A program made the position numbers and the translations under genes. Below the pieces are notes generated by a model. It saw nothing but the letters and a program-made list of their open reading frames with translations. It had not been told where the DNA came from and did not search any database. A stretch of DNA of 64,000 nucleotides from Desulfomicrobium escambiense DSM 10707 (GTDB taxonomy: Bacteria; Desulfobacterota; Desulfovibrionia; Desulfovibrionales; Desulfomicrobiaceae): contig NZ_AUAR01000014.1 in assembly GCF_000428825.1 (NCBI RefSeq), positions 1 through 64,000 of the forward strand, given 5' to 3'. Below are positions 1-64,000 of this stretch, piece by piece (the stretch's first letter is position 1; the number at the start of each line of letters is the position of its first letter).

Positions 1-562
<562 letters not shown>

Positions 563-669
563 AATTACCCCCTAATGAAATTACGTGTACTATATATAGT
601 TATGTTCGATTGCGGATCAATGCAGGCGGGACAATTCGAGGGCGCAGGACTTACGAGACGAGGTAATGG

Positions 670-742
670 AGCGGGAAACGGGACTCGAACCCGCAACCCT
701 CAGCTTGGAAGGCTGATGCTCTAGCCATTGAGCTACTCCCGC
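670..742 (-). tRNA. tRNA-Gly (anticodon TCC)
   Basis: The minus strand folds as a cloverleaf: seven-base acceptor stem starting GCGGGAG, an anticodon stem-loop with TCC, and a GGTTCGAGTCC T-arm. The discriminator base is T, and CCA is encoded at 669-667. It is the last tRNA before tuf in a Thr-Tyr-Gly-tuf unit. Confidence 0.96.
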
Positions 743-807
743 ATTTCATCTCAGTAGTCGAGCGACAGCCTAGACTGCCTCCTACTGTTTCTCACGGCAC
801 TATCTGG

Positions 808-890
808 TGGAGGGGGGAGGATTCGAACCTCCGAAGTCGTTCGACGACAGATTTACAGTCTGTTCCCTTTGGCCACTCGGGAACCCCTCC
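808..890 (-). tRNA. tRNA-Tyr (anticodon GTA)
   Basis: Class II tRNA with a long variable arm. It starts GGAGGGGTTCCCGAG, carries anticodon GTA in the loop CTGTAAA, and ends with discriminator A and an encoded CCA at 807-805. It is the middle tRNA of the Thr-Tyr-Gly cluster upstream of tuf. Confidence 0.96.
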
Positions 891-901
891 GCTCACCCTG
901 G

Positions 902-973
902 AGCTGGCGATGGGACTTGAACCCGCAACCTGCTGATTACAAGTCAGCTGCTCTACCATTGAGCTACGCCAGC
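902..973 (-). tRNA. tRNA-Thr (anticodon TGT)
   Basis: Cloverleaf starting GCTGGCGTAGCTCAATGG with anticodon TGT in the loop CTTGTAA, a standard T-arm, discriminator T and an encoded CCA at 901-899. It is the promoter-proximal tRNA of the tRNA-tuf unit. Confidence 0.96.
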
Positions 974-989
974 CCGTGAGAACGCATCC

Positions 990-1016
990 AATATGAGCAT
1001 TCATTTCCGATGGCAA
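990..1016 (-). promoter_or_regulatory. Possible promoter of the tRNA-tuf unit
   Basis: On the minus strand TTGCCA (1016-1011) is followed by CATATT (995-990), a -35/-10-like pair with a short 15-base spacer, just upstream of tRNA-Thr and downstream of the lpxC terminator. Position supports it; the match to consensus is only moderate. Confidence 0.35.
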
Positions 1017-1036
1017 GCATTTTTTTGTCCAACGGC

Positions 1037-1063
1037 AAAAAAAAAAGCGCCTCGCGGCGCTTT
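1037..1063 (-). terminator. Rho-independent terminator after lpxC
   Basis: On the minus strand the stem AAAGCGCC / GGCGCTTT with a four-base loop is followed by an uninterrupted T run. It lies just after the lpxC stop codon and separates that operon from the tRNA-tuf unit. Confidence 0.93.
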
Positions 1064-1067
1064 CGGC

Positions 1068-1991
1068 TCATGCCCAGGCGGGCACACCCACTGGAACAAT
1101 TTCGGGTTCATGCTTGCGCGATGCGGACGATCCCCCTTCCACATTCACAAACTCAAGATATTCCGAGCTATTGCCGAAAAGATAGCGCATGAAGCGATTG
1201 TTGAAGTCGTGGCCGGAACACGAAACCTCAAAATGTCCCCACAGACGGCGCTTGCCAACCGCAATGTCGCCCATGAAGTCGAGTATCTTGTGCCGCACCA
1301 TTTCGTCCTCGAAACGCAGCCCTTCCGGGTTCACCACCCCATAGTCGTCGAAGACAACGGCGTTTTCGAGAGTCCCACCAAGGGCCAGGCCGTTCTTCTG
1401 CAGCCACTCCACATCCTTCATGAACCCGAAGGTCCGGGCCCGCGCGATGCGATAGGAGAAAGAGAGCGGCGAAGACTCGAAACTGTATGCCTGGTCGCCG
1501 ATCATCGGATGGGCAAAGGAAATGGCGTAGTCGATCCGCAGACCGTTGTATGGCTTGACGCTGACGCGCTTGCCGCCCTGCTCGAACACCAGGGGCCGCA
1601 CGACCTTGGCGACGCGCCGGGGCCGATCAAGCAACCGGATGCCGGCGGAATTGATGAGATAGACGTAGACCGAGGCGCTGCCGTCCAGGATCGGGATCTC
1701 CTCGCCATCGACCTCGACGATGACGTTGTCGATCTCGAGGCCCACAAGGGCAGCCAAAAGATGCTCCACCGTGGAAACCTTGGCCTGGTCGGTGCCAAGC
1801 GTCGTGGCCAATCCGGTCCCGACGACACGGCCGGGCTCGGGAACAACCATGTGCCGACCGGACGTGTTGCAGAGGGAAAACACAACACCCGTATCCGCCG
1901 GAGCTGGCTTGAGGACCATCTCGACCTTCTGACCGCTGTGCAGCCCGACTCCGGAGCACCGAATTTCTTTTTTGAGGGTCGTCTGTTTCAT
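1068..1991 (-). CDS. lpxC: UDP-3-O-acyl-N-acetylglucosamine deacetylase
   Basis: This zinc enzyme catalyses the committed step of lipid A synthesis in the cytoplasm, which implies a Gram-negative outer membrane. The 307-residue length matches the family (about 305). Family features visible are the N-terminal GVGLHSG, the zinc-ligand region STVEHLLAAL, and the second zinc/catalytic region HKILDFMGDI. It is the last gene of a minus-strand run rex-rpmE-prfA-prmC-lpxC and is closed by a strong terminator. The 124 bases between it and prmC hold no clear terminator, so read-through from prmC is plausible. No good Shine-Dalgarno sequence precedes the ATG. Confidence 0.97.
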   Translation of the reverse strand: MKQTTLKKEIRCSGVGLHSGQKVEMVLKPAPADTGVVFSLCNTSGRHMVVPEPGRVVGTGLATTLGTDQAKVSTVEHLLAALVGLEIDNVIVEVDGEEIPILDGSASVYVYLINSAGIRLLDRPRRVAKVVRPLVFEQGGKRVSVKPYNGLRIDYAISFAHPMIGDQAYSFESSPLSFSYRIARARTFGFMKDVEWLQKNGLALGGTLENAVVFDDYGVVNPEGLRFEDEMVRHKILDFMGDIAVGKRRLWGHFEVSCSGHDFNNRFMRYLFGNSSEYLEFVNVEGGSSASRKHEPEIVPVGVPAWA

Positions 1992-2115
1992 GTCATGCCA
2001 ACATCAATTATCATGCCACCGCGACTTGCAAAGTAATGTCTTGAAATAAAAGGCTGCACCAGGCGAGACCAGGGATTTGTCAGCCTGTCGTTTGTTTTGA
2101 ACAACATGGTAGGTG

Positions 2116-2958
2116 CTAAAAAACAACAACCACGAGCCGATCAAAGCCTGCATGATCTGCGTGCACACTGACGTGCCGGGCCATCGCGGCAAACAGTTCG
2201 ATCATGGCATCCCCTTGGGAATGATCGATTTCACAGAGCAGCATCGTGCCCGCACGCACCACCCCCTGAAGGTCTGCTGCGAGCCGGCGGTAGAGATCCA
2301 GCCCGTCACGACCGGCGAACAGGGCCAGCCAAGGCTCATGTCCGAGAACTTCGGAACTCATCGACTCGCGGGTGTCTTCCGGCACGTACGGGAGATTGGC
2401 CAGGATGATGTCGATACCTCCCAAATCAATGCCCTGGACAAGGTCACCTCGTATAAATGCGATGCGTCTCTCGACGCCGTGCCTTCGCGCGTTTCGCCTG
2501 GCCGTGGCCAGCGCGTTTGGCGAGATGTCGACGGCTGTGACATGAAAACACGGGAACATCGCGGCGCAGGTCACAGCCAGGGCGCCGCTTCCTGTTCCAA
2601 TATCCAGCACCCGGAGGTCAGCGTCTCGGGCAACCTTCCCCAGCAGGTGGTCGACCATGAGTTCCGTTTCGGGCCGGGGAATGAGCACGCTGGGGTTCAC
2701 TTCGAAATCGAGCCCGTAGAATTCCTTGTGTCCAAGCAGGTAGGCGACAGGCTCACCGCGCAGCCTGCGCACCGCAAGAGATTCAAAGGCGGCTAATGCC
2801 TCCGCGGAAACTTCTGAACGAGAGTCGAGAAGCATCTCCAAGCGGGAAAGATTCAGAACATGGGCAAGAAGAACCTGTGCGGAAAGACGCGGAGAATCGA
2901 TCCCGGCCGCATCGAATCGGGCTTCCCAGAGAGCGACTATTTCGCGGCGGGAGTTCAT
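2116..2958 (-). CDS. prmC: Peptide chain release factor N(5)-glutamine methyltransferase
   Basis: PrmC methylates the glutamine of the GGQ motif in release factors, and its substrate gene prfA lies directly upstream. The 280-residue protein has the N-terminal helical domain, a SAM-binding motif I LDIGTGSGALAVT around residue 120, the acidic motif AVDIS, and the substrate-glutamine pocket. That pocket normally reads NPPY; here it is NLPYVP, with Leu in place of the first Pro. The flanking EVLGHEPWLALFAGRDG block is typical, so I keep the assignment. It is separated from prfA by 25 bases and is probably in the same transcript. Confidence 0.95.
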   Translation of the reverse strand: MNSRREIVALWEARFDAAGIDSPRLSAQVLLAHVLNLSRLEMLLDSRSEVSAEALAAFESLAVRRLRGEPVAYLLGHKEFYGLDFEVNPSVLIPRPETELMVDHLLGKVARDADLRVLDIGTGSGALAVTCAAMFPCFHVTAVDISPNALATARRNARRHGVERRIAFIRGDLVQGIDLGGIDIILANLPYVPEDTRESMSSEVLGHEPWLALFAGRDGLDLYRRLAADLQGVVRAGTMLLCEIDHSQGDAMIELFAAMARHVSVHADHAGFDRLVVVVF

Positions 2959-2983
2959 GGCGCAAGAAAAAAGCCGAGTTTCC

Positions 2984-4045
<1,062 letters not shown>

Positions 4046-4078
4046 AAAGGCCTACGATATTTTCAACCAGCTGAAAAA

Positions 4079-4288
4079 CTACTTATTCAGGCCGGCGTAC
4101 TTCTTGCGGAAACGGTCGATGCGGCCAGCGGAGTCGATGAAACGCTGCTCGCCGGTGAAAAACGGGTGGCAGTGGGAACAAATTTCGATCCCCAGCTCGG
4201 GCCCGATGGCCGTGCGGGTGACAAACTCATAACCACAGGCGCAACGAACCTTGGTTTCGTAGACTTTGGGATGCAGATCTTTTTTCAT
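4079..4288 (-). CDS. rpmE: 50S ribosomal protein L31 (zinc-binding form)
   Basis: A 69-residue ribosomal protein of the large subunit, beginning [20 protein letters not shown]. The CxC (RCACG) and CxxC (CSHCH) pairs are the zinc ligands of the C+ form of L31. A longer frame begins six codons upstream, but GGAGG (4298-4294) sits five bases before the ATG at 4288, which fixes the start. It lies between rex and prfA on the same strand. Confidence 0.96.
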
Positions 4289-4386
4289 GAGAACCTCCAG
4301 TTTCAAAAGAGAGAGGACAACTATACCACTCGAAGACGATTGGCAAGTCGAATTTGTGGGATTTCACATCCCGGCCTGCAAAGGTT

Positions 4387-5031
4387 CTATGAGATCCCTT
4401 TGGCCTGATTGAGGGAAATGTTGAACGCGACGGAAAAAATGTGGTGCATGAAATCCACATATTCCACGGCCACGTTTTCCGGAGCGGTTATGCGGGCGGG
4501 TGCGAAGTTGACGATGCCGCGGACACCGGCCTCGATCAGATAGTTCGCAGCACGCTGGGCGCGCTCGGGGGGAGTCGTGATGATGCCGATTTCGATGTTG
4601 AGTTCGTGGACTTTTTCCTTGAGACGCCTGGAACAGACGACTTCAAGGCCGGCCACTTCCTCGCCGATCTTGAAGGGATCGCAATCAAACGCGCCGACAA
4701 GGATGAACCCGCGGCGCCTGAAAATCCCGTGCCGCAGCAAAGCCCGGCCCAGGTTGCCGACGCCCACGAGGGCGACGTTCCAGGTCCGGTCTATGCCCAG
4801 GGACTGCTTGATCGCCGTGAGGAGGTCCTGCACGTAGTACCCGACCCCGCGCACGCCGAACTCTCCAAAGTAAGCCAAATCCTTACGGATTTGAGAGGGA
4901 TTCACACCGCAGGCGCGAGCCAGCCCGTCGGAGGAGATGACGGAGTCACCCTCCTGCAAAAGCGTTTCAAGGACCTGGACGTAGACGGCCAGTCTTTGAA
5001 TGGTGGCGCGTGGGATGTGAGCGCTTTTCAA
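4387..5031 (-). CDS. rex: Redox-sensing transcriptional repressor Rex
   Basis: Rex binds DNA when the NAD+/NADH ratio is high and is released by NADH. The 214-residue protein has an N-terminal winged helix (ACGVNPSQIRKDLAYFGEFG, residues about 40-60) and a Rossmann domain with GVGNLGRAL; the C-terminal domain-swap helix ends the protein. The start is TTG, preceded by GGAG at a suitable distance. It follows the ATP synthase genes after a strong terminator. A Rex-like site lies upstream of that atp operon, which suggests Rex controls its neighbours. Confidence 0.96.
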   Translation of the reverse strand: MKSAHIPRATIQRLAVYVQVLETLLQEGDSVISSDGLARACGVNPSQIRKDLAYFGEFGVRGVGYYVQDLLTAIKQSLGIDRTWNVALVGVGNLGRALLRHGIFRRRGFILVGAFDCDPFKIGEEVAGLEVVCSRRLKEKVHELNIEIGIITTPPERAQRAANYLIEAGVRGIVNFAPARITAPENVAVEYVDFMHHIFSVAFNISLNQAKGIS

Positions 5032-5073
5032 AATAACTCCAATAACTCTCTTCGCGTTCTGCGTGATGATGCT

Positions 5074-5102
5074 AAAAAAAGGGGAGGTGGTACCTCCCCT
5101 TT
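5074..5102 (-). terminator. Rho-independent terminator after atpE
   Basis: On the minus strand GGGGAGGT-ACC-ACCTCCCC is followed by seven T residues. It closes the atpZ-I-B-E transcript before rex. Confidence 0.95.
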
Positions 5103-5115
5103 ATTACGCAAGCAG

Positions 5116-5439
5116 TTAGCCGACGAAGGGGTTGGCGAACAGCAGGATCAGGTTGACGACCAGGGCGTAGATGGCCAGAGATTCGATCATGGCCAGACCG
5201 ATCAGCATGGTCACGGTGATCTTGCCGGAAGCTTCGGGGTTGCGGGCGGTGCCTTCGCAAGCAGCCTTCAGGCCCAGGCCCTGAGCGATACCGCAACCGG
5301 CGGCGGCGATGGCCATGCCGAGGGCGGCGGCCCAGGAGATGGTGGAGATGACTTCAGGAGCGGCTTCGGCAGCGAAAGCGCAGGAAGCGACGGCGACCAG
5401 GGCGACAGTGGCCAGAACGGAAACGAACTTCTTACCCAT
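5116..5439 (-). CDS. atpE: ATP synthase subunit c with N-terminal signal-like extension
   Basis: Subunit c forms the membrane rotor ring of F1Fo ATP synthase. The 107 residues are longer than the usual 75-90 because a signal-peptide-like segment ([23 protein letters not shown]) precedes the hairpin. Helix 1 carries [10 protein letters not shown], the polar loop is ARNPEA, and helix 2 carries the ion-binding Glu86 in AMIESLAIY. Gln53, Glu86, Ser87 and Tyr91 coincide with ligands of Na+-translocating rings, but the Thr that follows Ser in those rings is Leu here. It is the last gene of the Fo unit and has a clear GGAGG. Confidence 0.96.
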
Positions 5440-5496
5440 GATGAAAATCCTCCAAATAAAGTATAATGTTTTGGTCGAATGACCATTTCCCCCGAA

Positions 5497-6201
5497 TTAG
5501 TGAGCTTCTTCGAATGCGCCCTTCAGATAGAGCATGGACAGCATGAAGAAGACGAAGGCCTGGATGACGTCGGCCAGCATGAACAGAAAGTACATCGGAA
5601 CCGTGGAGACGATGGGCGCCAGCATGAACAGCAGGGCCAAAACGATGTCCTCACCGCGGATGTTTCCGAAAAGACGCAGCGACAGCGAGAGCATGCGCGC
5701 GAAGTGGCCGATGACCTCGATGGGGAACATCAAGGGCGCCATCCAGATCATGGGGCCGGTGAAATGGTGGATGTAATGGGTGCCATGAATCTTGAAGCCC
5801 CAGTACTGGTAATACACGAAGACGAACACGGCCATGGAGGCAGTCGTGTTGATGTTCGCCGTAGGCGCGTCGTTACCGGGGAACAGGCCGCCCAGGTTGC
5901 AGGTCAGGATGTAGATGAAAAGCGTCGCCAGAACGGGAAACACCTTCCGGCCGTCCTCACCCATGTTCGCGACCACGAAATCTTCCAGCCCGCCGACCAG
6001 CAACTCGAAAAAGTTCTGCAGCCCCCTTGGGACCAGCGAAATCTTCTTGGTGGCCATGGTCGAAACGAGAATCAGGATGATCATGAATGTCCAGGAGTAG
6101 AGGACATTGCCCGGTATCAGGCTGTGGCCGTGCGCATCGACGAGTCCAATGGCCTTGACCGCTTCCTCGACTAAGAAAATAGGATGTAAACCCCCTGCCA
6201 T
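5497..6201 (-). CDS. atpB: ATP synthase subunit a
   Basis: Subunit a is the static Fo channel protein that passes ions to the c ring. The 234-residue protein has about five to six membrane segments and the conserved fourth-helix block HFARMLSLSLRLFGNIRGED containing the essential Arg. A second conserved stretch lies in the last helix (MLADVIQAFVFFMLSMLYL). It lies between the subunit I gene and atpE; genes for the remaining Fo and F1 subunits are not in the window. Confidence 0.97.
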   Translation of the reverse strand: MAGGLHPIFLVEEAVKAIGLVDAHGHSLIPGNVLYSWTFMIILILVSTMATKKISLVPRGLQNFFELLVGGLEDFVVANMGEDGRKVFPVLATLFIYILTCNLGGLFPGNDAPTANINTTASMAVFVFVYYQYWGFKIHGTHYIHHFTGPMIWMAPLMFPIEVIGHFARMLSLSLRLFGNIRGEDIVLALLFMLAPIVSTVPMYFLFMLADVIQAFVFFMLSMLYLKGAFEEAH

Positions 6202-6203
6202 CT

Positions 6204-6620
6204 TTACGCCTCCTTAGAAGTTTTCCCCAAAATTTGTGACATTCCCCAAAGCAAAATATTTATCAGAACGGTTGAAAAACCGATCAGCAACCAAACTACC
6301 GAGGAGCCGTTCATGACAACCAGGACGTAGATGGCCAGGGCCGTCAGGGCGAGACGTCCGTAGAAGCTGAACATCTGGACCGCCACCGCGCCCTTGCGGA
6401 CGTATACCAACTCCTGGATCAACCGGGCCAAGGCCAGAAAGTTCAACGTCCCCAGCACTACCCCCGCGGCGAAGTCCACCCCACGGGAACCCAGCGCCAG
6501 CGCCGGCACCGCCGCGAAAAGGAAGTATACCTGCTGAGCCGCCATCCTGCGCACCTCGGGCACATGAAACCCACGTACGTACAGGGCGCGCTCAATCCTT
6601 TTCGTCAACGTCCGGAGCAT
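6204..6620 (-). CDS. atpI: ATP synthase subunit I family membrane protein
   Basis: A 138-residue protein with four predicted membrane segments, upstream of atpB and only two bases from it. Proteins of this family help assemble the c ring or import Mg2+ for it. Identity rests mostly on size, topology and position, since the family is poorly conserved. Its start overlaps the end of atpZ by 29 bases, so translation is probably coupled. Confidence 0.8.
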   Translation of the reverse strand: MLRTLTKRIERALYVRGFHVPEVRRMAAQQVYFLFAAVPALALGSRGVDFAAGVVLGTLNFLALARLIQELVYVRKGAVAVQMFSFYGRLALTALAIYVLVVMNGSSVVWLLIGFSTVLINILLWGMSQILGKTSKEA

Positions 6621-6855
6621 CGGCTTCCGCTTCCTTTCTCTGGATACGCCCCATTTCCCGGAACATGTTCCTGTAGCCGGCGATGATGCCGAAAATCAGG
6701 AAAAGGAGTGTCAGCCAAGGCTTCGTGTCAAAAAACCTGTCCAGATAGTATCCCATCGCCATGCCAACGATCACGCCGGACACGAGGTGGATCCCCATCA
6801 TGGAAGCTAGACCCAATGACTGGAAATGCTTATTTTTTTTCTTACCGAAAAACAT
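6592..6855 (-). CDS. atpZ: AtpZ/AtpI family protein
   Basis: An 87-residue protein with a basic N-terminus (FFGKKKNKHF), two membrane segments (MMGIHLVSGVIVGMAMGYYL and LTLLFLIFGIIAGYRNM) and an acidic tail. The GYYLDRFFDTKPWLTLLFLIFG pattern, given here only in outline, is typical of AtpZ. It is the first gene of the Fo operon, and a Rex-like site lies 36 bases upstream of its ATG. Confidence 0.85.
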   Translation of the reverse strand: MFFGKKKNKHFQSLGLASMMGIHLVSGVIVGMAMGYYLDRFFDTKPWLTLLFLIFGIIAGYRNMFREMGRIQRKEAEADAPDVDEKD

Positions 6856-6890
6856 TGGGTCATCTCAGAGGGCCGCCAGGGCCCAAGCAT

Positions 6891-6908
6891 TCGTGCAATA
6901 AATCACAA
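6891..6908. promoter_or_regulatory. Candidate Rex operator upstream of atpZ-I-B-E
   Basis: Read on the minus strand the site is TTGTGATTTATTGCACGA, that is TTGTG-N8-CACGA. Known Rex operators read TTGTG-N8-CACAA, so nine of ten half-site bases match with the right spacing. It lies 36 bases before the atpZ start, and rex itself is the next transcript downstream. Confidence 0.65.
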
Positions 6909-7114
6909 ACCGAAAATGGGGCTACCACAGCCCCCAACTTCGCGTCAATCAAAGTTTTGCGCAAAACCGAATTCTCCTGTCCCACCGCCGGGAAGCCTCA
7001 CGCCGTGACGGGCCCGCGGCTTGGCGCCCGACCCGGGCGACTTGCAAGCCGCGTTCATTCGCACTATGCGGACACAAAATCAATAAACTGGGGGCAGCCC
7101 CGCACCGAGCACCG

Positions 7115-9550
7115 ATGAAAAACACCGCCGAACTCAAAGTCCGCCAACTCGCCATAGAGCCCAACCCGCGAAGAATCCTGCGTGGCTCCGACATCCGCAA
7201 CGACGTCAATCCCGTCTGCCTCTTCCAGAACAGGGCCCGCAAGGCCCTGGAGATGGCCCTGTCCATCCCGGGCCTGGAGTACAACATATATGTCGCCGGT
7301 GAACCGGGACTCGGGCGGACCTACCTCGTCGAGAACTTTCTCCTGCCGCAGGCCCGCACCGCTCCCACGCCGCCCGACCTGGTCTACCTGAACAACTTCG
7401 AGAACCCGGACAAGCCGGTTCTGGTCAGCCTGGCCGCCGGCCAGGGCAAGATATTCAAGGATTACATGCAGCGCATGGTCAAGCGGCTGCGCCGCGACCT
7501 GCCCCGCCATTTCGAACAGGCCACCTATCTGCGCCTGCAGAACAAGCTGTTCACGAAGCTTGCCGTCGTGCGCGACGACCTGATGGACAAGATGGAGGAG
7601 GCTGCCCAGCGGAAAGGGTTCAGCCTGAACATCGACGAGGCGGGCGCCGTCTCCCTGACTCCTCTCTTGGACGGCAAGGTTCTCAGCTCCGAGGACTTCG
7701 AGCGCCTTGATTCCTCCCGCAAGAAAGTCATCAAGGACCAGAGCAGTTCCGTCCTGAACACCATCGCCGACCTTTCGCGCCAGGTGAACCGCAGCGAGCA
7801 GGAGTTCCGGGCCAAGGAACTGCAGCTGGCCCAGGAACATGCCGCGGGCCTGGTGGACCGCCTGCTCGGCCCCATCCGCAAGAAATTCTCCGAGAACAAG
7901 ACCCTGAAGGTCTACTTCGACGCATTCAAGGAAGACGTGCTCGAAAACCTGTCGCACTATCAGGGGCGCCCGGAACGCGAACAGCGCTCCCCGTCGGACC
8001 AGCAGGGCGAAAACATTTCAGAATCCTACTTCCAGCGCTACGACGTCAACCTCTTCGTGGACAACTCCACCCTGACCGGCGCGCCCGTGGTCAAGGAGAT
8101 CAACCCGGGATTCTTCAACCTCCTCGGCTGCATCGAACGCGAAACCGAATGGGGCACCTACTACACGGACTTCTCCCTCATCCGGGCCGGCGCCGTGCAC
8201 CGCGCCAACGGGGGGTTTCTCATCCTACGCGTGGAGGACCTCCTGGCCCATCCTGTCGCCTGGGAAGGGCTGCTCCGCTGCCTGCGCAACCGGCACTCGA
8301 ACCTGGACGACCCCACGGACCATTACGACATCCTGCGGACCAGGACCATCAGCCCGGACCCCATCCCGCTCTCCCTCAAGGTCATCCTCATCGGCGACGA
8401 CGAGACCTACGAACTGCTGTACATGCACGACGAGCGGTTCCGGAAGATATTCAAAATCAAGGCCCACATCCAGGACACCGTGGAACGCACGGCCGAGTCC
8501 ATCACGGGCTACGCCCAGACCCTGGACCGCGCCGCCCGAGAAAGCGGCCTGCGCGGCTTCACCAAGGACGCCTACGCGGAACTGGTGGACTACTCCACGC
8601 GCATGGCCGAAGACCGTGAACGCCTCTCGCTGCACTTCTCGCACCTGCGGGAGATCATGATCGAGGCCAACGCCATCGCCGCGGGCCAGGACAGGAAGAC
8701 CATCGACGCCCCCATCGTCAAGCAGGCCCTGGACGAACGCGAATACCGCACCAATCTCTACCAGGAGGAGTTCCTGCGCGAGTACGACCGCAAGTCCATC
8801 AAGGTCCGGACTCAGGGCGAAGGGGTCGGCGTGGCCAACGGCCTGTCCGTGACCCAGGTCGGCGACTACGTCATGGGCCTGCCGCACCAGATCTCCTGCA
8901 CCGTGGGCGTCGGCCACGGCGGCATCATGGACCTCGAACGCGAGGCGGAACTCGGGGGGCCCATCCATACCAAGGGCATGATGATCCTCAAGAGCTACTT
9001 CGTGAATCTTTTCGCCCGCAACAAACCCATCGTGCTCACCGGAAGCCTGTGCTTCGAGCAGAGCTACGCCCACGTGGACGGGGACTCGGCTTCGGGCGCC
9101 GAACTGGCCGCCCTCCTCTCGGCCCTCTCGGGGGTGCCCATCCGCCTGGACCTCGCCTTCACCGGGGCCGTGTCCCAGTCCGGGGCCATCATGGCCGTGG
9201 GCGGGGTGACGCACAAGGTGGAGGGGTTCTTCGAAGTCTGCCGCCGACGCGGGCTGACGGGACAACAGGGCGTCCTGCTGCCCAGGGACAACATCGTTCA
9301 CCTGGTCCTGCGTGAAAACGTCCTGCAGGCCGTCAGGGACGGACAGTTCCACATCCACCCCGTGAGCACCATCGAGGAGGCCATGGAGATTCTGACGGGC
9401 ATGCGCGCGGGCACGCGCCTCAAGGACGGCCGGTTCTCGCCGAAGTCCCTGTATGTCGCCGTGGACGAAAGGCTGTCCGAGCTGGCGGTCCTGGCCGACA
9501 AGAAATGCGCCATGCCCAGGCGCAAGGCCGCAAAAAAGCCCGGGGCCTGA
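7115..9550 (+). CDS. Lon-family ATP-dependent protease (AAA_32 / LonB-like)
   Basis: An 811-residue cytoplasmic protease with an N-terminal AAA region, a long helical insertion (about 110-290) and a C-terminal Lon protease domain (about 570-770). The catalytic dyad is visible as Ser658 in GDSASGAE and Lys701 in THKVEGF, 43 residues apart as in classical Lon. The P-loop reads GEPGLGRT, with Arg where Lys is usual, and the Walker B-like GGFLILRVEDLL lacks the first Asp. I believe the Arg is common in this subfamily. The gene stands alone on the plus strand, and its last codons overlap the terminator of the convergent tolC-like gene. Confidence 0.9.
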   Translation: MKNTAELKVRQLAIEPNPRRILRGSDIRNDVNPVCLFQNRARKALEMALSIPGLEYNIYVAGEPGLGRTYLVENFLLPQARTAPTPPDLVYLNNFENPDKPVLVSLAAGQGKIFKDYMQRMVKRLRRDLPRHFEQATYLRLQNKLFTKLAVVRDDLMDKMEEAAQRKGFSLNIDEAGAVSLTPLLDGKVLSSEDFERLDSSRKKVIKDQSSSVLNTIADLSRQVNRSEQEFRAKELQLAQEHAAGLVDRLLGPIRKKFSENKTLKVYFDAFKEDVLENLSHYQGRPEREQRSPSDQQGENISESYFQRYDVNLFVDNSTLTGAPVVKEINPGFFNLLGCIERETEWGTYYTDFSLIRAGAVHRANGGFLILRVEDLLAHPVAWEGLLRCLRNRHSNLDDPTDHYDILRTRTISPDPIPLSLKVILIGDDETYELLYMHDERFRKIFKIKAHIQDTVERTAESITGYAQTLDRAARESGLRGFTKDAYAELVDYSTRMAEDRERLSLHFSHLREIMIEANAIAAGQDRKTIDAPIVKQALDEREYRTNLYQEEFLREYDRKSIKVRTQGEGVGVANGLSVTQVGDYVMGLPHQISCTVGVGHGGIMDLEREAELGGPIHTKGMMILKSYFVNLFARNKPIVLTGSLCFEQSYAHVDGDSASGAELAALLSALSGVPIRLDLAFTGAVSQSGAIMAVGGVTHKVEGFFEVCRRRGLTGQQGVLLPRDNIVHLVLRENVLQAVRDGQFHIHPVSTIEEAMEILTGMRAGTRLKDGRFSPKSLYVAVDERLSELAVLADKKCAMPRRKAAKKPGA

Positions 9551-9563
9551 GGGCACCCGGGCT
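9532..9563 (-). terminator. Terminator of the tolC-like gene, inside the 3' end of the Lon-like gene
   Basis: On the minus strand AGCCCGGG / CCCGGGCT encloses an 11-base loop and is followed by six T residues. It overlaps the last codons and stop of the convergent protease gene, where the T run corresponds to two Lys codons. Confidence 0.88.
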
Positions 9564-9591
9564 CTGACGTTCATTTTCCCCGTATGGCTGG

Positions 9592-10899
9592 TTACCGGGG
9601 CAGCAGCTCGGCGTTCTTCTCGCCCATGGCGCCGTACAGGCCGGCCACGGCCCGCTCGTAGGCGGACATGGCCCCGTTCAGGCTCGCTTCCGCCTGGGTC
9701 TGTGACGCCTGGGCGTCGAGAACGTCCGTGTTCGTACCGACCTGGGCCTCGTACCGGGCCACAGCCATGCGATAGCTCTCCTTGGCGGCCACAAGACCCT
9801 CCTTGGCGGCGGCGATGCGCTTCTCCGTCTCCTTGATCTGCAGGAAGCTCTCCTTGACCGCAAACGTCGCCTCGTTCTCCAAATTCTGATATTCCTGCAT
9901 GACCCGGGACACGTTCTTCTTCGCGCCCTTTTCCGCGTAGTAGGTCTTGCCCCACTCGAAAAACGTCCACTTCATGCCGACCTGCGCGTTCCACTCGCTG
10001 GGCGTGTGATAGTCCCCGCCGTTGACAGCAGGGTTCTCGCCGGCCCGGACATAGTTGAAGTCGGCCCCGACTTGCGGGTAGTACGGCACGGCCGCAAGCT
10101 TGGCATCCTTCTCGGCCACCATGACGGTTTGACGGGCGATGGTCAGATCCGGCCTGTTCTTCAGCGCCCGCTCAAGGCAATCCTCAAGGCTCAGGTTCAC
10201 GGGAAAATATTCCAGCGCACCGACATACTCCACCTCCGCGCTGGCGTCCCGACCGATCAGGGTGTTGAGCTGCGCCGAGAGGGTGTCGACGCTGTTCTGG
10301 GCGGCCAACAGCAACTGCTCGGCCGTGGCCACGTCCACCTGGGCCTGCAGCATGTCGAGCTTCGGACGCAGCCCCACTTCGTAGAAGGCGGTATTGACCT
10401 TCAACTGCGAACGCAGGCGAACCAGCGAGTCCTCGGCGGAACGCACGTTCTCCCGCGCCTGCAGCAGCCGCAGAAACGCGTCCTGGATGGCCACGGTCAG
10501 CTGCAGTTCGGCGTTGTCGATCTGCGACGCGGCCTGCTCCTTTTGCAGCAGGGACTTCTCATAGGTCGTCAGCAGGTTGAAGCCGGTGAAGAGGGGCTGG
10601 TGTACGTTGAAGGCCAGTTCCCAGTTGTCCAGGGTTCCCACGGTCCGGCCGTAGGACATCGGGCGCTCGTCAAGGCGCGTGTAGCCGTACTGCGTGCTGA
10701 GCGCGGGTCCGAAGGCCGCCTTGGACGACCTCACCGCGTAATCGGCGGCCATGAGGGCTTCCCGCGCAGCGAGGATGGATGGGTTGTGGCTGAGCCCAGC
10801 CGCCACCGCGTCCTTCATGGTCATGGTGTCAGCCGCAGCCGTCTGCACGGCCAGGAACAATGCGGCGACGAGAAATGCGCAGATCCGTGATATTCTCAT
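9592..10899 (-). CDS. TolC-family outer membrane efflux protein
   Basis: A 435-residue protein of the outer membrane channel family used by type I secretion and RND pumps. It begins MRISRICAFLVAALFLAVQT, a signal peptide ending near AAAD. Two repeated OEP domains follow, rich in long coiled-coil helices (for example LSLEDCLERALKNRPDLTIA at about 220), and the typical MKWTFFEWGKT strand. A longer frame runs 33 codons upstream, but GGAG before 10899 and the signal peptide fix this start. No pump or adaptor gene is adjacent, so its partner is unknown. Confidence 0.9.
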   Translation of the reverse strand: MRISRICAFLVAALFLAVQTAAADTMTMKDAVAAGLSHNPSILAAREALMAADYAVRSSKAAFGPALSTQYGYTRLDERPMSYGRTVGTLDNWELAFNVHQPLFTGFNLLTTYEKSLLQKEQAASQIDNAELQLTVAIQDAFLRLLQARENVRSAEDSLVRLRSQLKVNTAFYEVGLRPKLDMLQAQVDVATAEQLLLAAQNSVDTLSAQLNTLIGRDASAEVEYVGALEYFPVNLSLEDCLERALKNRPDLTIARQTVMVAEKDAKLAAVPYYPQVGADFNYVRAGENPAVNGGDYHTPSEWNAQVGMKWTFFEWGKTYYAEKGAKKNVSRVMQEYQNLENEATFAVKESFLQIKETEKRIAAAKEGLVAAKESYRMAVARYEAQVGTNTDVLDAQASQTQAEASLNGAMSAYERAVAGLYGAMGEKNAELLPR

Positions 10900-11017
10900 A
10901 AAACGTGCTCCAAAATCGTTTGCCTGAGGGAGTGTGTAACGCATCGAACGTCCTGTACTCCCCATGAAGCGAAAAGGCCACCTCGGCGGCCGGGCCAAGA
11001 CTTGTGAAGAAAAGAAC

Positions 11018-11046
11018 TTGAAGTCAAGCAGGTTCTGCCATATATT
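11018..11046 (+). promoter_or_regulatory. Sigma-70-type promoter of the 31-residue membrane protein
   Basis: TTGAAG (11018-11023) and TATATT (11041-11046) are separated by exactly 17 bases. The -35 region lies in a short palindrome CTTGAAGTCAAG. The next gene starts 35 bases downstream. Confidence 0.75.
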
Positions 11047-11080
11047 TTGGGATCAGATCAATATCAAGAGGAGGCATCCC

Positions 11081-11176
11081 ATGTTTTCAGGACTCATTCT
11101 CGGCCTGGGTCTCGGCATTGTCGGACTGATCGTCTACTTCCTGCACAAGGAACACGGCCCCACGAAGCATCACTAA
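11081..11176 (+). CDS. Small single-span membrane protein (31 aa)
   Basis: The ORF encodes MFSGLILGLGLGIVGLIVYF followed by a short polar tail LHKEHGPTKHH. One glycine-rich hydrophobic helix fills residues 2-20, and the tail ends with two His. GAGGAGG sits seven bases before the ATG, and a strong promoter lies upstream, so expression is likely although the frame is short. No homologue is recognised and no function can be given. It lies between the tolC-like gene and a tRNA-Phe. Confidence 0.75.
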   Translation: MFSGLILGLGLGIVGLIVYFLHKEHGPTKHH

Positions 11177-11385
11177 TCACGTCAACCGCGATTTCCGCAT
11201 CGGTTCAGAAGCCTGACGGATCCCGAATTCGCCCGGCGCACGCTTGCCTCCCGCAGGTCGTGCCCAGGCCATGACCGGATCGCGGGACAGGGTGCGAAGA
11301 CTTTTGGCAGGAAATACGTTCGGAACGAAAATTCCTGCTTGCCTTCGCCCGGAGCTTTGCATAAAAGCGCTTCTCACCCAACGAC

Positions 11386-11458
11386 GCCGGGGTAGCTCAG
11401 TCGGTAGAGCAGGGGACTGAAAATCCCCGTGTCGGCAGTTCAACTCTGTCCCCCGGCA
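11386..11458 (+). tRNA. tRNA-Phe (anticodon GAA), copy 1
   Basis: Cloverleaf starting GCCGGGGTAGCTCAGTCGG, anticodon GAA in the loop CTGAAAA, T-arm GCAGTTCAACTCTGT, discriminator A and encoded CCA to 11461. It is identical over 73 bases to the copy at 11623 and has its own terminator. Confidence 0.97.
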
Positions 11459-11468
11459 CCACGAGATC

Positions 11469-11495
11469 AAGGCCGCTCATCGAGCGGCCTTTTCC
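11469..11495 (+). terminator. Terminator after tRNA-Phe copy 1
   Basis: AAGGCCGCTC-ATC-GAGCGGCCTT followed by TTCCTT, eight bases after the tRNA CCA end. Confidence 0.88.
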
Positions 11496-11622
11496 TTCGC
11501 TGAGAGGCGGCGGCATGCCGTCCCCGAAACAGCACGGGACGGGCGGGCGCGCCAAAGCGGCAAAAGTGCATTTTTCGACTTGCCAAAGGCGATTGTTTTC
11601 CATAGTAACGGGCTTCCGTTGC

Positions 11623-11695
11623 GCCGGGGTAGCTCAGTCGGTAGAGCAGGGGACTGAAAATCCCCGTGTCGGCAGTTCAACTCTGTCCCCCGGCA
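11623..11695 (+). tRNA. tRNA-Phe (anticodon GAA), copy 2
   Basis: Same 73-base sequence as the copy at 11386, with encoded CCA at 11696-11698. The flanks differ, and it has its own terminator, so the two copies are separate transcription units 165 bases apart. Confidence 0.97.
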
Positions 11696-11705
11696 CCATG
11701 TACGC

Positions 11706-11730
11706 AAGGCCGCATTACGCGGCCTTTTTT
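11706..11730 (+). terminator. Terminator after tRNA-Phe copy 2
   Basis: AAGGCCGC-ATTAC-GCGGCCTT followed by TTTT, a few bases after the tRNA. The stem resembles that of copy 1 but is shorter. Confidence 0.9.
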
Positions 11731-11840
11731 CGTTTCCAGGCCTCGGCGAAGCCCCTCTGCCGCGCATCACGCCTTGACGAACCCGCCGCATCGACCTACC
11801 GCCTCTCCATGCACAGCTTGCGATTCAGGAGACTTTGGCC

Positions 11841-12428
11841 ATGAACATCACCCAACGCAGCTACTCCACCACCATCACCTTCGACTTCGAGCAGGACGCT
11901 CTGACCTACACCAGAGTCGACGCCTACGGTTCCCACTCCTTCCAGCTGCCTTACGGCTCCATCGGGATGGACCCGCGCATGACGTCGGAACGAAACGGCA
12001 CGCTCTTCAGCGGCGCGATCCTGCTTTCGGCATGGGGAATGGCCCAGGCCGCGTACACCATGATCCGCGGCGACCTCCTCGGCGCCATCTTCATGCTGCC
12101 AGGGGGGCTGTGTTTCCTGCTGCACGCCGCCCTCAAGACGAACATCACCTCCCTGAGTTCCGATGAAGGCGAAATCGCCATCATGCATGACGGAAACTTC
12201 GAGCGCATCATGTCGGAAATCCGGGAACGCAGAAAAAAGCAACTGCTGGACTGGTACGGCAACATCGACTTCGGCAACGATCCCGAAGAGGAAATCCAGA
12301 AATTCGAATGGTTGCACTCGCAGCGGATCATCACTTCGGACCAGTTGCAGCGCATCGTGAACACCATCCGCAACGCCGACACCGGTGATCAGGACCGGTT
12401 CGAAGATCCCGCGCCGCCGCACCAGTAA
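11841..12428 (+). CDS. Hypothetical protein with two membrane segments
   Basis: A 195-residue protein I do not recognise. It starts MNITQRSYSTTITFDFEQDA with AGGAG nine bases before the ATG. Residues 1-50 look like a small beta-rich domain; two hydrophobic segments follow (about 57-74 and 80-98, the second containing GGLCFLLHAAL). The cytoplasmic-looking C-terminal half is charged and helical (IRERRKKQLLDWYGNIDFGN) and ends in a short HTH-like helix pair (SQRIITSDQLQRIVNTI). A TTG two codons upstream is a less likely start. It follows the second tRNA-Phe; no operon partner is evident. Confidence 0.7.
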   Translation: MNITQRSYSTTITFDFEQDALTYTRVDAYGSHSFQLPYGSIGMDPRMTSERNGTLFSGAILLSAWGMAQAAYTMIRGDLLGAIFMLPGGLCFLLHAALKTNITSLSSDEGEIAIMHDGNFERIMSEIRERRKKQLLDWYGNIDFGNDPEEEIQKFEWLHSQRIITSDQLQRIVNTIRNADTGDQDRFEDPAPPHQ

Positions 12429-12537
12429 GCCTGCGCAAACCCCTCGCCGAGCGTAAGACCGGACACCTGCCGTGACTTCTCGACGGCGAGCCGCCTTAGG
12501 CGTGTCCACCAGCGGTTAGCCGCCCGTCGGAAACAGC

Positions 12538-13734
12538 ATGACCACACCCGCAACCCCCATCGTCCGGGAACTCCGAATCCCGGACCCGGAACGCCTCGCC
12601 AGCGCCCTGCGCGCCCCGGACCTCGGCCCCCGCATCCTCTTCTTCACCGGCGGCACGGCGCTCACCGATACAAGCCGGGCGCTGGTCGCGTACACCCGCA
12701 ATTCCGTCCACCTTGTCACCCCCTTCGACTCCGGTGGCAGCTCGGCGGCCCTGCGCCGACACTTCGGGATGCCGGCCGTGGGCGATCTGCGCAACCGGCT
12801 CATGGCTCTGGCCGACCGCACCCGGCACGAGTTTGCGGAAATCTACGACCTCTTCGCTCACCGGTTGCCCAAGAACGCACCCCAGGCACAGCTCTGGGCC
12901 GAGCTGGAAACCCTGATGCACGGAAGTCACCCGCTCATCGCCAAGGTTTCGGACCCGTTGCGGAAAACCGTGCAACACCACCTGCAGGTCTTCCAGCGGG
13001 CGGCCGGCCCGCAATTCGACCTTCGCGGCGCCTGCATCGGCAACCTTTTCCTCACTGCCGGCTACCTGGAGAACGGGCGGAACCCCGATCCCATCGTCGG
13101 CACCTTCTCCAATCTCGTGCACGCGCATGGCCAGGCAAGACTGCTGCTCGACTCGAATCTGCAACTGCGGGCCCTGCTTGAAGACGGCAGGTACGTCATC
13201 GGGCAACACCTCATCACCGGCAAGGAAACAAAGCCGTTGAACAGCGCCATAGCCGAACTGTGCCTCGTGGACCCGGCCAGGGACAACGCTCCCGTCCGCC
13301 CGCCGATCCGCGGGGAAATCCGGGCCTGCATCGGCGGCGCCGACCTCATCTGCTACCCCATCGGCAGCTTCTACAGCTCCCTCGTCGCCAACCTGCTCCC
13401 AGCGGGAGTGGGCGCGGCCATAAGCAGGACGCCCTGCCCCAAGGTCTTCGTTCCCAACACCTTGCCCGATCCGGAAGCGATCGGACTGTCCCTGGCGGAC
13501 CAGGTCCGCACCCTGCTCCGCCACCTGCAGGCCGACGCCCCGAACGCCATCGCCGTTGGCGACGTCCTCGACGCCATCCTGCTCGACCCATGCATCACCT
13601 ATCGCGGCGCCGAGAATCTGGAACGCGAACTGGCAACCCTGGGCCTGAGAATCATCAAGACGCCACTGACGGTCCGCGAAACAGGCGCCATCGACCCCCA
13701 TCTGCTCTGCCAGACCCTGATCTCCCTGGCATAA
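12538..13734 (+). CDS. GAK-system CofD-like protein
   Basis: A 398-residue member of the CofD/YvcK (UPF0052) superfamily, which binds a nucleotide or phosphorylated ligand. Superfamily motifs are the N-terminal glycine loop LFFTGGTALTD, the VTPFDSGGSSAALRRHF block, GNLFLTAGYL, and ADLICYPIGSFYSSLVANLL near residue 270. The overall pattern fits the CofD-related protein of the GAK system described mainly in Desulfovibrio, whose other members (ATP-grasp and others) are not in this window. The substrate is unknown. It is convergent with the HD-HAD gene, and the two 3' ends share a terminator region. Confidence 0.85.
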   Translation: MTTPATPIVRELRIPDPERLASALRAPDLGPRILFFTGGTALTDTSRALVAYTRNSVHLVTPFDSGGSSAALRRHFGMPAVGDLRNRLMALADRTRHEFAEIYDLFAHRLPKNAPQAQLWAELETLMHGSHPLIAKVSDPLRKTVQHHLQVFQRAAGPQFDLRGACIGNLFLTAGYLENGRNPDPIVGTFSNLVHAHGQARLLLDSNLQLRALLEDGRYVIGQHLITGKETKPLNSAIAELCLVDPARDNAPVRPPIRGEIRACIGGADLICYPIGSFYSSLVANLLPAGVGAAISRTPCPKVFVPNTLPDPEAIGLSLADQVRTLLRHLQADAPNAIAVGDVLDAILLDPCITYRGAENLERELATLGLRIIKTPLTVRETGAIDPHLLCQTLISLA

Positions 13735-13773
13735 AAAAGCAGGCCGACACGCTCCGCGAACGCATCGGCCTGC
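13733..13773 (-). terminator. Terminator of the HD-HAD gene, overlapping the CofD-like stop codon
   Basis: On the minus strand GCAGGCCGA / TCGGCCTGC closes a 17-base loop and is followed by six T residues. The T run abuts the TAA of the convergent CofD-like gene. Confidence 0.85.
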
Positions 13774-13791
13774 ATCATACGGCCCCCCCCG

Positions 13792-15180
13792 CTACAGCGT
13801 CATATCCGAGCGCAACGCCCTCCACCCGCCGCCAGCGCGCAGGTGGTCGAGGAACCTGGCGACGCCGTCGGCTTCGCAGGGCCCGATGGTCCAGTCCGCG
13901 CCGAGCCTTGCGCCCTCGGTGGCACCGACCACGGCTGCGCAGGCGCCGCACATGGCGAACATGGGCTCGTCGTTTTCCGTGTCGCCGATGGCGATGGAAT
14001 GCAGGACCGGCCAGTTCCGGCCCTCCAGGACCGCGCGCACTGCCAGTCCCTTGTTTCCGGACCGGGGGAGAAACTCCAAAAAATGCCTGTCGCTGCGGCA
14101 GCAATCCACACCCGCCTCGGCCGCCAGTCGCCGAAGTTCCGCCTCCCGTCGCAGGTCATCGCCGTCCGTGATGCAGAGGATCTTGAGAACCCGGCCAGAC
14201 AAGGGCGTGCGCACGGGCCGGATTTCCGCGTAGCGGTCGAAGACCTCGTCCAGGGCGCCGTCCCACATGCGGCCGGGTTCGATGCCGTCCTCGCGGTAGA
14301 CGGCGATGATCAGCCCCATGCCTTCAAGAACTGCGCGCAGGCGCTCGGCCGCCTCACCGAGATGATCCAGGACCGTCACCCCGCCAGCGCCCAGCAGGCA
14401 GGTTCCATTGGCCGCGATCTGATCCGAGGCAAGCCCGAGTTCCCGGACCAGCGGTTGGATGCTCAGCGGGTGCTTGCCTGTGGCCAGGGAAAACTCCCCG
14501 CCGGCCTGCCGGTACGAGCCGACAGCGGCCCTGGCGGCATCCGAGAGGCCGTCGCCCGGCCGGATGAGCGTGTTGTCCACGTCGCAGAAGACCCACGGTA
14601 GCGGGCGCTCCAATCCCATAGCCTCGGCCTGCCCCAGAAACCAGTCACGAACCTCCCCGACCATGATCCCGGCCCGACGGACCTTGTCCGGGTTATGCGG
14701 GTTGCGCACAGCGATGTCCTGGAACCGCCTGGCAAAGGACACCCGGCCCCCGACCCCGGCTGCGCGCCAGTCAGCCACGGTCACGGCGCGCACCAGCCAG
14801 TCGGCCTCGGAAATCGGCGGCCGGAGAGCGTATTCCTCGGTCACGCCCGGAAACCTTTCGGTCTTCCTGTCCGCCTGGGAGTGGCGCAGCACGCCCTCCA
14901 CGACCCAGGGGTGCTCCCCCTGCCCGTCCAAAAAAAGGGCCCCGTCCAGGGGATGATAGCCGAAACGGCGCAAGGCCGGCGCATAGCCGATATCGTGCAG
15001 CAAGGCGGAACGTTCGAGCAGGGCGCCGTGCCCGGCCTCCAAGCCGAAGACGGGCCGTAGGTCGCGGGCAAAGATTTCTGCGTCCCGCATGTGCACCAAA
15101 CGAGGCTCGTGGCCTTCGAAAAGGCTATCCAAGGCGCATATGTCAAAACCCGGATTTGGCCGGGTGAATGTCTGTGGCAT
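13792..15180 (-). CDS. HD-domain / HAD-superfamily hydrolase fusion
   Basis: A 462-residue two-domain protein. The N-terminal half has HD-type metal sites: H30 in RLVHMRDAE, HDIGYAP near residue 62 and a later Asp in AVTVADWR. The C-terminal half is a Cof-type HAD phosphatase with motif I VFCDVDNTLI near 195, a threonine/serine loop (LATGKHPLSI), Lys in GNKGLAV and motif IV IGDTENDEPMF. HD proteins hydrolyse phosphate esters of nucleotides, and Cof-type HADs act on sugar or cofactor phosphates. The joint substrate is unknown. The start lacks a good ribosome site. It is transcribed towards the CofD-like gene; functional linkage is inference. Confidence 0.82.
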   Translation of the reverse strand: MPQTFTRPNPGFDICALDSLFEGHEPRLVHMRDAEIFARDLRPVFGLEAGHGALLERSALLHDIGYAPALRRFGYHPLDGALFLDGQGEHPWVVEGVLRHSQADRKTERFPGVTEEYALRPPISEADWLVRAVTVADWRAAGVGGRVSFARRFQDIAVRNPHNPDKVRRAGIMVGEVRDWFLGQAEAMGLERPLPWVFCDVDNTLIRPGDGLSDAARAAVGSYRQAGGEFSLATGKHPLSIQPLVRELGLASDQIAANGTCLLGAGGVTVLDHLGEAAERLRAVLEGMGLIIAVYREDGIEPGRMWDGALDEVFDRYAEIRPVRTPLSGRVLKILCITDGDDLRREAELRRLAAEAGVDCCRSDRHFLEFLPRSGNKGLAVRAVLEGRNWPVLHSIAIGDTENDEPMFAMCGACAAVVGATEGARLGADWTIGPCEADGVARFLDHLRAGGGWRALRSDMTL

Positions 15181-15254
15181 GTGATTCTTTTGGGGATGAG
15201 GGTTTACGACGTGTTAGACGGTACCGCAGACACGGCACAGAAAGGCATTTCGCG

Positions 15255-15283
15255 TTTACTTTTAGCAGAATTCAACGTATTAT
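15255..15283 (+). promoter_or_regulatory. Sigma-70-type promoter upstream of a small membrane protein
   Basis: TTTACT (15255-15260) and TATTAT (15278-15283) with a 17-base spacer, in an AT-rich island within GC-rich sequence. It points towards the gene at 15439 and leaves a leader of about 150 bases. Nothing else is evident in the 258-base gap from 15181. Confidence 0.65.
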
Positions 15284-15438
15284 TATAAGGTTACGCCAAA
15301 GGTTCGCATTATGGCCCGCTGCGAAACATGCAGCGTCAAACCGGCCATTTTCAGAGAGCAGGGTGTTAGCATCCCGGCGCCGCTGCCGGAGATGGCAGAG
15401 AACGACGCCGGACCTTTTCTTCCAACACGAGGATCACC

Positions 15439-15615
15439 ATGGCTTCAAAACCGAGTCTTTTCATACGCGTCCTTCAGGCCATCATCCACCGGGTATGGAC
15501 CGTCCTGTTCTTCCTGACCGCCTTTTCCCTGGCCACTCTGGTCAACCACTGGTGGGACGCCATCGCGAACGTCGGCCGCCTGGCCATGTCCGCCATCGAA
15601 CTGCTCCGCCAATAG
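15439..15615 (+). CDS. Small membrane protein (58 aa)
   Basis: The ORF begins MASKPSLFIRVLQAIIHRVW and has one hydrophobic helix (TVLFFLTAFSLATLVN, residues about 21-36) followed by a short amphipathic tail ending SAIELLRQ. GAGGA precedes the ATG by five bases, and a good promoter lies upstream. I recognise no family. It ends six bases from the convergent small gene at 15621. Confidence 0.6.
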   Translation: MASKPSLFIRVLQAIIHRVWTVLFFLTAFSLATLVNHWWDAIANVGRLAMSAIELLRQ

Positions 15616-15620
15616 CGGGG

Positions 15621-15809
15621 TCAGCCCTCCTCGTCCACCAGCCGCTCCGCCGTGTGGATTTCGCTCCATGCGGCTGAGCCGGGAGTCGTCTCCCTCATGC
15701 GGGGGCGGACCCGGCCAACGGGTTTGGACTCGGCCGTCTCTTCCTCGATCCGGCGCCTGGCCTCGAAGTTCCCCAGAATTCCTTCCGCTTCGATGATCTT
15801 CCCGCTCAT
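15621..15809 (-). CDS. Small hypothetical protein (62 aa) coupled to the cysteine-repeat protein
   Basis: The ORF begins MSGKIIEAEGILGNFEARRR; the rest is charged, with many Glu and Arg and no membrane segment. Its ATG lies one base after the TGA of the cysteine-repeat gene upstream, which suggests translational coupling. A longer frame reaches 15929 but overlaps that gene. No family is recognised. Confidence 0.55.
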   Translation of the reverse strand: MSGKIIEAEGILGNFEARRRIEEETAESKPVGRVRPRMRETTPGSAAWSEIHTAERLVDEEG

Positions 15810-15810
15810 G

Positions 15811-16314
15811 TCAGATATCCAGGGCTTCGGGGACGCGTTCGACGTGGCTGATGGACAATGCGTCCGGACCGGCCTGCGGCATCGCGACGGGGACGGTTCG
15901 CGGCTGCTCGCAAAGCGGCGTCGGCACATCGGCCCTCAGCGGCGCCGACGTCTCCCTTGGCGCGGCACAGACATCCCCGAGACCGGGCAGGGGCCGCACC
16001 TGCTGCGAAACCAACGGTTGCGCACAGACGGCAAACGCTTCGGCATCCCGATACGGATGGGCCGGGCAGGCGGGCTGACCGCCCATGGGCCTGTCGGCGC
16101 TGCATTCACGCACGGATTCGGCGTCTCCAGCGCACACCAGGCAAAAATTCCGGATGCATTCCTGCAACTCCGCGTCGTTTCCGTCCTCCTCCAGGCGGCA
16201 AGCATGCAGGGGGCAGGAAACCTGGGCGCATTCCCTGACACGCATCCAGCTCTTTCCCTGACACCACAGACAAATCCTCCGGACGACCCCGGACATTCCT
16301 TTCCTGGCGGCCAT
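15811..16314 (-). CDS. Cysteine-repeat protein, function unknown
   Basis: A 167-residue protein with two clear copies of a C-x2-C...VREC...CPxH motif: ICLWCQGKSWMRVRECAQVS then CPLHACR (residues about 14-42), and FCLVCAGDAESVREC then CPAHPYR (about 57-90). A weaker third Cys cluster follows (AVCAQP, DVCAAP). The spacing suggests metal or nucleic acid binding modules like those seen in uncharacterised Desulfovibrio and phage proteins; this comparison is from memory. The start at 16314 has AAGGAG eight bases upstream. The C-terminal third is proline-rich and looks disordered. Confidence 0.7.
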   Translation of the reverse strand: MAARKGMSGVVRRICLWCQGKSWMRVRECAQVSCPLHACRLEEDGNDAELQECIRNFCLVCAGDAESVRECSADRPMGGQPACPAHPYRDAEAFAVCAQPLVSQQVRPLPGLGDVCAAPRETSAPLRADVPTPLCEQPRTVPVAMPQAGPDALSISHVERVPEALDI

Positions 16315-16462
16315 GCGCACCACTCCTTGGTCCTGGCGGAACGAACCGCCATGACTTTACGCACGAAAGCCCCGCGCAGCAACGCCTAAATGCATGCGGA
16401 CACCTCAGGGCCCCGGGACAAAAAAAACGCGGCAAGAAAATGACCGGCGGTCATAAAAGCCC

Positions 16463-16492
16463 TTGACAGCACGACGCCAACCTGAGTACTCA
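16463..16492 (+). promoter_or_regulatory. Possible promoter of the aromatic supraoperon
   Basis: A perfect TTGACA (16463-16468) is followed after 18 bases by TACTCA, a poor -10 match. Transcription from it would begin near 16499, leaving almost no 5' leader before the ATG at 16503. The position fits the attenuator, but the -10 is unconvincing. Confidence 0.4.
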
Positions 16493-16502
16493 CGCAATCG
16501 TT

Positions 16503-16589
16503 ATGACAAACTTCTCCCTCAATCACAGCCTGTACTTTTTTTGGTACTTTTATTTTAGCAGAGCCTGTGGTCTGAGGGGACTGCTTTAG
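16503..16589 (+). CDS. Aromatic leader peptide of the aro-phe-tyr-trp supraoperon
   Basis: The 28-codon ORF reads MTNFSLNHSLYFFWYFYF followed by SRACGLRGLL and a TAG stop. Residues 11-18 are Tyr Phe Phe Trp Tyr Phe Tyr Phe, eight aromatic codons in a row, with another Phe at 4. Such runs mark the sensing peptide of ribosome-mediated attenuators (trpL, pheL). Here one peptide samples all three aromatic amino acids, matching an operon that makes all three. It lies just before a strong terminator and the first aro gene. No Shine-Dalgarno sequence precedes the ATG, which may mean a leaderless or nearly leaderless transcript. Confidence 0.85.
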   Translation: MTNFSLNHSLYFFWYFYFSRACGLRGLL

Positions 16590-16649
16590 CCATATTGACG
16601 AAAGCACGACAACCAAAGGGCCGCAGGCGACAAGCCGGCGGCCCTTTTT
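16557..16649 (+). promoter_or_regulatory. Transcription attenuator: alternative antiterminator and terminator helices
   Basis: Three mutually exclusive helices can be drawn. Segment 16557-16561 (AGCAG) pairs with 16581-16585 (CTGCT). Segment 16563-16573 (GCCTGTGGTCT) pairs with 16618-16628 (GGGCCGCAGGC) over 11 contiguous pairs including three G-U; this would hold the ascending arm of the terminator. The terminator itself is 16615-16647. A ribosome stalled on the aromatic codons (16533-16556) would leave 16563-16573 free and favour antitermination; one reaching the stop at 16587 would cover it. Confidence 0.8.
16615..16649 (+). terminator. Attenuator terminator upstream of the first aro gene
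   Basis: AAAGGGCCGC / GCGGCCCTTT with a short inner GGC/GCC helix, followed by TT and G. It lies between the leader ORF stop and the ADH synthase ATG, so it must be conditional for the operon to be expressed. Confidence 0.92.
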
Positions 16650-16691
16650 GATTACGGACCGCCGAAAGCCCGGCCGCAACCGGAGGACATC

Positions 16692-17498
16692 ATGAACATC
16701 GGCAAAAGCGTACGACTGGAACGCATCTTCAACCGCAACACCGGGCGTAGCATCATCGTGCCCCTGGACCACGGGACCACCGTCGGCCCCATCGCCGGCC
16801 TGGTGGACCTGCGCGACACGGTCAACAAGGTCGCCGAAGGCGGCGCCAACGCGGTCCTGATGCACAAGGGCCTGCCCCGCTGCGCCCACCGCGGCCACGG
16901 CCGCGACGTGGGCCTCATCATCCACCTCTCGGCCAGCACGACCCTTTCCCCCTTCCCCAACGCCAAGATCCTGGTCAGTTCCGTGGAGGACGGCATCAAG
17001 CTCGGCGCCGACGCCGTGTCCGTGCACCTGAACCTGGGCGACGAGTCCGAGCGGGACATGCTGCGCGACATGGGCGAGGTGGCCTCCAAGTGCAACGAAT
17101 GGGGCATGCCGCTTCTGGCCATGATCTACGCCCGCGGCCCCAAGGTGAAGTCCGAATGGGACCCGGCCACGGTGGCCCACTGCGCCCGCCTCGGCGAGGA
17201 ACTCGGCGCCGACGTGATCAAGGTCGTGTACACCGGCGACGTGGATTCCTTCGCCCGGGTGACCGAGGGCTGCTGCGTGCCCGTGGTCATCGCCGGCGGC
17301 CCGCGCATGGACTCCCCCCGCGACATCCTGCAGATGGCCCACGACTCCATCGTCGCCGGCGGCGCAGGCCTGTCCATGGGCCGCAACATCTTCCAGGCCG
17401 ACGACCCGACCCGTCTGGTGCAGGCCCTGCACGCCGTGGTACACATGGACTACAGCGTCGACCAGGCCCTGGCCCTGCTCGAAGAACCCAAAATCTAA
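16692..17498 (+). CDS. 2-amino-3,7-dideoxy-D-threo-hept-6-ulosonate synthase (AroA')
   Basis: This class I aldolase-type enzyme makes the seven-carbon precursor of dehydroquinate in the alternative, archaeal-type entry to the shikimate pathway, replacing DAHP synthase. The 268 residues show the aldolase-family start SIIVPLDHGTT near 20, a probable Schiff-base Lys in DVIKVVYTGD near 179, and the phosphate-binding VIAGGP...GGAGLSMGRNIFQ region. It is the first structural gene after the attenuator, with GGAGGACATC before the ATG, and is followed after nine bases by its pathway partner AroB'. Confidence 0.93.
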   Translation: MNIGKSVRLERIFNRNTGRSIIVPLDHGTTVGPIAGLVDLRDTVNKVAEGGANAVLMHKGLPRCAHRGHGRDVGLIIHLSASTTLSPFPNAKILVSSVEDGIKLGADAVSVHLNLGDESERDMLRDMGEVASKCNEWGMPLLAMIYARGPKVKSEWDPATVAHCARLGEELGADVIKVVYTGDVDSFARVTEGCCVPVVIAGGPRMDSPRDILQMAHDSIVAGGAGLSMGRNIFQADDPTRLVQALHAVVHMDYSVDQALALLEEPKI

Positions 17499-17507
17499 GG
17501 CCGGGAC

Positions 17508-18476
17508 ATGAAAAACGTACTCTTCTGCGCCGTGCCCTTCGACAAGGGCGAAGTCACCCTGGCCCTGGAGTCCGGCGTCGACGCCGTCATCACGGACCGC
17601 GAACACGTCGCCGCCGTGCAGGCCCTGAGCAAGACCCCGGTCCTGGCAGCCGAAGACCAGCCCTACGTCCGACTCGACAGCAAGGCCGACGAGGAGGAGG
17701 CCGTGCGCCTTCTCGCCCAGGGCCGGGACGTCATCCTGCGCGAAGGCTGGGAGATCATCCCCGTGGAGAACATCCTGGCCCAATCCGACCGTCTGGCCGT
17801 GGAGGCGTCGAGCCTGGAGCGGGCGCGCCTGGCGGCGGGCATTCTCGAACGCGGCGTCAAAACAGTGGTCGTCCTGCCCTCGGCCGCCGCCGACCTCAAG
17901 ACCATCGTCCGCGAACTCAAACTGAGCCAGGGAACCATGGAACTGGAAGCCGCCACCATCACCGCCGTGACCTCGGCTGGCCTGGGCCACCGCGTCTGCG
18001 TCGACACCATGAGCCTTTTGAAAACCGGCCAGGGCATGTTGGTGGGCAACTCCAGCGCCTTCACCTTCCTGGTCAACGCCGAGACCGAGTCCAACCCCTA
18101 CGTGGCCCCACGCCCCTTCCGCATCAACGCCGGCGCCGTGCACGCCTACGCCGTCATGCCCGGGGACCGCACCACCTATCTCGACGAGCTGAAAACCGGC
18201 TCCGAAGTCCTCGTCGTCGGCGCCGACGGCTCCACCACCCTGGCCACCGTGGGCCGCTGCAAGGTCGAGATCCGGCCCATGCTGCTCATCGAAGCCGAGT
18301 GCGGAGGACGCAAGGGCACCGTCTTCCTGCAGAACGCCGAAACCATCCGCATGGTCCGCGACGACGGACGCCCCGTCAGCGTGGTGGACCTTCAGGCCGG
18401 GGACAAGGTGCTCTGCCGCACGGACCAGGCCGGACGGCACTTCGGCATGCGCATCACCGAGGAGATCAGCGAATGA
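17508..18476 (+). CDS. 3-dehydroquinate synthase II (AroB')
   Basis: It converts the product of AroA' to 3-dehydroquinate by NAD-dependent oxidative deamination and cyclisation. The 322 residues carry the family block GLGHRVCVDTMSLLKTGQGM and VGNSSAFTFLVN near 165-200, and the C-terminal GDKVLCRTDQAGRHFG. It bears no relation to the usual AroB. Its stop overlaps the pheA start (ATGA), so the two are translationally coupled. Confidence 0.95.
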   Translation: MKNVLFCAVPFDKGEVTLALESGVDAVITDREHVAAVQALSKTPVLAAEDQPYVRLDSKADEEEAVRLLAQGRDVILREGWEIIPVENILAQSDRLAVEASSLERARLAAGILERGVKTVVVLPSAAADLKTIVRELKLSQGTMELEAATITAVTSAGLGHRVCVDTMSLLKTGQGMLVGNSSAFTFLVNAETESNPYVAPRPFRINAGAVHAYAVMPGDRTTYLDELKTGSEVLVVGADGSTTLATVGRCKVEIRPMLLIEAECGGRKGTVFLQNAETIRMVRDDGRPVSVVDLQAGDKVLCRTDQAGRHFGMRITEEISE

Positions 18477-19591
18477 CCTCCGCCACGCAGCGCCTGACCG
18501 AGATCCGCGAACAGATCGACGCCCTGGACGAGAAGCTCCTCGACCTGCTGAACAAGCGCGCGGGCCTGAGCCGCGAGGTGGGCCAGATCAAGTCCGACTC
18601 CCTGGACGTGGTCTTCAAACCCTTCCGGGAGAAGGAGGTCTTGAACCGCCTCCTGGCCATGAGCCCCGGCGTCCTGCCCGAAGACCACCTGCGCGCCATC
18701 TACCGCGAGATCCTGTCCTCGTCGCGCCGCCTACAGCAACCCCAGACCGTGGCCTACCTCGGGCCCGAGGGCACCTTCACGCATCTGGCGGGCCTGGAGT
18801 ACCTGGGCCGGTCCATGGATTTCACGCCCTGCCCGACCCTGCACGACGTGTTCCTGACCGTGGCTTCGCGCAAGGCCGACTTGGGCGTCATTCCGCTCGA
18901 AAACTCCCTGCAGGGCAGCGTCGGCCAAAGCCTGGACCTCTTCCTGCAGTACAACGTCTACATCCACGCCGAACTCTTCAGCCGCATCAGCCACGCCCTG
19001 CTGGCCACTCGCACGGACCTGGCCGCCATCCGCACGGTCTACTCCCACCCCCAGGCCCTGGCCCAGTGTTCGGAGTGGCTCAGGACCAACGTGCCCCAGG
19101 CCGCCGTGGTCCCGGTGGAGAGCACCGCCGCCGCGGCCGCCCGCGCCGAGCGCGAGGGCGAGGGCGCGGCCGCCATCGGCCACCCGCGCCTGGTGGAGCG
19201 CTACGGGCTCAAGGCCGTGGCCCTGGACATCCAGGACCTGCCCGACAACTGGACGCGATTTTTGGTCATCGGCCCCACGCCCACGGTCGGCAGCAGCCGC
19301 GACAAGACGTCGCTGCTTTTCACCACGCCCGACCGACCCGGCGCCCTGGCCGCCATCCTGAACCACCTGGCCGACCAGGGGCTCAACCTGACCAAGCTGG
19401 AGTCGCGGCCGCTCAAAGGCGAAAAGTGGAAGTACGTCTTCTTCATGGACGTGGAGTGCGACCTGTCCCAAGAGCAGTACGAGAACACCATGAAGCACCT
19501 GACCAGCCTCTGCCACACCATGCGCGTGCTGGGCAGCTACCCCACGGGCCCGCACCTCTACGGCGCAGGCATGCCTCAGGAACAGTCATGA
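18473..19591 (+). CDS. pheA: Bifunctional chorismate mutase / prephenate dehydratase
   Basis: It commits chorismate to phenylalanine. The 372 residues comprise an AroQ chorismate mutase (about 5-85, EIREQIDALDEKLLDLLNKR), a prephenate dehydratase (about 92-270, AYLGPEGTFTHLA and the catalytic Thr-Arg-Phe in NWTRFLVIG), and a C-terminal ACT domain (about 283-360) with the Phe-binding motif LTKLESRP, so Phe feedback is expected. A much longer frame reads through upstream genes; the ATGA overlap with AroB' sets the start. Confidence 0.96.
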   Translation: MTSATQRLTEIREQIDALDEKLLDLLNKRAGLSREVGQIKSDSLDVVFKPFREKEVLNRLLAMSPGVLPEDHLRAIYREILSSSRRLQQPQTVAYLGPEGTFTHLAGLEYLGRSMDFTPCPTLHDVFLTVASRKADLGVIPLENSLQGSVGQSLDLFLQYNVYIHAELFSRISHALLATRTDLAAIRTVYSHPQALAQCSEWLRTNVPQAAVVPVESTAAAAARAEREGEGAAAIGHPRLVERYGLKAVALDIQDLPDNWTRFLVIGPTPTVGSSRDKTSLLFTTPDRPGALAAILNHLADQGLNLTKLESRPLKGEKWKYVFFMDVECDLSQEQYENTMKHLTSLCHTMRVLGSYPTGPHLYGAGMPQEQS

Positions 19592-20934
19592 ACTCCGTCA
19601 TCGATATCACCGCGCCGTCGTCCAAGTCCCTGTCGCACCGGGCGCTCATCTGCGCGGCCCTGGCCGAGGGCGAGTCCCTGCTCGAAGGCGTCCTCGACAG
19701 CCAGGATCTGACCCGCACGGCCCAGTGCCTGCGGCAGCTCGGCGCGGTCATCGAACCACAAGGCGAGAAGCTTTTCGTGCGCGGCAGCGGTGGCCGGGCC
19801 TTGCCGGACGCCTCCGGTGTCATTTCCATGAACGTAGGCGAGTCCGGCACCACCTGCCGCCTCATGGCCGGCGTGGTCACGGCCATCCCCGGCGCCTACC
19901 GCATTCACGGCGAGGGCCGCATGCACGACCGGCCCGTCCGGCACCTGACGGACGCGCTCATCCAGCAGGGCGTGGACGTGGCCTTCGAGGACAAGGACGG
20001 CTACCCGCCCGTGGTCCTGACCAGCCGGGGCCTTGCGGGAGGCGAGGTGACCATCAACCTGGAGCAGAGCAGCCAGTACCTCTCGGGCCTGCTCCTGGCC
20101 GCCCCGCTGGCGGCCGGGCCGACCGTCATCCGGCTCATGGGCCGGACCATCGCCTCCTGGCCCTATGTCGCCCTGACGCTGGACTCCATGGCCCGCTTCG
20201 GCGTGCCCGTGAGCCTGGAGCGCCGCGCGGCCGACGGCTGGGCGCCCTGCACCCACGCGGGAGCAGCAAACCTTCCGCCCGTGGACATCCGGCTCGTCGT
20301 CCACCCGGCGCCGTATCGGTCCGGCGCCATGCGCGTCGAGGGCGACTGGTCCAACGCCTCCTATTTCCTGGCCGCCGGGGCCGTGGGCAAGGCGCCTGTG
20401 CGCATCGCCGGCCTGAACCGCGATTCGGCCCAGGGCGACCGGTTCATGCTCGACATCCTGGAGCGCATGGGTGGGCGCGTGGAGTGGGACGGCGACGCCG
20501 TCACGGTCTTCCCGTCGGCTCTGCGCGGCGCGAGGATCGACATGAACGCCTGCCCGGACATCGTGCCCACGGTGGCGGCCATGGCCGCCTTCGCAACCGG
20601 CGAGACGATCATTTCCGGCGCGGCGCACCTGGCCCTCAAGGAGTGCGACCGCATCCAGGGACCAGTCACGGAGTTGTCCAAAGCCGGCGTGGGCATCGAA
20701 GCCCGGCCCGACGGCATGGTCATCCGCGGCACCGGAACCCTCCCGCAGCGCAGCGTCGACCTGTGCACCTACGGCGACCATCGCATGGCAATGAGCCTGT
20801 CCCTGCTGGAACTGGCCGGAATCACAGTGCGCCTGGACAACCCCGGCTGCGTGGCCAAGTCCTTCCCCGGGTTCTGGGATGTGTGGGCCAAGATTCGCTT
20901 CGGCAACGGCATCGGAGCGCATCATGCTGCGTGA
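19588..20934 (+). CDS. aroA: 3-phosphoshikimate 1-carboxyvinyltransferase (EPSP synthase)
   Basis: It joins shikimate-3-phosphate and PEP in the pathway to chorismate. The 448 residues show SSKSLSHRAL at the N-terminus (substrate Lys), HDRPVRHLTDAL, ALKECDRI and YGDHRMAMS near the C-terminus. The usual NAGT loop reads ESGTTCRLM here, a divergent form that could affect inhibitor sensitivity. The start overlaps the pheA stop (ATGA); the alternative longer frame belongs to no gene. Confidence 0.95.
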   Translation: MNSVIDITAPSSKSLSHRALICAALAEGESLLEGVLDSQDLTRTAQCLRQLGAVIEPQGEKLFVRGSGGRALPDASGVISMNVGESGTTCRLMAGVVTAIPGAYRIHGEGRMHDRPVRHLTDALIQQGVDVAFEDKDGYPPVVLTSRGLAGGEVTINLEQSSQYLSGLLLAAPLAAGPTVIRLMGRTIASWPYVALTLDSMARFGVPVSLERRAADGWAPCTHAGAANLPPVDIRLVVHPAPYRSGAMRVEGDWSNASYFLAAGAVGKAPVRIAGLNRDSAQGDRFMLDILERMGGRVEWDGDAVTVFPSALRGARIDMNACPDIVPTVAAMAAFATGETIISGAAHLALKECDRIQGPVTELSKAGVGIEARPDGMVIRGTGTLPQRSVDLCTYGDHRMAMSLSLLELAGITVRLDNPGCVAKSFPGFWDVWAKIRFGNGIGAHHAA

Positions 20935-21703
20935 CGCGTCCTCCCCCGTGGTCGTCATCGGCGCCAAGGGTCAGATGGGCGCGCGTTTCGCGCGTGCTTT
21001 TCGCGACGCCGGGCACCCGGTGGCGGAATTCGACCACCCGCTGGACCAAGGCGCCCTGCCGCAGGCCGTGCGCATGGCCGGGCTGGTGCTCCTGTGCGTG
21101 CCCATCACGGCCATGCGCGAGGTGGTCAAGATCGTTGCCCCGCACCTGACGGAAGAAACAATTCTGGCCGACATCTGCTCCGTGAAGGTCCAGCCCCTGC
21201 ACGAGATGCTCGACGCCACCACCACGCCCGTCGTCGGCACCCACCCGCTTTTCGGCCCCCAGACACTTGACGCGGAGCTGCGAATTGCCGTAACTCCAGG
21301 GCGTGGCCAGGAAGCGACCGATAATCTATCAGACTGCTTCCGCAACCTGGGGTTCGCCCCCTTCACCACGACGGCCGATGAGCATGACAGTGCCATGGCC
21401 TACATTCAAGGACTGAACTTCGTGACAACCGTCGCCTACCTTTGCGCCTCCCCCCTGGAAACCGGAATCGAGCGGTTCTTCACGCCCTCGTTCGGTCGGC
21501 GCATGGAAGCGGCCACGAAAATGATCACCGAGGACGCATCCCTCTTCTCCACCATGTTCGAAGCAAACCCCCACAGCCTCGAGGCCGTACGCATGTTCCG
21601 TTCGTACCTGAACGTCGCCGCCGGCGGCGATCTGGAACTGCTGAGCCAGAAGGCTCTTTGGTGGTGGCGCAAGCAGCATGACGCAGGGGGACCCGCTTCC
21701 TGA
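20924..21703 (+). CDS. tyrA: Prephenate dehydrogenase, with a Trp-Trp-Trp C-terminus
   Basis: It converts prephenate to 4-hydroxyphenylpyruvate for tyrosine synthesis. The 259 residues have an N-terminal nucleotide fold (VIGAKGQMGARFARAF), the catalytic-region THPLFGPQTL near 105, and a helical C-terminal domain. The start with GGAG upstream overlaps aroA by 11 bases. The last residues are ALWWWRKQHDAGGPAS: Trp246-248 are consecutive TGG codons 34 bases before the stop. Their position directly before a terminator suggests that the end of tyrA doubles as the leader of a Trp-specific attenuator for the trp genes. Confidence 0.94.
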   Translation: MLRDASSPVVVIGAKGQMGARFARAFRDAGHPVAEFDHPLDQGALPQAVRMAGLVLLCVPITAMREVVKIVAPHLTEETILADICSVKVQPLHEMLDATTTPVVGTHPLFGPQTLDAELRIAVTPGRGQEATDNLSDCFRNLGFAPFTTTADEHDSAMAYIQGLNFVTTVAYLCASPLETGIERFFTPSFGRRMEAATKMITEDASLFSTMFEANPHSLEAVRMFRSYLNVAAGGDLELLSQKALWWWRKQHDAGGPAS

Positions 21704-21779
21704 CGGCATGCAGTGCCGTCGGTAAAGGTACAAAAGGCTTGAAAGGCCGGATCCTCCTGCAGGATCCGGCCTTTTTTTT
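21659..21779 (+). promoter_or_regulatory. Internal Trp attenuator at the tyrA-trpE junction
   Basis: TGG TGG TGG (21659-21667) lies in the tyrA frame. Segment 21683-21695 (GCAGGGGGACCCG) can pair with 21748-21760 (CGGATCCTCCTGC): 12 of 13 positions pair, with one G-U and one C-A mismatch. This would occupy the terminator's ascending arm and loop. A ribosome stalled at the Trp codons would leave 21683-21695 free; one at the tyrA stop (21701) would cover it. A further hairpin, GACGGCA / TGCCGTC (21702-21720), surrounds the stop and can compete with pairing of 21676-21683 to 21704-21711. Confidence 0.78.
21742..21779 (+). terminator. Strong intrinsic terminator between tyrA and trpE
   Basis: AAAGGCCGGATCC / GGATCCGGCCTTT, a perfect 13-bp stem with a seven-base loop, followed by five further T residues. 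It lies 39 bases after the tyrA stop and 35 bases before the trpE ATG, leaving no room for a promoter between it and trpE. Confidence 0.95.
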
Positions 21780-21814
21780 ATCCGAAAATTGCAACGATCG
21801 ACGATGGAGACACC

Positions 21815-23227
21815 ATGATCACCCTACCGCAACAGGGAACCTGGCTCCCGGCGGACACCCAGACGCCCATCTCCCTGTACCTCACGCTGGTGCGGGACAA
21901 GCAGGGCTTCCTGCTGGAGAGCACCGAGGTCGACGGCCGCCTGGGCCGCTACAGCCTCATCGGCTGGGACTACCGGATGATCCTGTCCTGCGTGGACGGC
22001 AAGCTCGACGTGCAGAGCTACGACCCGCGCCTGCACCCGCTCAAGGAATTCAGCGGCCGGGAATACGTGCAGGGCCTGCGCGCCTGCCTGAACGAGCTTA
22101 CCGTCACGGGCCCCGAGAACCTGGGCAAGCTCCCGGCCGTGACCAGGAGCGTGTGCGGCTACATGGCCTACAACATGGCCGGCATCTTCGAGCCGGCCCT
22201 GGCCGACCGGCTGCGGCCCGAGGAAGGGCGTTCCATCATGGTCCTGCCGGGCAAGGTCATCCTCTTCGACCACCTGCACCACCGCTGCTGCTACCTGACG
22301 CTGGATTCGACCACCAGCCTGAACGGCTGCCAGCGTCCGAGCACCCCGGCCCCGCCCATGGTCGGCGGCATCGCCACCACGCCGGGCCAGGATGAATTCC
22401 TGCGCCGGGTGGGCCGGGCCAAGGAGCTCATCACCGAGGGCGAGGCCATCCAGATCGTGCTCTCGACGCGCTTCTCCGCCCCCTTCACGGGCTCCCCCTT
22501 CGAGCTGTACCGCCGGCTGCGCCAGATCAACCCCTCGCCCTACACCTTCTTCATGTCCTTCGGAGAACTCACGATCATGGGCTCCTCGCCGGAACTGCTC
22601 ATCCGCTGCGAAGATGGACTGCTCCAACTGCGCCCCATCGCTGGCACCCGCGTGCGCGGCGCCACCGAGGCCGAGGACCAGGAACTGGCCGAGGACCTGC
22701 TGGCCGACGAGAAGGAGCGGGCCGAGCACGTCATGCTCGTGGATTTGGGCCGAAACGATCTCGGCCGTATCGCCGCCCCCGGCACGGTACACGTCGACAG
22801 GTACATGCAAGTCGAGCGTTTCTCCCACGTCATGCACCTGACCTCCTACCTCTCGGCCCGCCTGGCCGAAGGGCTCGATGCCATCGACGTGCTGAAGGCC
22901 GGTTTCCCGGCCGGGACGGTTTCGGGCGCGCCCAAGATCCGGGCCATGCAGATCATCGCCGACGAGGAGAAGCTGGATCGCGGGCCCTACGCCGGCGGCA
23001 TCGGCTGGATCGGCCTGGACCAGGGGCAGGTCAACCTCGACACGGGCATCACCATCCGCTCCCTGTGGGTCGAGAACGGCCAGATCCACTGGCAGGCGGG
23101 CGCGGGGCTGGTCTTCGACTCGGACCCCGAGAAGGAATGGCAGGAGTGTCACAACAAGGCCAGAGCGATTTTGAAGGCCATCACCAGCACCGGAGGCGGC
23201 GATGATTTTACTGATAGACAACTTTGA
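21815..23227 (+). CDS. trpE: Anthranilate synthase component I
   Basis: TrpE makes anthranilate from chorismate with ammonia supplied by TrpG. The 470 residues include the Trp feedback element LLES near residue 28, and the chorismate-binding C-terminal domain with IQIVLSTRF, SPELLIR, PIAGTRVRG, DLGRNDLGRI and the GTVSGAPKIRAM block. GGAG precedes the ATG. It is the first gene after the internal attenuator, and its 3' end overlaps trpG by 26 bases, fitting stoichiometric subunit synthesis. Confidence 0.97.
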   Translation: MITLPQQGTWLPADTQTPISLYLTLVRDKQGFLLESTEVDGRLGRYSLIGWDYRMILSCVDGKLDVQSYDPRLHPLKEFSGREYVQGLRACLNELTVTGPENLGKLPAVTRSVCGYMAYNMAGIFEPALADRLRPEEGRSIMVLPGKVILFDHLHHRCCYLTLDSTTSLNGCQRPSTPAPPMVGGIATTPGQDEFLRRVGRAKELITEGEAIQIVLSTRFSAPFTGSPFELYRRLRQINPSPYTFFMSFGELTIMGSSPELLIRCEDGLLQLRPIAGTRVRGATEAEDQELAEDLLADEKERAEHVMLVDLGRNDLGRIAAPGTVHVDRYMQVERFSHVMHLTSYLSARLAEGLDAIDVLKAGFPAGTVSGAPKIRAMQIIADEEKLDRGPYAGGIGWIGLDQGQVNLDTGITIRSLWVENGQIHWQAGAGLVFDSDPEKEWQECHNKARAILKAITSTGGGDDFTDRQL

Positions 23228-23786
23228 CTCGTTTACTTTCAACCTGGTTCAGGTTTTCCAGTCTTTGGGCGCAAACCCCTTGGTGCTGCGTAACAACGAG
23301 CCGGAAATCCTGAACCTGGCCGAAAGCCCGGACCTGCGCGGCGCCATCCTCTCCCCCGGCCCAAGCCACCCGCGCAACACGGGGCTGTGCCTGCGGTTTC
23401 TCGACCTGGTGCCCCGGACCACGCCGATCCTTGGCGTCTGTCTCGGCCACCAGACCCTCTCGCACCACAGCGGCGTGACCGTTGGCCAGGCCAGACACAT
23501 CATGCACGGCAAGACCTCGGACATCCGCCACGACGGGACCGGCCTCTTCGAAGGCGTGCCGAACCCCATGCAGATCGGCCGCTACCATTCCCTGGCCGTG
23601 CATGAGGACGGCCGCACGGACCTGCCCTTCGACATCACCGCCCGCACGGAAAACGGCGAAGTCATGGCCCTGGCCTTCCGGGACCGGCCATGGGTCGGCG
23701 TGCAGTTCCACCCCGAGTCCGTGCTCACGCCGGACGGCCCCAAGCTTCTCAAAAACTTCCTGAACATGTGCGACGCCAAGGAGTAA
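23202..23786 (+). CDS. trpG: Anthranilate synthase component II (glutamine amidotransferase)
   Basis: The 194-residue class I amidotransferase supplies ammonia to TrpE. The catalytic triad is visible as Cys in GVCLGHQT and His and Glu in VQFHPESVLT; the oxyanion loop is ILSPGPSHP. It is a stand-alone TrpG, not fused to TrpD. Its start lies inside trpE, so translation is likely coupled. Confidence 0.97.
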   Translation: MILLIDNFDSFTFNLVQVFQSLGANPLVLRNNEPEILNLAESPDLRGAILSPGPSHPRNTGLCLRFLDLVPRTTPILGVCLGHQTLSHHSGVTVGQARHIMHGKTSDIRHDGTGLFEGVPNPMQIGRYHSLAVHEDGRTDLPFDITARTENGEVMALAFRDRPWVGVQFHPESVLTPDGPKLLKNFLNMCDAKE

Positions 23787-23789
23787 GCC

Positions 23790-24791
23790 ATGAACACCAT
23801 AAGCCACATCCTCGAACACCTGACCACGGGCGCGGACCTCTCCGCTCCCCAGGCCCGGGAGGCCTTCGACCTTCTGCTGACCGGCGAAGTCTCCCCGGTG
23901 CAGGCCGGGGCCTTCCTCATGGGCCTGCGCGCCAAGGGCGAGACCGCCGCCGAGCTCTCTGCCGCGGTGGACGCGGCCCTCGGCCAGGCCCGGCTCATCC
24001 CCGGCCTGTCGGGCAAGCGCATCGACACCTGCGGCACGGGCGGCGACGGCCAGCACAGCTTCAACTGCTCCACGGCCGTATCCTTCTTCCTGGCCGACAT
24101 GGGCTACCAGGTCGTCAAGCACGGCAACCGCGCCGTGTCGAGCACGTGCGGCAGCGCCGACGTGGTCGAAGACCTGGGCTACCCGCTGGTCACGGACCCC
24201 GAGGCGGCGCGGGACGAACTGGCCAGGCGCAACTTCGTCTTCCTCTTCGCCCCGCACTTCCACCCGGCCTTCCGCCACGTGGGCCCGGTGCGGCAGCAGC
24301 TCGGCGTGCGGACCATCTTCAACCTCATGGGGCCGCTTTTGAACCCGGCCATGCCCACGCACCAGATCCTGGGCGTGCCGGACTTCCGCTTCGCGCCCAT
24401 GATCGCCCAGGTCCTGGCCGGAAGAAAGGGCCTGGAGCGCGCGGCCATCGTCCACGGCGCAGGCGGCTTCGACGAGCTGACCCCCTGCGGTCCGGGGCAG
24501 GTCATCTTCGTCGAGCACGGCACGATCCGCGACGCGATCATTGACCCGGCCGACTTCGGGCTGGCGACCTGCGTGCCCCGGGACCTGGCCTGCGAAAACA
24601 AGGAGGAGGCCCTGAAGCTGCAACGCCGGGTCCTGGCCGGACAGGGACCGAAGTCCCTCCGGGACATGGTCACCCTGAACCTCGGCGTGGCCCTGCACCT
24701 GCTTGAAGACAATCTGCCCCTGGATATGGCCATGGATATGGCCCAGGCCAAGGTCGAACAGGGCCTGTCCAGCGGAGCGCTCCATGCTTGA
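23790..24791 (+). CDS. trpD: Anthranilate phosphoribosyltransferase
   Basis: TrpD transfers phosphoribose from PRPP to anthranilate. The 333 residues contain the PRPP-binding CGTGGDGQHSFNCSTA, KHGNRAVSSTCGSADV and the NLMGPLLNPA stretch. It starts three bases after trpG and overlaps trpC by eight bases. Confidence 0.97.
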   Translation: MNTISHILEHLTTGADLSAPQAREAFDLLLTGEVSPVQAGAFLMGLRAKGETAAELSAAVDAALGQARLIPGLSGKRIDTCGTGGDGQHSFNCSTAVSFFLADMGYQVVKHGNRAVSSTCGSADVVEDLGYPLVTDPEAARDELARRNFVFLFAPHFHPAFRHVGPVRQQLGVRTIFNLMGPLLNPAMPTHQILGVPDFRFAPMIAQVLAGRKGLERAAIVHGAGGFDELTPCGPGQVIFVEHGTIRDAIIDPADFGLATCVPRDLACENKEEALKLQRRVLAGQGPKSLRDMVTLNLGVALHLLEDNLPLDMAMDMAQAKVEQGLSSGALHA

Positions 24792-25557
24792 AAAATTCCG
24801 GGCCGCCAAACAGGCCGAAATCGATGAGCTGAAGCGCCTACGCGACGCAGGATCCACGCACGCGACCTATGCCGGGCACAGACCGGGCTTCGGAACCGCC
24901 CTGACCGCCCCCGGTTCGTCCGGCATCATCGCCGAATACAAGCGCGCCTCCCCGTCCAAGGGCGACATCAACCTCGGCGTCCCGCCCCACGAGACGTGCG
25001 AAGGCTACGCCCGCGCCGGAGCCTGCGCCCTGTCCATCCTGACCGAGAGCCGCTACTTCAAGGGCGACCTGGCCTTCCTGGCCGAGGTCGCGCCCGTCGG
25101 CCTGCCGCTGCTGCGCAAGGACTTCATCGTCGACCCGCTGCAGGTGGAGGCTACGGCCGCCACGCCGGCCTCGGCCATCCTGCTCATCGTGCGCATGTTC
25201 GAGGACCAGGACGACCTGGCCTATCTGCACGGGCTTTGCGTCTCCCTGCGCCTCGAACCAGTCGTAGAGGTCTTCGACGAGCGGGACCTGGACCGGGCCA
25301 AGGAGCTCGGGGCGCGCATCATCCAGGTCAACAACCGCGACCTGGGCACCCTGGCCACGGACCTCGGCCGCTGTCTGGACATGGTGCGGCGCAAGAAGGA
25401 AGGTGAAATCTGGATCGGGGCCAGCGGCATATCGACCCCGGAACAGGTCCGCGAGCTTCGGTCCGCCGGGCTCGACGCCCTGCTCATCGGCACGGCCCTC
25501 ATGCAACACGGCGACCCGGGCCGCGGGCTGGCCCAACTGGCGGGAGGACGGTCATGA
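24784..25557 (+). CDS. trpC: Indole-3-glycerol phosphate synthase
   Basis: A 257-residue TIM barrel that closes the indole ring. Visible active-site elements are YKRASPSKGDI, LLRKDFIVD, PVVEVFDE, QVNNRDL and GASGIST. The frame is open for 27 codons upstream, but the ATG at 24784 within the last trpD codons gives the normal N-terminus MLEKFRAAKQAEI. It is separate from trpF, not fused. Confidence 0.96.
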   Translation: MLEKFRAAKQAEIDELKRLRDAGSTHATYAGHRPGFGTALTAPGSSGIIAEYKRASPSKGDINLGVPPHETCEGYARAGACALSILTESRYFKGDLAFLAEVAPVGLPLLRKDFIVDPLQVEATAATPASAILLIVRMFEDQDDLAYLHGLCVSLRLEPVVEVFDERDLDRAKELGARIIQVNNRDLGTLATDLGRCLDMVRRKKEGEIWIGASGISTPEQVRELRSAGLDALLIGTALMQHGDPGRGLAQLAGGRS

Positions 25558-26164
25558 TCGTCAAGGTCTGCGGCATGACGCGTCCCGAGGATGTTGAATT
25601 CTGCGACGCCCTGGGCATTGACCTGCTGGGTTTCATCTTCCACGTCCCAAGCCCGCGGAACGTCGCTCCCGGCTGGGTCGCGACGCAGAAACCCAGGCAG
25701 GCCCTCAAGACCGGCGTCTTCGTGCGCCAAGGCGTGGATGAGATCGGCGGCATCGCCCGCGAGGCGGGACTCGACTTGCTTCAGCTCCATGGCGGGCACA
25801 CGCGAGAGCAGTGCCGGGCCCTGGGGTCCGAAAGGGTCATCAAGGCCCTGTGGCCCAAGCGCTACGCCACGATCGAACTGCTGCTCGCGGACATGAAACT
25901 TTTCGCCCCGGTCTGCCGGGCCATCCTTCTGGACAGCGGCACCAGCGGCGGCGGCCACGGCACGAGCCTCGACCCTGCGGACCTGCGGCGTCTGAAGTGT
26001 CCTCACCCCTGGTATCTGGCCGGAGGCCTGGGACCGCACAATCTTGAAACCATGAAAACCACCGGCGCGGCCGGCTTCGACCTCAATTCCGCCGTGGAAA
26101 GCGCGCCAGGGATCAAGGACCACGAGAAAATCCGCCGCTCCGTCAACATATTGCGAGGAAAACC

Positions 26165-26168
<4 letters not shown>
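25554..26168 (+). CDS. trpF: Phosphoribosylanthranilate isomerase
   Basis: A 204-residue TIM barrel catalysing the Amadori rearrangement before TrpC. The general base Cys lies in [12 protein letters not shown] and the general acid Asp in [21 protein letters not shown] forms part of the phosphate site. Start and stop overlap with trpC and trpB by four bases each. Confidence 0.96.
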
Positions 26169-27392
<1,224 letters not shown>

Positions 27393-27403
<11 letters not shown>

Positions 27404-28163
27404 AATCGACACGGCGCTCAAAGGCGCGCACGGCATCCAGCTCATGACCCACGTGGTGGCGGGCTACCCGAGCCTTGAGGCCAACGAGGAGCTGATCCGG
27501 CTCATGGCGAAGCGAGGGGTGAAACTCATCGAGATCCAGATACCTTTCACGGACCCTCTGGCCGACGGCCCGACCATCATGCGCGCCAACCAGGCCGCGC
27601 TGGACTCCGGCATCACACCCAAACACTGTTTCGAACTCTGCGAAAAACTGTCCCGGGAGTTGGATGTGGCCTTCATGTTCATGACCTACGCCAACATCCC
27701 CTTCGCCATGGGTCTGGAACGCTTTCTGGACAAGGCGGCCGCCAGCGGGGCCAGCGGCGTGATCCTGCCGGACCTGCCCTGGGACGAGGCTGACGGGGAT
27801 TATGCGGACATGGCGCGCGAGCGCGGCCTGCACCCGGTCATGGTCATCTCGCCCGACACCGAAGGCCCGCGGCTGGACGCCGTCCTGAAACGCGCCTCGG
27901 GCCTGGTCTACACGACGCTGAAGGTCGGCATCACCGGAGCCGGCGCGGGCATGGACCAGGCCGGGGTCGATTATGTGCGGGGTCTGAAAACAAGGGCCGG
28001 TCTACCCATCGCCGCGGGGTTCGGCATCTCCAGACCCGAACACGTGCGCATGCTGGACGGCCTGGCCGACGCGGCCGTCATCGGCAGCCACATCATCAAT
28101 CTGATGGATGACGGAGGATTGGCGGCCGTGGACGAATTCCTGGCGGCGTGTGCGAAAACATGA
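27393..28163 (+). CDS. trpA: Tryptophan synthase alpha subunit
   Basis: TrpA cleaves indole-glycerol phosphate to indole for channelling into TrpB. The 256-residue barrel has catalytic Glu in [10 protein letters not shown] and Asp in [10 protein letters not shown], plus the [10 protein letters not shown] phosphate loop. It is the last trp gene. No intrinsic terminator is obvious in the 171 bases before glnA. Confidence 0.96.
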
Positions 28164-28252
28164 TTGCACCAGACATGTGCGTGGGGGGAGGGCGGACCTA
28201 CGTGCCCGCCCCCTGCATTTCATGCCATCACGGACCCGCCATTCATTTCCCA

Positions 28253-28264
28253 ATTTTGCAAAAT
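28253..28264. promoter_or_regulatory. Perfect palindrome upstream of glnA
   Basis: ATTTTGCAAAAT is a perfect 12-base palindrome in the trpA-glnA gap, 70 bases before the glnA ATG. It could be an operator; no known consensus is matched with confidence, and no sigma-54 element was found in this gap. Confidence 0.3.
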
Positions 28265-28334
28265 CCCACCCCGCACGAGACAACCGCCCCTCTCTTTGCT
28301 AGCAGAACGGGAAATCATCCTGTGGAGGATCCCC

Positions 28335-29681
28335 ATGCCCGAATATCCCATCTTCAACTGCAAGAATTCCGACGACGTCATCAAGGCCGTGCGCGAGCAT
28401 CGGGTCGAGCTGGTCCAGTTCTGGTTCGTGGACGTGCTGGGCACGCTGAAGAGCTTCCAGGTTCTGCCCGGGGAACTGGAGGCCGCCTTCGAGGAGGGCA
28501 TGGGTTTCGACGGCTCGTCTCTGGAGGGATTTTGCAGAATTGAAGAAAGCGACATGATCGCCATTCCGGACCCGGCCACGTTCCAGCTGGTCACCTGGCG
28601 GCAGACCGCCGCGCCCATCGCGCGCATGTTCTGCGACATCCTGGAGCCAAGTGGGCAACCCTTCGCCGGGGACAGCCGCCATTGTCTGAAGCGCAACCTG
28701 CAGGCGGCCGCGAGCAAGGGCTACTCCTTCTATGTCGGCCCGGAGCTGGAGTTCTTCCTCTTCGAGAGCGCCACTTCGCCCAAGCCCCTGGACGCGGGCG
28801 GCTATTTCGACGCCCCGCCCCTGGACCTGGCCGGGGACATCCGCCGCGAAACCATCTCCTGCCTGCGCTCCATGGGCATCGGCGTCGAGTACGGCCACCA
28901 CGAGGTCGCGCCCAGCCAGCACGAACTGGCCCTGCGTTACGCCGACGCCCTGAAGATGGCCGACACGGCCATCACCTACCGCGTCGTGGTCAAGGAGATC
29001 GCCCGCCAGAACGGCTGCTACGCGACCTTCATGCCCAAGCCCCTGTTCGGCGAGAACGGTAGCGGCATGCACGTCCACCAGTCCCTGTTCAAGAACGGCC
29101 GCAACCTCTTCTACGACGCCGACGGCGATCACCACCTGAGCCGCGAGGCCCGGGCGTACATCGCCGGACTCCTGCGCCACTGCAAGGAATTCACGGCCAT
29201 CACCAACCAGTGGGTCAACTCCTACAAGCGGCTCGTGCCCGGCTTCGAGGCCCCGACAAACATCGCCTGGGCCCGCCGCAACCGCTCGACCCTGGTCCGC
29301 GTGCCCATGTACAAGCCCGGCAAGGAGGCCGCCACCCGCGTGGAACTGCGCTCCCCGGACCCGGCCTGCAACCCCTACCTGGCCTTCGCCTGCATGCTGG
29401 CCGCGGGCCTGAAGGGCATCGAGGAGAACTACGCTCTGCCTGCACCCGTGGAAGAGGACATCTACGTCATGTCCGCCGCCCAGCGCCGCGACCGCGGCAT
29501 CGAGAGCCTGCCCGGAACCCTGGAGGCGGCCCTGGAGGCCATGGAAGGTAGCGCCCTCATCCGCGAAGCCCTGGGCGAGCACATCTTCACCAAGTTCGTC
29601 GAGAACAAGCACGTGGAATGGGACCAGTACCGCTCCCAGGTCACCAACTACGAACTGGAGCGCTACCTGCCCAGACTGTAG
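28335..29681 (+). CDS. glnA: Glutamine synthetase, type I
   Basis: It forms glutamine from glutamate, ammonia and ATP. The 448 residues show the beta-grasp start VQFWFVDVLGTLKSF, GFDGSSLEGF, the metal-ligand segments ELEFFLFE and HHEVAPSQHEL, NGSGMHVHQSLF, KRLVPGFEAP and the substrate Arg in VELRSPDPACNPYLAFA. The length and the C-terminal EEDIYVMSAAQRR region resemble the GSI-alpha group, which is not adenylylated. GGAGGATCCCC precedes the ATG. It follows the trp genes, whose TrpG consumes glutamine; co-transcription is possible but not shown. Confidence 0.93.
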   Translation: MPEYPIFNCKNSDDVIKAVREHRVELVQFWFVDVLGTLKSFQVLPGELEAAFEEGMGFDGSSLEGFCRIEESDMIAIPDPATFQLVTWRQTAAPIARMFCDILEPSGQPFAGDSRHCLKRNLQAAASKGYSFYVGPELEFFLFESATSPKPLDAGGYFDAPPLDLAGDIRRETISCLRSMGIGVEYGHHEVAPSQHELALRYADALKMADTAITYRVVVKEIARQNGCYATFMPKPLFGENGSGMHVHQSLFKNGRNLFYDADGDHHLSREARAYIAGLLRHCKEFTAITNQWVNSYKRLVPGFEAPTNIAWARRNRSTLVRVPMYKPGKEAATRVELRSPDPACNPYLAFACMLAAGLKGIEENYALPAPVEEDIYVMSAAQRRDRGIESLPGTLEAALEAMEGSALIREALGEHIFTKFVENKHVEWDQYRSQVTNYELERYLPRL

Positions 29682-29696
29682 GGAAGGAGAGCCGGA

Positions 29697-30335
29697 TCAG
29701 GACCCACCGCCAGGCGCAAGAAGCCGCGGCCCGGCACCCTTCGAGACAGGCTCCTCGCCCATCTGCCTGAGCATGTCCGCGACTGGCGTGCCCTCGGCGT
29801 TCGTGGCCTGCGGGTTGACCCGCAGGAGTTCCTGCCAGGCCTTGATGGCGCCGGCCTTGTCGCCCATATCGTGAAAGAGGACCACACCGGTGTTCATCCG
29901 GGCAGTCTCGTGGCCGGGGTCGATGGCAATGGCCTTGGCGAAGCATTCCAAGGCCTTCTGGTACTCGCCCAGGGAGCGGTGCATGACGCCCTTGTCCGTC
30001 AGGACATTGGGGTTGTTCGGGTTGATTTCCAGGGCCCGGCCATAGGCTTCGATGGATTTCTCGTGCTGGTGCGTGTCGAAGTAAAGGTTGCCGAGGGTTA
30101 CCCAGGCCTTTTCGTCGCCGGGGTTCCTGGCCACCCGGTCGGCCTGGACCGCGATCTGGTCCGCCAGGTTGTTCACCTGCTGCGTCTGGACGGGCGCCTT
30201 CTCTGCGGTTGTATGCACCGCCGTCGTCAAAACGCCACCGATAAGTGCCCCAGCGATGAGAAAAACCACGCCATAGACCAGCGGGTTGTTTTTTTGGGCG
30301 GGCGGTGATGCGTCCTTTTTTCGGCTTTTCGCCAT
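29697..30335 (-). CDS. Membrane-anchored TPR protein
   Basis: A 212-residue protein with a basic N-terminus (MAKSRKKDASPPAQKNN), one membrane segment (PLVYGVVFLIAGALIGGVLT) and about three tetratricopeptide repeats (for example AWVTLGNLYFDTHQHEKSIE and AYGRALEINPNN). Such proteins act as scaffolds or chaperones at the membrane; no specific role can be given. GGAGGAGAT before the ATG at 30335 sets the start 57 codons inside a longer frame. It is convergent with glnA. Confidence 0.82.
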   Translation of the reverse strand: MAKSRKKDASPPAQKNNPLVYGVVFLIAGALIGGVLTTAVHTTAEKAPVQTQQVNNLADQIAVQADRVARNPGDEKAWVTLGNLYFDTHQHEKSIEAYGRALEINPNNPNVLTDKGVMHRSLGEYQKALECFAKAIAIDPGHETARMNTGVVLFHDMGDKAGAIKAWQELLRVNPQATNAEGTPVADMLRQMGEEPVSKGAGPRLLAPGGGS

Positions 30336-30512
30336 ATCTCCTCCATGCAAAATTGGCTCACGGCGATGATACGCCACGGCCTCGCGCAAAGCATGATTCA
30401 CGCCAACGGGAGAATCAAGGCGCCACGCGCCCTGATGCGGGCGCGCACGCATGAAAACGCGCAGCAACCTGCACAAGGCGGCCTTGACCTGTCGAAAAAT
30501 GCACATCGAAAG

Positions 30513-31409
30513 TCAGCGCATGAGCAGCAGGCTCAGCGCCATGACGACCATGCCGCCCAGCAGGCCGAAGAGGCTGTCGTGCCCTTGGCCGTAGGCCCGG
30601 CTGGTGGGGAGGAGCTCGTCGAGACTGATGTAGACCATGATCCCGGCCACCCCGCCGAAGAGGATGCCCGTCAACTGCGGGGGCAGCACGCCACCGGGTC
30701 CGCCAGCGAAAAAGAGGATGGCCAGGTAGGCGATGCCCGCCCCGACGGGCTCGGCCAGACCGCTCAGAAAGGAATAGAGAAAGGCCTTCCGGCGCTTCCC
30801 GGTGGCGAAGTAGATGGGCACCGAGACGCTCACGCCCTCGGGGATGTTGTGCAGGGCGACGGCCACAGCGATGGCCACGCCCAGTTGCGGGTCCTGCAGG
30901 GCCGCCAGGAACGTGGCCAGACCTTCGGGAAGGTTGTGGATGCCGATGGCCAGGGCCGTGAAAAGGCCCATGCGCATGAGCTTCTTCTCGTAGCCGGGCA
31001 GGGGCTGGGCTGGGGCCGTGGACGGAGTGCGGCTGTTCTTGGTGATCTCCCACAGGGACGAACTTTTGCCGTGCACTTTGTCGGCCTCGGCCTCGGGGGG
31101 GATTTCGTGGGGGTTGGCCTCCTCGGGAATGAAATTGTCAATGAGGCCGATGACGAGCATCCCGCCGAAAAACGCCGCCGCATTGACCCAATGCCCGAGC
31201 GGATCACCGTAGTGGCCGACCAAAACGGCCTGCCCCTTGAAGAATATCTCCACGAAAGAGACGTAGAGCATCACCCCGGCCGAAAAACCCGTGGCCACGG
31301 ACAGAAATCGGTAGCTGGAGAGCTTGGCCGTGAAGGCGATGATGCTGCCGATTCCCGTGGCCAGACCGGCGAAGGCCGTCAGGCCCAGGGCGAACCAGAC
31401 TTCGGACAT
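30513..31409 (-). CDS. ZIP family metal transporter (ZupT-like)
   Basis: A 298-residue inner membrane transporter, probably importing Zn2+ or other divalent cations. Eight hydrophobic segments are interrupted after the third by a charged loop (residues about 95-140). The two metal-site helices carry [14 protein letters not shown] and [14 protein letters not shown], the ZIP signature of helices 4 and 5. GGAG precedes the ATG. The 132-base gap to the next gene contains an inverted repeat GCCGGAGCG / CGCTCCGGC without a T run. Confidence 0.93.
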
Positions 31410-31541
31410 ACGTGCTCCTTGGTGCGTCGGGGCGTGCGGGGCTTCAGTTCGGGATCATGATTCCGGATGGAATCGCATGCAGGCCGGAGCGCGGGCACAA
31501 GACGCCGCTCCGGCGGCAACGATTTTGCCGCACGGACGGGC

Positions 31542-32777
31542 TCAAACGTCGCGCGGAACCGCCGCTCCGGCAGTCTGATCAGGGTCCTTGGGCAAGGTCA
31601 GCAGAAACGTCGCGCCCTGTCCCGGACTCGTCTCCAGCAGGATGGAGCCTTTGAGCGTCTGGGTGACGAGATTATAGACGATGTTCATGCCGAGCCCCGT
31701 GCCTCCCGACCCGCGCTTGGTGGTGTAGAACGGGTCGTAGATGCGGTCCCGCTGCTCCTTGTCCATACCGACGCCGGTGTCCCGGTAGGACAGCGCCACG
31801 GCCTCGCCCACCGGCTCGACCTTGATGAAGATTTCCCCGGGCAGGCCGTCGGCGAAGCCGTGGATCAGGGAATTCATGACCAGATTCGTGAGGATCTGCA
31901 TGACGGCCCCAGGATAGGAGTCCAAGACCAGGCCCTCGGGACAGTCCGTATGCACCTTGTGCGGGGTGCGCTTGAACTGCGGGCGCAGGCTGACCAATAT
32001 CTGCTCCAGGTAGCTCTTCAGCTCGAAGGACCGTTTCTCCTCCGAGCTCTGGTCCGCGGCGACCTTCTTGAAACTCTGCACCAGCTCGGCGGCCCTCTCC
32101 AGGTTGGTCAGCACCGAGGCCGACGACTCCTCGGCCAGCGCGAGATATTTTTCCAGGTCCGAGCGCTTCATCTCCCCCCTCTCGTACAGGTCCCGAAGCT
32201 GGCGGGTCCGCTCGGCGAGAAAGGACGACGCGGTGACGCAGACCCCGATTGGGGTGTTGACCTCGTGGGCCACCCCGGCCACCAGATCGCCAAGTGCCGC
32301 CATCTTGGCCGAGTGGATCATCTCCTTCTGGGTGCGGTGCAGCTTGTCGAGGGATTCCTCCAGACTCTGCTGGTATTCGCGATTCTGGCGCAGCAGCCGG
32401 GCCCTGTCCAGGCAGGATTGCACCGAATGCACCAGGATGTTCATGTCCTGGATGGGCTTGATCAGGTAATCCCACGCCCCGCGGCGCAAGGCCTCGACCA
32501 CGTCGCGGATGTCGCCCGCGCCGGACACGACCATGATGGGCGTTTCCGGGGCGATCTCCCTGACCTTGGCCAGAACCTGCAGCCCGTCCATGCGCGGCAT
32601 GCGCAGGTCCACCATGACCATGTCCGGACGGTTCGCGGCAAAGACCTCAAGCCCCTCCTCGCCATCCCTCGCCTGCAGTACGGTGAACCCGAAATCCTCG
32701 AGGAAGTTGGCCAGGCTCTCGCGGACGAACTGGTCGTCGTCGATGCTCAGCACCACGGGTTGCGTTTCGGTAGTCAT
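31542..32777 (-). CDS. Response regulator-histidine kinase fusion
   Basis: A 411-residue soluble protein with an N-terminal receiver (acidic pocket SIDDDQF, phospho-Asp in MVDLRMPRMDG, Lys in YLIKPI), a coiled-coil linker, a HisKA helix with the phospho-His in AGVAHEVNTPIG, and a HATPase (NLVMNSLIHGF, DTGVGMD, GGTGLGMNIV). It is third in a minus-strand operon after the membrane kinase and a lone receiver, with an ATGA overlap. It could take a phosphate on its receiver and control its own kinase part. Confidence 0.92.
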   Translation of the reverse strand: MTTETQPVVLSIDDDQFVRESLANFLEDFGFTVLQARDGEEGLEVFAANRPDMVMVDLRMPRMDGLQVLAKVREIAPETPIMVVSGAGDIRDVVEALRRGAWDYLIKPIQDMNILVHSVQSCLDRARLLRQNREYQQSLEESLDKLHRTQKEMIHSAKMAALGDLVAGVAHEVNTPIGVCVTASSFLAERTRQLRDLYERGEMKRSDLEKYLALAEESSASVLTNLERAAELVQSFKKVAADQSSEEKRSFELKSYLEQILVSLRPQFKRTPHKVHTDCPEGLVLDSYPGAVMQILTNLVMNSLIHGFADGLPGEIFIKVEPVGEAVALSYRDTGVGMDKEQRDRIYDPFYTTKRGSGGTGLGMNIVYNLVTQTLKGSILLETSPGQGATFLLTLPKDPDQTAGAAVPRDV

Positions 32778-33169
32778 GAACCAGCCTCCGCCAGTTTCTG
32801 CCGGATGGCCCGCTCGAACACGGACATGTCCAGGACCGGCTTGAAAATCACCTCGCACTCCGTCAGTCCGATGGCGCGCAGTTCCGGGTCCAGCTGAAAG
32901 TCCGTGGAGCCCGTGTGGATAAGGAAACGAACGTCTGGCCGGAGCGCGTGGAGCGCCTTGATAAACTCGATCCCGTCCATGCCCCCGAGACGGATATCGA
33001 CCACCGCCACGGCAACGGCCTCCAGACCGTCCATGGCGAGGGCCTCTTCGCCGCTCTCGGCCTGAAGGGTCGCAATACCGCAATCCTCCAGATACTCGCC
33101 CAGGCTCTCCCGGATGGTCGGCTCATCGTCCAGGAGGAGCACACTGCGGCCTGCCGCCCCCGCGGTCAT
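32774..33169 (-). CDS. Single-domain response regulator
   Basis: A 131-residue receiver with pocket LLLDDEP, phospho-Asp in VVDIRLGGMDG, Thr in IHTGSTD and Lys in VIFKPVLD. No output domain is present, so it probably relays phosphate or acts by protein binding. Start and stop overlap both neighbours by four bases. Confidence 0.92.
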   Translation of the reverse strand: MTAGAAGRSVLLLDDEPTIRESLGEYLEDCGIATLQAESGEEALAMDGLEAVAVAVVDIRLGGMDGIEFIKALHALRPDVRFLIHTGSTDFQLDPELRAIGLTECEVIFKPVLDMSVFERAIRQKLAEAGS

Positions 33170-35064
33170 CGCAGAGCCCCCTCAACGAGCTTGACGCCAG
33201 GAGTCAGCGGCAGGAGGACGATGAACGTCGTGCCCTGCCCCGGGATGGACTCCACCTCCATCTGGCCGCCGTGATTCTCCACGACGATGAAATACGATAC
33301 CGACAGTCCCAACCCCGTCCCCTCACCCACCTTCTTGGTGGTGAAGAACGGCTCGAATATCCGTTTGCGCAGTTCTTCGGACATGCCAGGCCCGTTGTCC
33401 GCGATCTCGATGCGCACGGCATCGCCCGACGATCTGGCGCGCAGAACGAAACAGGCGTCGCCCTGCCGCGACGCCATGGCCTGTGCACCGTTGCGGATGA
33501 GGTTGAAAAAGACCTGCTGGATCTTGCTCTCCTCGCACGACACGAAAGGCAGATCGGCTTCGTACTCCCGGATGATCCGTATTCTGCGAAAATCGTACTG
33601 CCTTTTCAGGTCGTAGTCGTTGGCTGCCAGTTCCACGGTCCGGTCCAGCAGGGCGCAGATGTCCACCTTGGCCATCTCGACGTTGCTCTTGCGGCTGAAG
33701 GACAGCATGTTCTCGACGATGCGCGCGGCGCGCTGTCCGGACTCCATGATGGAATCCATCATGCGCAGGCAGCCCCGGCGGTCGAGGTAGGCGTGCAGGC
33801 TCTCCAGGTCGATCCCGACCTCCCCTGCCGCCGAGCTGTTGGCTGGCAAGTCCGGCGAGATGCGGTTGCGGATGACCTGCGCGTTCTGCAGGATGCCGGC
33901 CAGGGGGTTGTTGATCTCGTGGGCCATGCCTGCGGCCAGGCCGCCGATGGAAACCATCTTTTCGGACTGGATCATCATCTCCTCGAGGCGCACCCTCTCC
34001 GACACGTCGTCGATGCGCACCACGGCGCCCCGCACGCTGCCGGTCTCCAGAGGGTAGACCGTGACGTCCACGTACCCGACCACGTCGCCGTCCTTGCGGG
34101 GCACCTTGGCCTCCTTGACAGGGACGCCGCCCTTCATGGCGGCCATGATCTGCTCCGTGGTCAGCGGGGCCTCGGGATACACGTCGGCGAACTCCCTCCC
34201 CAGCGCGTCCTCGGCCGGTACGCCCGTCATGCGCGCGGCCGGCTGGTTCCACTGCGTGACACGCCCCTCCTCGTCCACGGCGATGAGGAGGGACGGCATG
34301 GAGTCAAGGATGTTGCGGATGTACCCTTCCGCCGCCTTGAGCTTCGCTTCCGCCTCCTCCTTCTGCCGGATGTCCCGCAGCAGGTTCTCGCGCATGGCGT
34401 TGAAGGCGTTGACCACGATGTCGATCTCGTCGGGCGTCCCGGAAGCCTTGTCGAGCACCAGGGGCTCCTGCAGCCTGTCGATGTTCAGCTCCGAGGTGTA
34501 GAGGGCCATCCTGCGCAGATGCCGGGTGACGAGCATGTGGACGATGGCCACGATAAGCACGGCCACGAGCATGAACTGCACGCCCTGGGTGACGACGATG
34601 ACCAGGATCTTGTCCTTGATCCGGCCCAGGACAGCGCTTCTGTCCCCGGCCACGGTCAGGGTCCCTATCTCCTCGATACGATCGAAGGCCTGGTAGAGCA
34701 GGGGGAATTTGCGGATGACGAGAGTCTTCTCCTCCGCCTCCTGGCCGCGGAAGAACACCAGCCCGTCCGGGGTGACCACGCGGGCGTACTTCACGTCGCG
34801 CAGGTCGAGGATGCCTTCAAGCTGGGATATGACCTGCGCCTCGTCGAGATGCCAGAGGGAGCTTGTCAGGCTGGGCACGCGCGAGGAGCGGACCTGGTCG
34901 AGCTGCCCTTCGAGGACCTGCAGGTCCTTGCGGTAGTCGATGGTCAGCTGGATCATGGCCCCCAGGGCGGTGAAGAAGACGATGCCCAGCAATATCCTGA
35001 TCAGAAGCCGGCGGCCAAGCCGCCCGGCCCCGTGCGATCTCAGATAGTGGGACAATAACGTCAT
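33166..35064 (-). CDS. Membrane sensor histidine kinase with PAS domain
   Basis: A 632-residue kinase. A membrane helix near 20-43 and another near 160-180 flank an extracytoplasmic sensor of about 120 residues. HAMP-like and coiled-coil segments follow, then a PAS domain (about 250-360, ILDSMPSLLIAVDEEGRVTQ), HisKA with AGMAHEINNPLAGIL, and HATPase (FFNLIRNGAQAM, DNGPGMSE, GEGTGLGLSVSY). The signal is unknown. It is first of three coupled signalling genes. Confidence 0.93.
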   Translation of the reverse strand: MTLLSHYLRSHGAGRLGRRLLIRILLGIVFFTALGAMIQLTIDYRKDLQVLEGQLDQVRSSRVPSLTSSLWHLDEAQVISQLEGILDLRDVKYARVVTPDGLVFFRGQEAEEKTLVIRKFPLLYQAFDRIEEIGTLTVAGDRSAVLGRIKDKILVIVVTQGVQFMLVAVLIVAIVHMLVTRHLRRMALYTSELNIDRLQEPLVLDKASGTPDEIDIVVNAFNAMRENLLRDIRQKEEAEAKLKAAEGYIRNILDSMPSLLIAVDEEGRVTQWNQPAARMTGVPAEDALGREFADVYPEAPLTTEQIMAAMKGGVPVKEAKVPRKDGDVVGYVDVTVYPLETGSVRGAVVRIDDVSERVRLEEMMIQSEKMVSIGGLAAGMAHEINNPLAGILQNAQVIRNRISPDLPANSSAAGEVGIDLESLHAYLDRRGCLRMMDSIMESGQRAARIVENMLSFSRKSNVEMAKVDICALLDRTVELAANDYDLKRQYDFRRIRIIREYEADLPFVSCEESKIQQVFFNLIRNGAQAMASRQGDACFVLRARSSGDAVRIEIADNGPGMSEELRKRIFEPFFTTKKVGEGTGLGLSVSYFIVVENHGGQMEVESIPGQGTTFIVLLPLTPGVKLVEGALR

Positions 35065-35088
35065 CCGCGCACCTGTAGTCCTTTACGC

Positions 35089-35113
35089 AAAAATCGGCCG
35101 GGACATCCCGGCC
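35089..35113 (-). terminator. Terminator after the DUF554 gene
   Basis: On the minus strand GGCCGGGA / TCCCGGCC is followed by GATTTTTG. It lies between DUF554 and the downstream kinase gene, so the kinase operon needs its own promoter, which I could not place in the short remaining gap. Confidence 0.75.
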
Positions 35114-35186
35114 ATTTCCCTCAGGAATCTAAACACATCGCACGGGATTTGAAAAGCAAAACTCTATCCGGCGACAAACAGACGCA

Positions 35187-35873
35187 TCAACTCGAAAAGG
35201 CCGAAAGGAGCACGATGAAGACAAGCGACGGCAGGAGGCTCGAAAGCCGGATGACGGTCAGCCCCAGCAGGTTGATGCCGATGCCCAGGATCAGGGTGCC
35301 GCCCGTGGCCGTGAGCTGGGCGATGAGGTAGTCCGAGAAGAGCCCCTGAAACGAGCCGGCAAAGATGGTCAAGAGCCCCTGATAGACGAGCACCGGAAGG
35401 GCGGAAAAGAGCACGCCGGACCCGTAGGTCGAGGCCAGGGCGATGGAGGCGAAGCCGTCCAGCAGGGCCTTGGTGAAGAGGATCGAATGGTCGCCGCGGA
35501 TGCCTTCATCGAAGGATCCCAGAATGGCCATGGCCCCGATGCAGTAGATCAGCGATGCGTTGACCATGCCGTCCACAAAGCGGGTGTTGGAGGAGCGCAC
35601 AAGTCCCTTGAGCTTGTCGGCCAGCCCGGCGAAGCGGTCCTCGAGGCTCAGGGCCTCGCCCACGACGCCGCCGATGAGGACGCTCAGCACCACGAGCAGC
35701 CCGTTCTTGCCCTGCAGGGCCATCTGCACGCCGATGACCAGGACGCACAGGCCCAGGCCCTGGAAAACGACCTGGCGCATCTTTTCCGGAAGGCGGCCGT
35801 GCAGCAGCAGACCCAACGCGCCACCGACCAGGATGGCCAGGGCGTTGATGACGGAACCGAGTGGGAAAACCAT
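35187..35873 (-). CDS. DUF554 family membrane protein
   Basis: A 228-residue inner membrane protein with about seven hydrophobic segments, beginning MVFPLGSVINALAILVGGAL. The GSVINALAILVGG start, VLSVLIGGVVGEALSLEDR and the FVDGMVNASLIYCIGAMAILG region are typical of DUF554 (YdfK-like) proteins; their transport role is unproven. GGAG eight bases before this ATG fixes the start over a longer frame. It is bounded by terminators on both sides and thus probably monocistronic. Confidence 0.88.
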   Translation of the reverse strand: MVFPLGSVINALAILVGGALGLLLHGRLPEKMRQVVFQGLGLCVLVIGVQMALQGKNGLLVVLSVLIGGVVGEALSLEDRFAGLADKLKGLVRSSNTRFVDGMVNASLIYCIGAMAILGSFDEGIRGDHSILFTKALLDGFASIALASTYGSGVLFSALPVLVYQGLLTIFAGSFQGLFSDYLIAQLTATGGTLILGIGINLLGLTVIRLSSLLPSLVFIVLLSAFSS

Positions 35874-35898
35874 GACATGAACTCCGTGTGATGCGATG

Positions 35899-35938
35899 AA
35901 AAAAAACCGCCCCGTTCCATGACAGGGGAACGGAGCGG
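35899..35938 (-). terminator. Terminator after the amidase gene
   Basis: On the minus strand CCGTTCC / GGAACGG with an additional four-base extension across one mismatch, followed by eight T residues. It closes the glmS-amidase unit. Confidence 0.87.
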
Positions 35939-35961
35939 GGACATAGAAACGTCGGACGACT

Positions 35962-37920
35962 TCAGGATTTGCCAGACCCGCCAAGGGCGAAGCGTTCCAG
36001 CTTCTTCTTGTAGGCCACCACGCCGGAGGCCAGGCCCCTGGCCATGGAGGCCAGATACGCATCTGAACCGAGCTTGGCCGCCTCCTCGGGGTTGGTCAGG
36101 TAGCCGATCTCCACGAGAATGGACGGCATCCGCGCCCCGGTCAGCACGTAGAAGAACGCGCCCTTGGCCCCATGGCTCGCCAGCGGATACTTGGGACGCA
36201 CGGCGCGCAACGTCTCCTGCTCGACCAGGGAGGCCATCTGGCGGGACTCGTTAATCTTGGAGTTGAGCATGAGATCCGAAAGAATGAACTGCATGTCGCT
36301 GATCTTTTTCGCCGAAACCCCGTTCTCCCTCGCCGCGACGCGCACGGCCTGCGCGTCGGTCGCCAGGTTCAGATAGTAGACCTCGAGGCCTTTGACCGAG
36401 GCGTCCTTGATGGCGTTGCAGTGCAGGGAAATGAAGAGGTCGGCGTTCTTGGCGTTGGCCATGGCCGTGCGCTCCTCGAGGGGTATGAACTTGTCGCCCG
36501 TGCGCGTGAAGTGCACCTCGAAGCCCTGCTGTTGCAGCTCGCGGCCCAAAATCCTGGCCATGCGCAGGTTGATGTCCTTCTCCTCGTGGCCGTTGGCCAC
36601 GGCGCCTGGGTCCTTGCCGCCGTGCCCGGCGTCGATCATGATCGTGCGGACCTTGAGGCCGAGTTGTTCGACCAGGGAGCCGGCGTATTTCTTCTGCTTG
36701 GGCGAGACATCGATCTGCGGGGACTCCTCCTTTGCCTCCGCGACCGGCGCCGGAGAAACGGACTGCTTTCCGCTTTTGGCCTGTTTCTGCGCCGTGGCCG
36801 GCTCGGAAGCCGGCTTCGCTGCGAGCACATCGTTCTTAGCCGCACGTTTGGCCTCCAGTTCGGCCAGTGCCTGCTGCACGTGATCGACTTCGGCCCCCTG
36901 CTTTCCGAGAGCCCCATCCGCCTGAGCCGCCGCGGCGTCCTTGGCTCGCACCCCGTTTCCGCCGGTGGCATAGATGTCGAGCACCACCCGATAGGGTTCC
37001 GGCAGGGTGAAGACCCGGTAATGATCCATCTGCATGAGGTCGAACGTGATCAGCGCGGCGCCTGTTGAATCCGGGCTGACCAGAATCTGCGACAGGATGC
37101 CGTCGTCGACGGTCCGTTCGGGCATGACGTCGGCCGCGATATCGGTCCGCTGCAGGGTGATCTGCAATTGCTTGTTGCCGTTCTTGGCCTTTTCGACCAA
37201 GGCGCGCTCGTACTTCACGTCGCCCGCCATATCCATGACCACGCGCGTGTAGTCGCTGCTCGACCAGTGCCGGATGCCCAGAAGAGTCGACTCTCCCTTG
37301 GCTGGAACGGCTTTGGTCGCCGACGCCGGGGCGGGCTTGGACGAGGGCGCAGGGGCGGGAGCGCCGGCCTGGGACGTGGACGGGGATACGGGCTGTTTCG
37401 GCGCGGCCTGAGCTGGCGCCGCGCCGGCCATCTGCGCCAGCATCTCGCGGGCCCTCGGCGCCATGTCGCCTTTGGGGTATGCCGCTGCGACGCCCTTGAA
37501 AAACCCTTCGGCCTGGACCGGATCCTTGGTCAGTTCCAGCCAGACCATCCCCTTGCGGAACATCGCGTCATCAGCCCAGCCATGCTTCGGGAAGGCCTTG
37601 AGCAGCCGGTCGTAGGCTTCCAGGGCGCTCGTGCGATCGGCCTTGGCGAACGAACGTCGGGCCAGTTCCTCGAAGGAGCGCCCCAGAAAAAACATGCACT
37701 TCGGCGCATACGCCCCTTTGGGCTCCGCCGCCAGGGATTGCTCGAAATGGTTCATGACCGCGAGCCACTCGGCCCGCAGGCCCGCCCGCTTCTCGTTCCC
37801 CACGAGCGAGTTGAAGGCGCTCACCCCGCGGGCATAGTCGTCCTTTGCCGCAGCCGAAACGGCCACGGCGAACCCGAGGACCAGTACGGCCGTCAAAACT
37901 GCTTTCAACGCAAAACGCAC
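35962..37920 (-). CDS. N-acetylmuramoyl-L-alanine amidase with TPR-like and AMIN domains
   Basis: A periplasmic amidase that cuts the amide bond of peptidoglycan stems during cell separation. Order: signal peptide, a TPR-like segment (about 25-150), an Ala/Pro linker, an AMIN localisation domain (about 215-320), a second linker, and a C-terminal Amidase_3 domain. Zinc and catalytic residues are in IDAGHGGKDPG, GHEEKDIN, SLHCNA and LVEIGYLTN. Start is GTG; 37920 gives GGAG spacing of 11, whereas the GTG at 37929 is only two bases from GGAG, so I prefer the former. glmS ends nine bases upstream. Confidence 0.9.
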   Translation of the reverse strand: MRFALKAVLTAVLVLGFAVAVSAAAKDDYARGVSAFNSLVGNEKRAGLRAEWLAVMNHFEQSLAAEPKGAYAPKCMFFLGRSFEELARRSFAKADRTSALEAYDRLLKAFPKHGWADDAMFRKGMVWLELTKDPVQAEGFFKGVAAAYPKGDMAPRAREMLAQMAGAAPAQAAPKQPVSPSTSQAGAPAPAPSSKPAPASATKAVPAKGESTLLGIRHWSSSDYTRVVMDMAGDVKYERALVEKAKNGNKQLQITLQRTDIAADVMPERTVDDGILSQILVSPDSTGAALITFDLMQMDHYRVFTLPEPYRVVLDIYATGGNGVRAKDAAAAQADGALGKQGAEVDHVQQALAELEAKRAAKNDVLAAKPASEPATAQKQAKSGKQSVSPAPVAEAKEESPQIDVSPKQKKYAGSLVEQLGLKVRTIMIDAGHGGKDPGAVANGHEEKDINLRMARILGRELQQQGFEVHFTRTGDKFIPLEERTAMANAKNADLFISLHCNAIKDASVKGLEVYYLNLATDAQAVRVAARENGVSAKKISDMQFILSDLMLNSKINESRQMASLVEQETLRAVRPKYPLASHGAKGAFFYVLTGARMPSILVEIGYLTNPEEAAKLGSDAYLASMARGLASGVVAYKKKLERFALGGSGKS

Positions 37921-37928
37921 GAAGATCA

Positions 37929-39746
37929 CTACTCCACGGTCACGCTTTTGGCCAGGTTCCGGGGCTGGTCCACATCCTTGCCCAAGTACACGGCCATTTC
38001 ATAGGCGAAAAGCTGCACTGCCGGCAGCACCAGAAAACTCTTGAGCGGCCCCCAGACCTCGGGCAGCACCCACGGGTCTTCGACGGCCGGGGCTGCGCCC
38101 GGGTTGACCAGGGCAATGATGCGCCCGCCCCTGGCCTGCACTTCCTGCAGGTTCGAGGCCACCTTCTGCAGCAGCTCGTCGCCCAGGGCCATGGCGAAGG
38201 TCGGGAAGTGCGGGTCAATGAGGGCGATGGGCCCGTGCTTCATCTCGCCGGCGGCGTAGCCTTCGGCGTGGATGTAGGAAATCTCCTTGAGCTTGAGGGC
38301 GCCCTCCAGGGCCATGGGGAAATTCTGGCCGCGGCCGAGGAAGAAGAAACTCTTCGCGTCGGAATATTCCTGGCTCAGGCTCCTGGCCTTTTCGCGGATG
38401 GCCGGCAGTTCGGTCCCGAGGCGATCGGGCAGCTGCGGCAGGTCGGCCAGGCAGCGCTCCAGGACGCCCTCGGGGAGAGAGCCTTTGCGTACGCCCCAGG
38501 ACAGGGTCATGAGCAGCAGCAGGACCATCTGGCTGCACATGGCCTTGGTCGAGGCCACGCTGATCTCGGGCCCGGCCTGGGTGTAGACGACCTGGTCGGA
38601 CTCGCGGGCGATGGACGACCCGACCACGTTGCACAGGCCCAGGATCGGCACGCCGACTTCGCGGGCGATGCGGATGGCGGCCAGGGTGTCGGCCGTCTCG
38701 CCCGACTGGCTGATGGTCAGGACCAGGTCGCCGGGCAGGAAGACGCTGTCGCGGTAACGGAACTCCGAGGCGATCTCGACCTGCACGGGGATGCGCGCCC
38801 AGGATTCGAGGAGGTACTTGGCCCACAGTCCCGCGTGGTACGATGTGCCGCAGGCCACGATGGTCAGGCGGCCCGGAACCTCCAGGGCGTCGAGCTCCGG
38901 CAGCACCACCCGGCCCTTCTGGATGCGGCCGGCCAGACAGTCGCGGATGACCTTGGGCTGCTCGAAGATCTCCTTGAGCATAAAATGCTTGTAGCCATCC
39001 TTCTGGGCGGCCTGAACGTCCCAGGAGATGTGCTTGACCTCCTTGGCCTTGGGTTTGAGGGTCACGGCGTCGAAGACCTGCCACGAACCGGCGTCGATCT
39101 CCACCAGTTCGCCGTTGTCCAGGAAGACCACCTCGCGGGTGTAGGGCAAAAAGGCCGGGATGTCCGAGGCCAGGAAATTCTCGCCCGTGCCGATGCCCAT
39201 CAGGAGCGGGCTGGCCTTGCGGCTGGCCCAGATCTTCCCGGGGTGCTCGCGCGACAGCAGGGCGAAGGCGTAGGCGCCGTCGACCTGCGACAACGCCCAA
39301 GAGATGCCCTGGCGCACGTCGCCGGTCAGCTGCACGCCCTTGGCGATGACGTGGACCAGGACCTCGGTGTCCGTTTCGGAATGAAAGACGTGGCCTTCGG
39401 CCACCAGCTCGGCCTTGAGCTCGGCGTAGTTCTCGATAATGCCGTTGTGGACCAGGGCGAAGCGCCTGTCGCCGTCCATGTGCGGATGGGCGTTGCGCTC
39501 CACGGGCAGGCCGTGGGTGGCCCAGCGGGTATGGCCGATGCCGCAGACCGAGGAGGCCGTGTCCAGGCCCGCGATCTTGCAGTCCAGGGCGCCGAGCTTG
39601 CCCTCGGCGCGGATGACATGCAGGCCCTGCGGTTCCTCGTAGGCCACGCCGGCCGAGTCGTAGCCGCGGTATTCAAGTCGGCGAAGGCCCTCGACAATGG
39701 CCGGGATGGCCGGACGATGTCCCGTGTACCCGATGATTCCGCACAT
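37929..39746 (-). CDS. glmS: Glutamine-fructose-6-phosphate aminotransferase (isomerizing)
   Basis: It makes glucosamine-6-phosphate for peptidoglycan and lipid A. The 605 residues begin MCGIIGYTGHRPA with nucleophilic Cys after the initiator Met. The glutaminase domain has RWATHGLP and DGDRRFALVHNGIIENYA; the two SIS domains show CGTSYHAGLWAKY and SQSGETADTL, and the C-terminus ends LAKSVTVE as usual. It lies one base after rdgB and directly before the amidase gene, a cell wall pairing. Confidence 0.97.
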   Translation of the reverse strand: MCGIIGYTGHRPAIPAIVEGLRRLEYRGYDSAGVAYEEPQGLHVIRAEGKLGALDCKIAGLDTASSVCGIGHTRWATHGLPVERNAHPHMDGDRRFALVHNGIIENYAELKAELVAEGHVFHSETDTEVLVHVIAKGVQLTGDVRQGISWALSQVDGAYAFALLSREHPGKIWASRKASPLLMGIGTGENFLASDIPAFLPYTREVVFLDNGELVEIDAGSWQVFDAVTLKPKAKEVKHISWDVQAAQKDGYKHFMLKEIFEQPKVIRDCLAGRIQKGRVVLPELDALEVPGRLTIVACGTSYHAGLWAKYLLESWARIPVQVEIASEFRYRDSVFLPGDLVLTISQSGETADTLAAIRIAREVGVPILGLCNVVGSSIARESDQVVYTQAGPEISVASTKAMCSQMVLLLLMTLSWGVRKGSLPEGVLERCLADLPQLPDRLGTELPAIREKARSLSQEYSDAKSFFFLGRGQNFPMALEGALKLKEISYIHAEGYAAGEMKHGPIALIDPHFPTFAMALGDELLQKVASNLQEVQARGGRIIALVNPGAAPAVEDPWVLPEVWGPLKSFLVLPAVQLFAYEMAVYLGKDVDQPRNLAKSVTVE

Positions 39747-39747
39747 G

Positions 39748-40374
39748 CTATTTCTCCATCTCGGCTTGCGCCCGTTTCCAGAATTCCGGCCAGGCCACGA
39801 GCAGGTCGCGCAGGGCCAGCCCCCGGTGGCTGCGGGCGTTCTTGACCGACGCGTCCATCTGCGCGGCCGTCAGGCCCAGCTCCTCGTCGAAAAACACGGG
39901 GTCGTAGCCGAACCCCTTGTCGCCGGCCGGGGCATGGGTCACCCGGCCCTGCCACGCCCCGCGGCCGACCAGCTCCAGCCCGCCTGGCGTGACGGCCAGC
40001 ATGACGCAGGCGAAGTGGCAGCCGCGCCACGGGTCCGGCACGTCCTTCAGGGCCTCCAGCAGCTTGACCACGTTTTTTTCATCCGTGGCGTCCTCGCCGC
40101 TGTAGCGCGCCGAATAGACGCCGGGGGCCCCGTTCAGGGCGTCCACGGCCAGGCCAGAATCATCGGCCACGGCCACCAGACCCGTGGCCCTGGCCACGGC
40201 CACGGCCTTGATGCGGGCGTTGTCCTCGAAGGTCTCGCCCGTCTCGGGGATATCCCCGATGTCCGGAAAATCCTTGAGCCCCAGCACCGTCATGTCCGGC
40301 TGCAGTTCCTTCAGCATGGCCGACAGTTCGCGGACCTTGCCCGCATTGCCCGTGGCCAGAACGATCGTGTTCAT
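39748..40374 (-). CDS. rdgB: dITP/XTP pyrophosphatase (RdgB/HAM1)
   Basis: It removes non-canonical purine nucleotides. The 208 residues begin MNTIVLATGNAGKVRELSAM, with the family start TGNxGK, then the metal and substrate blocks ETFEDNARIKA, ADDSGLAVDALNGAPGVYSA and GDKGFGYDPVFF. The frame opens 13 codons earlier, but this start matches family N-termini. It belongs to the minus-strand run moaD-hesA-rdgB-glmS. Confidence 0.95.
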   Translation of the reverse strand: MNTIVLATGNAGKVRELSAMLKELQPDMTVLGLKDFPDIGDIPETGETFEDNARIKAVAVARATGLVAVADDSGLAVDALNGAPGVYSARYSGEDATDEKNVVKLLEALKDVPDPWRGCHFACVMLAVTPGGLELVGRGAWQGRVTHAPAGDKGFGYDPVFFDEELGLTAAQMDASVKNARSHRGLALRDLLVAWPEFWKRAQAEMEK

Positions 40375-40390
40375 CGCATTGTCCCGTCGC

Positions 40391-41230
40391 TTATTCAAGA
40401 TCATAGATTTCAAAGGAAAAGGAGGTCAGGTCCGCATGCAGCATGCGCCCGGCCAGGGCCAGTTCGCCGTGCAGCAGATAGCGTGACGTCTCGGCGGCCA
40501 TGAGCGCCGCAGCCAGCGAAACCGCCGGGGCCAGGCTACCCAGGGCGTGCTCGGCGTCGGGGGCCGCCGCATCGCCCCACATAAGCGAGATGCCGCGCTT
40601 TTCGGCCGTCTCGCTGCCGACCACCGCGGTCCAGCCGGCCACGGCCCCGGCCACCACCGGGATGCCGCGCTCCAGGGCCGCGTCGTGCAGGGCCATGCGC
40701 GGGGCTATGCCGCCCAGAGCGTCCACCACCACGTCCACGCCTTGCAGGGCCTGAGACAGGTTGTCGCGGTCCAGAAACATCTCTAACGCCCGCACCTCGA
40801 CCAGCGGCGAGATGCGGGCGGCCCGCTCGGCGCCCACGCGCGCCTTGTTGCGGCCCAGATCGTCCACGGACGCGAGAAGCTGGCGGTTGAGGTTCGATTC
40901 CTCGAACACGTCGCCGTCGGCCACGTCGATACGCCCCACGCCGAAACGCGCCAGAAGTTCGAGCACGTAGCCCCCGAGGCCACCGGCGCCCACGAGCAGC
41001 ACCGAGGACTCCAGAAGTCGCGCCTGACCCTGCGGCTCAACGCCGTGCAGACATTTGAGCAGGGGTACGGGCGCCACCCCGTGCGACACGCAACGCAGGG
41101 CGCCCTCGCGCAGGGGCAGGCCTTCGCGGGCGCACAGAGATTTCAGCTCGGGCAAAGATACCGTGCGGACCTTGCGCTGCTCGTCGTACCCGCAGATCCG
41201 CGCCAGTTCCTGGGCAAAGGAGGAACTCAT
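40391..41230 (-). CDS. ThiF/MoeB/HesA family adenylyltransferase
   Basis: It should adenylate the C-terminal Gly of a ubiquitin-like sulfur carrier, most likely the MoaD-like protein encoded immediately upstream. The 279 residues have a 70-residue N-terminal extension, the nucleotide loop VLLVGAGGLGGYVLELL, the ESNLNRQLL Arg-finger region and the metal/ATP Asp in VVDALGG. The two CxxC zinc pairs of E. coli MoeB are not visible, so this is a zinc-less HesA-like form. The start overlaps the moaD stop (ATGA). Confidence 0.88.
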   Translation of the reverse strand: MSSSFAQELARICGYDEQRKVRTVSLPELKSLCAREGLPLREGALRCVSHGVAPVPLLKCLHGVEPQGQARLLESSVLLVGAGGLGGYVLELLARFGVGRIDVADGDVFEESNLNRQLLASVDDLGRNKARVGAERAARISPLVEVRALEMFLDRDNLSQALQGVDVVVDALGGIAPRMALHDAALERGIPVVAGAVAGWTAVVGSETAEKRGISLMWGDAAAPDAEHALGSLAPAVSLAAALMAAETSRYLLHGELALAGRMLHADLTSFSFEIYDLE

Positions 41231-41451
41231 CCCCCGCCCACCGCAGGAAAGATGCCCAACTGGTCGCCGTCGGCCAGAACCGCGTCCATTTCCGCATGCT
41301 TGCTGTTCACGAAGACCAGCTTCACATCGTCCGGGGCAAGCCCGAGAGCCGTCAGCGCGTTCTCCACGGTGCCGCCGGCGGAAAGCGTCAGAACCCCGCC
41401 TTCGGGGGTGTGGTCACTCAAGGTGGCGAAACATTTGATGCGTACCTGCAT
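41227..41451 (-). CDS. moaD: MoaD/ThiS family sulfur carrier protein
   Basis: A 74-residue ubiquitin-like protein starting MQVRIKCFATLSDH and ending IFPAVGGG; the terminal Gly-Gly would be thiocarboxylated for sulfur transfer. VNSKHAEMDAVLADGDQLGIF is MoaD-like rather than ThiS-like. AGGG six bases before the ATG at 41451 favours it over the ATG two codons upstream. It is coupled to its probable E1-like enzyme. About 200 bases upstream, up to mobB, hold no recognisable gene or terminator. Confidence 0.87.
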   Translation of the reverse strand: MQVRIKCFATLSDHTPEGGVLTLSAGGTVENALTALGLAPDDVKLVFVNSKHAEMDAVLADGDQLGIFPAVGGG

Positions 41452-41653
41452 GGTCATCCCTGGTGCCGGCATCGCCCCGGGGCTGCCGACCGTTTTCCGG
41501 GTTGCGTTTCCGGAGGGCCGCAAGCTTGGCGCGTCCTCCGAAAATATCGGGACATCTTTGCGGACCGCGGGTTCCGAGTCAATAGACCAAAACGCGGGAA
41601 AGCGCGCCCCGGAAGCCGCGTCAGCGCCCTTTCCCGAACCTGGACGGAAGCGT

Positions 41654-42358
41654 CTATTCCAGGACGATCTCCACCCTCTGCCCCGGCACGTTGCCCTTGA
41701 GTTCCGTCAGGAGCCCGCGAATGGTGTTCGTCACGAGCCGGTCTACGAAGGGGTTCAAAGCCAGGCGCTGCCCCCCCACCCGCACCACGAGTTTGGCGTT
41801 CATGGCTTCGCAGGCCCGGGGCTCGGCCGTGCCGGCCACGATCTCCCGGGCCAGTTCATGGCAGGAGTCGCGGCCGCAGGCCCCGCAGTCGAGGCCGGGC
41901 AGGGTGAAGGCGCGGCTCTCGGCCAGGGTGGCCAGCTCGGCCACGGACGAAACCTGCGGCACGCCGGGCAGGGAGCCGGATCCCCAGGTGGCCAGGGCCA
42001 GGCCCTGACCCAGGCCGGACTCGTCCTCGGCCGCGCCCAGGGTCACGAACCGGGGCAGCCAGGTCAGGGACTTGCCGCCCTCGACCAGCACGATATCGGA
42101 TCCCAGCAGCGGAAAGATGTCCTGCAGTTGCCGGGCGGAATTCCAGAGCAGCGTCGTTGTTTTCGGCCCGATGCCCGCCACGCTGACGCATTCCTGCGCG
42201 AACCTGGCCGTATCGGTCCCGTCCAGATCCAATCCGTGATGCGTGAACTTCACGGCGGCGACCTTGCGCCCCCGCGCGGTCAACTCCCGGGCGAGTTCGA
42301 GGACAAGACTTGTTTTGCCCGTTTTCTTGAACCCCACCACAGATACGGCCTTGAACAT
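41654..42358 (-). CDS. mobB: MobB-like P-loop protein with C-terminal Fe-S domain
   Basis: The N-terminal 160 residues resemble MobB, the GTPase of molybdenum cofactor dinucleotide formation: Walker A VGFKKTGKTS, KFTHHGLDLDGTDTARF and the IVLVEGGKSL Walker B-like strand. The C-terminal part carries LDCGACGRDSC and a further Cys in EPRACEAM, a C-x2-C-x4-C-x16-C pattern of a 4Fe-4S module. The start at 42358 has GGAGGAGCG just upstream; the longer frame is not coding. It is divergent from hisS. Confidence 0.85.
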   Translation of the reverse strand: MFKAVSVVGFKKTGKTSLVLELARELTARGRKVAAVKFTHHGLDLDGTDTARFAQECVSVAGIGPKTTTLLWNSARQLQDIFPLLGSDIVLVEGGKSLTWLPRFVTLGAAEDESGLGQGLALATWGSGSLPGVPQVSSVAELATLAESRAFTLPGLDCGACGRDSCHELAREIVAGTAEPRACEAMNAKLVVRVGGQRLALNPFVDRLVTNTIRGLLTELKGNVPGQRVEIVLE

Positions 42359-42502
42359 CGCTCCTCCGTCTTTGACAATCGATCGTTCATAAACTAACCA
42401 GTGCTGTTTCGCAGCGTCGCGCCCGCCTTGAACACTGCCGGCCATTTCCGGGAAAGCGGCGCGCTCTTCCATCCCAAATTCGCCAAGGACACATATATTT
42501 CT

Positions 42503-43756
42503 ATGTCTAAAATTCAGAAAATTAAAGGCTTTTCTGACCTCTTCAGCCCGGAGAGCGCCGTCCACACGCACATGGAGAACCTGGCCCGCGAGGTCTTCGC
42601 CACGTACGGCTGCCAGGAAGTGCGCGTGCCCATCCTGGAGAAGACCGAACTCTTCGCCCGCTCCATCGGCGAGGAAACCGACGTGGTGCAGAAGGAGATG
42701 TACACCTTCGCCGACCGCAAGGGCCGGTCCCTGACCATGCGCCCCGAGGCCACGGCCGGGGTGCTGCGCGCCTTCATCGAGTCCGGCATGTACGCGTCCG
42801 AAGGGTCGACCAAGCTCTTCGCCTGCGGCCCCATGTTCCGCTACGAGCGCCCCCAGAAAGGCCGGCTGCGCCAGTTCCACCAGCTCGACGTCGAGGTGCT
42901 CGGCACCGACGCGCCCCAGGCCGACGCCGAGGTCGTGCTTATGCTCTGGACCTTCCTGACCAAGCTGGGCCTCAAGAACCTGGCCCTGGAGCTCAACTCC
43001 CTGGGCTGCCCCGAGTGCCGCCCGGTCTTCCACCAGCGCCTGCGCGACTTCCTGGCCGGCGTGGACCAGTCGGCCCTGTGCGAGGACTGCCGCCGCCGCG
43101 CCGAGACCAACCCCCTGCGCGTGCTGGACTGCAAGGTCCCGGCCTGCAAGGAGCTGGTCGCCGGCGCGCCGAGCATCGCCGAATCCCTGTGTCCGGGCTG
43201 CGCCGAGCATTTCGCCCAGGTCCGCGAGATCCTGGACAGCGCGAAGCTCCCCTACCGCCTGAACGACCGGCTGGTGCGCGGCCTGGACTATTACCAGCGC
43301 ACGACCTTCGAGGTCGTCTCCGGCGAGATCGGCTCCCAGAGCGCCGTGGCCGGCGGCGGCCGCTACGACGGCCTCATCAAACAGCTCGGCGGCCCGGACC
43401 TGCCGGGCATCGGCTTCGCCTGCGGCATGGAGCGCCTGGCCCTCTTGTACGGCGAGGCCCAGACCCCGGCCCCGGACTTCTACCTGGCCGTGCTGGATTC
43501 CCGCGCCCTGAACACCGCCCTGCTCCTGGCCCAGCGTCTGCGCGAACGGGGCTTCGCCGGCGAGGTGTCCTTCGAGGCCAGAAGCATCAAGGCCCAGATG
43601 CGCCAGGCCAACAAGCTCGGCGTCAAGACCTGCCTGATCCTGGGCCAAGACGAGATGGACAAGGGCCAGATCGTGGTCAAGGACATGGCCACGGGCGTAC
43701 AGAAGACCATCGGACAGGACGACCTGGAGCAGGCCCTGGGCTTCCGCAAGCCCTAG
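42503..43756 (+). CDS. hisS: Histidyl-tRNA synthetase
   Basis: A 417-residue class II synthetase. Motif 2 region YERPQKGRLRQFHQ, TMRPEATAGVLRAF, and the histidine-specific VRGLDYYQRTTFEV are clear; motif 3 lies in IGFACGMERLALL, and the C-terminal anticodon domain follows. The start is the ATG of MSKIQKIKGFSDL, which matches family N-termini; no strong ribosome site precedes it. It begins the plus-strand unit hisS-aspS-def-fmt-DUF116-rsmB. Confidence 0.97.
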   Translation: MSKIQKIKGFSDLFSPESAVHTHMENLAREVFATYGCQEVRVPILEKTELFARSIGEETDVVQKEMYTFADRKGRSLTMRPEATAGVLRAFIESGMYASEGSTKLFACGPMFRYERPQKGRLRQFHQLDVEVLGTDAPQADAEVVLMLWTFLTKLGLKNLALELNSLGCPECRPVFHQRLRDFLAGVDQSALCEDCRRRAETNPLRVLDCKVPACKELVAGAPSIAESLCPGCAEHFAQVREILDSAKLPYRLNDRLVRGLDYYQRTTFEVVSGEIGSQSAVAGGGRYDGLIKQLGGPDLPGIGFACGMERLALLYGEAQTPAPDFYLAVLDSRALNTALLLAQRLRERGFAGEVSFEARSIKAQMRQANKLGVKTCLILGQDEMDKGQIVVKDMATGVQKTIGQDDLEQALGFRKP

Positions 43757-43861
43757 GCCGGCCGCTGAAAACTCGAAATGCGCAGGCCGTTCAAAACGGC
43801 GGCCTGCCAGGCCTTTACACCCCGAATTTGCAGCTTATGGTACCCAAGCGAGGAACATATA

Positions 43862-45658
43862 ATGGATGAACGGAACACGGAACGCGGCATGGACAGCCTG
43901 AACGGCTGGCGCAGATCCCACAACTGCGCGGCCCTGGGCACGGAAGCTCTTGGCCAGGAAGTCTGCCTCATGGGCTGGGTGCAGTACCGCCGCGACCACG
44001 GCGGCCTCATCTTCATCGACCTGCGCGACCGTCACGGTCTGACCCAGGTAGTGTTCTCGCCCGAGGTCGCCCCCGAGGCCCACGAACGGGCCCACGTGCT
44101 GCGCACGGAGTTCGTGCTGGCCATCAAGGGCGTGGTCCGCCCCCGGCCGGGCGATATGATCAACCCCAAGTTGGCCACGGGCGCCATCGAGGTCTACGTC
44201 ACGGAGTTCAAGCTCCTGAACACGGCCAAGACCCCGCCCTTCCCCATCGAGGACCGGGTGGACGTGTCCGAGAACCTGCGCCTCAAGTACCGTTTCCTGG
44301 ACCTGCGCCGCAAGGCCATGGCCGACAACCTGATTTTGCGCAACCGCGTGTCCCAGAGCGTGCGCCGGTACCTCGACGAACTGGGCTTCCTGGAGATCGA
44401 GACGCCCGTGCTGACCAAGTCCACGCCCGAGGGCGCCCGCGACTTCCTGGTTCCCAGCCGCGTCAACCAGGGCCAGTTCTACGCCCTGCCGCAGTCGCCC
44501 CAGCTCTTCAAGCAGCTGCTCATGTGCGGCGGCCTGGACCGCTACTACCAGATCGTCAAGTGCTTCCGCGACGAGGACCTGCGCGCCGACCGCCAGCCCG
44601 AGTTCACCCAGATCGACATCGAGATGTCCTTCGTCGACGAGGAGCAGGTCATGGAGATGGCCGAGGGCATGGTGGCCCGCGTCATGCGCGAAGCTTTGGG
44701 CCGCGAGATCGTCCTGCCCCTGCCGCGCATGACCTACGCCCGGGCCATGGCCGAGTACGGCGTGGACAAGCCCGACGTCCGCTTCGACCTCAAGCTTTCC
44801 GACGTGACCGACATCGTACGCGGCTCGGACTTCAAGCTCTTCGCCGCTGCCGCCCTGGTCAAGGCCCTGCCCGTGCCCGGCGGCGCGGAACTGTCGCGCA
44901 AGGAGATCGACGACTACACCGAGTTCGTCAAAATCTACGGCGCCCAGGGCCTGGCCTGGATCAAGATCAAGGAGGACGGCTGGCAGTCCCCCATTGCCAA
45001 GTTCCTGAGCGACGCCGAACGCGCCGGCCTGACCGAGGCCCTAAGCCTCAAGGCCGGCGACATCGTCTTCTTCCAGGCCGGCGCGCCCGAGATGGTCAAC
45101 AGCGCCCTTGGCAACCTGCGGCTCAAACTCGGCGAACGCTTCGGCCTCATCCCCGAAGGCGAGTTCGCGCCCCTGTGGGTCACGGACTTCCCGCTCCTGG
45201 AGTGGGACCCCGAGGCCAAGCGCTGGGTGGCCATGCACCACCCCTTCACCGCGCCCAAGGACATGGACGCCCTGGCCTCCGATCCGGCCGCGGCCGTGGC
45301 CCGGGCCTACGACCTGGTGCTGAACGGCACCGAGGTCGGCGGCGGCTCCATCCGCATCCACAACCCCGAAACCCAGCAGCACATGTTCAGCGCCCTGGGG
45401 ATTGGCGAGGAGGAGGCGAGGGCCAAGTTCGGCTTCCTGCTCGACGCCCTGGTCTTCGGCGCCCCGCCCCACGGCGGCATCGCCTTCGGCCTGGACCGAT
45501 TGATCATGCTCCTGACGGGTGCCAAGTCCATCCGCGACGTCATCGCCTTCCCCAAGACCCAGAAGGCCACCTGTCTCATGACCGAGGCCCCGTCGGCGGT
45601 GGAAAACACGCAACTGCGCGACTTGGGCCTGCGCCTGCGGGAAAAGCCCAAAGAGTAG
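43862..45658 (+). CDS. aspS: Aspartyl-tRNA synthetase
   Basis: A 598-residue bacterial-type class II synthetase. An N-terminal OB fold ([20 protein letters not shown]) is followed by motif 1, motif 2 ([19 protein letters not shown]), the bacterial GAD insertion (about 290-420) and motif 3 ([13 protein letters not shown]). GAGGAAC precedes the ATG. Whether it also charges tRNA-Asn cannot be judged. The 105-base gap after hisS holds nothing clear. Confidence 0.97.
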
Positions 45659-45662
45659 ACAT

Positions 45663-46178
45663 ATGCTGAGAAAAGTACGTACATATCCTGACCCGGTGCT
45701 GGCCGCAAAGGCCGCGCCGGTGACGGAGATCACCGACGAAATCCGCACCCTGGCCGCTGACATGATCGAGACCATGTACGCGGACAAGGGCATCGGACTG
45801 GCCGCTCCACAGGTGGGCGAGAGCATCCGCCTCATCACCGTGGACCTGAGCGGCCCGGACAAGCGGGAGGACCCGCTTGTCTTCGTCAACCCGGTCCTGT
45901 CGAACCTCGAAGGCGAGGTGGACTCCGAGGAGGGCTGCCTGTCCGTGGTCGGCTACCGCACCACCGTGACCCGCGCCGAACGGCTGCACCTCTCGGCCAC
46001 GGACCTGAACGGCAACCCCGTGGAGATGGACGCTGACGACCTCATGGCCATCTGCCTGCAGCACGAGGTGGACCATCTGAACGGCGTCCTGTTCATCGAC
46101 AAAATCAGTAAATTGAAGCGCACCCTGTACGAGAGAAAGCTCAAAAAATGGCTGAAAGAGAAGAAAGAGAAAGACTGA
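45663..46178 (+). CDS. def: Peptide deformylase
   Basis: It removes the formyl group from new proteins. The 171 residues show all three metal/active-site motifs: GIGLAAPQVGE, EEGCLSV and QHEVDHLNG. It starts four bases after aspS and overlaps fmt by 31 bases, pairing the enzymes that add and remove the formyl group. Confidence 0.97.
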   Translation: MLRKVRTYPDPVLAAKAAPVTEITDEIRTLAADMIETMYADKGIGLAAPQVGESIRLITVDLSGPDKREDPLVFVNPVLSNLEGEVDSEEGCLSVVGYRTTVTRAERLHLSATDLNGNPVEMDADDLMAICLQHEVDHLNGVLFIDKISKLKRTLYERKLKKWLKEKKEKD

Positions 46179-47155
46179 GAGTCGTCTTCATGGGCACGCC
46201 GGACTTCGCGGCGGCGTCCCTTCGGCACCTTCTTGACTGGGACGGGTGCGACGTCGTGGGCGTGTACTGCCAGCCCGACCGCCCCTGCGGCCGAGGCCAG
46301 GTCTGCACGCCCCCGCCCGTCAAGCTCCTGGCCATGGAGCACCGCCTGCCCGTGTTCCAGCCCCTGAATTTCAAACAGCAGCCCGACGTGGACCAATTGG
46401 CGGCCCTGGCGCCGGACCTCCTCCTCGTGGCCGCCTACGGCCTCATCCTGCCTAATTCGGTGCTTGACATCCCGCGCCTGGGGGCCATCAATGTGCATGC
46501 GTCGCTCCTGCCCGAATACCGCGGCGCCGCGCCCATCCACAGAGCCATCGTCGACGGCCGCCACGTCACCGGCATCACCATCATGCGCATGGAGGCCGGC
46601 CTGGACACGGGCGACATCCTGCTGCAGCGCAGCCGGGCCATCGGCATCAACGACACGGCCCAGAGCCTGCACGACGAGCTGGCCGACATGGGCGGCCGGC
46701 TCCTGGTGGAGGCCCTGGAAAAGATGAACCAGGGCCGTCTGGTGCGCATCCCCCAGGACCACGCCAAGGCCACCTACGCGTCCAAGCTCTCCAAGGAGGA
46801 AGGGCACATCGACTGGAACCAGCCTGTCCTGACCGTGCACAACCGCATCCGCGGCCTTTATCCCTGGCCCGGCTCCTGGTTCGACTGGGACGGCATGCCC
46901 GGCAAGACCCTGCGCCTGACCGTGCACCCTGGCGTCATCGGCGAGCCCCTGCCCGAGGGCGTCCGGCCCGGCGAAATCCACGGCGTGGCCGGCGACAGCG
47001 TGCTCATCGCCTGCGCCGACCGGCTCTACGCGGTGCCAACCATCAAGCCGGCCGGGAGCAAGCCTCTGGGCGGACGCGAATTCTACTGCGGATACCTGAG
47101 CCGCTGCTCCGGCGAACACCTGCTCAAACCCGACCTGGCCTGCCCGGGCGACTAG
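46148..47155 (+). CDS. fmt: Methionyl-tRNA formyltransferase
   Basis: A 335-residue enzyme using 10-formyl-tetrahydrofolate. The N-terminal Rossmann part contains VVFMGTPDFAAASL and the catalytic segment INVHASLLPEYRGAAPIH; the C-terminal OB domain includes HNRIRGLYPWPGSW. The charged N-terminal MAEREERERLR is encoded in the overlap with def; an alternative start near the VVFMGTP segment is possible but less well supported. Confidence 0.96.
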   Translation: MAEREERERLRVVFMGTPDFAAASLRHLLDWDGCDVVGVYCQPDRPCGRGQVCTPPPVKLLAMEHRLPVFQPLNFKQQPDVDQLAALAPDLLLVAAYGLILPNSVLDIPRLGAINVHASLLPEYRGAAPIHRAIVDGRHVTGITIMRMEAGLDTGDILLQRSRAIGINDTAQSLHDELADMGGRLLVEALEKMNQGRLVRIPQDHAKATYASKLSKEEGHIDWNQPVLTVHNRIRGLYPWPGSWFDWDGMPGKTLRLTVHPGVIGEPLPEGVRPGEIHGVAGDSVLIACADRLYAVPTIKPAGSKPLGGREFYCGYLSRCSGEHLLKPDLACPGD

Positions 47156-47160
47156 GAGCC

Positions 47161-47970
47161 ATGCCCAAACCCAGGAGCGGAAAACCCCTCAGAAGCCCCC
47201 TGGAACAGGAGATTCGCGACTCCTTCCAGACCCGCAAGCGCGTCTTCATCGGGCTCATCACCGGCTCGTCCGTCTTTCTCTGCGTTTTCATCGCCCTGCT
47301 GTGGGTCATCCCCTTCGTCGGGCTGACCAGCATCCATCCCCTGGCCCCGTGGATCCTGGGCTTCGTCACCGCCGCCCTCATCCTGGCCATCGGCTGGGCC
47401 GCCCTGGCCCTGGTGCTGAACATCCTCCTGGGCCGGCCCGTGCTTTTCGCCAAGCGCCTGCGCGGTGTCACGGTCAAGCTCTTCCTGCCCCTCATGACCC
47501 TGCTGGGCCGGCTGGTGGGCATCCCCAAGCAGACGGTGCGGGCCTCGTTCATCAAGGTCAACAACGAGCTGGTCCGGGGCGAAGGCCACCGCTACCCCGC
47601 CGACAGGATCCTGCTGCTCATGCCGCACTGCATCCAGAACAGCCGCTGCAAGTACCGGCTGACCTACGACATCGACAACTGCAAACGTTGCGGCGAGTGC
47701 GCCCTGGCGGGCCTTTTGGCCCTGCGGGACAAATACGGCGTCAAGCTGGCCGTGGCCACGGGCGGGACCATCGCGCGGCGCATCGTGGTTCAGCACCGCC
47801 CCAAGATCATCATCGCCGTGGCCTGCGAGCGCGATCTGGCCAGCGGCATCCAGGACACGCACCCCGTGCCCGTCTACGGCATCCTGAACTCCCGGCCCTT
47901 CGGCCCGTGCCTCGACACGGACGTGGCCCTGGAGCAGGTCGAATGGGCCATCAAGGAGTTCTCGGCATGA
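47161..47970 (+). CDS. DUF116 family membrane protein with Cys clusters
   Basis: A 269-residue protein with two or three N-terminal membrane segments (about 27-50 and 62-95) and a cytoplasmic DUF116 domain. The domain has MPHCIQNSRCKYR, then DNCKRCGECALAG and VACERDLASG, cysteines that could bind a metal or Fe-S cluster. Function is unknown. It overlaps the next gene by four bases and lies in a translation-related operon. Confidence 0.88.
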   Translation: MPKPRSGKPLRSPLEQEIRDSFQTRKRVFIGLITGSSVFLCVFIALLWVIPFVGLTSIHPLAPWILGFVTAALILAIGWAALALVLNILLGRPVLFAKRLRGVTVKLFLPLMTLLGRLVGIPKQTVRASFIKVNNELVRGEGHRYPADRILLLMPHCIQNSRCKYRLTYDIDNCKRCGECALAGLLALRDKYGVKLAVATGGTIARRIVVQHRPKIIIAVACERDLASGIQDTHPVPVYGILNSRPFGPCLDTDVALEQVEWAIKEFSA

Positions 47971-49241
47971 GCACGCCCCAGGCCCGGCGACTGGCCATGG
48001 ACATCCTGCGCCGCACCATGGACCACCACCAGGACCTGCAGGCCGCCGTGGACGACGTGCTGGCCGGCGTCGCGCCGGGGCCGGACAAGGGCCTGGCCAC
48101 GGAACTGGCCTACGGCTACCTGCGGCTGCGCGGCCGCATCGATTTCATTCTCGCCCAGCTCCTCAAAAACCCGCACCAGACCTCGCCAGTCCTGAAACGC
48201 ATCCTCGGCGTGGCCGCCTACGAGCTCTTGTATCTGAGCCGCATCCCCGAATACGCCACCCTGGACTGGGCCGTGAGCCTCGTGCGCGAGCGCCTGGGGG
48301 AACCCTTGAGCAAGGTGGCCAACGGCGTGCTGCGCAACCTGGTCCGCCTGGGCCGCTCCGTGCATCTGCCGGACTATTACGAGGGCAAGACGGCTGGCCA
48401 GGCCAAGTTCCTGTCGGCATGGTGCTCCTGCCCGCTCTGGCTGGCTGAACTCTGGCTCAAGGCCTACGGCAAGGACAAGGCCCGGGCGTATCTTGAGGCG
48501 TCCCTGCAGGCCCCGCCCCTGGGCGTGCGGGTCAACAGAATGCACCCCCAAGGCGAAAGGCTGCGGCAGGACCTCGCGCCCCTGGCCGAGACGCGCACGG
48601 ATTGGGGCTTCGCCCTGAAGCAGTGGCCGGACTTCCTGGACGAGGCCGTGGCCGCAGGCGCCGCCACCAGGCAGAGCCTGGCCGCCCAAAAGATCATGGA
48701 CATCCTGGGCGCAGAGCACTGGCCGAGCCCCGTGCTGGACGCATGCTGCGGACGGGGGGGCAAGACTTTTCTCATGACGGAACTGGGCAAGACGGTCTGG
48801 GCCTCGGACGTCAACGTCTTCCGGCTGCGCCAGCTCAAAGGGGAATCAAGACGGCTGGGAATGTCCGTGCCGGCGTTCAGGGCTGGAGCGCAGGGTCCGT
48901 ATCCCCTGCGCCCAGGCCCGCGCACCGTGTTTCTCGACGCACCCTGCTCGGGCCTGGGCGTTCTCTCGAGGCGTCCCGACATCAAATGGAAGCGCACTCC
49001 GGCGGACTGCGCCGGACTGGCCTTTCTGCAGGACGAGATGCTGCGGGCGGCGGCGGAACTGCTGCCGTCGGGCGGATGTCTCGCCTACGTGACCTGCACC
49101 CTCAATCCCGAGGAGAACGAGGGACGGATCGAAGGGTTTGTTCGCACCCACCCGGGCCTGGGCCTGCTGCGGCAGGCCCAGAGCGACCCGGCCGAAGGGC
49201 TGGGGGAATTCTTCTACGGCGCGGTGTTGAAGAAAGGCTGA
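47967..49241 (+). CDS. rsmB: 16S rRNA m5C methyltransferase (RsmB/NOL1-NOP2-Sun family)
   Basis: A 424-residue SAM-dependent methyltransferase with an N-terminal NusB-like RNA-binding domain (about 1-135) and a Rossmann domain. Motif I is VLDACCGRGGKTFLM; the two cysteines are in LDAPCSGLG and YVTCTLNPEE, the second being the usual nucleophile. The start, ATG in the ATGA overlap with DUF116, sits far inside a longer open frame. I use rsmB for the family position in the def-fmt-rsmB order. Confidence 0.88.
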   Translation: MSTPQARRLAMDILRRTMDHHQDLQAAVDDVLAGVAPGPDKGLATELAYGYLRLRGRIDFILAQLLKNPHQTSPVLKRILGVAAYELLYLSRIPEYATLDWAVSLVRERLGEPLSKVANGVLRNLVRLGRSVHLPDYYEGKTAGQAKFLSAWCSCPLWLAELWLKAYGKDKARAYLEASLQAPPLGVRVNRMHPQGERLRQDLAPLAETRTDWGFALKQWPDFLDEAVAAGAATRQSLAAQKIMDILGAEHWPSPVLDACCGRGGKTFLMTELGKTVWASDVNVFRLRQLKGESRRLGMSVPAFRAGAQGPYPLRPGPRTVFLDAPCSGLGVLSRRPDIKWKRTPADCAGLAFLQDEMLRAAAELLPSGGCLAYVTCTLNPEENEGRIEGFVRTHPGLGLLRQAQSDPAEGLGEFFYGAVLKKG

Positions 49242-49248
49242 ATCGCGG

Positions 49249-49494
49249 CTACGTGTTCTGGGCCCGGCGGTGAAACTCCTTGACCAGAATCTTCTCCAAG
49301 CATTCGCGGCAGATGTCGGTGTTGTTGCAGTTCTGCAGCTTCATCTCGATGACCGGGTTCATCTTGCCCATCTGTCCGCCGAGCCGCGTCAGATTGGACG
49401 GGTCCTCGATGACCAGGGTGTAGCGCTCCTCGTAGATCCCGTCCTTGAGACCCATGATCTCCTTCCCGCAGATGTCGCAGAATCTCTTGATCAT
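49249..49494 (-). CDS. Small two-CxxC zinc-ribbon-like protein
   Basis: An 81-residue protein beginning MIKRFCDICGKEIMGLKDGI. One CxxC is at the N-terminus (CDICG) and another near the C-terminus (DICRECLEKIL), which suggests one zinc site. The middle is polar with no membrane segment. GGAGGACGG adjoins the ATG at 49494. No function is known to me. It is convergent with rsmB. Confidence 0.75.
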   Translation of the reverse strand: MIKRFCDICGKEIMGLKDGIYEERYTLVIEDPSNLTRLGGQMGKMNPVIEMKLQNCNNTDICRECLEKILVKEFHRRAQNT

Positions 49495-49530
49495 CCGTCC
49501 TCCGTGTGCTGCGATGGAAAATTGCAAAGA

Positions 49531-49656
49531 CATGGATTCCCGCCTCCGCGGGAATGACACCGATGCGGCGCGATCAAATGACGATCACCCCGACCGGATG
49601 TAGTGACGACACAGGCGAGTCTACCAAAGTCATCCCCGCGAAGGCGGGGATCCATG
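49531..49656. repeat. REP-like inverted repeat pair
   Basis: Two 28-base arms (49531-49558 and 49629-49656) are inverse copies of each other at 25 of 28 positions and flank 70 bases. Each arm is itself palindromic: ATTCCCGC / GCGGGAAT and ATCCCCGC / GCGGGGAT. This resembles the widespread GTCATTCCCGCG-type REP/BIME elements of proteobacteria. It occupies the pyrD-CxxC gene gap; no gene lies in it. Confidence 0.85.
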
Positions 49657-49688
49657 CCTTTTCCTACCACGTATACCTGCACGTATCT

Positions 49689-50597
49689 CTAAACCTTGAG
49701 CGTCCCCCGATACTCGTCCCAGGACCCGATCCCCAGGGACTCGGCCAGGGCCGCCACCTCGTCCACCAGACGGAAGGCGTTGTCCGGGCGCATGAAGTTG
49801 TAGGTCCCGACCTGCACGGCGTGAGCGCCGACCAAGATGAACTCCAGCACGTCCTCGGCGCTGACGATGCCTCCCATTCCGATGACCGGCACGTTCACGG
49901 CCTGCACGACCTGATGCACCATGCGCAGGGCCACGGGCTTGATGGCCGGGCCCGACAGGCCGCCGACCACGTTGGCCAGGCGGCTTTTGCGCGTGCGGAT
50001 GTCCACGGCCATGCCCGAGAGAGTATTGATGAGGGACAACATGTCCGCGCCCGCGTCCACGGCCGCCCGGGCGATGACGCGCACGTCGGTCACGTTGGGG
50101 CTCAGTTTCACGATGACGGGCTTGGAGCCCGAGCGTTTCTTGACGGCTGCGACCACTTCGGCCGCCATGTGCGGATCCTGGCCGAACTGCACCCCGCCCT
50201 CGCGCACGTTGGGACAGGAGATGTTGACCTCCAGGGCCGCGATCTTGTCTTCATGCGCAAAGATGGCCGCCAGCTCGCCGAAGTCATCGGGCGTCTGGGC
50301 GTAAAGGTTTGCGATGAGGGTCGCGTCGGCCGGAATGAAAGGCAGCTTCTCGGTCAGGAACTTCTCCACGCCCACGTTCTGCAGGCCGATGGCGTTGAGC
50401 ATGCCGCACGGTGTCTCGGCGATGCGCGGCATGGGGTTTCCGGTCCGCGGGTCCAGGGAGATGCCCTTGAGGCACAGCCCCCCGAGTTTTGAAAGGTTGC
50501 CGAAGCGCATGAACTCCAGGCCGTAGCCGAAAGTGCCCGAGGCGGTGATGACGGGATTTGCGAGAGTCAGAGACCCGAGTTTGACGGTCTGGTCCAT
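49689..50597 (-). CDS. pyrD: Dihydroorotate dehydrogenase B, catalytic subunit
   Basis: It oxidises dihydroorotate in pyrimidine synthesis using NAD+ through PyrK. The 302 residues have the class 1B catalytic Cys in EVNISCPNVREG, the FMN-site segments TASGTFGYG, VKLSPNVTDV and GMGGIVSAEDVLEFI. The start one base after the pyrK stop, MDQTVKLGSLTLANPV, is the family N-terminus, although a longer frame is open. Confidence 0.95.
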   Translation of the reverse strand: MDQTVKLGSLTLANPVITASGTFGYGLEFMRFGNLSKLGGLCLKGISLDPRTGNPMPRIAETPCGMLNAIGLQNVGVEKFLTEKLPFIPADATLIANLYAQTPDDFGELAAIFAHEDKIAALEVNISCPNVREGGVQFGQDPHMAAEVVAAVKKRSGSKPVIVKLSPNVTDVRVIARAAVDAGADMLSLINTLSGMAVDIRTRKSRLANVVGGLSGPAIKPVALRMVHQVVQAVNVPVIGMGGIVSAEDVLEFILVGAHAVQVGTYNFMRPDNAFRLVDEVAALAESLGIGSWDEYRGTLKV

Positions 50598-50598
50598 G

Positions 50599-51375
50599 CT
50601 ATGCCCCCAGTTCGATGTCGCGCACGTCGAAAACCGGTCCGTGCACGCAGCTTTGTACGTAGTCGCCCTGGGTCGTCTTGGCCACGCAGCCCAGACACGC
50701 ACCCACCCCGCAGGCCATGCGATTCTCCAGGGACACCTGGCCGTCGGTGCCGTGTTCCAGGCAGTACTTGCGCACAACCTTGAGCATGGGCTCCGGCCCG
50801 CAGGCCAGGACCTGGCCCTTGCCGGCCAGCGCCCTGATGCGCTCGGACAGCACGGTTTCGAAGGCCGCGATGTCGGCAGGGGTCTTCTGCTGCATGGCCT
50901 CGCTCGGGATGCTCGCTGCGATCTCGTCGTAGGGGTAGTGCCGCAGGTCCAGGCGGTGGCCGAAGAGCATGGAAAGGTTGTCCCTGCGCTCCCGGCGGGC
51001 GAGCATGACGAAGGGGGCGATGCCCACGCCTCCGGCCAGGATCAGGTTGGGCCGCGACTCGTCGATGCGGAACCATCTCCCCAGCGGCCCCCAGACCGTG
51101 ACCTTCTGGCCCGGCGTAAGCTCGGCCAGCCGGCGCGTGCCGCGGCCCACGGTCTGGAACAGAATGCGCAGGCCGTCGTCGGACACGTCGCAGACCGAGA
51201 AGGGCCGCGGCCAGATGAGTTCCGCGCCCCACTGCGCAGGGCGGAGCATGACGAACTGGCCCGGACGGCAGGTCCAGCCCGGCGCGGAAAGGATGAGGTT
51301 GACCAGGCTCGGGTCGCTGCCGGGCCGGCAGGAGATGACCTCCAAATCCCGGCATGGCGTCTGGCTGTCGATCAT
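50599..51375 (-). CDS. pyrK: Dihydroorotate dehydrogenase B, electron transfer subunit
   Basis: A 258-residue FAD/2Fe-2S protein that passes electrons from PyrD to NAD+. It shows the FAD-binding RPFSVCDV, the NAD-site LAGGVGIAPF, ACGPEPMLK, and the C-terminal 2Fe-2S cluster ligands in ACGVGACLGC plus a last Cys in VQSCVHGP. It directly precedes pyrD. Confidence 0.95.
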   Translation of the reverse strand: MIDSQTPCRDLEVISCRPGSDPSLVNLILSAPGWTCRPGQFVMLRPAQWGAELIWPRPFSVCDVSDDGLRILFQTVGRGTRRLAELTPGQKVTVWGPLGRWFRIDESRPNLILAGGVGIAPFVMLARRERRDNLSMLFGHRLDLRHYPYDEIAASIPSEAMQQKTPADIAAFETVLSERIRALAGKGQVLACGPEPMLKVVRKYCLEHGTDGQVSLENRMACGVGACLGCVAKTTQGDYVQSCVHGPVFDVRDIELGA

Positions 51376-51397
51376 ATGGTGTTCCCGGACGTGTGTC

Positions 51398-52969
51398 CTA
51401 TGCGTTGTCGGTTTTCGTGGTTTCCCCGGCCATGCGGGCCAGTTCCGTCTGGCGCTCGGCCGGGGTGAGGCTCGTGCAGAGGGTGTAGGTCGCGCCGTCG
51501 TGCACTTCCTTGCGGATGGCGAAATGTTCGTCGGCCAGACGGGCCAGCTGGGGCCAATGGGTGATGAGGATGACCTGCTGGCGCGTGGCCAGAAGGCGGA
51601 TGCGCTCGGCGACCTTGATGAGCGTCCGGCCGCCGATCCCGGAGTCGACCTCGTCGAAGAGCAGGGCCGGCAAGCCTTCCCGGGAGCGCAGGCTGACCAC
51701 GGCCAGCAGGAAGCGCGAAAGCTCGCCGCCCGAGGCGATGCGGTCCAGGGGCTGCGCGTCCAGGCCGGGGTTGGGCACCCACAGGAAGCGGGGCCGCAGC
51801 TCGTCGATGCCGGGGTGGACCGTCAGGGCGCGAAACTCCACCAGTACGCGCAGATGCTCGGAAAAACCCAGGTTCTTCAGCTCGTGTTCGAGATCCCTGG
51901 TCAGGTCCACGGCCGCGGCTTCGCGGGCGGCGTTGAGCGCTGCCGTGGCTTCGCGCAGGGCCGAGGCGGCCCGGGCCTCTTCCTTGTCCAGGCGCTTCAG
52001 CTCCAGCCCGCTCTCGTCCAGAAAGGACAGGTTCTCCTCGATCTCGGCCCCGAGGGCCACGATGGAATCGAGGGAGCGCTTCAGCTTGCGCTGCAGCTGC
52101 TGCAGCTCCCACAGGCGCTTCTCGACCTGTTCGGCGTCGTAGCCCTCACCGCGCGACGAACCCGAGGCGCGCAGGTCGCGCAGCATGTCGGCCAGTCCGT
52201 CGCGAAAGCGCCCCACCTCCCGCGCGTGCTCGCGCAGCCCCTCGTCGTCCTCCCCCAGGCCGGCCAGGGCCCGCTCCAAGGACGAAAGCATGTCCTGCAG
52301 CCCGTTCTCGCCCAAAAGGAGCCCCTGAGCCTCGCCGGCCAGGGTGCGGGTCCGCTCGGCACGCCGCGCGTCCTCGCGGCGCTGCAACAGCTCTTCCTCT
52401 TCGCCGGGCTGCGGGTCCACCTTGCGGATCTCGGCCAGCTGGAATTCCTGAAATTCGCGCCGCTCCATGAGCCCGGACATGCGCCGCTCCACCTCGGCCC
52501 GTCGGGCCAGGACGGCCTGCAGGGCCTCGCGGGCGGCCCGCTGCGCGGCCAGGACCTGCGGGTCGGCCAGGAACGCGTCGAGAACCTCCACATGGTGCTC
52601 GGCCGAAAGCAGCCGCTGCTGGCCGTGCTGGCTGGTGTGCATGAGTAGGCGCGGCCGGAGCTCGGCCAGACGCTCCTGGGAGCCCAGGTCGTCGTTGATG
52701 AACAGGCGGCTGCGGCCCGTACGGGCCAGTTCGCGGCGCAGAAAGAGCTCATCGCCGTCCAGGCGGAACACAGCCTCCACCAGGGCCTTGTCCCTGCCGG
52801 GCCGGACCAGGTCGGCCGAGATGCGCTCGCCGAGGATGAAATCCAGGGCGCGCAGGATGAAGGACTTGCCCGCGCCGGATTCGCCCGTGAGCACGTTCAG
52901 ACCGGGGCAGAACTCCAGTTCCACGTCGTCGATGAGGGCCAGGTTGCGAATGCGCAGTGTCTCGAGCAT
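51398..52969 (-). CDS. recN: DNA repair protein RecN
   Basis: An SMC-like ATPase acting in double-strand break repair. The 523 residues start MLETLRIRNLALIDDVELEF with Walker A LTGESGAGKSFIL, then two long coiled-coil arms (about 150-370), the signature RIASGGELSRFLLA and Walker B PALLFDEVDSGIGG. The true start is at 52969; the frame extends upstream through another gene. It lies 22 bases before pyrK. Confidence 0.95.
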   Translation of the reverse strand: MLETLRIRNLALIDDVELEFCPGLNVLTGESGAGKSFILRALDFILGERISADLVRPGRDKALVEAVFRLDGDELFLRRELARTGRSRLFINDDLGSQERLAELRPRLLMHTSQHGQQRLLSAEHHVEVLDAFLADPQVLAAQRAAREALQAVLARRAEVERRMSGLMERREFQEFQLAEIRKVDPQPGEEEELLQRREDARRAERTRTLAGEAQGLLLGENGLQDMLSSLERALAGLGEDDEGLREHAREVGRFRDGLADMLRDLRASGSSRGEGYDAEQVEKRLWELQQLQRKLKRSLDSIVALGAEIEENLSFLDESGLELKRLDKEEARAASALREATAALNAAREAAAVDLTRDLEHELKNLGFSEHLRVLVEFRALTVHPGIDELRPRFLWVPNPGLDAQPLDRIASGGELSRFLLAVVSLRSREGLPALLFDEVDSGIGGRTLIKVAERIRLLATRQQVILITHWPQLARLADEHFAIRKEVHDGATYTLCTSLTPAERQTELARMAGETTKTDNA

Positions 52970-52979
52970 ATCCGCCTTG

Positions 52980-54620
52980 TCACGAAGGTGGGTTCGTTGC
53001 CGAAAAATCGCCCGCCAGCAGGGCGCGGATCCGTCCGGACGCGTCGCGGGCGGCCAGGATGCGCCCAAATCTCTCGCCTTGCCCCTGGCGCATGGCCTCG
53101 CCGTGCGCCACGAGCATCTCCTCAAGCCCCTGCCTGACGCGAAAGGCACGGCAGTCGGCCAGGCCCAGCTCGAGCCCGAGCCGCCAATCCCGGCGGTCGT
53201 GCAGGGAGAGGTACGAAAGGGCCTTGATGCGCAGCCCGTCCCAGCCGCTTTCGCAGGCCAGAATCCGGGCGATATCCCCGTACACGTGCAGGTCGTCGGC
53301 GGCGAAAGAACTGGCCAGGACCAGGCATTCCAGAGCCGACTGTGGCAGATGCGCGCCGGGGTCGAACACGAATCCCGGCCGGAAGGACCGCCCGATGCGT
53401 TGTAGCTCCCTGGCCCAGGCAAGGCAAATGGAAAGCGGCGTGTGCCCCGGGTCCGGGGCCGCGGGTGCGGCGTGGCGGATGTGACGCAGGAAGAAGAGGC
53501 GCGCCAGGACCGGATCGCCGGCCTTGAGCGCCCCCATGCTTCCCGCCAGATTGACATCCGGGAAGGCCGCGTACTGTCCGGTCTCGGCCACGGGCAGGGC
53601 CACGCGCATGAATTCGTCCCGGCCGGCCTCGGCACTCAGCCGCAGCATGGCGGCCAGGACCTCGTCCGTCACGGGCAACGCCCCCAGCCTCGCCGCCATG
53701 ACGCCCGCGCCCATCGCCAGGCGCCCGGCCTCCCGGAGCTGGGACACGGTCAGCCACCAGGCCACGTCGGCTGACGGCCCGGTCACGGCGCACCGCGCAA
53801 GCCCGACGGCCGCGTCCAGCAGCGAGGCGGCCCGGTGCTCGGGGAGGTGCTCATGCTGCACCCGCTCCCAGGCGCGAAGCCCCATGCTCCTGGCCAGCAG
53901 GTCATCGCCCTGCAGGCGCCCCGCCCAGTCCGCGAGTTCGGCGCCGTCGCGGTACGCGGCCACTTCCTCGCCGGGTTCGAACAGATCCTCCAAGCCCGGG
54001 ATGGCCGGGTTGAGGACCGCGCACCCGCATGAGGCCGCCTCGAACAATCGAAAATTCACTTCGCCAAAAATGGACTCGTTGGGCACCAGGCGGGTCTCGT
54101 CGTACATGTCGAGCATGGCCGCGAAGCCCAGATCCTGGCGCACGCGCACCTCGCCCAGCTCCTGCAGTAGCTCCACGAACCACGTACGCACCGGCCGCTC
54201 GGCCGTGAGCCTCCCCACGAAGGCCATGCCGGGCCGCCGCCCTTTCCACGGCGCACGCCGACGCACCTCGCCATGCCAGGGCAGCCAGAGGGTGCTGGTC
54301 ACGCCGTGCCGCGCGAACCAAGGCAGCCAGTGCTTCTGGGTCGAGCAGAAAAGGTCGAAGAGCCGGGCGTAATACTGATGCCAGAAACTGTTCAGATGGG
54401 TGTCGATGGACCAGAAGATCTTGGGGCAACCGAGGGAGGGCAGGTCGGCGATGAGGGTGCGGGGGCCGAGGGTTTCCTGCTGGATGAACAGGTCGGGGAC
54501 GAAATCCCCCAGCAGCGGGGCGATATGGACCACCCCTGCGGGCGGGCGCAGGTCCAGCACCGTATGCCCCAGTTCGGACAGGGCCCGGCCGAGCCCCAGA
54601 TGGACACAGGCGATGTTCAT
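52980..54620 (-). CDS. CgeB-like glycosyltransferase-family protein
   Basis: A 546-residue protein beginning MNIACVHLGLGRALSELGHT. The N-terminal half resembles CgeB/DUF3880 proteins, which join GT-B glycosyltransferase folds: SIDTHLNSFWHQYYARLFD, FVGRLTAERPVR, and the C-terminal-side NESIFGEVNFRLFEAASCGC with GLEDLFEPGEEV. The last 270 residues are alpha-helical and of unknown role. Donor and acceptor are unknown; surface polysaccharide or flagellin modification is possible. The start overlaps the ABC gene by four bases. Confidence 0.75.
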   Translation of the reverse strand: MNIACVHLGLGRALSELGHTVLDLRPPAGVVHIAPLLGDFVPDLFIQQETLGPRTLIADLPSLGCPKIFWSIDTHLNSFWHQYYARLFDLFCSTQKHWLPWFARHGVTSTLWLPWHGEVRRRAPWKGRRPGMAFVGRLTAERPVRTWFVELLQELGEVRVRQDLGFAAMLDMYDETRLVPNESIFGEVNFRLFEAASCGCAVLNPAIPGLEDLFEPGEEVAAYRDGAELADWAGRLQGDDLLARSMGLRAWERVQHEHLPEHRAASLLDAAVGLARCAVTGPSADVAWWLTVSQLREAGRLAMGAGVMAARLGALPVTDEVLAAMLRLSAEAGRDEFMRVALPVAETGQYAAFPDVNLAGSMGALKAGDPVLARLFFLRHIRHAAPAAPDPGHTPLSICLAWARELQRIGRSFRPGFVFDPGAHLPQSALECLVLASSFAADDLHVYGDIARILACESGWDGLRIKALSYLSLHDRRDWRLGLELGLADCRAFRVRQGLEEMLVAHGEAMRQGQGERFGRILAARDASGRIRALLAGDFSATNPPS

Positions 54621-56119
54621 GCCCGGCGTTGGCCCTCCCCGCTCTGCGCGAAAAGCGCGGCAAAAGCCTCAGTCCCGCGCAGTTTCGGCCACTCCATGGC
54701 CGCGGCGCAGCGACCCTGGTCGAGAATGAGGCCGTGGGTCAGGAGGTCGTCCATGAATTCCGGGGAATGGGTGGCCAGGACGAGGGTCCTGCCCCGGGAG
54801 GCCCAGTCGGAAAGCAGCTCGACCATGCGGGACTGCCAGGATGCGTCGAGGCCGGAAAACGGTTCGTCCAGGACCAGCAGTTCCGGCGCGTGGACCACGG
54901 CCCTGGCCAGCATGACCTGGCGGGCCTGCCCGAAGGACAGGGACGCCAGAGGGCGGTCCAGCCAGTCTTCCATGCCCCAGGCGCCGGCCAGGTCCTCGGC
55001 CATGGCGACCTGGACCGGCCCGAGGCCGCGGTGCACGCCCAGGCCGTCGCACAACCCCGAGAGGAGCACGTCCCGGCAGGTGGCCCCAGGCTCCATCCGT
55101 TCTCCCAGCCACGGCGCGAGGATGCCGATGCGGCCGCGGATCTCGGCCATGCGGATAAGGCCGGTCCGGCCGAACCACGAGGCCTCGCCGCCGGGCCAGG
55201 CCCGGCGGTAGCCCGTGACGAGCTGCAGCAGCGTGGACTTGCCGCTGCCGTTGTGGCCGAGCACACCCCAGCACTGGCCCGAACGCACGGTCCAGGTCAG
55301 GTTGTCCACGGCCGCGCGGCCGTCCATGACCACGGAACAGGCGCGCAGTTCGACGATGTTCTCCGGCCGCGTCTCGCCGGCCTGCCGCTCGGGCAGATCC
55401 AGGACGCCCGGCCGCACCCGCGAGGGTCTGTCCACCAAGCGGCCGTGCTCGATGAAGATCCGCCCGCGCACGGCCTCGGGCACGGGCAGCAGTCCGTGCC
55501 CGCTGACCAGCAGGCGCGTGCGCCCCGTGTCCGCGATGCGGTTCAGGGCGTCAAGCAGGCGCAGCTGGCCTTGGCGGTCCAGGCCCTGGGTCAGCTCGTC
55601 CACGGCCAGGAGCAGCGGTTCGGCGATGAGGGCCCGCGCCAGCAGGGCGCGCTTGGCCTGTCCGGTGGACACGGCCCGCATGGGCCTGTCGAGGACAGGC
55701 CCAAGGCCCATCTCGAAGCCCAGGGACCTGGCCTGGGCCTGCTCGGCCTCCGAGGCCTCGTGGTAGAGAAAGGGGGTATTGCGCAACCCGGCGCAGATGA
55801 CTTCCCAGATGGGCACGCGCAGGTCGTGGCGCTGGTACCAGTCGGCCATGTCCGGCGTGACCAGGCGCACATGAGGGCGGACGGCGATGGGCGAGTCCGA
55901 GTCCTCGCCGAAGAGACGGTAGACGCGTCGGCCGCCGCTGCGCTGCGACGGCCAGAGTTCGCCGGTCAGCAGACGCAGGAGCGTGGTCTTGCCTGCTCCG
56001 TTGTCGCCGACCACGGCAAAGTGTTCCCGTCCGGCGACATGCAGGGTCAGTTCGTGCAGGATGCGGGCGGTGCCCAGGTCCACGTCGACCCGGTCGAGAT
56101 GTATCTCAAGACTGTCCAT
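54617..56119 (-). CDS. Duplicated ABC ATPase (ModF-like)
   Basis: A 500-residue soluble protein with two ABC domains. First: Walker A VGDNGAGKTTLL, signature VSTGQAKRA, Walker B LLLAVDEL. Second: Walker A LGHNGSGKSTLL, signature LSFGQARQV, Walker B LLVLDEPFSG. No membrane domain is present or adjacent. The layout matches ModF-type (molybdate-linked) ATPases, whose role is unclear. The first Walker B lacks the usual Pro after Glu. It overlaps the CgeB-like gene. Confidence 0.85.
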   Translation of the reverse strand: MDSLEIHLDRVDVDLGTARILHELTLHVAGREHFAVVGDNGAGKTTLLRLLTGELWPSQRSGGRRVYRLFGEDSDSPIAVRPHVRLVTPDMADWYQRHDLRVPIWEVICAGLRNTPFLYHEASEAEQAQARSLGFEMGLGPVLDRPMRAVSTGQAKRALLARALIAEPLLLAVDELTQGLDRQGQLRLLDALNRIADTGRTRLLVSGHGLLPVPEAVRGRIFIEHGRLVDRPSRVRPGVLDLPERQAGETRPENIVELRACSVVMDGRAAVDNLTWTVRSGQCWGVLGHNGSGKSTLLQLVTGYRRAWPGGEASWFGRTGLIRMAEIRGRIGILAPWLGERMEPGATCRDVLLSGLCDGLGVHRGLGPVQVAMAEDLAGAWGMEDWLDRPLASLSFGQARQVMLARAVVHAPELLVLDEPFSGLDASWQSRMVELLSDWASRGRTLVLATHSPEFMDDLLTHGLILDQGRCAAAMEWPKLRGTEAFAALFAQSGEGQRRA

Positions 56120-56173
56120 GCTCCCTCGGAGTGCGGAAAAGGCGGCCGAACGGAATCGTCCGGCTGGACAGTC

Positions 56174-56785
56174 CTACCGTTGCAGCAACTCCATGTCGAT
56201 AGTCAGGTCTATGGTCTCGCCCATGACGCCCATCTGCGTCCACTTGGCTTCGCCGACATGGAAGTCCAGCCGGTTGATGGAGAACTGGGCGTGCAACCCA
56301 AGCACCTTGGTGTCCGGAAAATTGTCCTTGAACGGGTGTGCGGCGACGCCGAGCACCTTCACGGGTACGCGTATTTCCGCCGTCACGTCCTTGATGGTCA
56401 GGTCGCCGGTCACGTACAGGACATTCCCCTCGCCCTTGGAGACGCTCTTGGAAGCGAAAATGATGCGCGGCGACTTCTCCACGTCCAGAAAATCGGGGCC
56501 GCGCAGATGCTCGTCGCGGGCCGGGACGCCGGTGTGCACGCTGGCGCTGTCGATCAGGATATAGAACTGGGACTTTTCCGGCGCGGCCGGAGCGTATTCC
56601 ACCTCGCCCGAAAACCTGGCGAATACGCCGGGCACAAACCCGACGATATGCCGGATGCGAAAGCCCACGGTCGAATGCTCGCCGTCGATCTCCCACGAAT
56701 CGGCATCCGGCACCCCGCCCAGGGCCGAACCCGCGCCCAAAACGCAGGTCAGGAAAAGAACGCCTATGCTCAGAAATGATCTCAT
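56174..56785 (-). CDS. YceI family periplasmic protein
   Basis: A 203-residue lipocalin-like protein with a signal peptide (MRSFLSIGVLFLTCVLGAGS). The YceI pattern is clear: WEIDGEHSTVGFRIRHIVGF, then DSASVHTGVPARDEHLRGPD and FLDVEKSPRIIFAS. Such proteins bind isoprenoid or other lipophilic molecules. GGAGG before the ATG sets the start. It precedes the ABC gene by 54 bases. Confidence 0.92.
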   Translation of the reverse strand: MRSFLSIGVLFLTCVLGAGSALGGVPDADSWEIDGEHSTVGFRIRHIVGFVPGVFARFSGEVEYAPAAPEKSQFYILIDSASVHTGVPARDEHLRGPDFLDVEKSPRIIFASKSVSKGEGNVLYVTGDLTIKDVTAEIRVPVKVLGVAAHPFKDNFPDTKVLGLHAQFSINRLDFHVGEAKWTQMGVMGETIDLTIDMELLQR

Positions 56786-57005
56786 TGTTTCCTCCGCTGT
56801 TTTCTCGCTCCGCACCCGATGAACGGGCTGCAAGGGCCGTCCCGCAAGGATTCACGGCCACCTGCCCCCCGGCAGGCTTGCCGGGAGGAGCGCGTCAGAC
56901 AAGCCCCCTTATCAGGGACCCGGCTGTTTCGCCATACTTGCGCGTATGACGATTTTTCCTGTTGACAGCCCGGGTGGTTTATATCAAAAGGCGGCTTCGC
57001 GTCGT

Positions 57006-57078
<73 letters not shown>

Positions 57079-57121
57079 CCACTTACAAAACGCACATCAA
57101 ATTCCACTTGAATGCCGCTGG

Positions 57122-57154
57122 AAAGCCGTCCGAAAGGGCGGCTTTCTTGTTTTT
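57122..57154 (+). terminator. Terminator after tRNA-Ala
   Basis: AAAGCCGTCC-GAAA-GGGCGGCTTT with one T-G pair, followed by CTTGTTTTT. The remaining sequence to 57293 holds only the leader of the next gene. Confidence 0.88.
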
Positions 57155-57293
57155 CGGCGCCATCCGCCTCAATCCGAGACTCATCCTCCCGCTGCAGCTT
57201 GCGCGTCTCCGCGAATCGGGACATGTGAAGAAACCGCCGGGTTTTAGCCGCCCACGCTTCCCCGCCCCCGTCAAAGGAAACAAGGAGCCGCAG

Positions 57294-58349
57294 ATGAGCG
57301 CACAAGGCCGCGCAGGAATCCTGATCGTCGACGACACTCCCTTCAACATCGAACTGCTGGAAGGTTTCCTCTGCCAGGCCTACAACGTGGACACGGCCAC
57401 ATGCGGTGAAAAGGCCCTGGATATCGTCGGCACATCCCCGCCCGATCTGGTCATCCTCGACATCGTCATGCCCGGCATGGACGGCTTCGAGGTCTGCCGC
57501 AGGCTCAAGGCCGACGAGCGCACCGCCGACATCCCGGTCATCTTCATCACCGCCCTCGACGACGTCGCGGCCGAGGCCAGAGGCCTTGAACTCGGCGCCA
57601 TCGACTTCATCACCAAGCCATTCAACCCCGCCGTGGTCCGGGCGCGGGTCGCCAACCACATCGCCCTGCGCGAGGCCGCCCGCCTTCGGGAGGACGTGGA
57701 GCGCATCATGCGCCACGACCTCAAATCACCCCTGACCACGGTTCTGAGCCTGCCGCAGCTCATGCTCATGGACGGCAACCTGACCCCGCCCCAGCGGGAC
57801 ATGCTGCAACGCATCGAAGACGCGGGCTACACGCTTCTGGCCATGACCAACCTGTCCACCACCCTCTTCAGGATGGAACGGGACGTCTATGAACTGCGGC
57901 CAGAAAAAATGGACCTGGCCGCCGTGGCGCGCAAGGTTCTGACAGGCTTCGCGGAAACGGCCGAGATGCGGGGCATCGGGCTGCGGCTCCTCGTCGACGG
58001 CCGGGATGACGGCCCGTCCATCCCCTGGATGGGCGAGGAACTGCTCTGCCACTCCATGCTCGCCAACCTCGTGGGCAACGCCCTGGACGCATCCCCCCGG
58101 CGGGAGGACGTTCTGGTATCCCTCGGGGCTCGGCCGGAGGGCGGGGTGCGCATCGACATCGTCAACAGGGGCGACGTCGCGCCGGAACTGCAGGGAAGAT
58201 TCTTCGAGAAGTACGCCACCGCCGGCAAGGCCCGCGGGACGGGCCTGGGCACATACTCCGCCCGGCTCATAGCCAGGGCCCACGGCGGGGATATCGAGAT
58301 GAAGTGCGGGGCCGGCACGGTCGAGGTCAGCGTTTTCCTGCCGGCGTGA
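57294..58349 (+). CDS. Response regulator-histidine kinase fusion (soluble)
   Basis: A 351-residue cytoplasmic protein. The receiver (about 1-120) has ILIVDDTP, phospho-Asp in VILDIVMPGMDG and Lys in FITKPFNP. HisKA follows with MRHDLKSPLTTVLSL (phospho-His), then HATPase with NLVGNALDASP and GTGLGTYSARLIARAHGG. AAGGAGCCGCAG precedes the ATG at 57294; the frame is open far upstream but crosses the tRNA. A CheY-like gene lies convergently next to it. Confidence 0.93.
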   Translation: MSAQGRAGILIVDDTPFNIELLEGFLCQAYNVDTATCGEKALDIVGTSPPDLVILDIVMPGMDGFEVCRRLKADERTADIPVIFITALDDVAAEARGLELGAIDFITKPFNPAVVRARVANHIALREAARLREDVERIMRHDLKSPLTTVLSLPQLMLMDGNLTPPQRDMLQRIEDAGYTLLAMTNLSTTLFRMERDVYELRPEKMDLAAVARKVLTGFAETAEMRGIGLRLLVDGRDDGPSIPWMGEELLCHSMLANLVGNALDASPRREDVLVSLGARPEGGVRIDIVNRGDVAPELQGRFFEKYATAGKARGTGLGTYSARLIARAHGGDIEMKCGAGTVEVSVFLPA

Positions 58350-58358
58350 CGGGAGGCT

Positions 58359-58754
58359 TCAGGAACGCGCCCTGCGGCGGGCGAAGACCTCGCGCAGCTT
58401 GCGTTCGAGGATCTCGGGGGTGAAGGGTTTGACGATGTAGTTGTCCACGCCGCTCTTGACCGCCTCGACGACGCTCTCCTGCTCCGCCTCGCCGGTGATG
58501 GCCAGCACGGCGACGTCAGTGAACCGGCCGCCGGGGCAGCGGATGAGCTTGAGCAGTTCGAGCCCCGTCATCCGGGGCATGCTCCAGTCGAGGAGCAGGA
58601 GTTCGTAGCTGTTCTCCTGCATCATCTCCCAGGCCATCTGCCCGTCCTCGGCATAGGCGAGGTTGGTGAATCCGAACCTGCGCATGACGTCGCCGATGGT
58701 CCTGCGCATGGTGGAATAGTCGTCAACGATGAGAACCGGGATATCGGTGTTCAT
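58359..58754 (-). CDS. CheY-like single-domain response regulator
   Basis: A 131-residue receiver beginning MNTDIPVLIVDDYSTMRRTI. The acidic pair, phospho-Asp in LLLLDWSMPRMTGLELL, Thr in AITGEAE and Lys in NYIVKPFTPE are present, close to chemotaxis CheY. It is convergent with the kinase fusion, 9 bases apart, which may be its partner. Confidence 0.92.
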   Translation of the reverse strand: MNTDIPVLIVDDYSTMRRTIGDVMRRFGFTNLAYAEDGQMAWEMMQENSYELLLLDWSMPRMTGLELLKLIRCPGGRFTDVAVLAITGEAEQESVVEAVKSGVDNYIVKPFTPEILERKLREVFARRRARS

Positions 58755-58927
58755 GCTCTGCACTCCGCGGGTTGCGCCACGTCGGATTCCGGATCCCCGC
58801 GCCGCTGGATGGTCGGGGACATGCTCATGCAATGGGCGCCATCTGTCATTATTTCCATGAGTTCTCGCAAAATGCAACGCCCGGCCACCCATGTGTTCCC
58901 CGCCTTCGCCTCCTGCCGACACGTTCC

Positions 58928-59761
58928 TCACTCCGACCACAAACCCCGCAACAGCGCGATCTCGCGTGCGTACCCCGGCAGTTCGTTGGGCGTTTCCAGA
59001 TAGAACGGCAGCCCACGAAGACGTGGATGGTTGACGATGCGCCCGAAGGCCTTCAGTCCGATATGGCCTTCCCCGATGCAGGCGTGACGGTCCTTGCGGG
59101 CACCCCGGGGATTCAGGCTGTCGTTCAGGTGCACGGCCCGCAGCCGGTCGAGGCCGACGATCTCGTCGAACTCCCGCAGCACGCCGTCCAGATCGTGCAC
59201 GATGTCATAGCCGGCGTCGTGGACGTGACAGGTGTCGAGGCAGACCCCGAGCCTGTCCGGCAGCGCGACCCGGTCGAAGATCTCCCGCAGCTCGCCGAAG
59301 GCGCTCCCCACTTCGCTGCCCTTGCCGGCCATGGTTTCGAGAAGAACTGTCGTCTTCATCTCCGGCCGCATGACGGCGTCGAGTTGGGCGACGATGAGGC
59401 CGATGCCCGCCTCCATCCCCTGCCCCACGTGGCTGCCGGGATGAAAATTGTACATGTTGCCCGGCAGCAGTTCCACGCGGGCCAGGTCGTCGCGCATGGA
59501 CTCCAGGGCGAACGTCCTGGTCTTCACGTCGGCGGAACAGGGGTTCAGCGTGTAGGCGGCGTGGGCCAGGAACGGGCCGAGGCCGTTCTCCCCGGCCAGG
59601 GCGAGAAAAGCCGCCACGTCCTGCGGGTCCACGCCCTTGGCCGCCCCGCCGCGGGGGTTGCGGGTGAAGAACTGGAACGTGCTCGCCCCGATCGAGAGGG
59701 CGGTCCTACCCATGGCCAGGAAGCCCTTGGAGGAGGACAGGTGACAACCGATATTGAGCAT
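58928..59761 (-). CDS. nfo: Deoxyribonuclease IV (apurinic endonuclease)
   Basis: A 277-residue TIM-barrel enzyme with three metal ions that cleaves abasic sites in DNA. Family blocks: [12 protein letters not shown] at the start, [46 protein letters not shown] and [13 protein letters not shown] before the ATG at 59761 sets the start. It is divergent from the alcohol dehydrogenase gene. Confidence 0.95.
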
Positions 59762-59870
59762 GGCATCTCCACGTGCGCGTGACCGCGCATGGTTACGGCC
59801 GGCAGGCGGCCCCGGAACAATCACTGAGTTCGATTCGCCCCATCACTTCACAACACGGGAACACGACGTC

Positions 59871-61022
59871 ATGATCCACGCATTCCAGACCATCGGAAGA
59901 ATCATCCACGGCAACGGCGCGTCACGGGACGTCGGCAACGAGGTCCGCGCCATCGGCGCCTCGCGCGTCCTCATCGTGACCAGCGAGGGCATCGTCCGGC
60001 GCGGGACGCACGCCCCCATCGCCGCATCCCTGGAAGCCCACGGCGTCGCCTGGACGCTCTTTGCGCGAGGGTCCTCCGAGCCCACGCCCTCCGACGCCCA
60101 CGAATGCGCCGCGGCCGCGCGCGAGTGCGGAGCGGAAGTCATCATCGGCCTCGGGGGCGGCAGCGCCCTGGACTGCGCCAAGGCGGCCGCGGTCCTGGCC
60201 AGACATGACAGGCCCATCGAAAACTACTTCGGCGTCGGCCTCGTCCCGGGCCCCTGCACGCCCACGATCCTCATCCCGACAACGGCCGGGACGGGCAGCG
60301 AGGTCACGTCCATCAGCGTGCTGGAAGACCCGCGAACCAACTCGAAGAAGGCCGTCGTCAGCGACCACCTCTACGCCAGAGCGGCCGTGCTCGACCCGGA
60401 ACTGACCGTCTCCACGCCCCCGCGCATCACCGCGACCACGGGCATGGACGCCTTCGTGCACGCCATGGAATCGTTCGTGAACCGCACGGCCACCGCCTTC
60501 ACGGACGCCGTCAACCTGCAGGCCATGCGCCTCATCGCGGGGGGCATCCGCGCGGCCTGCGCCGACGGGAACGATCTCGGCGCCCGCGCCGACATGCTCT
60601 ACGCCTCGGCCTTGGCCGGCATGGGCTTTTCCAACACCCAGAACGGCGTGATCCACGCCATCGCCATGGCCGCGCCCGCCTCGCTCCATCTGCCCCACGG
60701 GCTGCTCGTGGCCGCGGCGGCGCCCATGGGCATGGCGTTCAACTGCCAGGCCGCCCCGGAAAAATACGCCCGCATCGCGAAAATCCTGGGCTGCGATCCG
60801 GCGGGCAAGACTCCGCGCGAACTCGCTTCCCTGGCCGCCCAAGGCATGAAGCGGCTCCTGGCCGACCTGGACATCGAGCCGGGCCTCGGTGCCCACGGCA
60901 TCGCACGCGCGGAGATATGCGGCATCGCCGAACGGGCGGCCGCCGCCAAACGGCTCATGGACAACAACCCGCGACAGGGAACGGCCGAAGACCTCCAGGC
61001 GCTGCTGGAAGAACACTTCTAG
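59871..61022 (+). CDS. Iron-containing alcohol dehydrogenase
   Basis: A 383-residue group III NAD(P)-dependent alcohol/aldehyde oxidoreductase. Nucleotide-site motifs are GLGGGSALDCAKA and IPTTAGTGSEVTS; the metal ligands are Asp and His in GMDAFVHAMESF, His in NGVIHAIAMA and His in LPHGLLVA. Substrate is not deducible; 1,3-propanediol, lactaldehyde or sulfoacetaldehyde are all possible in this class. It lies beside a sigma-54 activator and a glycyl radical enzyme, and may handle an aldehyde from that pathway (inference). Confidence 0.9.
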   Translation: MIHAFQTIGRIIHGNGASRDVGNEVRAIGASRVLIVTSEGIVRRGTHAPIAASLEAHGVAWTLFARGSSEPTPSDAHECAAAARECGAEVIIGLGGGSALDCAKAAAVLARHDRPIENYFGVGLVPGPCTPTILIPTTAGTGSEVTSISVLEDPRTNSKKAVVSDHLYARAAVLDPELTVSTPPRITATTGMDAFVHAMESFVNRTATAFTDAVNLQAMRLIAGGIRAACADGNDLGARADMLYASALAGMGFSNTQNGVIHAIAMAAPASLHLPHGLLVAAAAPMGMAFNCQAAPEKYARIAKILGCDPAGKTPRELASLAAQGMKRLLADLDIEPGLGAHGIARAEICGIAERAAAAKRLMDNNPRQGTAEDLQALLEEHF

Positions 61023-61044
61023 CAACCGCCCCTGCCCCGGAGCG

Positions 61045-62433
61045 TCATTTCTTCTGGATCTTGCGGAAGATGGTGCTGCGGTCGACCTGGAAGAGCTCCG
61101 AGACCTTCTGCACCGACCCGTGCAGGGCGATGGCCTGTTCCAGAAAGTCCCGCTCCATCTCGGCCATGATCTGCTTCAGCGGACGGCCGCCGGTCAGGAG
61201 GGCGTCGCTGCAGGCGCGGTCCTGGGGACTGTCCTCGCGGATGTGGGCAGGCAGGTCGCGGGGGGAGATGTGCGAACCCTTGTGGGTGATGACCAGGCCG
61301 TGGATCATGTTCTGCAGCTCGCGCACGTTGCCCGGCCACTGGTAGCGGGACAGGATGGTCAGGGCGATCTCCATGATCGCCATGCGCTTGCCGTACTTGG
61401 CCGAGTAGTGTTGCAGGAAGTGCTCCACCAGCGGCCGTACGTCCTCGGGCCGCTCGCGCAGGGGAGGGATCGTCACCGTGGCCACGTTCAGCCTGTAGTA
61501 CAGGTCGCGCCGGAAGGTGCCCTGCTCGACGCATTCGCCCAGGTTCTTGTTGGTGGCGGCGATGACCCGCACGTCGACCTTGCTGGAGCGCGTGCCGCCG
61601 ACGCGCATGATCTCGCCGTCCTGAAGCACTCGCAAGAGCCGCGTCTGCATGGACAGGGGCAGCTCGCCGATCTCGTCGAGAAAGACGGTGCCGCCGTCGG
61701 CCAGCTCGAAATAGCCCGCCTTGCCCTTGCTCGACGCGCCCGTGAAGGCGCCGGGCATGTAGCCGAACATCTCGGACTCGGTCAGGGTCTCGGAGATGCC
61801 GCCGCAGTCCACCTTGAGGAAAATCTTGTCGTGCCGGGCGCTGCGGGCGTGGGTCAGACGGGCGAAAACGTCCTTGCCCACGCCCGTCTCGCCCAGGATG
61901 AGGACCGAGGCGTCCGTGGGGGCCACGGTCAGCAGCATGTTGACCACTTCCTGCATGGCCGGGCTCGCGTACACCGGCGTGAGGCCCTTGCTCTGCTCGT
62001 TGGAGATGTAGGCCATCTGCTTGTGGAAGTGGTCGATGAGCTGGCGCTGCTCCTCCATCTGCTCATTGAGGCGCGTGATCATGGTGATGTCGCGGACAAA
62101 GGTCACCACGAGCCGCAGGGTCCCGCCCTCGTCGAAGACCGGGAAGCCCGAGAGGACCAGCTTCTTGCCGTTCTGCAACTGCTGCACGTGGGTCGCGGGC
62201 TTGCCCGTGCGCACGATCTCGGGGTTCAGGATCTTGTCGAAAATGCCGTTCTCCACCAGGGAGCGCACCTGCCTGCCCTGGATGTCCTCCTGCTTCAGGC
62301 CCGTCAGCTGCTCGTACATGCGGTTGACGCGCAGGGTGATGCCCGAGACGTCGGAGATGAAGACCCCGTCGGGGAGGGCATCGAGGATGTATTCGAAATG
62401 CTTGGCGACAAAATCGGCGTGGCGGCTCGTCAT
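61045..62433 (-). CDS. Sigma-54-dependent transcriptional activator with PAS domain
   Basis: A 462-residue enhancer-binding protein. An N-terminal PAS domain (about 8-120, ILDALPDGVFISDVSGITLR) is followed by the AAA+ domain with Walker A LGETGVGKDVFA, the sigma-54 contact loop GAFTGA, Walker B GTVFLDEIGELP, and WPGNVRELQN. A Fis-type HTH ends the protein (VSELFQVDRSTIFRKI). It lies after the glycyl radical activase on the same strand, separated by a terminator, and is the probable regulator of that unit. Confidence 0.94.
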   Translation of the reverse strand: MTSRHADFVAKHFEYILDALPDGVFISDVSGITLRVNRMYEQLTGLKQEDIQGRQVRSLVENGIFDKILNPEIVRTGKPATHVQQLQNGKKLVLSGFPVFDEGGTLRLVVTFVRDITMITRLNEQMEEQRQLIDHFHKQMAYISNEQSKGLTPVYASPAMQEVVNMLLTVAPTDASVLILGETGVGKDVFARLTHARSARHDKIFLKVDCGGISETLTESEMFGYMPGAFTGASSKGKAGYFELADGGTVFLDEIGELPLSMQTRLLRVLQDGEIMRVGGTRSSKVDVRVIAATNKNLGECVEQGTFRRDLYYRLNVATVTIPPLRERPEDVRPLVEHFLQHYSAKYGKRMAIMEIALTILSRYQWPGNVRELQNMIHGLVITHKGSHISPRDLPAHIREDSPQDRACSDALLTGGRPLKQIMAEMERDFLEQAIALHGSVQKVSELFQVDRSTIFRKIQKK

Positions 62434-62456
62434 ACGAAAAAACTCTCACGGGCTGT

Positions 62457-62484
62457 AAAAAAAGGCAACCCGAGGGCTGCCTTT
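62457..62484 (-). terminator. Terminator after the glycyl radical activase gene
   Basis: On the minus strand AAAGGCA-G-CCC / GGG-T-TGCCTTT with one internal mismatch, followed by further T residues. It separates the activase unit from the sigma-54 activator gene. Confidence 0.85.
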
Positions 62485-62545
62485 CCACGATTCGTCACGG
62501 TTTGCGCGGCCAGGCCCGTGCGGGCCGGTTCGGCCGTGAACCTCA

Positions 62546-63490
62546 TCATTTCGGGAAGTCAACCCTGTCCCCGAGAATCCGCACCGCTGTCTCGATGAGC
62601 CTCGGCATGACCGACTTGTCCAGCGTCACGTCGTCCATGGGAGGCACCCTGTCCAGAAAATGGTACTTCTGCGTGCCCAGCCTGTGGTAGGGCAGCATCT
62701 CGTAGCGCACGTTCGGATAGGGCCGGATGAACCCGGCGATGGCCGACACGGCGTCCTCGGAATCGTTGAACCCCGGGATGACGGGTGTCCGGACCAGGAT
62801 GGGCTTGTCCGGGTGCAGTTCCGCAAGCCTCCGGAAATTCTCCAGGATGACCTCGTTGGACCGCCCGGTATGGGCTTCGTGGACGGCGCCGTCCATGTGC
62901 TTGATGTCGTAGAGCACGTAGTTCAGGTACGGAGCGGCCGCCTCCAGGGTCTTCCAGGGCACCATGCCGCAGGTCTCGACGGCGGTCTTGATCCTGCGCC
63001 GGCGGGCCTCCCTGAGCAGGGCCAGGGCGTAGTCGGCCTGCAGGAGCGGTTCGCCGCCCGAGAGGGTCATGCCGCCGCTGGAGCGGGTATAGAAGGCCGC
63101 ATCCTGTTCGACCACACGCAGCACGTCGTCCACGCTGCGCTCCTCGCCGTAGACGATGAGCCCCTGGGACGGGCAGGCCTGGGCGCAATTCTTGGGGCAC
63201 CCGTCGCACAGGGCGCGGTCGATGCGCAGGCTGTCGTCGGCCTCGCGGATGATGGCGCCGCGCAGGCAGGCCTGCAGACAGCGCGTGCACTTGGAAAAGG
63301 TCAGGCAGCGGCCCGGATTGAAGGCCAGTTCCGGCTCGCGGCGCTGGGATTCGGGGTTGCTGCACCAGTTGCAGGAAAGCGGGCACCCCTTGAGGAAGAC
63401 AATGGTCCTGATGCCCGGGCCGTCATGAACGGAGTATTTCTGGATGTTGAATACGAGGCCTTTCTTCTTTCTGTCTTCAAGAGCGCTCAT
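62546..63490 (-). CDS. Glycyl radical enzyme activating enzyme (radical SAM)
   Basis: A 314-residue radical SAM enzyme that abstracts hydrogen from the Gly of the adjacent glycyl radical enzyme. The SAM cluster motif is GCPLSCNWCSNPE (CxxxCxxC). It carries an insertion with two ferredoxin-like clusters (CLTFSKCTRCLQAC and CDGCPKNCAQACPS), characteristic of activases of dehydratase or C-S/C-N lyase GREs rather than pyruvate formate-lyase. MTLSGGEPLLQ and VRTPVIPGFND are typical. It is 91 bases downstream of the GRE gene. Confidence 0.94.
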   Translation of the reverse strand: MSALEDRKKKGLVFNIQKYSVHDGPGIRTIVFLKGCPLSCNWCSNPESQRREPELAFNPGRCLTFSKCTRCLQACLRGAIIREADDSLRIDRALCDGCPKNCAQACPSQGLIVYGEERSVDDVLRVVEQDAAFYTRSSGGMTLSGGEPLLQADYALALLREARRRRIKTAVETCGMVPWKTLEAAAPYLNYVLYDIKHMDGAVHEAHTGRSNEVILENFRRLAELHPDKPILVRTPVIPGFNDSEDAVSAIAGFIRPYPNVRYEMLPYHRLGTQKYHFLDRVPPMDDVTLDKSVMPRLIETAVRILGDRVDFPK

Positions 63491-63513
63491 GGGACTCCCC
63501 CGCTGATGTCATG

Positions 63514-63545
63514 AAAAATCGCGGGCAGGCCGAGGCCTGCCCGCG
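63514..63545 (-). terminator. Stem-loop between the glycyl radical enzyme and its activase
   Basis: On the minus strand CGCGGGCAGGC / GCCTGCCCGCG, an 11-bp perfect stem with a four-base loop, followed by ATTTTTC. It could end most transcripts after the enzyme gene, or stabilise its 3' end, so the activase is made in smaller amounts. Confidence 0.75.
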
Positions 63546-63581
63546 TGTGTCCGTTGAGGCCGAAGGATGGCCGGGGCGTAC

Positions 63582-64000
63582 CTAGAAGGCGCCGTGCTCC
63601 GTACGGGCGATGAGGTCGTCCTGAAGGTCGGGCGAGAGGTCCACGAAGTAGGCGCTGTAGCCCGCGATGCGCACGATGAGGTTGCGGTACTTCTGCGGGT
63701 CCTTCTTGGCCGCGATGAGGGTCTCGCGGTTGATGACGTTGAACTGCACGTGCCAGATCTTCAGGTCGCACATGGTGCGGATGAAGGACACGAGCTTCTC
63801 GGTGCCCTGCTCGCCCTCGATGCATTTGGGCGTGAACTTGATGTTCAGCATGCGGGCCGCGCGGTCGCGCATGCCGTAGTTCTTGGTGTTGTAGTTGGAC
63901 AGCAGGATGGCCGTGGGGCCGTTCACGTCCGCGCCGTGGGAGGCCGAGGATCCGTCGGACAGGGGCGTGAACTCCTTGCGGCCGTTGGGCAGGGCCGAGA
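63582..64000 (-). CDS. Glycyl radical enzyme, C-terminal part (gene runs off the window)
   Basis: About 138 C-terminal residues of a PFL-like enzyme. The glycyl radical site is in [19 protein letters not shown] near the end, and [12 protein letters not shown] with LNIKFTPKC belong to the C-terminal barrel strands. The protein ends ARTEHGAF. Together with an activase bearing extra Fe-S clusters this points to a non-PFL type (for example isethionate, choline or diol lyases). The active-site Cys region that would decide lies outside the window. Confidence 0.92.

Follow-up and report, generated by a model that had tools for sequence, protein, structure and literature searches.

In the enteric trpL and pheL leaders, a short ORF bearing control codons precedes four RNA arms that fold either as a terminator or as an antiterminator, each leader responding to one amino acid. 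In ilvL, ivbL and thrL, one leader peptide senses several end products of a branched pathway; we know of none among these systems in which a structural gene also supplies a second, internal attenuator.

Other described cases lie closer to the locus studied here in place or in a single feature. A putative attenuator from the Merino database is tabulated at the aroA' supraoperon of D. vulgaris (Song et al. 2005, PMC1173090, Table 7); by our reading of the table, in whose text the place mark is partly lost, it stands before aroA'. The leader transcript of Sinorhizobium meliloti trpL is leaderless, beginning at the ATG of the ORF that encodes a 14-aa peptide (PMC7298713). In E. coli rph-pyrE, translation of the 3' end of the upstream full-length gene is linked to an intra-operon attenuator (PMC2784333). 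In the uORFC-13-1 motif, aroF, a first-step aromatic gene, is preceded by a terminator and by a uORF containing one or more Phe codons (PMC8632094).

The window analysed here, a stretch of 64,000 nt from Desulfomicrobium escambiense DSM 10707, carries a supraoperon of twelve genes in the order aroA'-aroB'-pheA-aroA-tyrA-trpE-G-D-C-F-B-A, all on the forward strand and extending to 28163. We propose that a ribosome-mediated attenuator ahead of aroA' senses Phe, Tyr and Trp jointly and that a second, Trp-sensing attenuator stands before the trp genes, a reading we hold to be very likely. The computation shows the anatomy, its conservation, the correlation of leader codons with context and, by folding, the stall geometry; the transcription start, ribosome stalling and read-through are inferred. 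The first gene under this control would be aroA' (16692-17498), which has the Shine-Dalgarno sequence GGAGGA upstream and encodes 2-amino-3,7-dideoxy-D-threo-hept-6-ulosonate (ADH) synthase, with NCBIfam NF005556 and TIGR01949 both above cut-off; the closest named record is a Desulfomicrobium MAG whose AroA' is 99% identical, in a comparison from which records of the genome itself may be absent. The genes aroB', pheA, aroA and tyrA follow at 17508-21703 (order and family models), and trpE, trpG, trpD, trpC, trpF, trpB and trpA, the part behind attenuator 2, at 21815-28163. Curated models scored above cut-off for aroB' (3-dehydroquinate synthase II), aroA, trpG and trpD, as they did for both the prephenate dehydratase and the chorismate mutase parts of pheA. 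For TyrA the best families are prephenate dehydrogenases, all below their cut-offs, and for TrpE the best family is TIGR00564, also below cut-off; trpC, trpF, trpB and trpA were named from sequence and order. A glutamine-synthetase-like ORF (28164-29681, forward strand), recognised by eye, lies directly 3' of trpA. On the other side, a cysteine-rich ORF (15811-16323, reverse strand) is divergent from the leader, and a 245-aa ORF overlaps it on the other strand.

An earlier note on this DNA had described a 28-codon ORF with eight consecutive aromatic codons, an intrinsic terminator downstream of it and an 11-bp helix competing for the terminator's ascending arm, and all three were found as described, in an arrangement that far exceeds what chance would give. 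The leader peptide ORF (16503-16589, forward strand, MTNFSLNHSLYFFWYFYFSRACGLRGLL) runs for 28 codons from an ATG to a TAG stop and is predicted to be leaderless. Its codons 11-18 (16533-16556) read Y F F W Y F Y F, an aromatic cluster matching the end products of the operon. When all six frames were scanned, this was the only aromatic run of at least five codons in the window; among 100 dinucleotide-shuffled windows, three contained a single run of five, a fourth contained one of six codons, and the other 96 had none that reached five. Intrinsic terminator 1, found by folding (AAAGGGCCGC...GCGGCCCUUU plus a U tract, 16615-16649), sits between the leader ORF and aroA'. Arm 1 (approximately 16514-16536) pairs in the minimum-energy fold with about 16558-16581 to give the 1:2 hairpin. 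Antiterminator arm 2, GCCUGUGGUCU (16563-16573), lies within the A-C-G-L codons and pairs with arm 3, GGGCCGCAGGC (16618-16628), at 11 of 11 positions, three of them G-U. Arm 3 is common to the antiterminator (2:3) and the terminator (3:4), and a ribosome at the stop codon would mask arm 2, given the mask size assumed below. The fold of 16490-16660 beats all 200 shuffles (z -4.28).

Neither terminator 1 nor a promoter at the leader was listed by a promoter and terminator scanner; our explanation is that TACTCA fails its -10 rule (T at position 6) and that its rules require a loop of 3-8. The Rfam families Phe_leader and Trp_leader gave no match at gathering score in positions 16000-17000 of the window or in five related loci. 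ORFs lie on both strands upstream of the leader, and it is unlikely that terminator 1 is the terminator of an upstream gene. Searching the window's own genome for five consecutive Phe/Tyr codons returned ten matches at nine places (two overlap), six of them in open frames of at least 100 codons and three in short stop-to-stop frames (L269, L271, L272); further leaders elsewhere in the same genome are possible.

The predicted promoter (16463-16492, forward strand; row L081) consists of TTGACA (16463-16468), an 18-nt spacer and a weak -10 element, TACTCA (16487-16492), and its geometry is conserved in relatives. It would place the transcription start at about 16499-16500, just before the leader ATG, and no Shine-Dalgarno match is visible before the leader ORF of the window. 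In the leader survey described below the start codon was chosen partly by promoter distance, and the spacing was retested on the 123 leaders with a single ATG, a set that leaves out L113, L020, L221 and L222. Exact TTGACA occurs within 120 nt of 116 of these 123, against 2.8 expected by shuffling; in 90 of the 123 the distance from its first T to the ATG is 35-40 nt. Such a spacing predicts a start 0-5 nt before the ATG, which makes leaderless initiation of the leader peptide likely; the earlier note had suggested as much from the absent Shine-Dalgarno sequence, and the predicted promoter position lends it support. The spacing is found in 87 of 97 leaders in the class with AroA' at least 66% identical and in 3 of 26 in the more distant class, where the promoter-like site is mostly farther upstream. 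Shine-Dalgarno matches of at least 4 nt precede 38 of 158 leaders, as opposed to 143 of 158 aroA' starts; they are missing from 120 of the leaders but from only 15 of the following aroA' genes.

From the promoter position, RNA polymerase should start a few bases before the leader ATG, and the leader would be translated as a leaderless mRNA. With all three aminoacyl-tRNAs plentiful, the ribosome would reach the stop codon and cover arm 2, leaving arms 3 and 4 to form the terminator. Scarcity of any one of them would stall the ribosome in codons 11-18, arm 2 would be free to pair with arm 3, and polymerase would read through into aroA'-aroB'-pheA-aroA-tyrA. In our stall model we assume that the ribosome masks the 13 nt in front of the A site, at a time before arm 4 has been transcribed. 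The probability of the 2:3 helix at leader 1 is then 1.0 for stalls at codons 11-16, 0.81 at codon 17, 0.44 at codon 18, 0.14 at codon 19 and 0 from codon 20 on. By this geometry the sensing codons sit where a stall frees arm 2, and a ribosome at the stop masks it. Stalls at any codon ahead of the run also free 2:3 (0.99). With no ribosome and arm 4 unmade, the antiterminator is favoured as well (0.69 at leader 1, 0.9 at the tyrA tail considered below), and because 2:3 is favoured even without a ribosome, basal termination is not strongly predicted.

Conservation of the ORF and helices in related genomes had been named in the earlier note as the test that could overturn its proposal, and both proved to be conserved. 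Among 211 oriented loci with an AroA' homologue, 186 distinct upstream regions were long enough to scan for a leader, taken as an ORF of 12-60 codons with at least five aromatic codons in ten at the expected place. Leaders were called in 158 of the 186, while the rule picked up 12 of the 186 reverse complements and 35 of the 558 shuffled sequences; at seven or more aromatic codons the figures are 134/186, 0/186 and 0/558. Among the 158 automatic picks, four are mistaken or open to doubt (L113, whose real leader is elsewhere, L020, L221 and L222), the wrong pick in L113, as in L128, being a spurious ORF far upstream, and three true leaders fall under the threshold (L007, L078, L080). Desulfobacter-type loci, identified by title, have a leader in 12 of 15 cases (not L018 or L035; L020 is doubtful). 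Leaders are present in several other families of the Desulfobacterota, and none was called in others, such as those of L212, L213, L214, L217 and L218. A tandem pair of aroA' copies heads the operon in L043, L047, L152 and L162.

The RNA structure is conserved together with the peptide; R-A-C-G-L, its conserved ending, lies over arm 2. All 158 leaders are followed by a terminator-like hairpin that has a T-rich tail and a stability of at least -15 kcal/mol, against 47 of 158 shuffled regions; such a hairpin is present in 7 of the 28 regions without a leader call, three of these being the sub-threshold leaders. For 145 of the 158, the best antiterminator duplex that the ascending arm can form with sequence following the run is equalled by no more than 5 of 100 shuffles. 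For RNAalifold, two sets of 30 and 99 loci (before removal of identical rows) were used, which lean towards structure because they were preselected for a compact terminator and an antiterminator equalled by at most 10 of 100 shuffles. With arm 4 removed, arm 2 of the window was recovered in the 26 and 91 distinct sequences, with 330 of 338 and 800 of 817 cells of the 2:3 helix paired, respectively. With arm 4 present, the 3:4 fold was obtained, with 375 of 378 cells paired in 27 sequences and 1276 of 1302 in 93, counts that include three pairs of a small hairpin. Double changes occur at 1 of 11 main-helix pairs in set A (U-A 17, C-G 9) and at 3 of 9 in set B; covariation is thin because the 2:3 helix is nearly invariant.

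The codon content of the leaders correlates with their metabolic context. The table that relates the two covers the 72 wide loci that had both a leader call and enough sequence; trp genes stand behind aroA' in 34 of them and not in the other 38. Trp is in the leader core of 33 of the 34 trp-containing operons, and of all 34 once L128 is corrected, where the ORF had been mis-picked and the true leader, MKRENLLQNRRYFFWYFYGNRACGLEGLS, contains Trp; L215, a trp-containing operon outside the order, had no leader call. Among the 38 with no trp genes, a group that takes in stand-alone aroA' copies as well as the doubtful L221 and L222, Trp is missing from 18 leader cores and kept in 20, so codon content is not one-to-one with the operon. 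Fisher's test on the uncorrected table gives p ~1e-5 and ignores relatedness; independent contrasts of trp genes against W on the AroA' tree came to 1.9 in the same and 0 in the opposite direction (3 supported), which is not significant.

Genomes devoid of trpE point the same way. The order sample holds 11 good-quality genomes with no trpE at E 1e-60, and trpD, sought in nine of them, was found in none. Seven of the 11 have a leader, which is Trp-less in five (G004, G014, G104, G119, G149). G004 and G014 belong to the genus of the window, and neither trpE nor trpD was found in them; the aroA' leader core lacks Trp in L226 (G004), where the TyrA tail is LWW and not WWW, and likewise in L007/L095 (G014). 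The drafts G007 and G053, in which trpE and trpD were not found either, nevertheless have a W-containing leader, and their aroA' contigs end inside the operon. G192 had no recognised leader, and G102, G185 and G180 gave no aroA' or a weak match.

Second copies of aroA' form a further series. In 22 genomes with two copies, paired by hand through contig prefix or handle, the leader core of the second copy lacks Trp in 15, beside the three-amino-acid leader of the supraoperon; eight of these leaders are all or nearly all Phe, six are mostly Tyr and one is Phe+Tyr, and no leader was called for the second copy in the remaining seven genomes. A tally over 163 distinct proteins (context unknown for 24) gave, where aroB' is next, 86 leaders with all three amino acids (FYW), 6 Phe+Tyr, 5 Tyr and 1 none, and, without aroB', 14 Phe, 6 Tyr, 5 Phe+Tyr, 6 FYW and 10 none. 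The run and its conservation support the claim that the codons of one leader cover Phe, Tyr and Trp.

The earlier note had also held that this single leader controls the supraoperon. The leader attenuator stood up to analysis and the word 'single' did not: the leader is not the sole gate, and a second, conserved terminator and antiterminator precede the trp half. The 3' end of tyrA (21659-21703, forward strand), the proposed leader peptide of attenuator 2, encodes W-W-W-R-K-Q-H-D-A-G-G-P-A-S-stop at the end of a TyrA C-terminus that reads K-A-L-W-W-W-R-K-Q-H-D-A-G-G-P-A-S; its Trp codons, TGG TGG TGG, lie at 21659-21667 and the tyrA stop at 21701-21703. The A-G-G-P codons form the antiterminator arm, arm 2 of attenuator 2, CAGGGGGACCC (21684-21694, core GGGGGACC at 21686-21693). 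This arm pairs with the ascending arm and loop of the strong intrinsic terminator 2 (AAAGGCCGGATCC / GGATCCGGCCTTT plus a U tract, 21742-21779; arm 3 GGATCCTCC, 21749-21757), a pairing equalled in the window by 1 of 200 shuffles. Control codons, terminator and antiterminator are in register at the tyrA-trpE junction. In the stall model the antiterminator has a probability of 0.9 when the ribosome stands at any of the three TGG codons, and the value is 0 once it has reached the His codon. The WWW codons of TyrA would sense Trp-tRNA, whose scarcity would admit polymerase into trpEGDCFBA.

The wide loci include 28 tyrA-trpE junctions with a gap of at least 84 nt. A terminator of -15 kcal/mol or better is present in 26 of them (not in L162 and L169), against 8 of 84 shuffles, and in 24 of these 26 the antiterminator is equalled by at most 10 of 200 shuffles, the failures being L150 (25/200) and L225 (16/200), which belongs to the window's genus. 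Runs of at least three Trp codons occur in 26 of the 28 junctions; L138 and L162 have two. Where the gap is at most 5 nt, as in five junctions, there is no room for an attenuator. In L160 and L161 tyrA and trpE overlap by 14 nt, which makes an internal attenuator impossible, and WWW is still present. Ten tyrA ends of Desulfovibrionales without trpE behind them include five with such a terminator and one (L146) with the antiterminator too. Within the genus, tyrA tail DNA is mostly invariant across 13 sequences, L259 and L260 differing most; in both, the two strands of the terminator stem carry changes (A-U to U-A), with a matching change in the tyrA arm of L260. Ten of the 13 have an antiterminator that no more than 10 of 200 shuffles equal; the counts for L252, L253 and L256 are 19, 21 and 11.

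Where trpE lies away from aroA', as in 13 genomes whose region upstream of trpE was inspected, the trp operon mostly has a Trp leader of its own. Twelve of the 13 (L228-L230, L232-L240) have a short ORF with WWW (7) or WW (5), and 50-83 nt after its last Trp codon comes a terminator with a stability of at least -15 kcal/mol (10 of 36 in shuffled regions). For 9 of the 12, no more than 10 of 200 shuffles equal the antiterminator. L231, outside the 12 tested, has a weak candidate alone. Some of the peptides (G-W-W-W-R-K-Q-L-R-G-G) resemble the TyrA tail, and a common origin of the split trp leaders and the TyrA tail may be suggested from this likeness.

A terminator with an alternative helix is compatible with any antitermination mechanism, and terminator 1 might be an ordinary one, or one controlled by a protein or metabolite (riboswitch, T-box, TRAP-like), with the aromatic ORF incidental or untranslated. 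We regard this as very unlikely. Control of the T-box or TRAP-like type was considered and is itself unlikely; in the parts searched for T-boxes and riboswitches, no Rfam family reached the gathering score. Moreover, the aromatic content of the ORF is conserved across families, its F, Y and W residues shift with genome context, and the run ends exactly where a stalled ribosome would begin blocking arm 2. It also seems distinctly improbable that a single amino acid, such as Phe or Tyr, is the main signal for the leader and that the others are passengers providing U-rich unstructured sequence. The core codons are strongly U-ending, as passengers of this kind would be: Phe is encoded by TTT 497 and TTC 93 times (n=590) in leader cores versus 207 and 479 times (n=686) in aroA' genes, and Tyr by TAT 291 and TAC 122 times (n=413) versus 217 and 343 times (n=560). 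U-ending codons may keep the run unstructured, and their slower decoding is possible. However, TGG is not U-rich, yet it is present in all the leaders of trp-containing operons (34/34) and absent from those of five of the seven trpE-less genomes having a leader, and the Phe-type and Tyr-type leaders occur on second aroA' copies.

For the tyrA-trpE junction, the alternative is that WWW is a protein motif of TyrA and that the terminator is a fixed, partial one setting the ratio of the two halves of the operon, which we consider rather unlikely though worth keeping in view. A protein role for WWW is possible because TyrA of genus g12 keeps it in 5 of 5 wide loci with no trpE following, and it persists in the overlapping genes of L160 and L161; the three of 13 Desulfomicrobium sequences whose antiterminator is only average, being equalled by 11, 19 and 21 of 200 shuffles, would likewise suit a fixed terminator. 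Against it stand the junction terminators (26/28 junctions, 8/84 shuffles), the antiterminator that accompanies 24 of these 26 and that only 1 of 200 shuffles equals in the window, the tyrA ends without trpE, of which 5 of 10 have such a terminator but only 1 (L146) both features, and the separate WW/WWW leader and terminator of 12 of the 13 split trp operons.

Our overall proposal, which we think probable, is a nested double gate: a leaderless pan-aromatic peptide would open the pathway, the C-terminus of TyrA would open the trp half, and the sensor codons would have been re-cut in evolution. In this nested arrangement, shortage of any aromatic amino acid would open the whole pathway and shortage of Trp alone the trp half. 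The re-cutting would have given Phe-type and Tyr-type leaders to aroA' isozyme copies, removed Trp codons after loss of trp genes and equipped trp genes that are remote from tyrA with a free-standing WW/WWW leader. If true, the proposal would account for the way in which many sulfate reducers, a large group, tune an entire branched pathway through RNA and ribosome, by a nested logic (any aromatic, then Trp) that is absent from textbook attenuators. The natural series of leaders (all three amino acids, Phe-type, Tyr-type, Trp-only, Trp lost) is a ready test of codon-specific sensing, and the leaders are a conserved set for studying leaderless initiation.

The aroA' leader resembles trpL and pheL in its control-codon ORF, its arms 1-4 and the cognate biosynthetic operon downstream. 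It differs in having three amino acids in one run, in preceding a 12-gene supraoperon and in its predicted leaderless start, and, compared with them, no Rfam leader family matched it at gathering score. It shares with ilvL, ivbL and thrL a leader for several amino acids, which there are branched-chain or Thr/Ile and here are aromatic. The openly licensed literature that we searched yielded no account of a three-amino-acid aromatic leader or of an attenuator in a TyrA tail. The D. vulgaris entry concerns the same operon type and place and comes from a database of predicted attenuators; the table entry gives no leader peptide, amino acid specificity or internal attenuator (PMC1173090). S. meliloti trpL offers a precedent for a leaderless leader, but for a trp operon (PMC7298713). 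The uORFC-13-1 motif, as described for Acholeplasma and environmental sequences, has an RBS, unlike the predicted-leaderless aroA' leader (PMC8632094). The nearest precedent for the end of a structural gene serving an internal attenuator is rph-pyrE, which responds to uracil through coupling of translation and transcription, whereas the tyrA tail would use TGG-specific stalling (PMC2784333); if true, an enzyme whose final codons act as a sensor for the genes behind it would carry the rph-pyrE principle over to control by specific amino acids. The locus is thus a known kind of leader-peptide attenuator, deeply conserved, and what is new is that its codons are those of three amino acids and that a second Trp gate follows; the leader is probably leaderless, and the Trp gate seems to borrow the end of TyrA.
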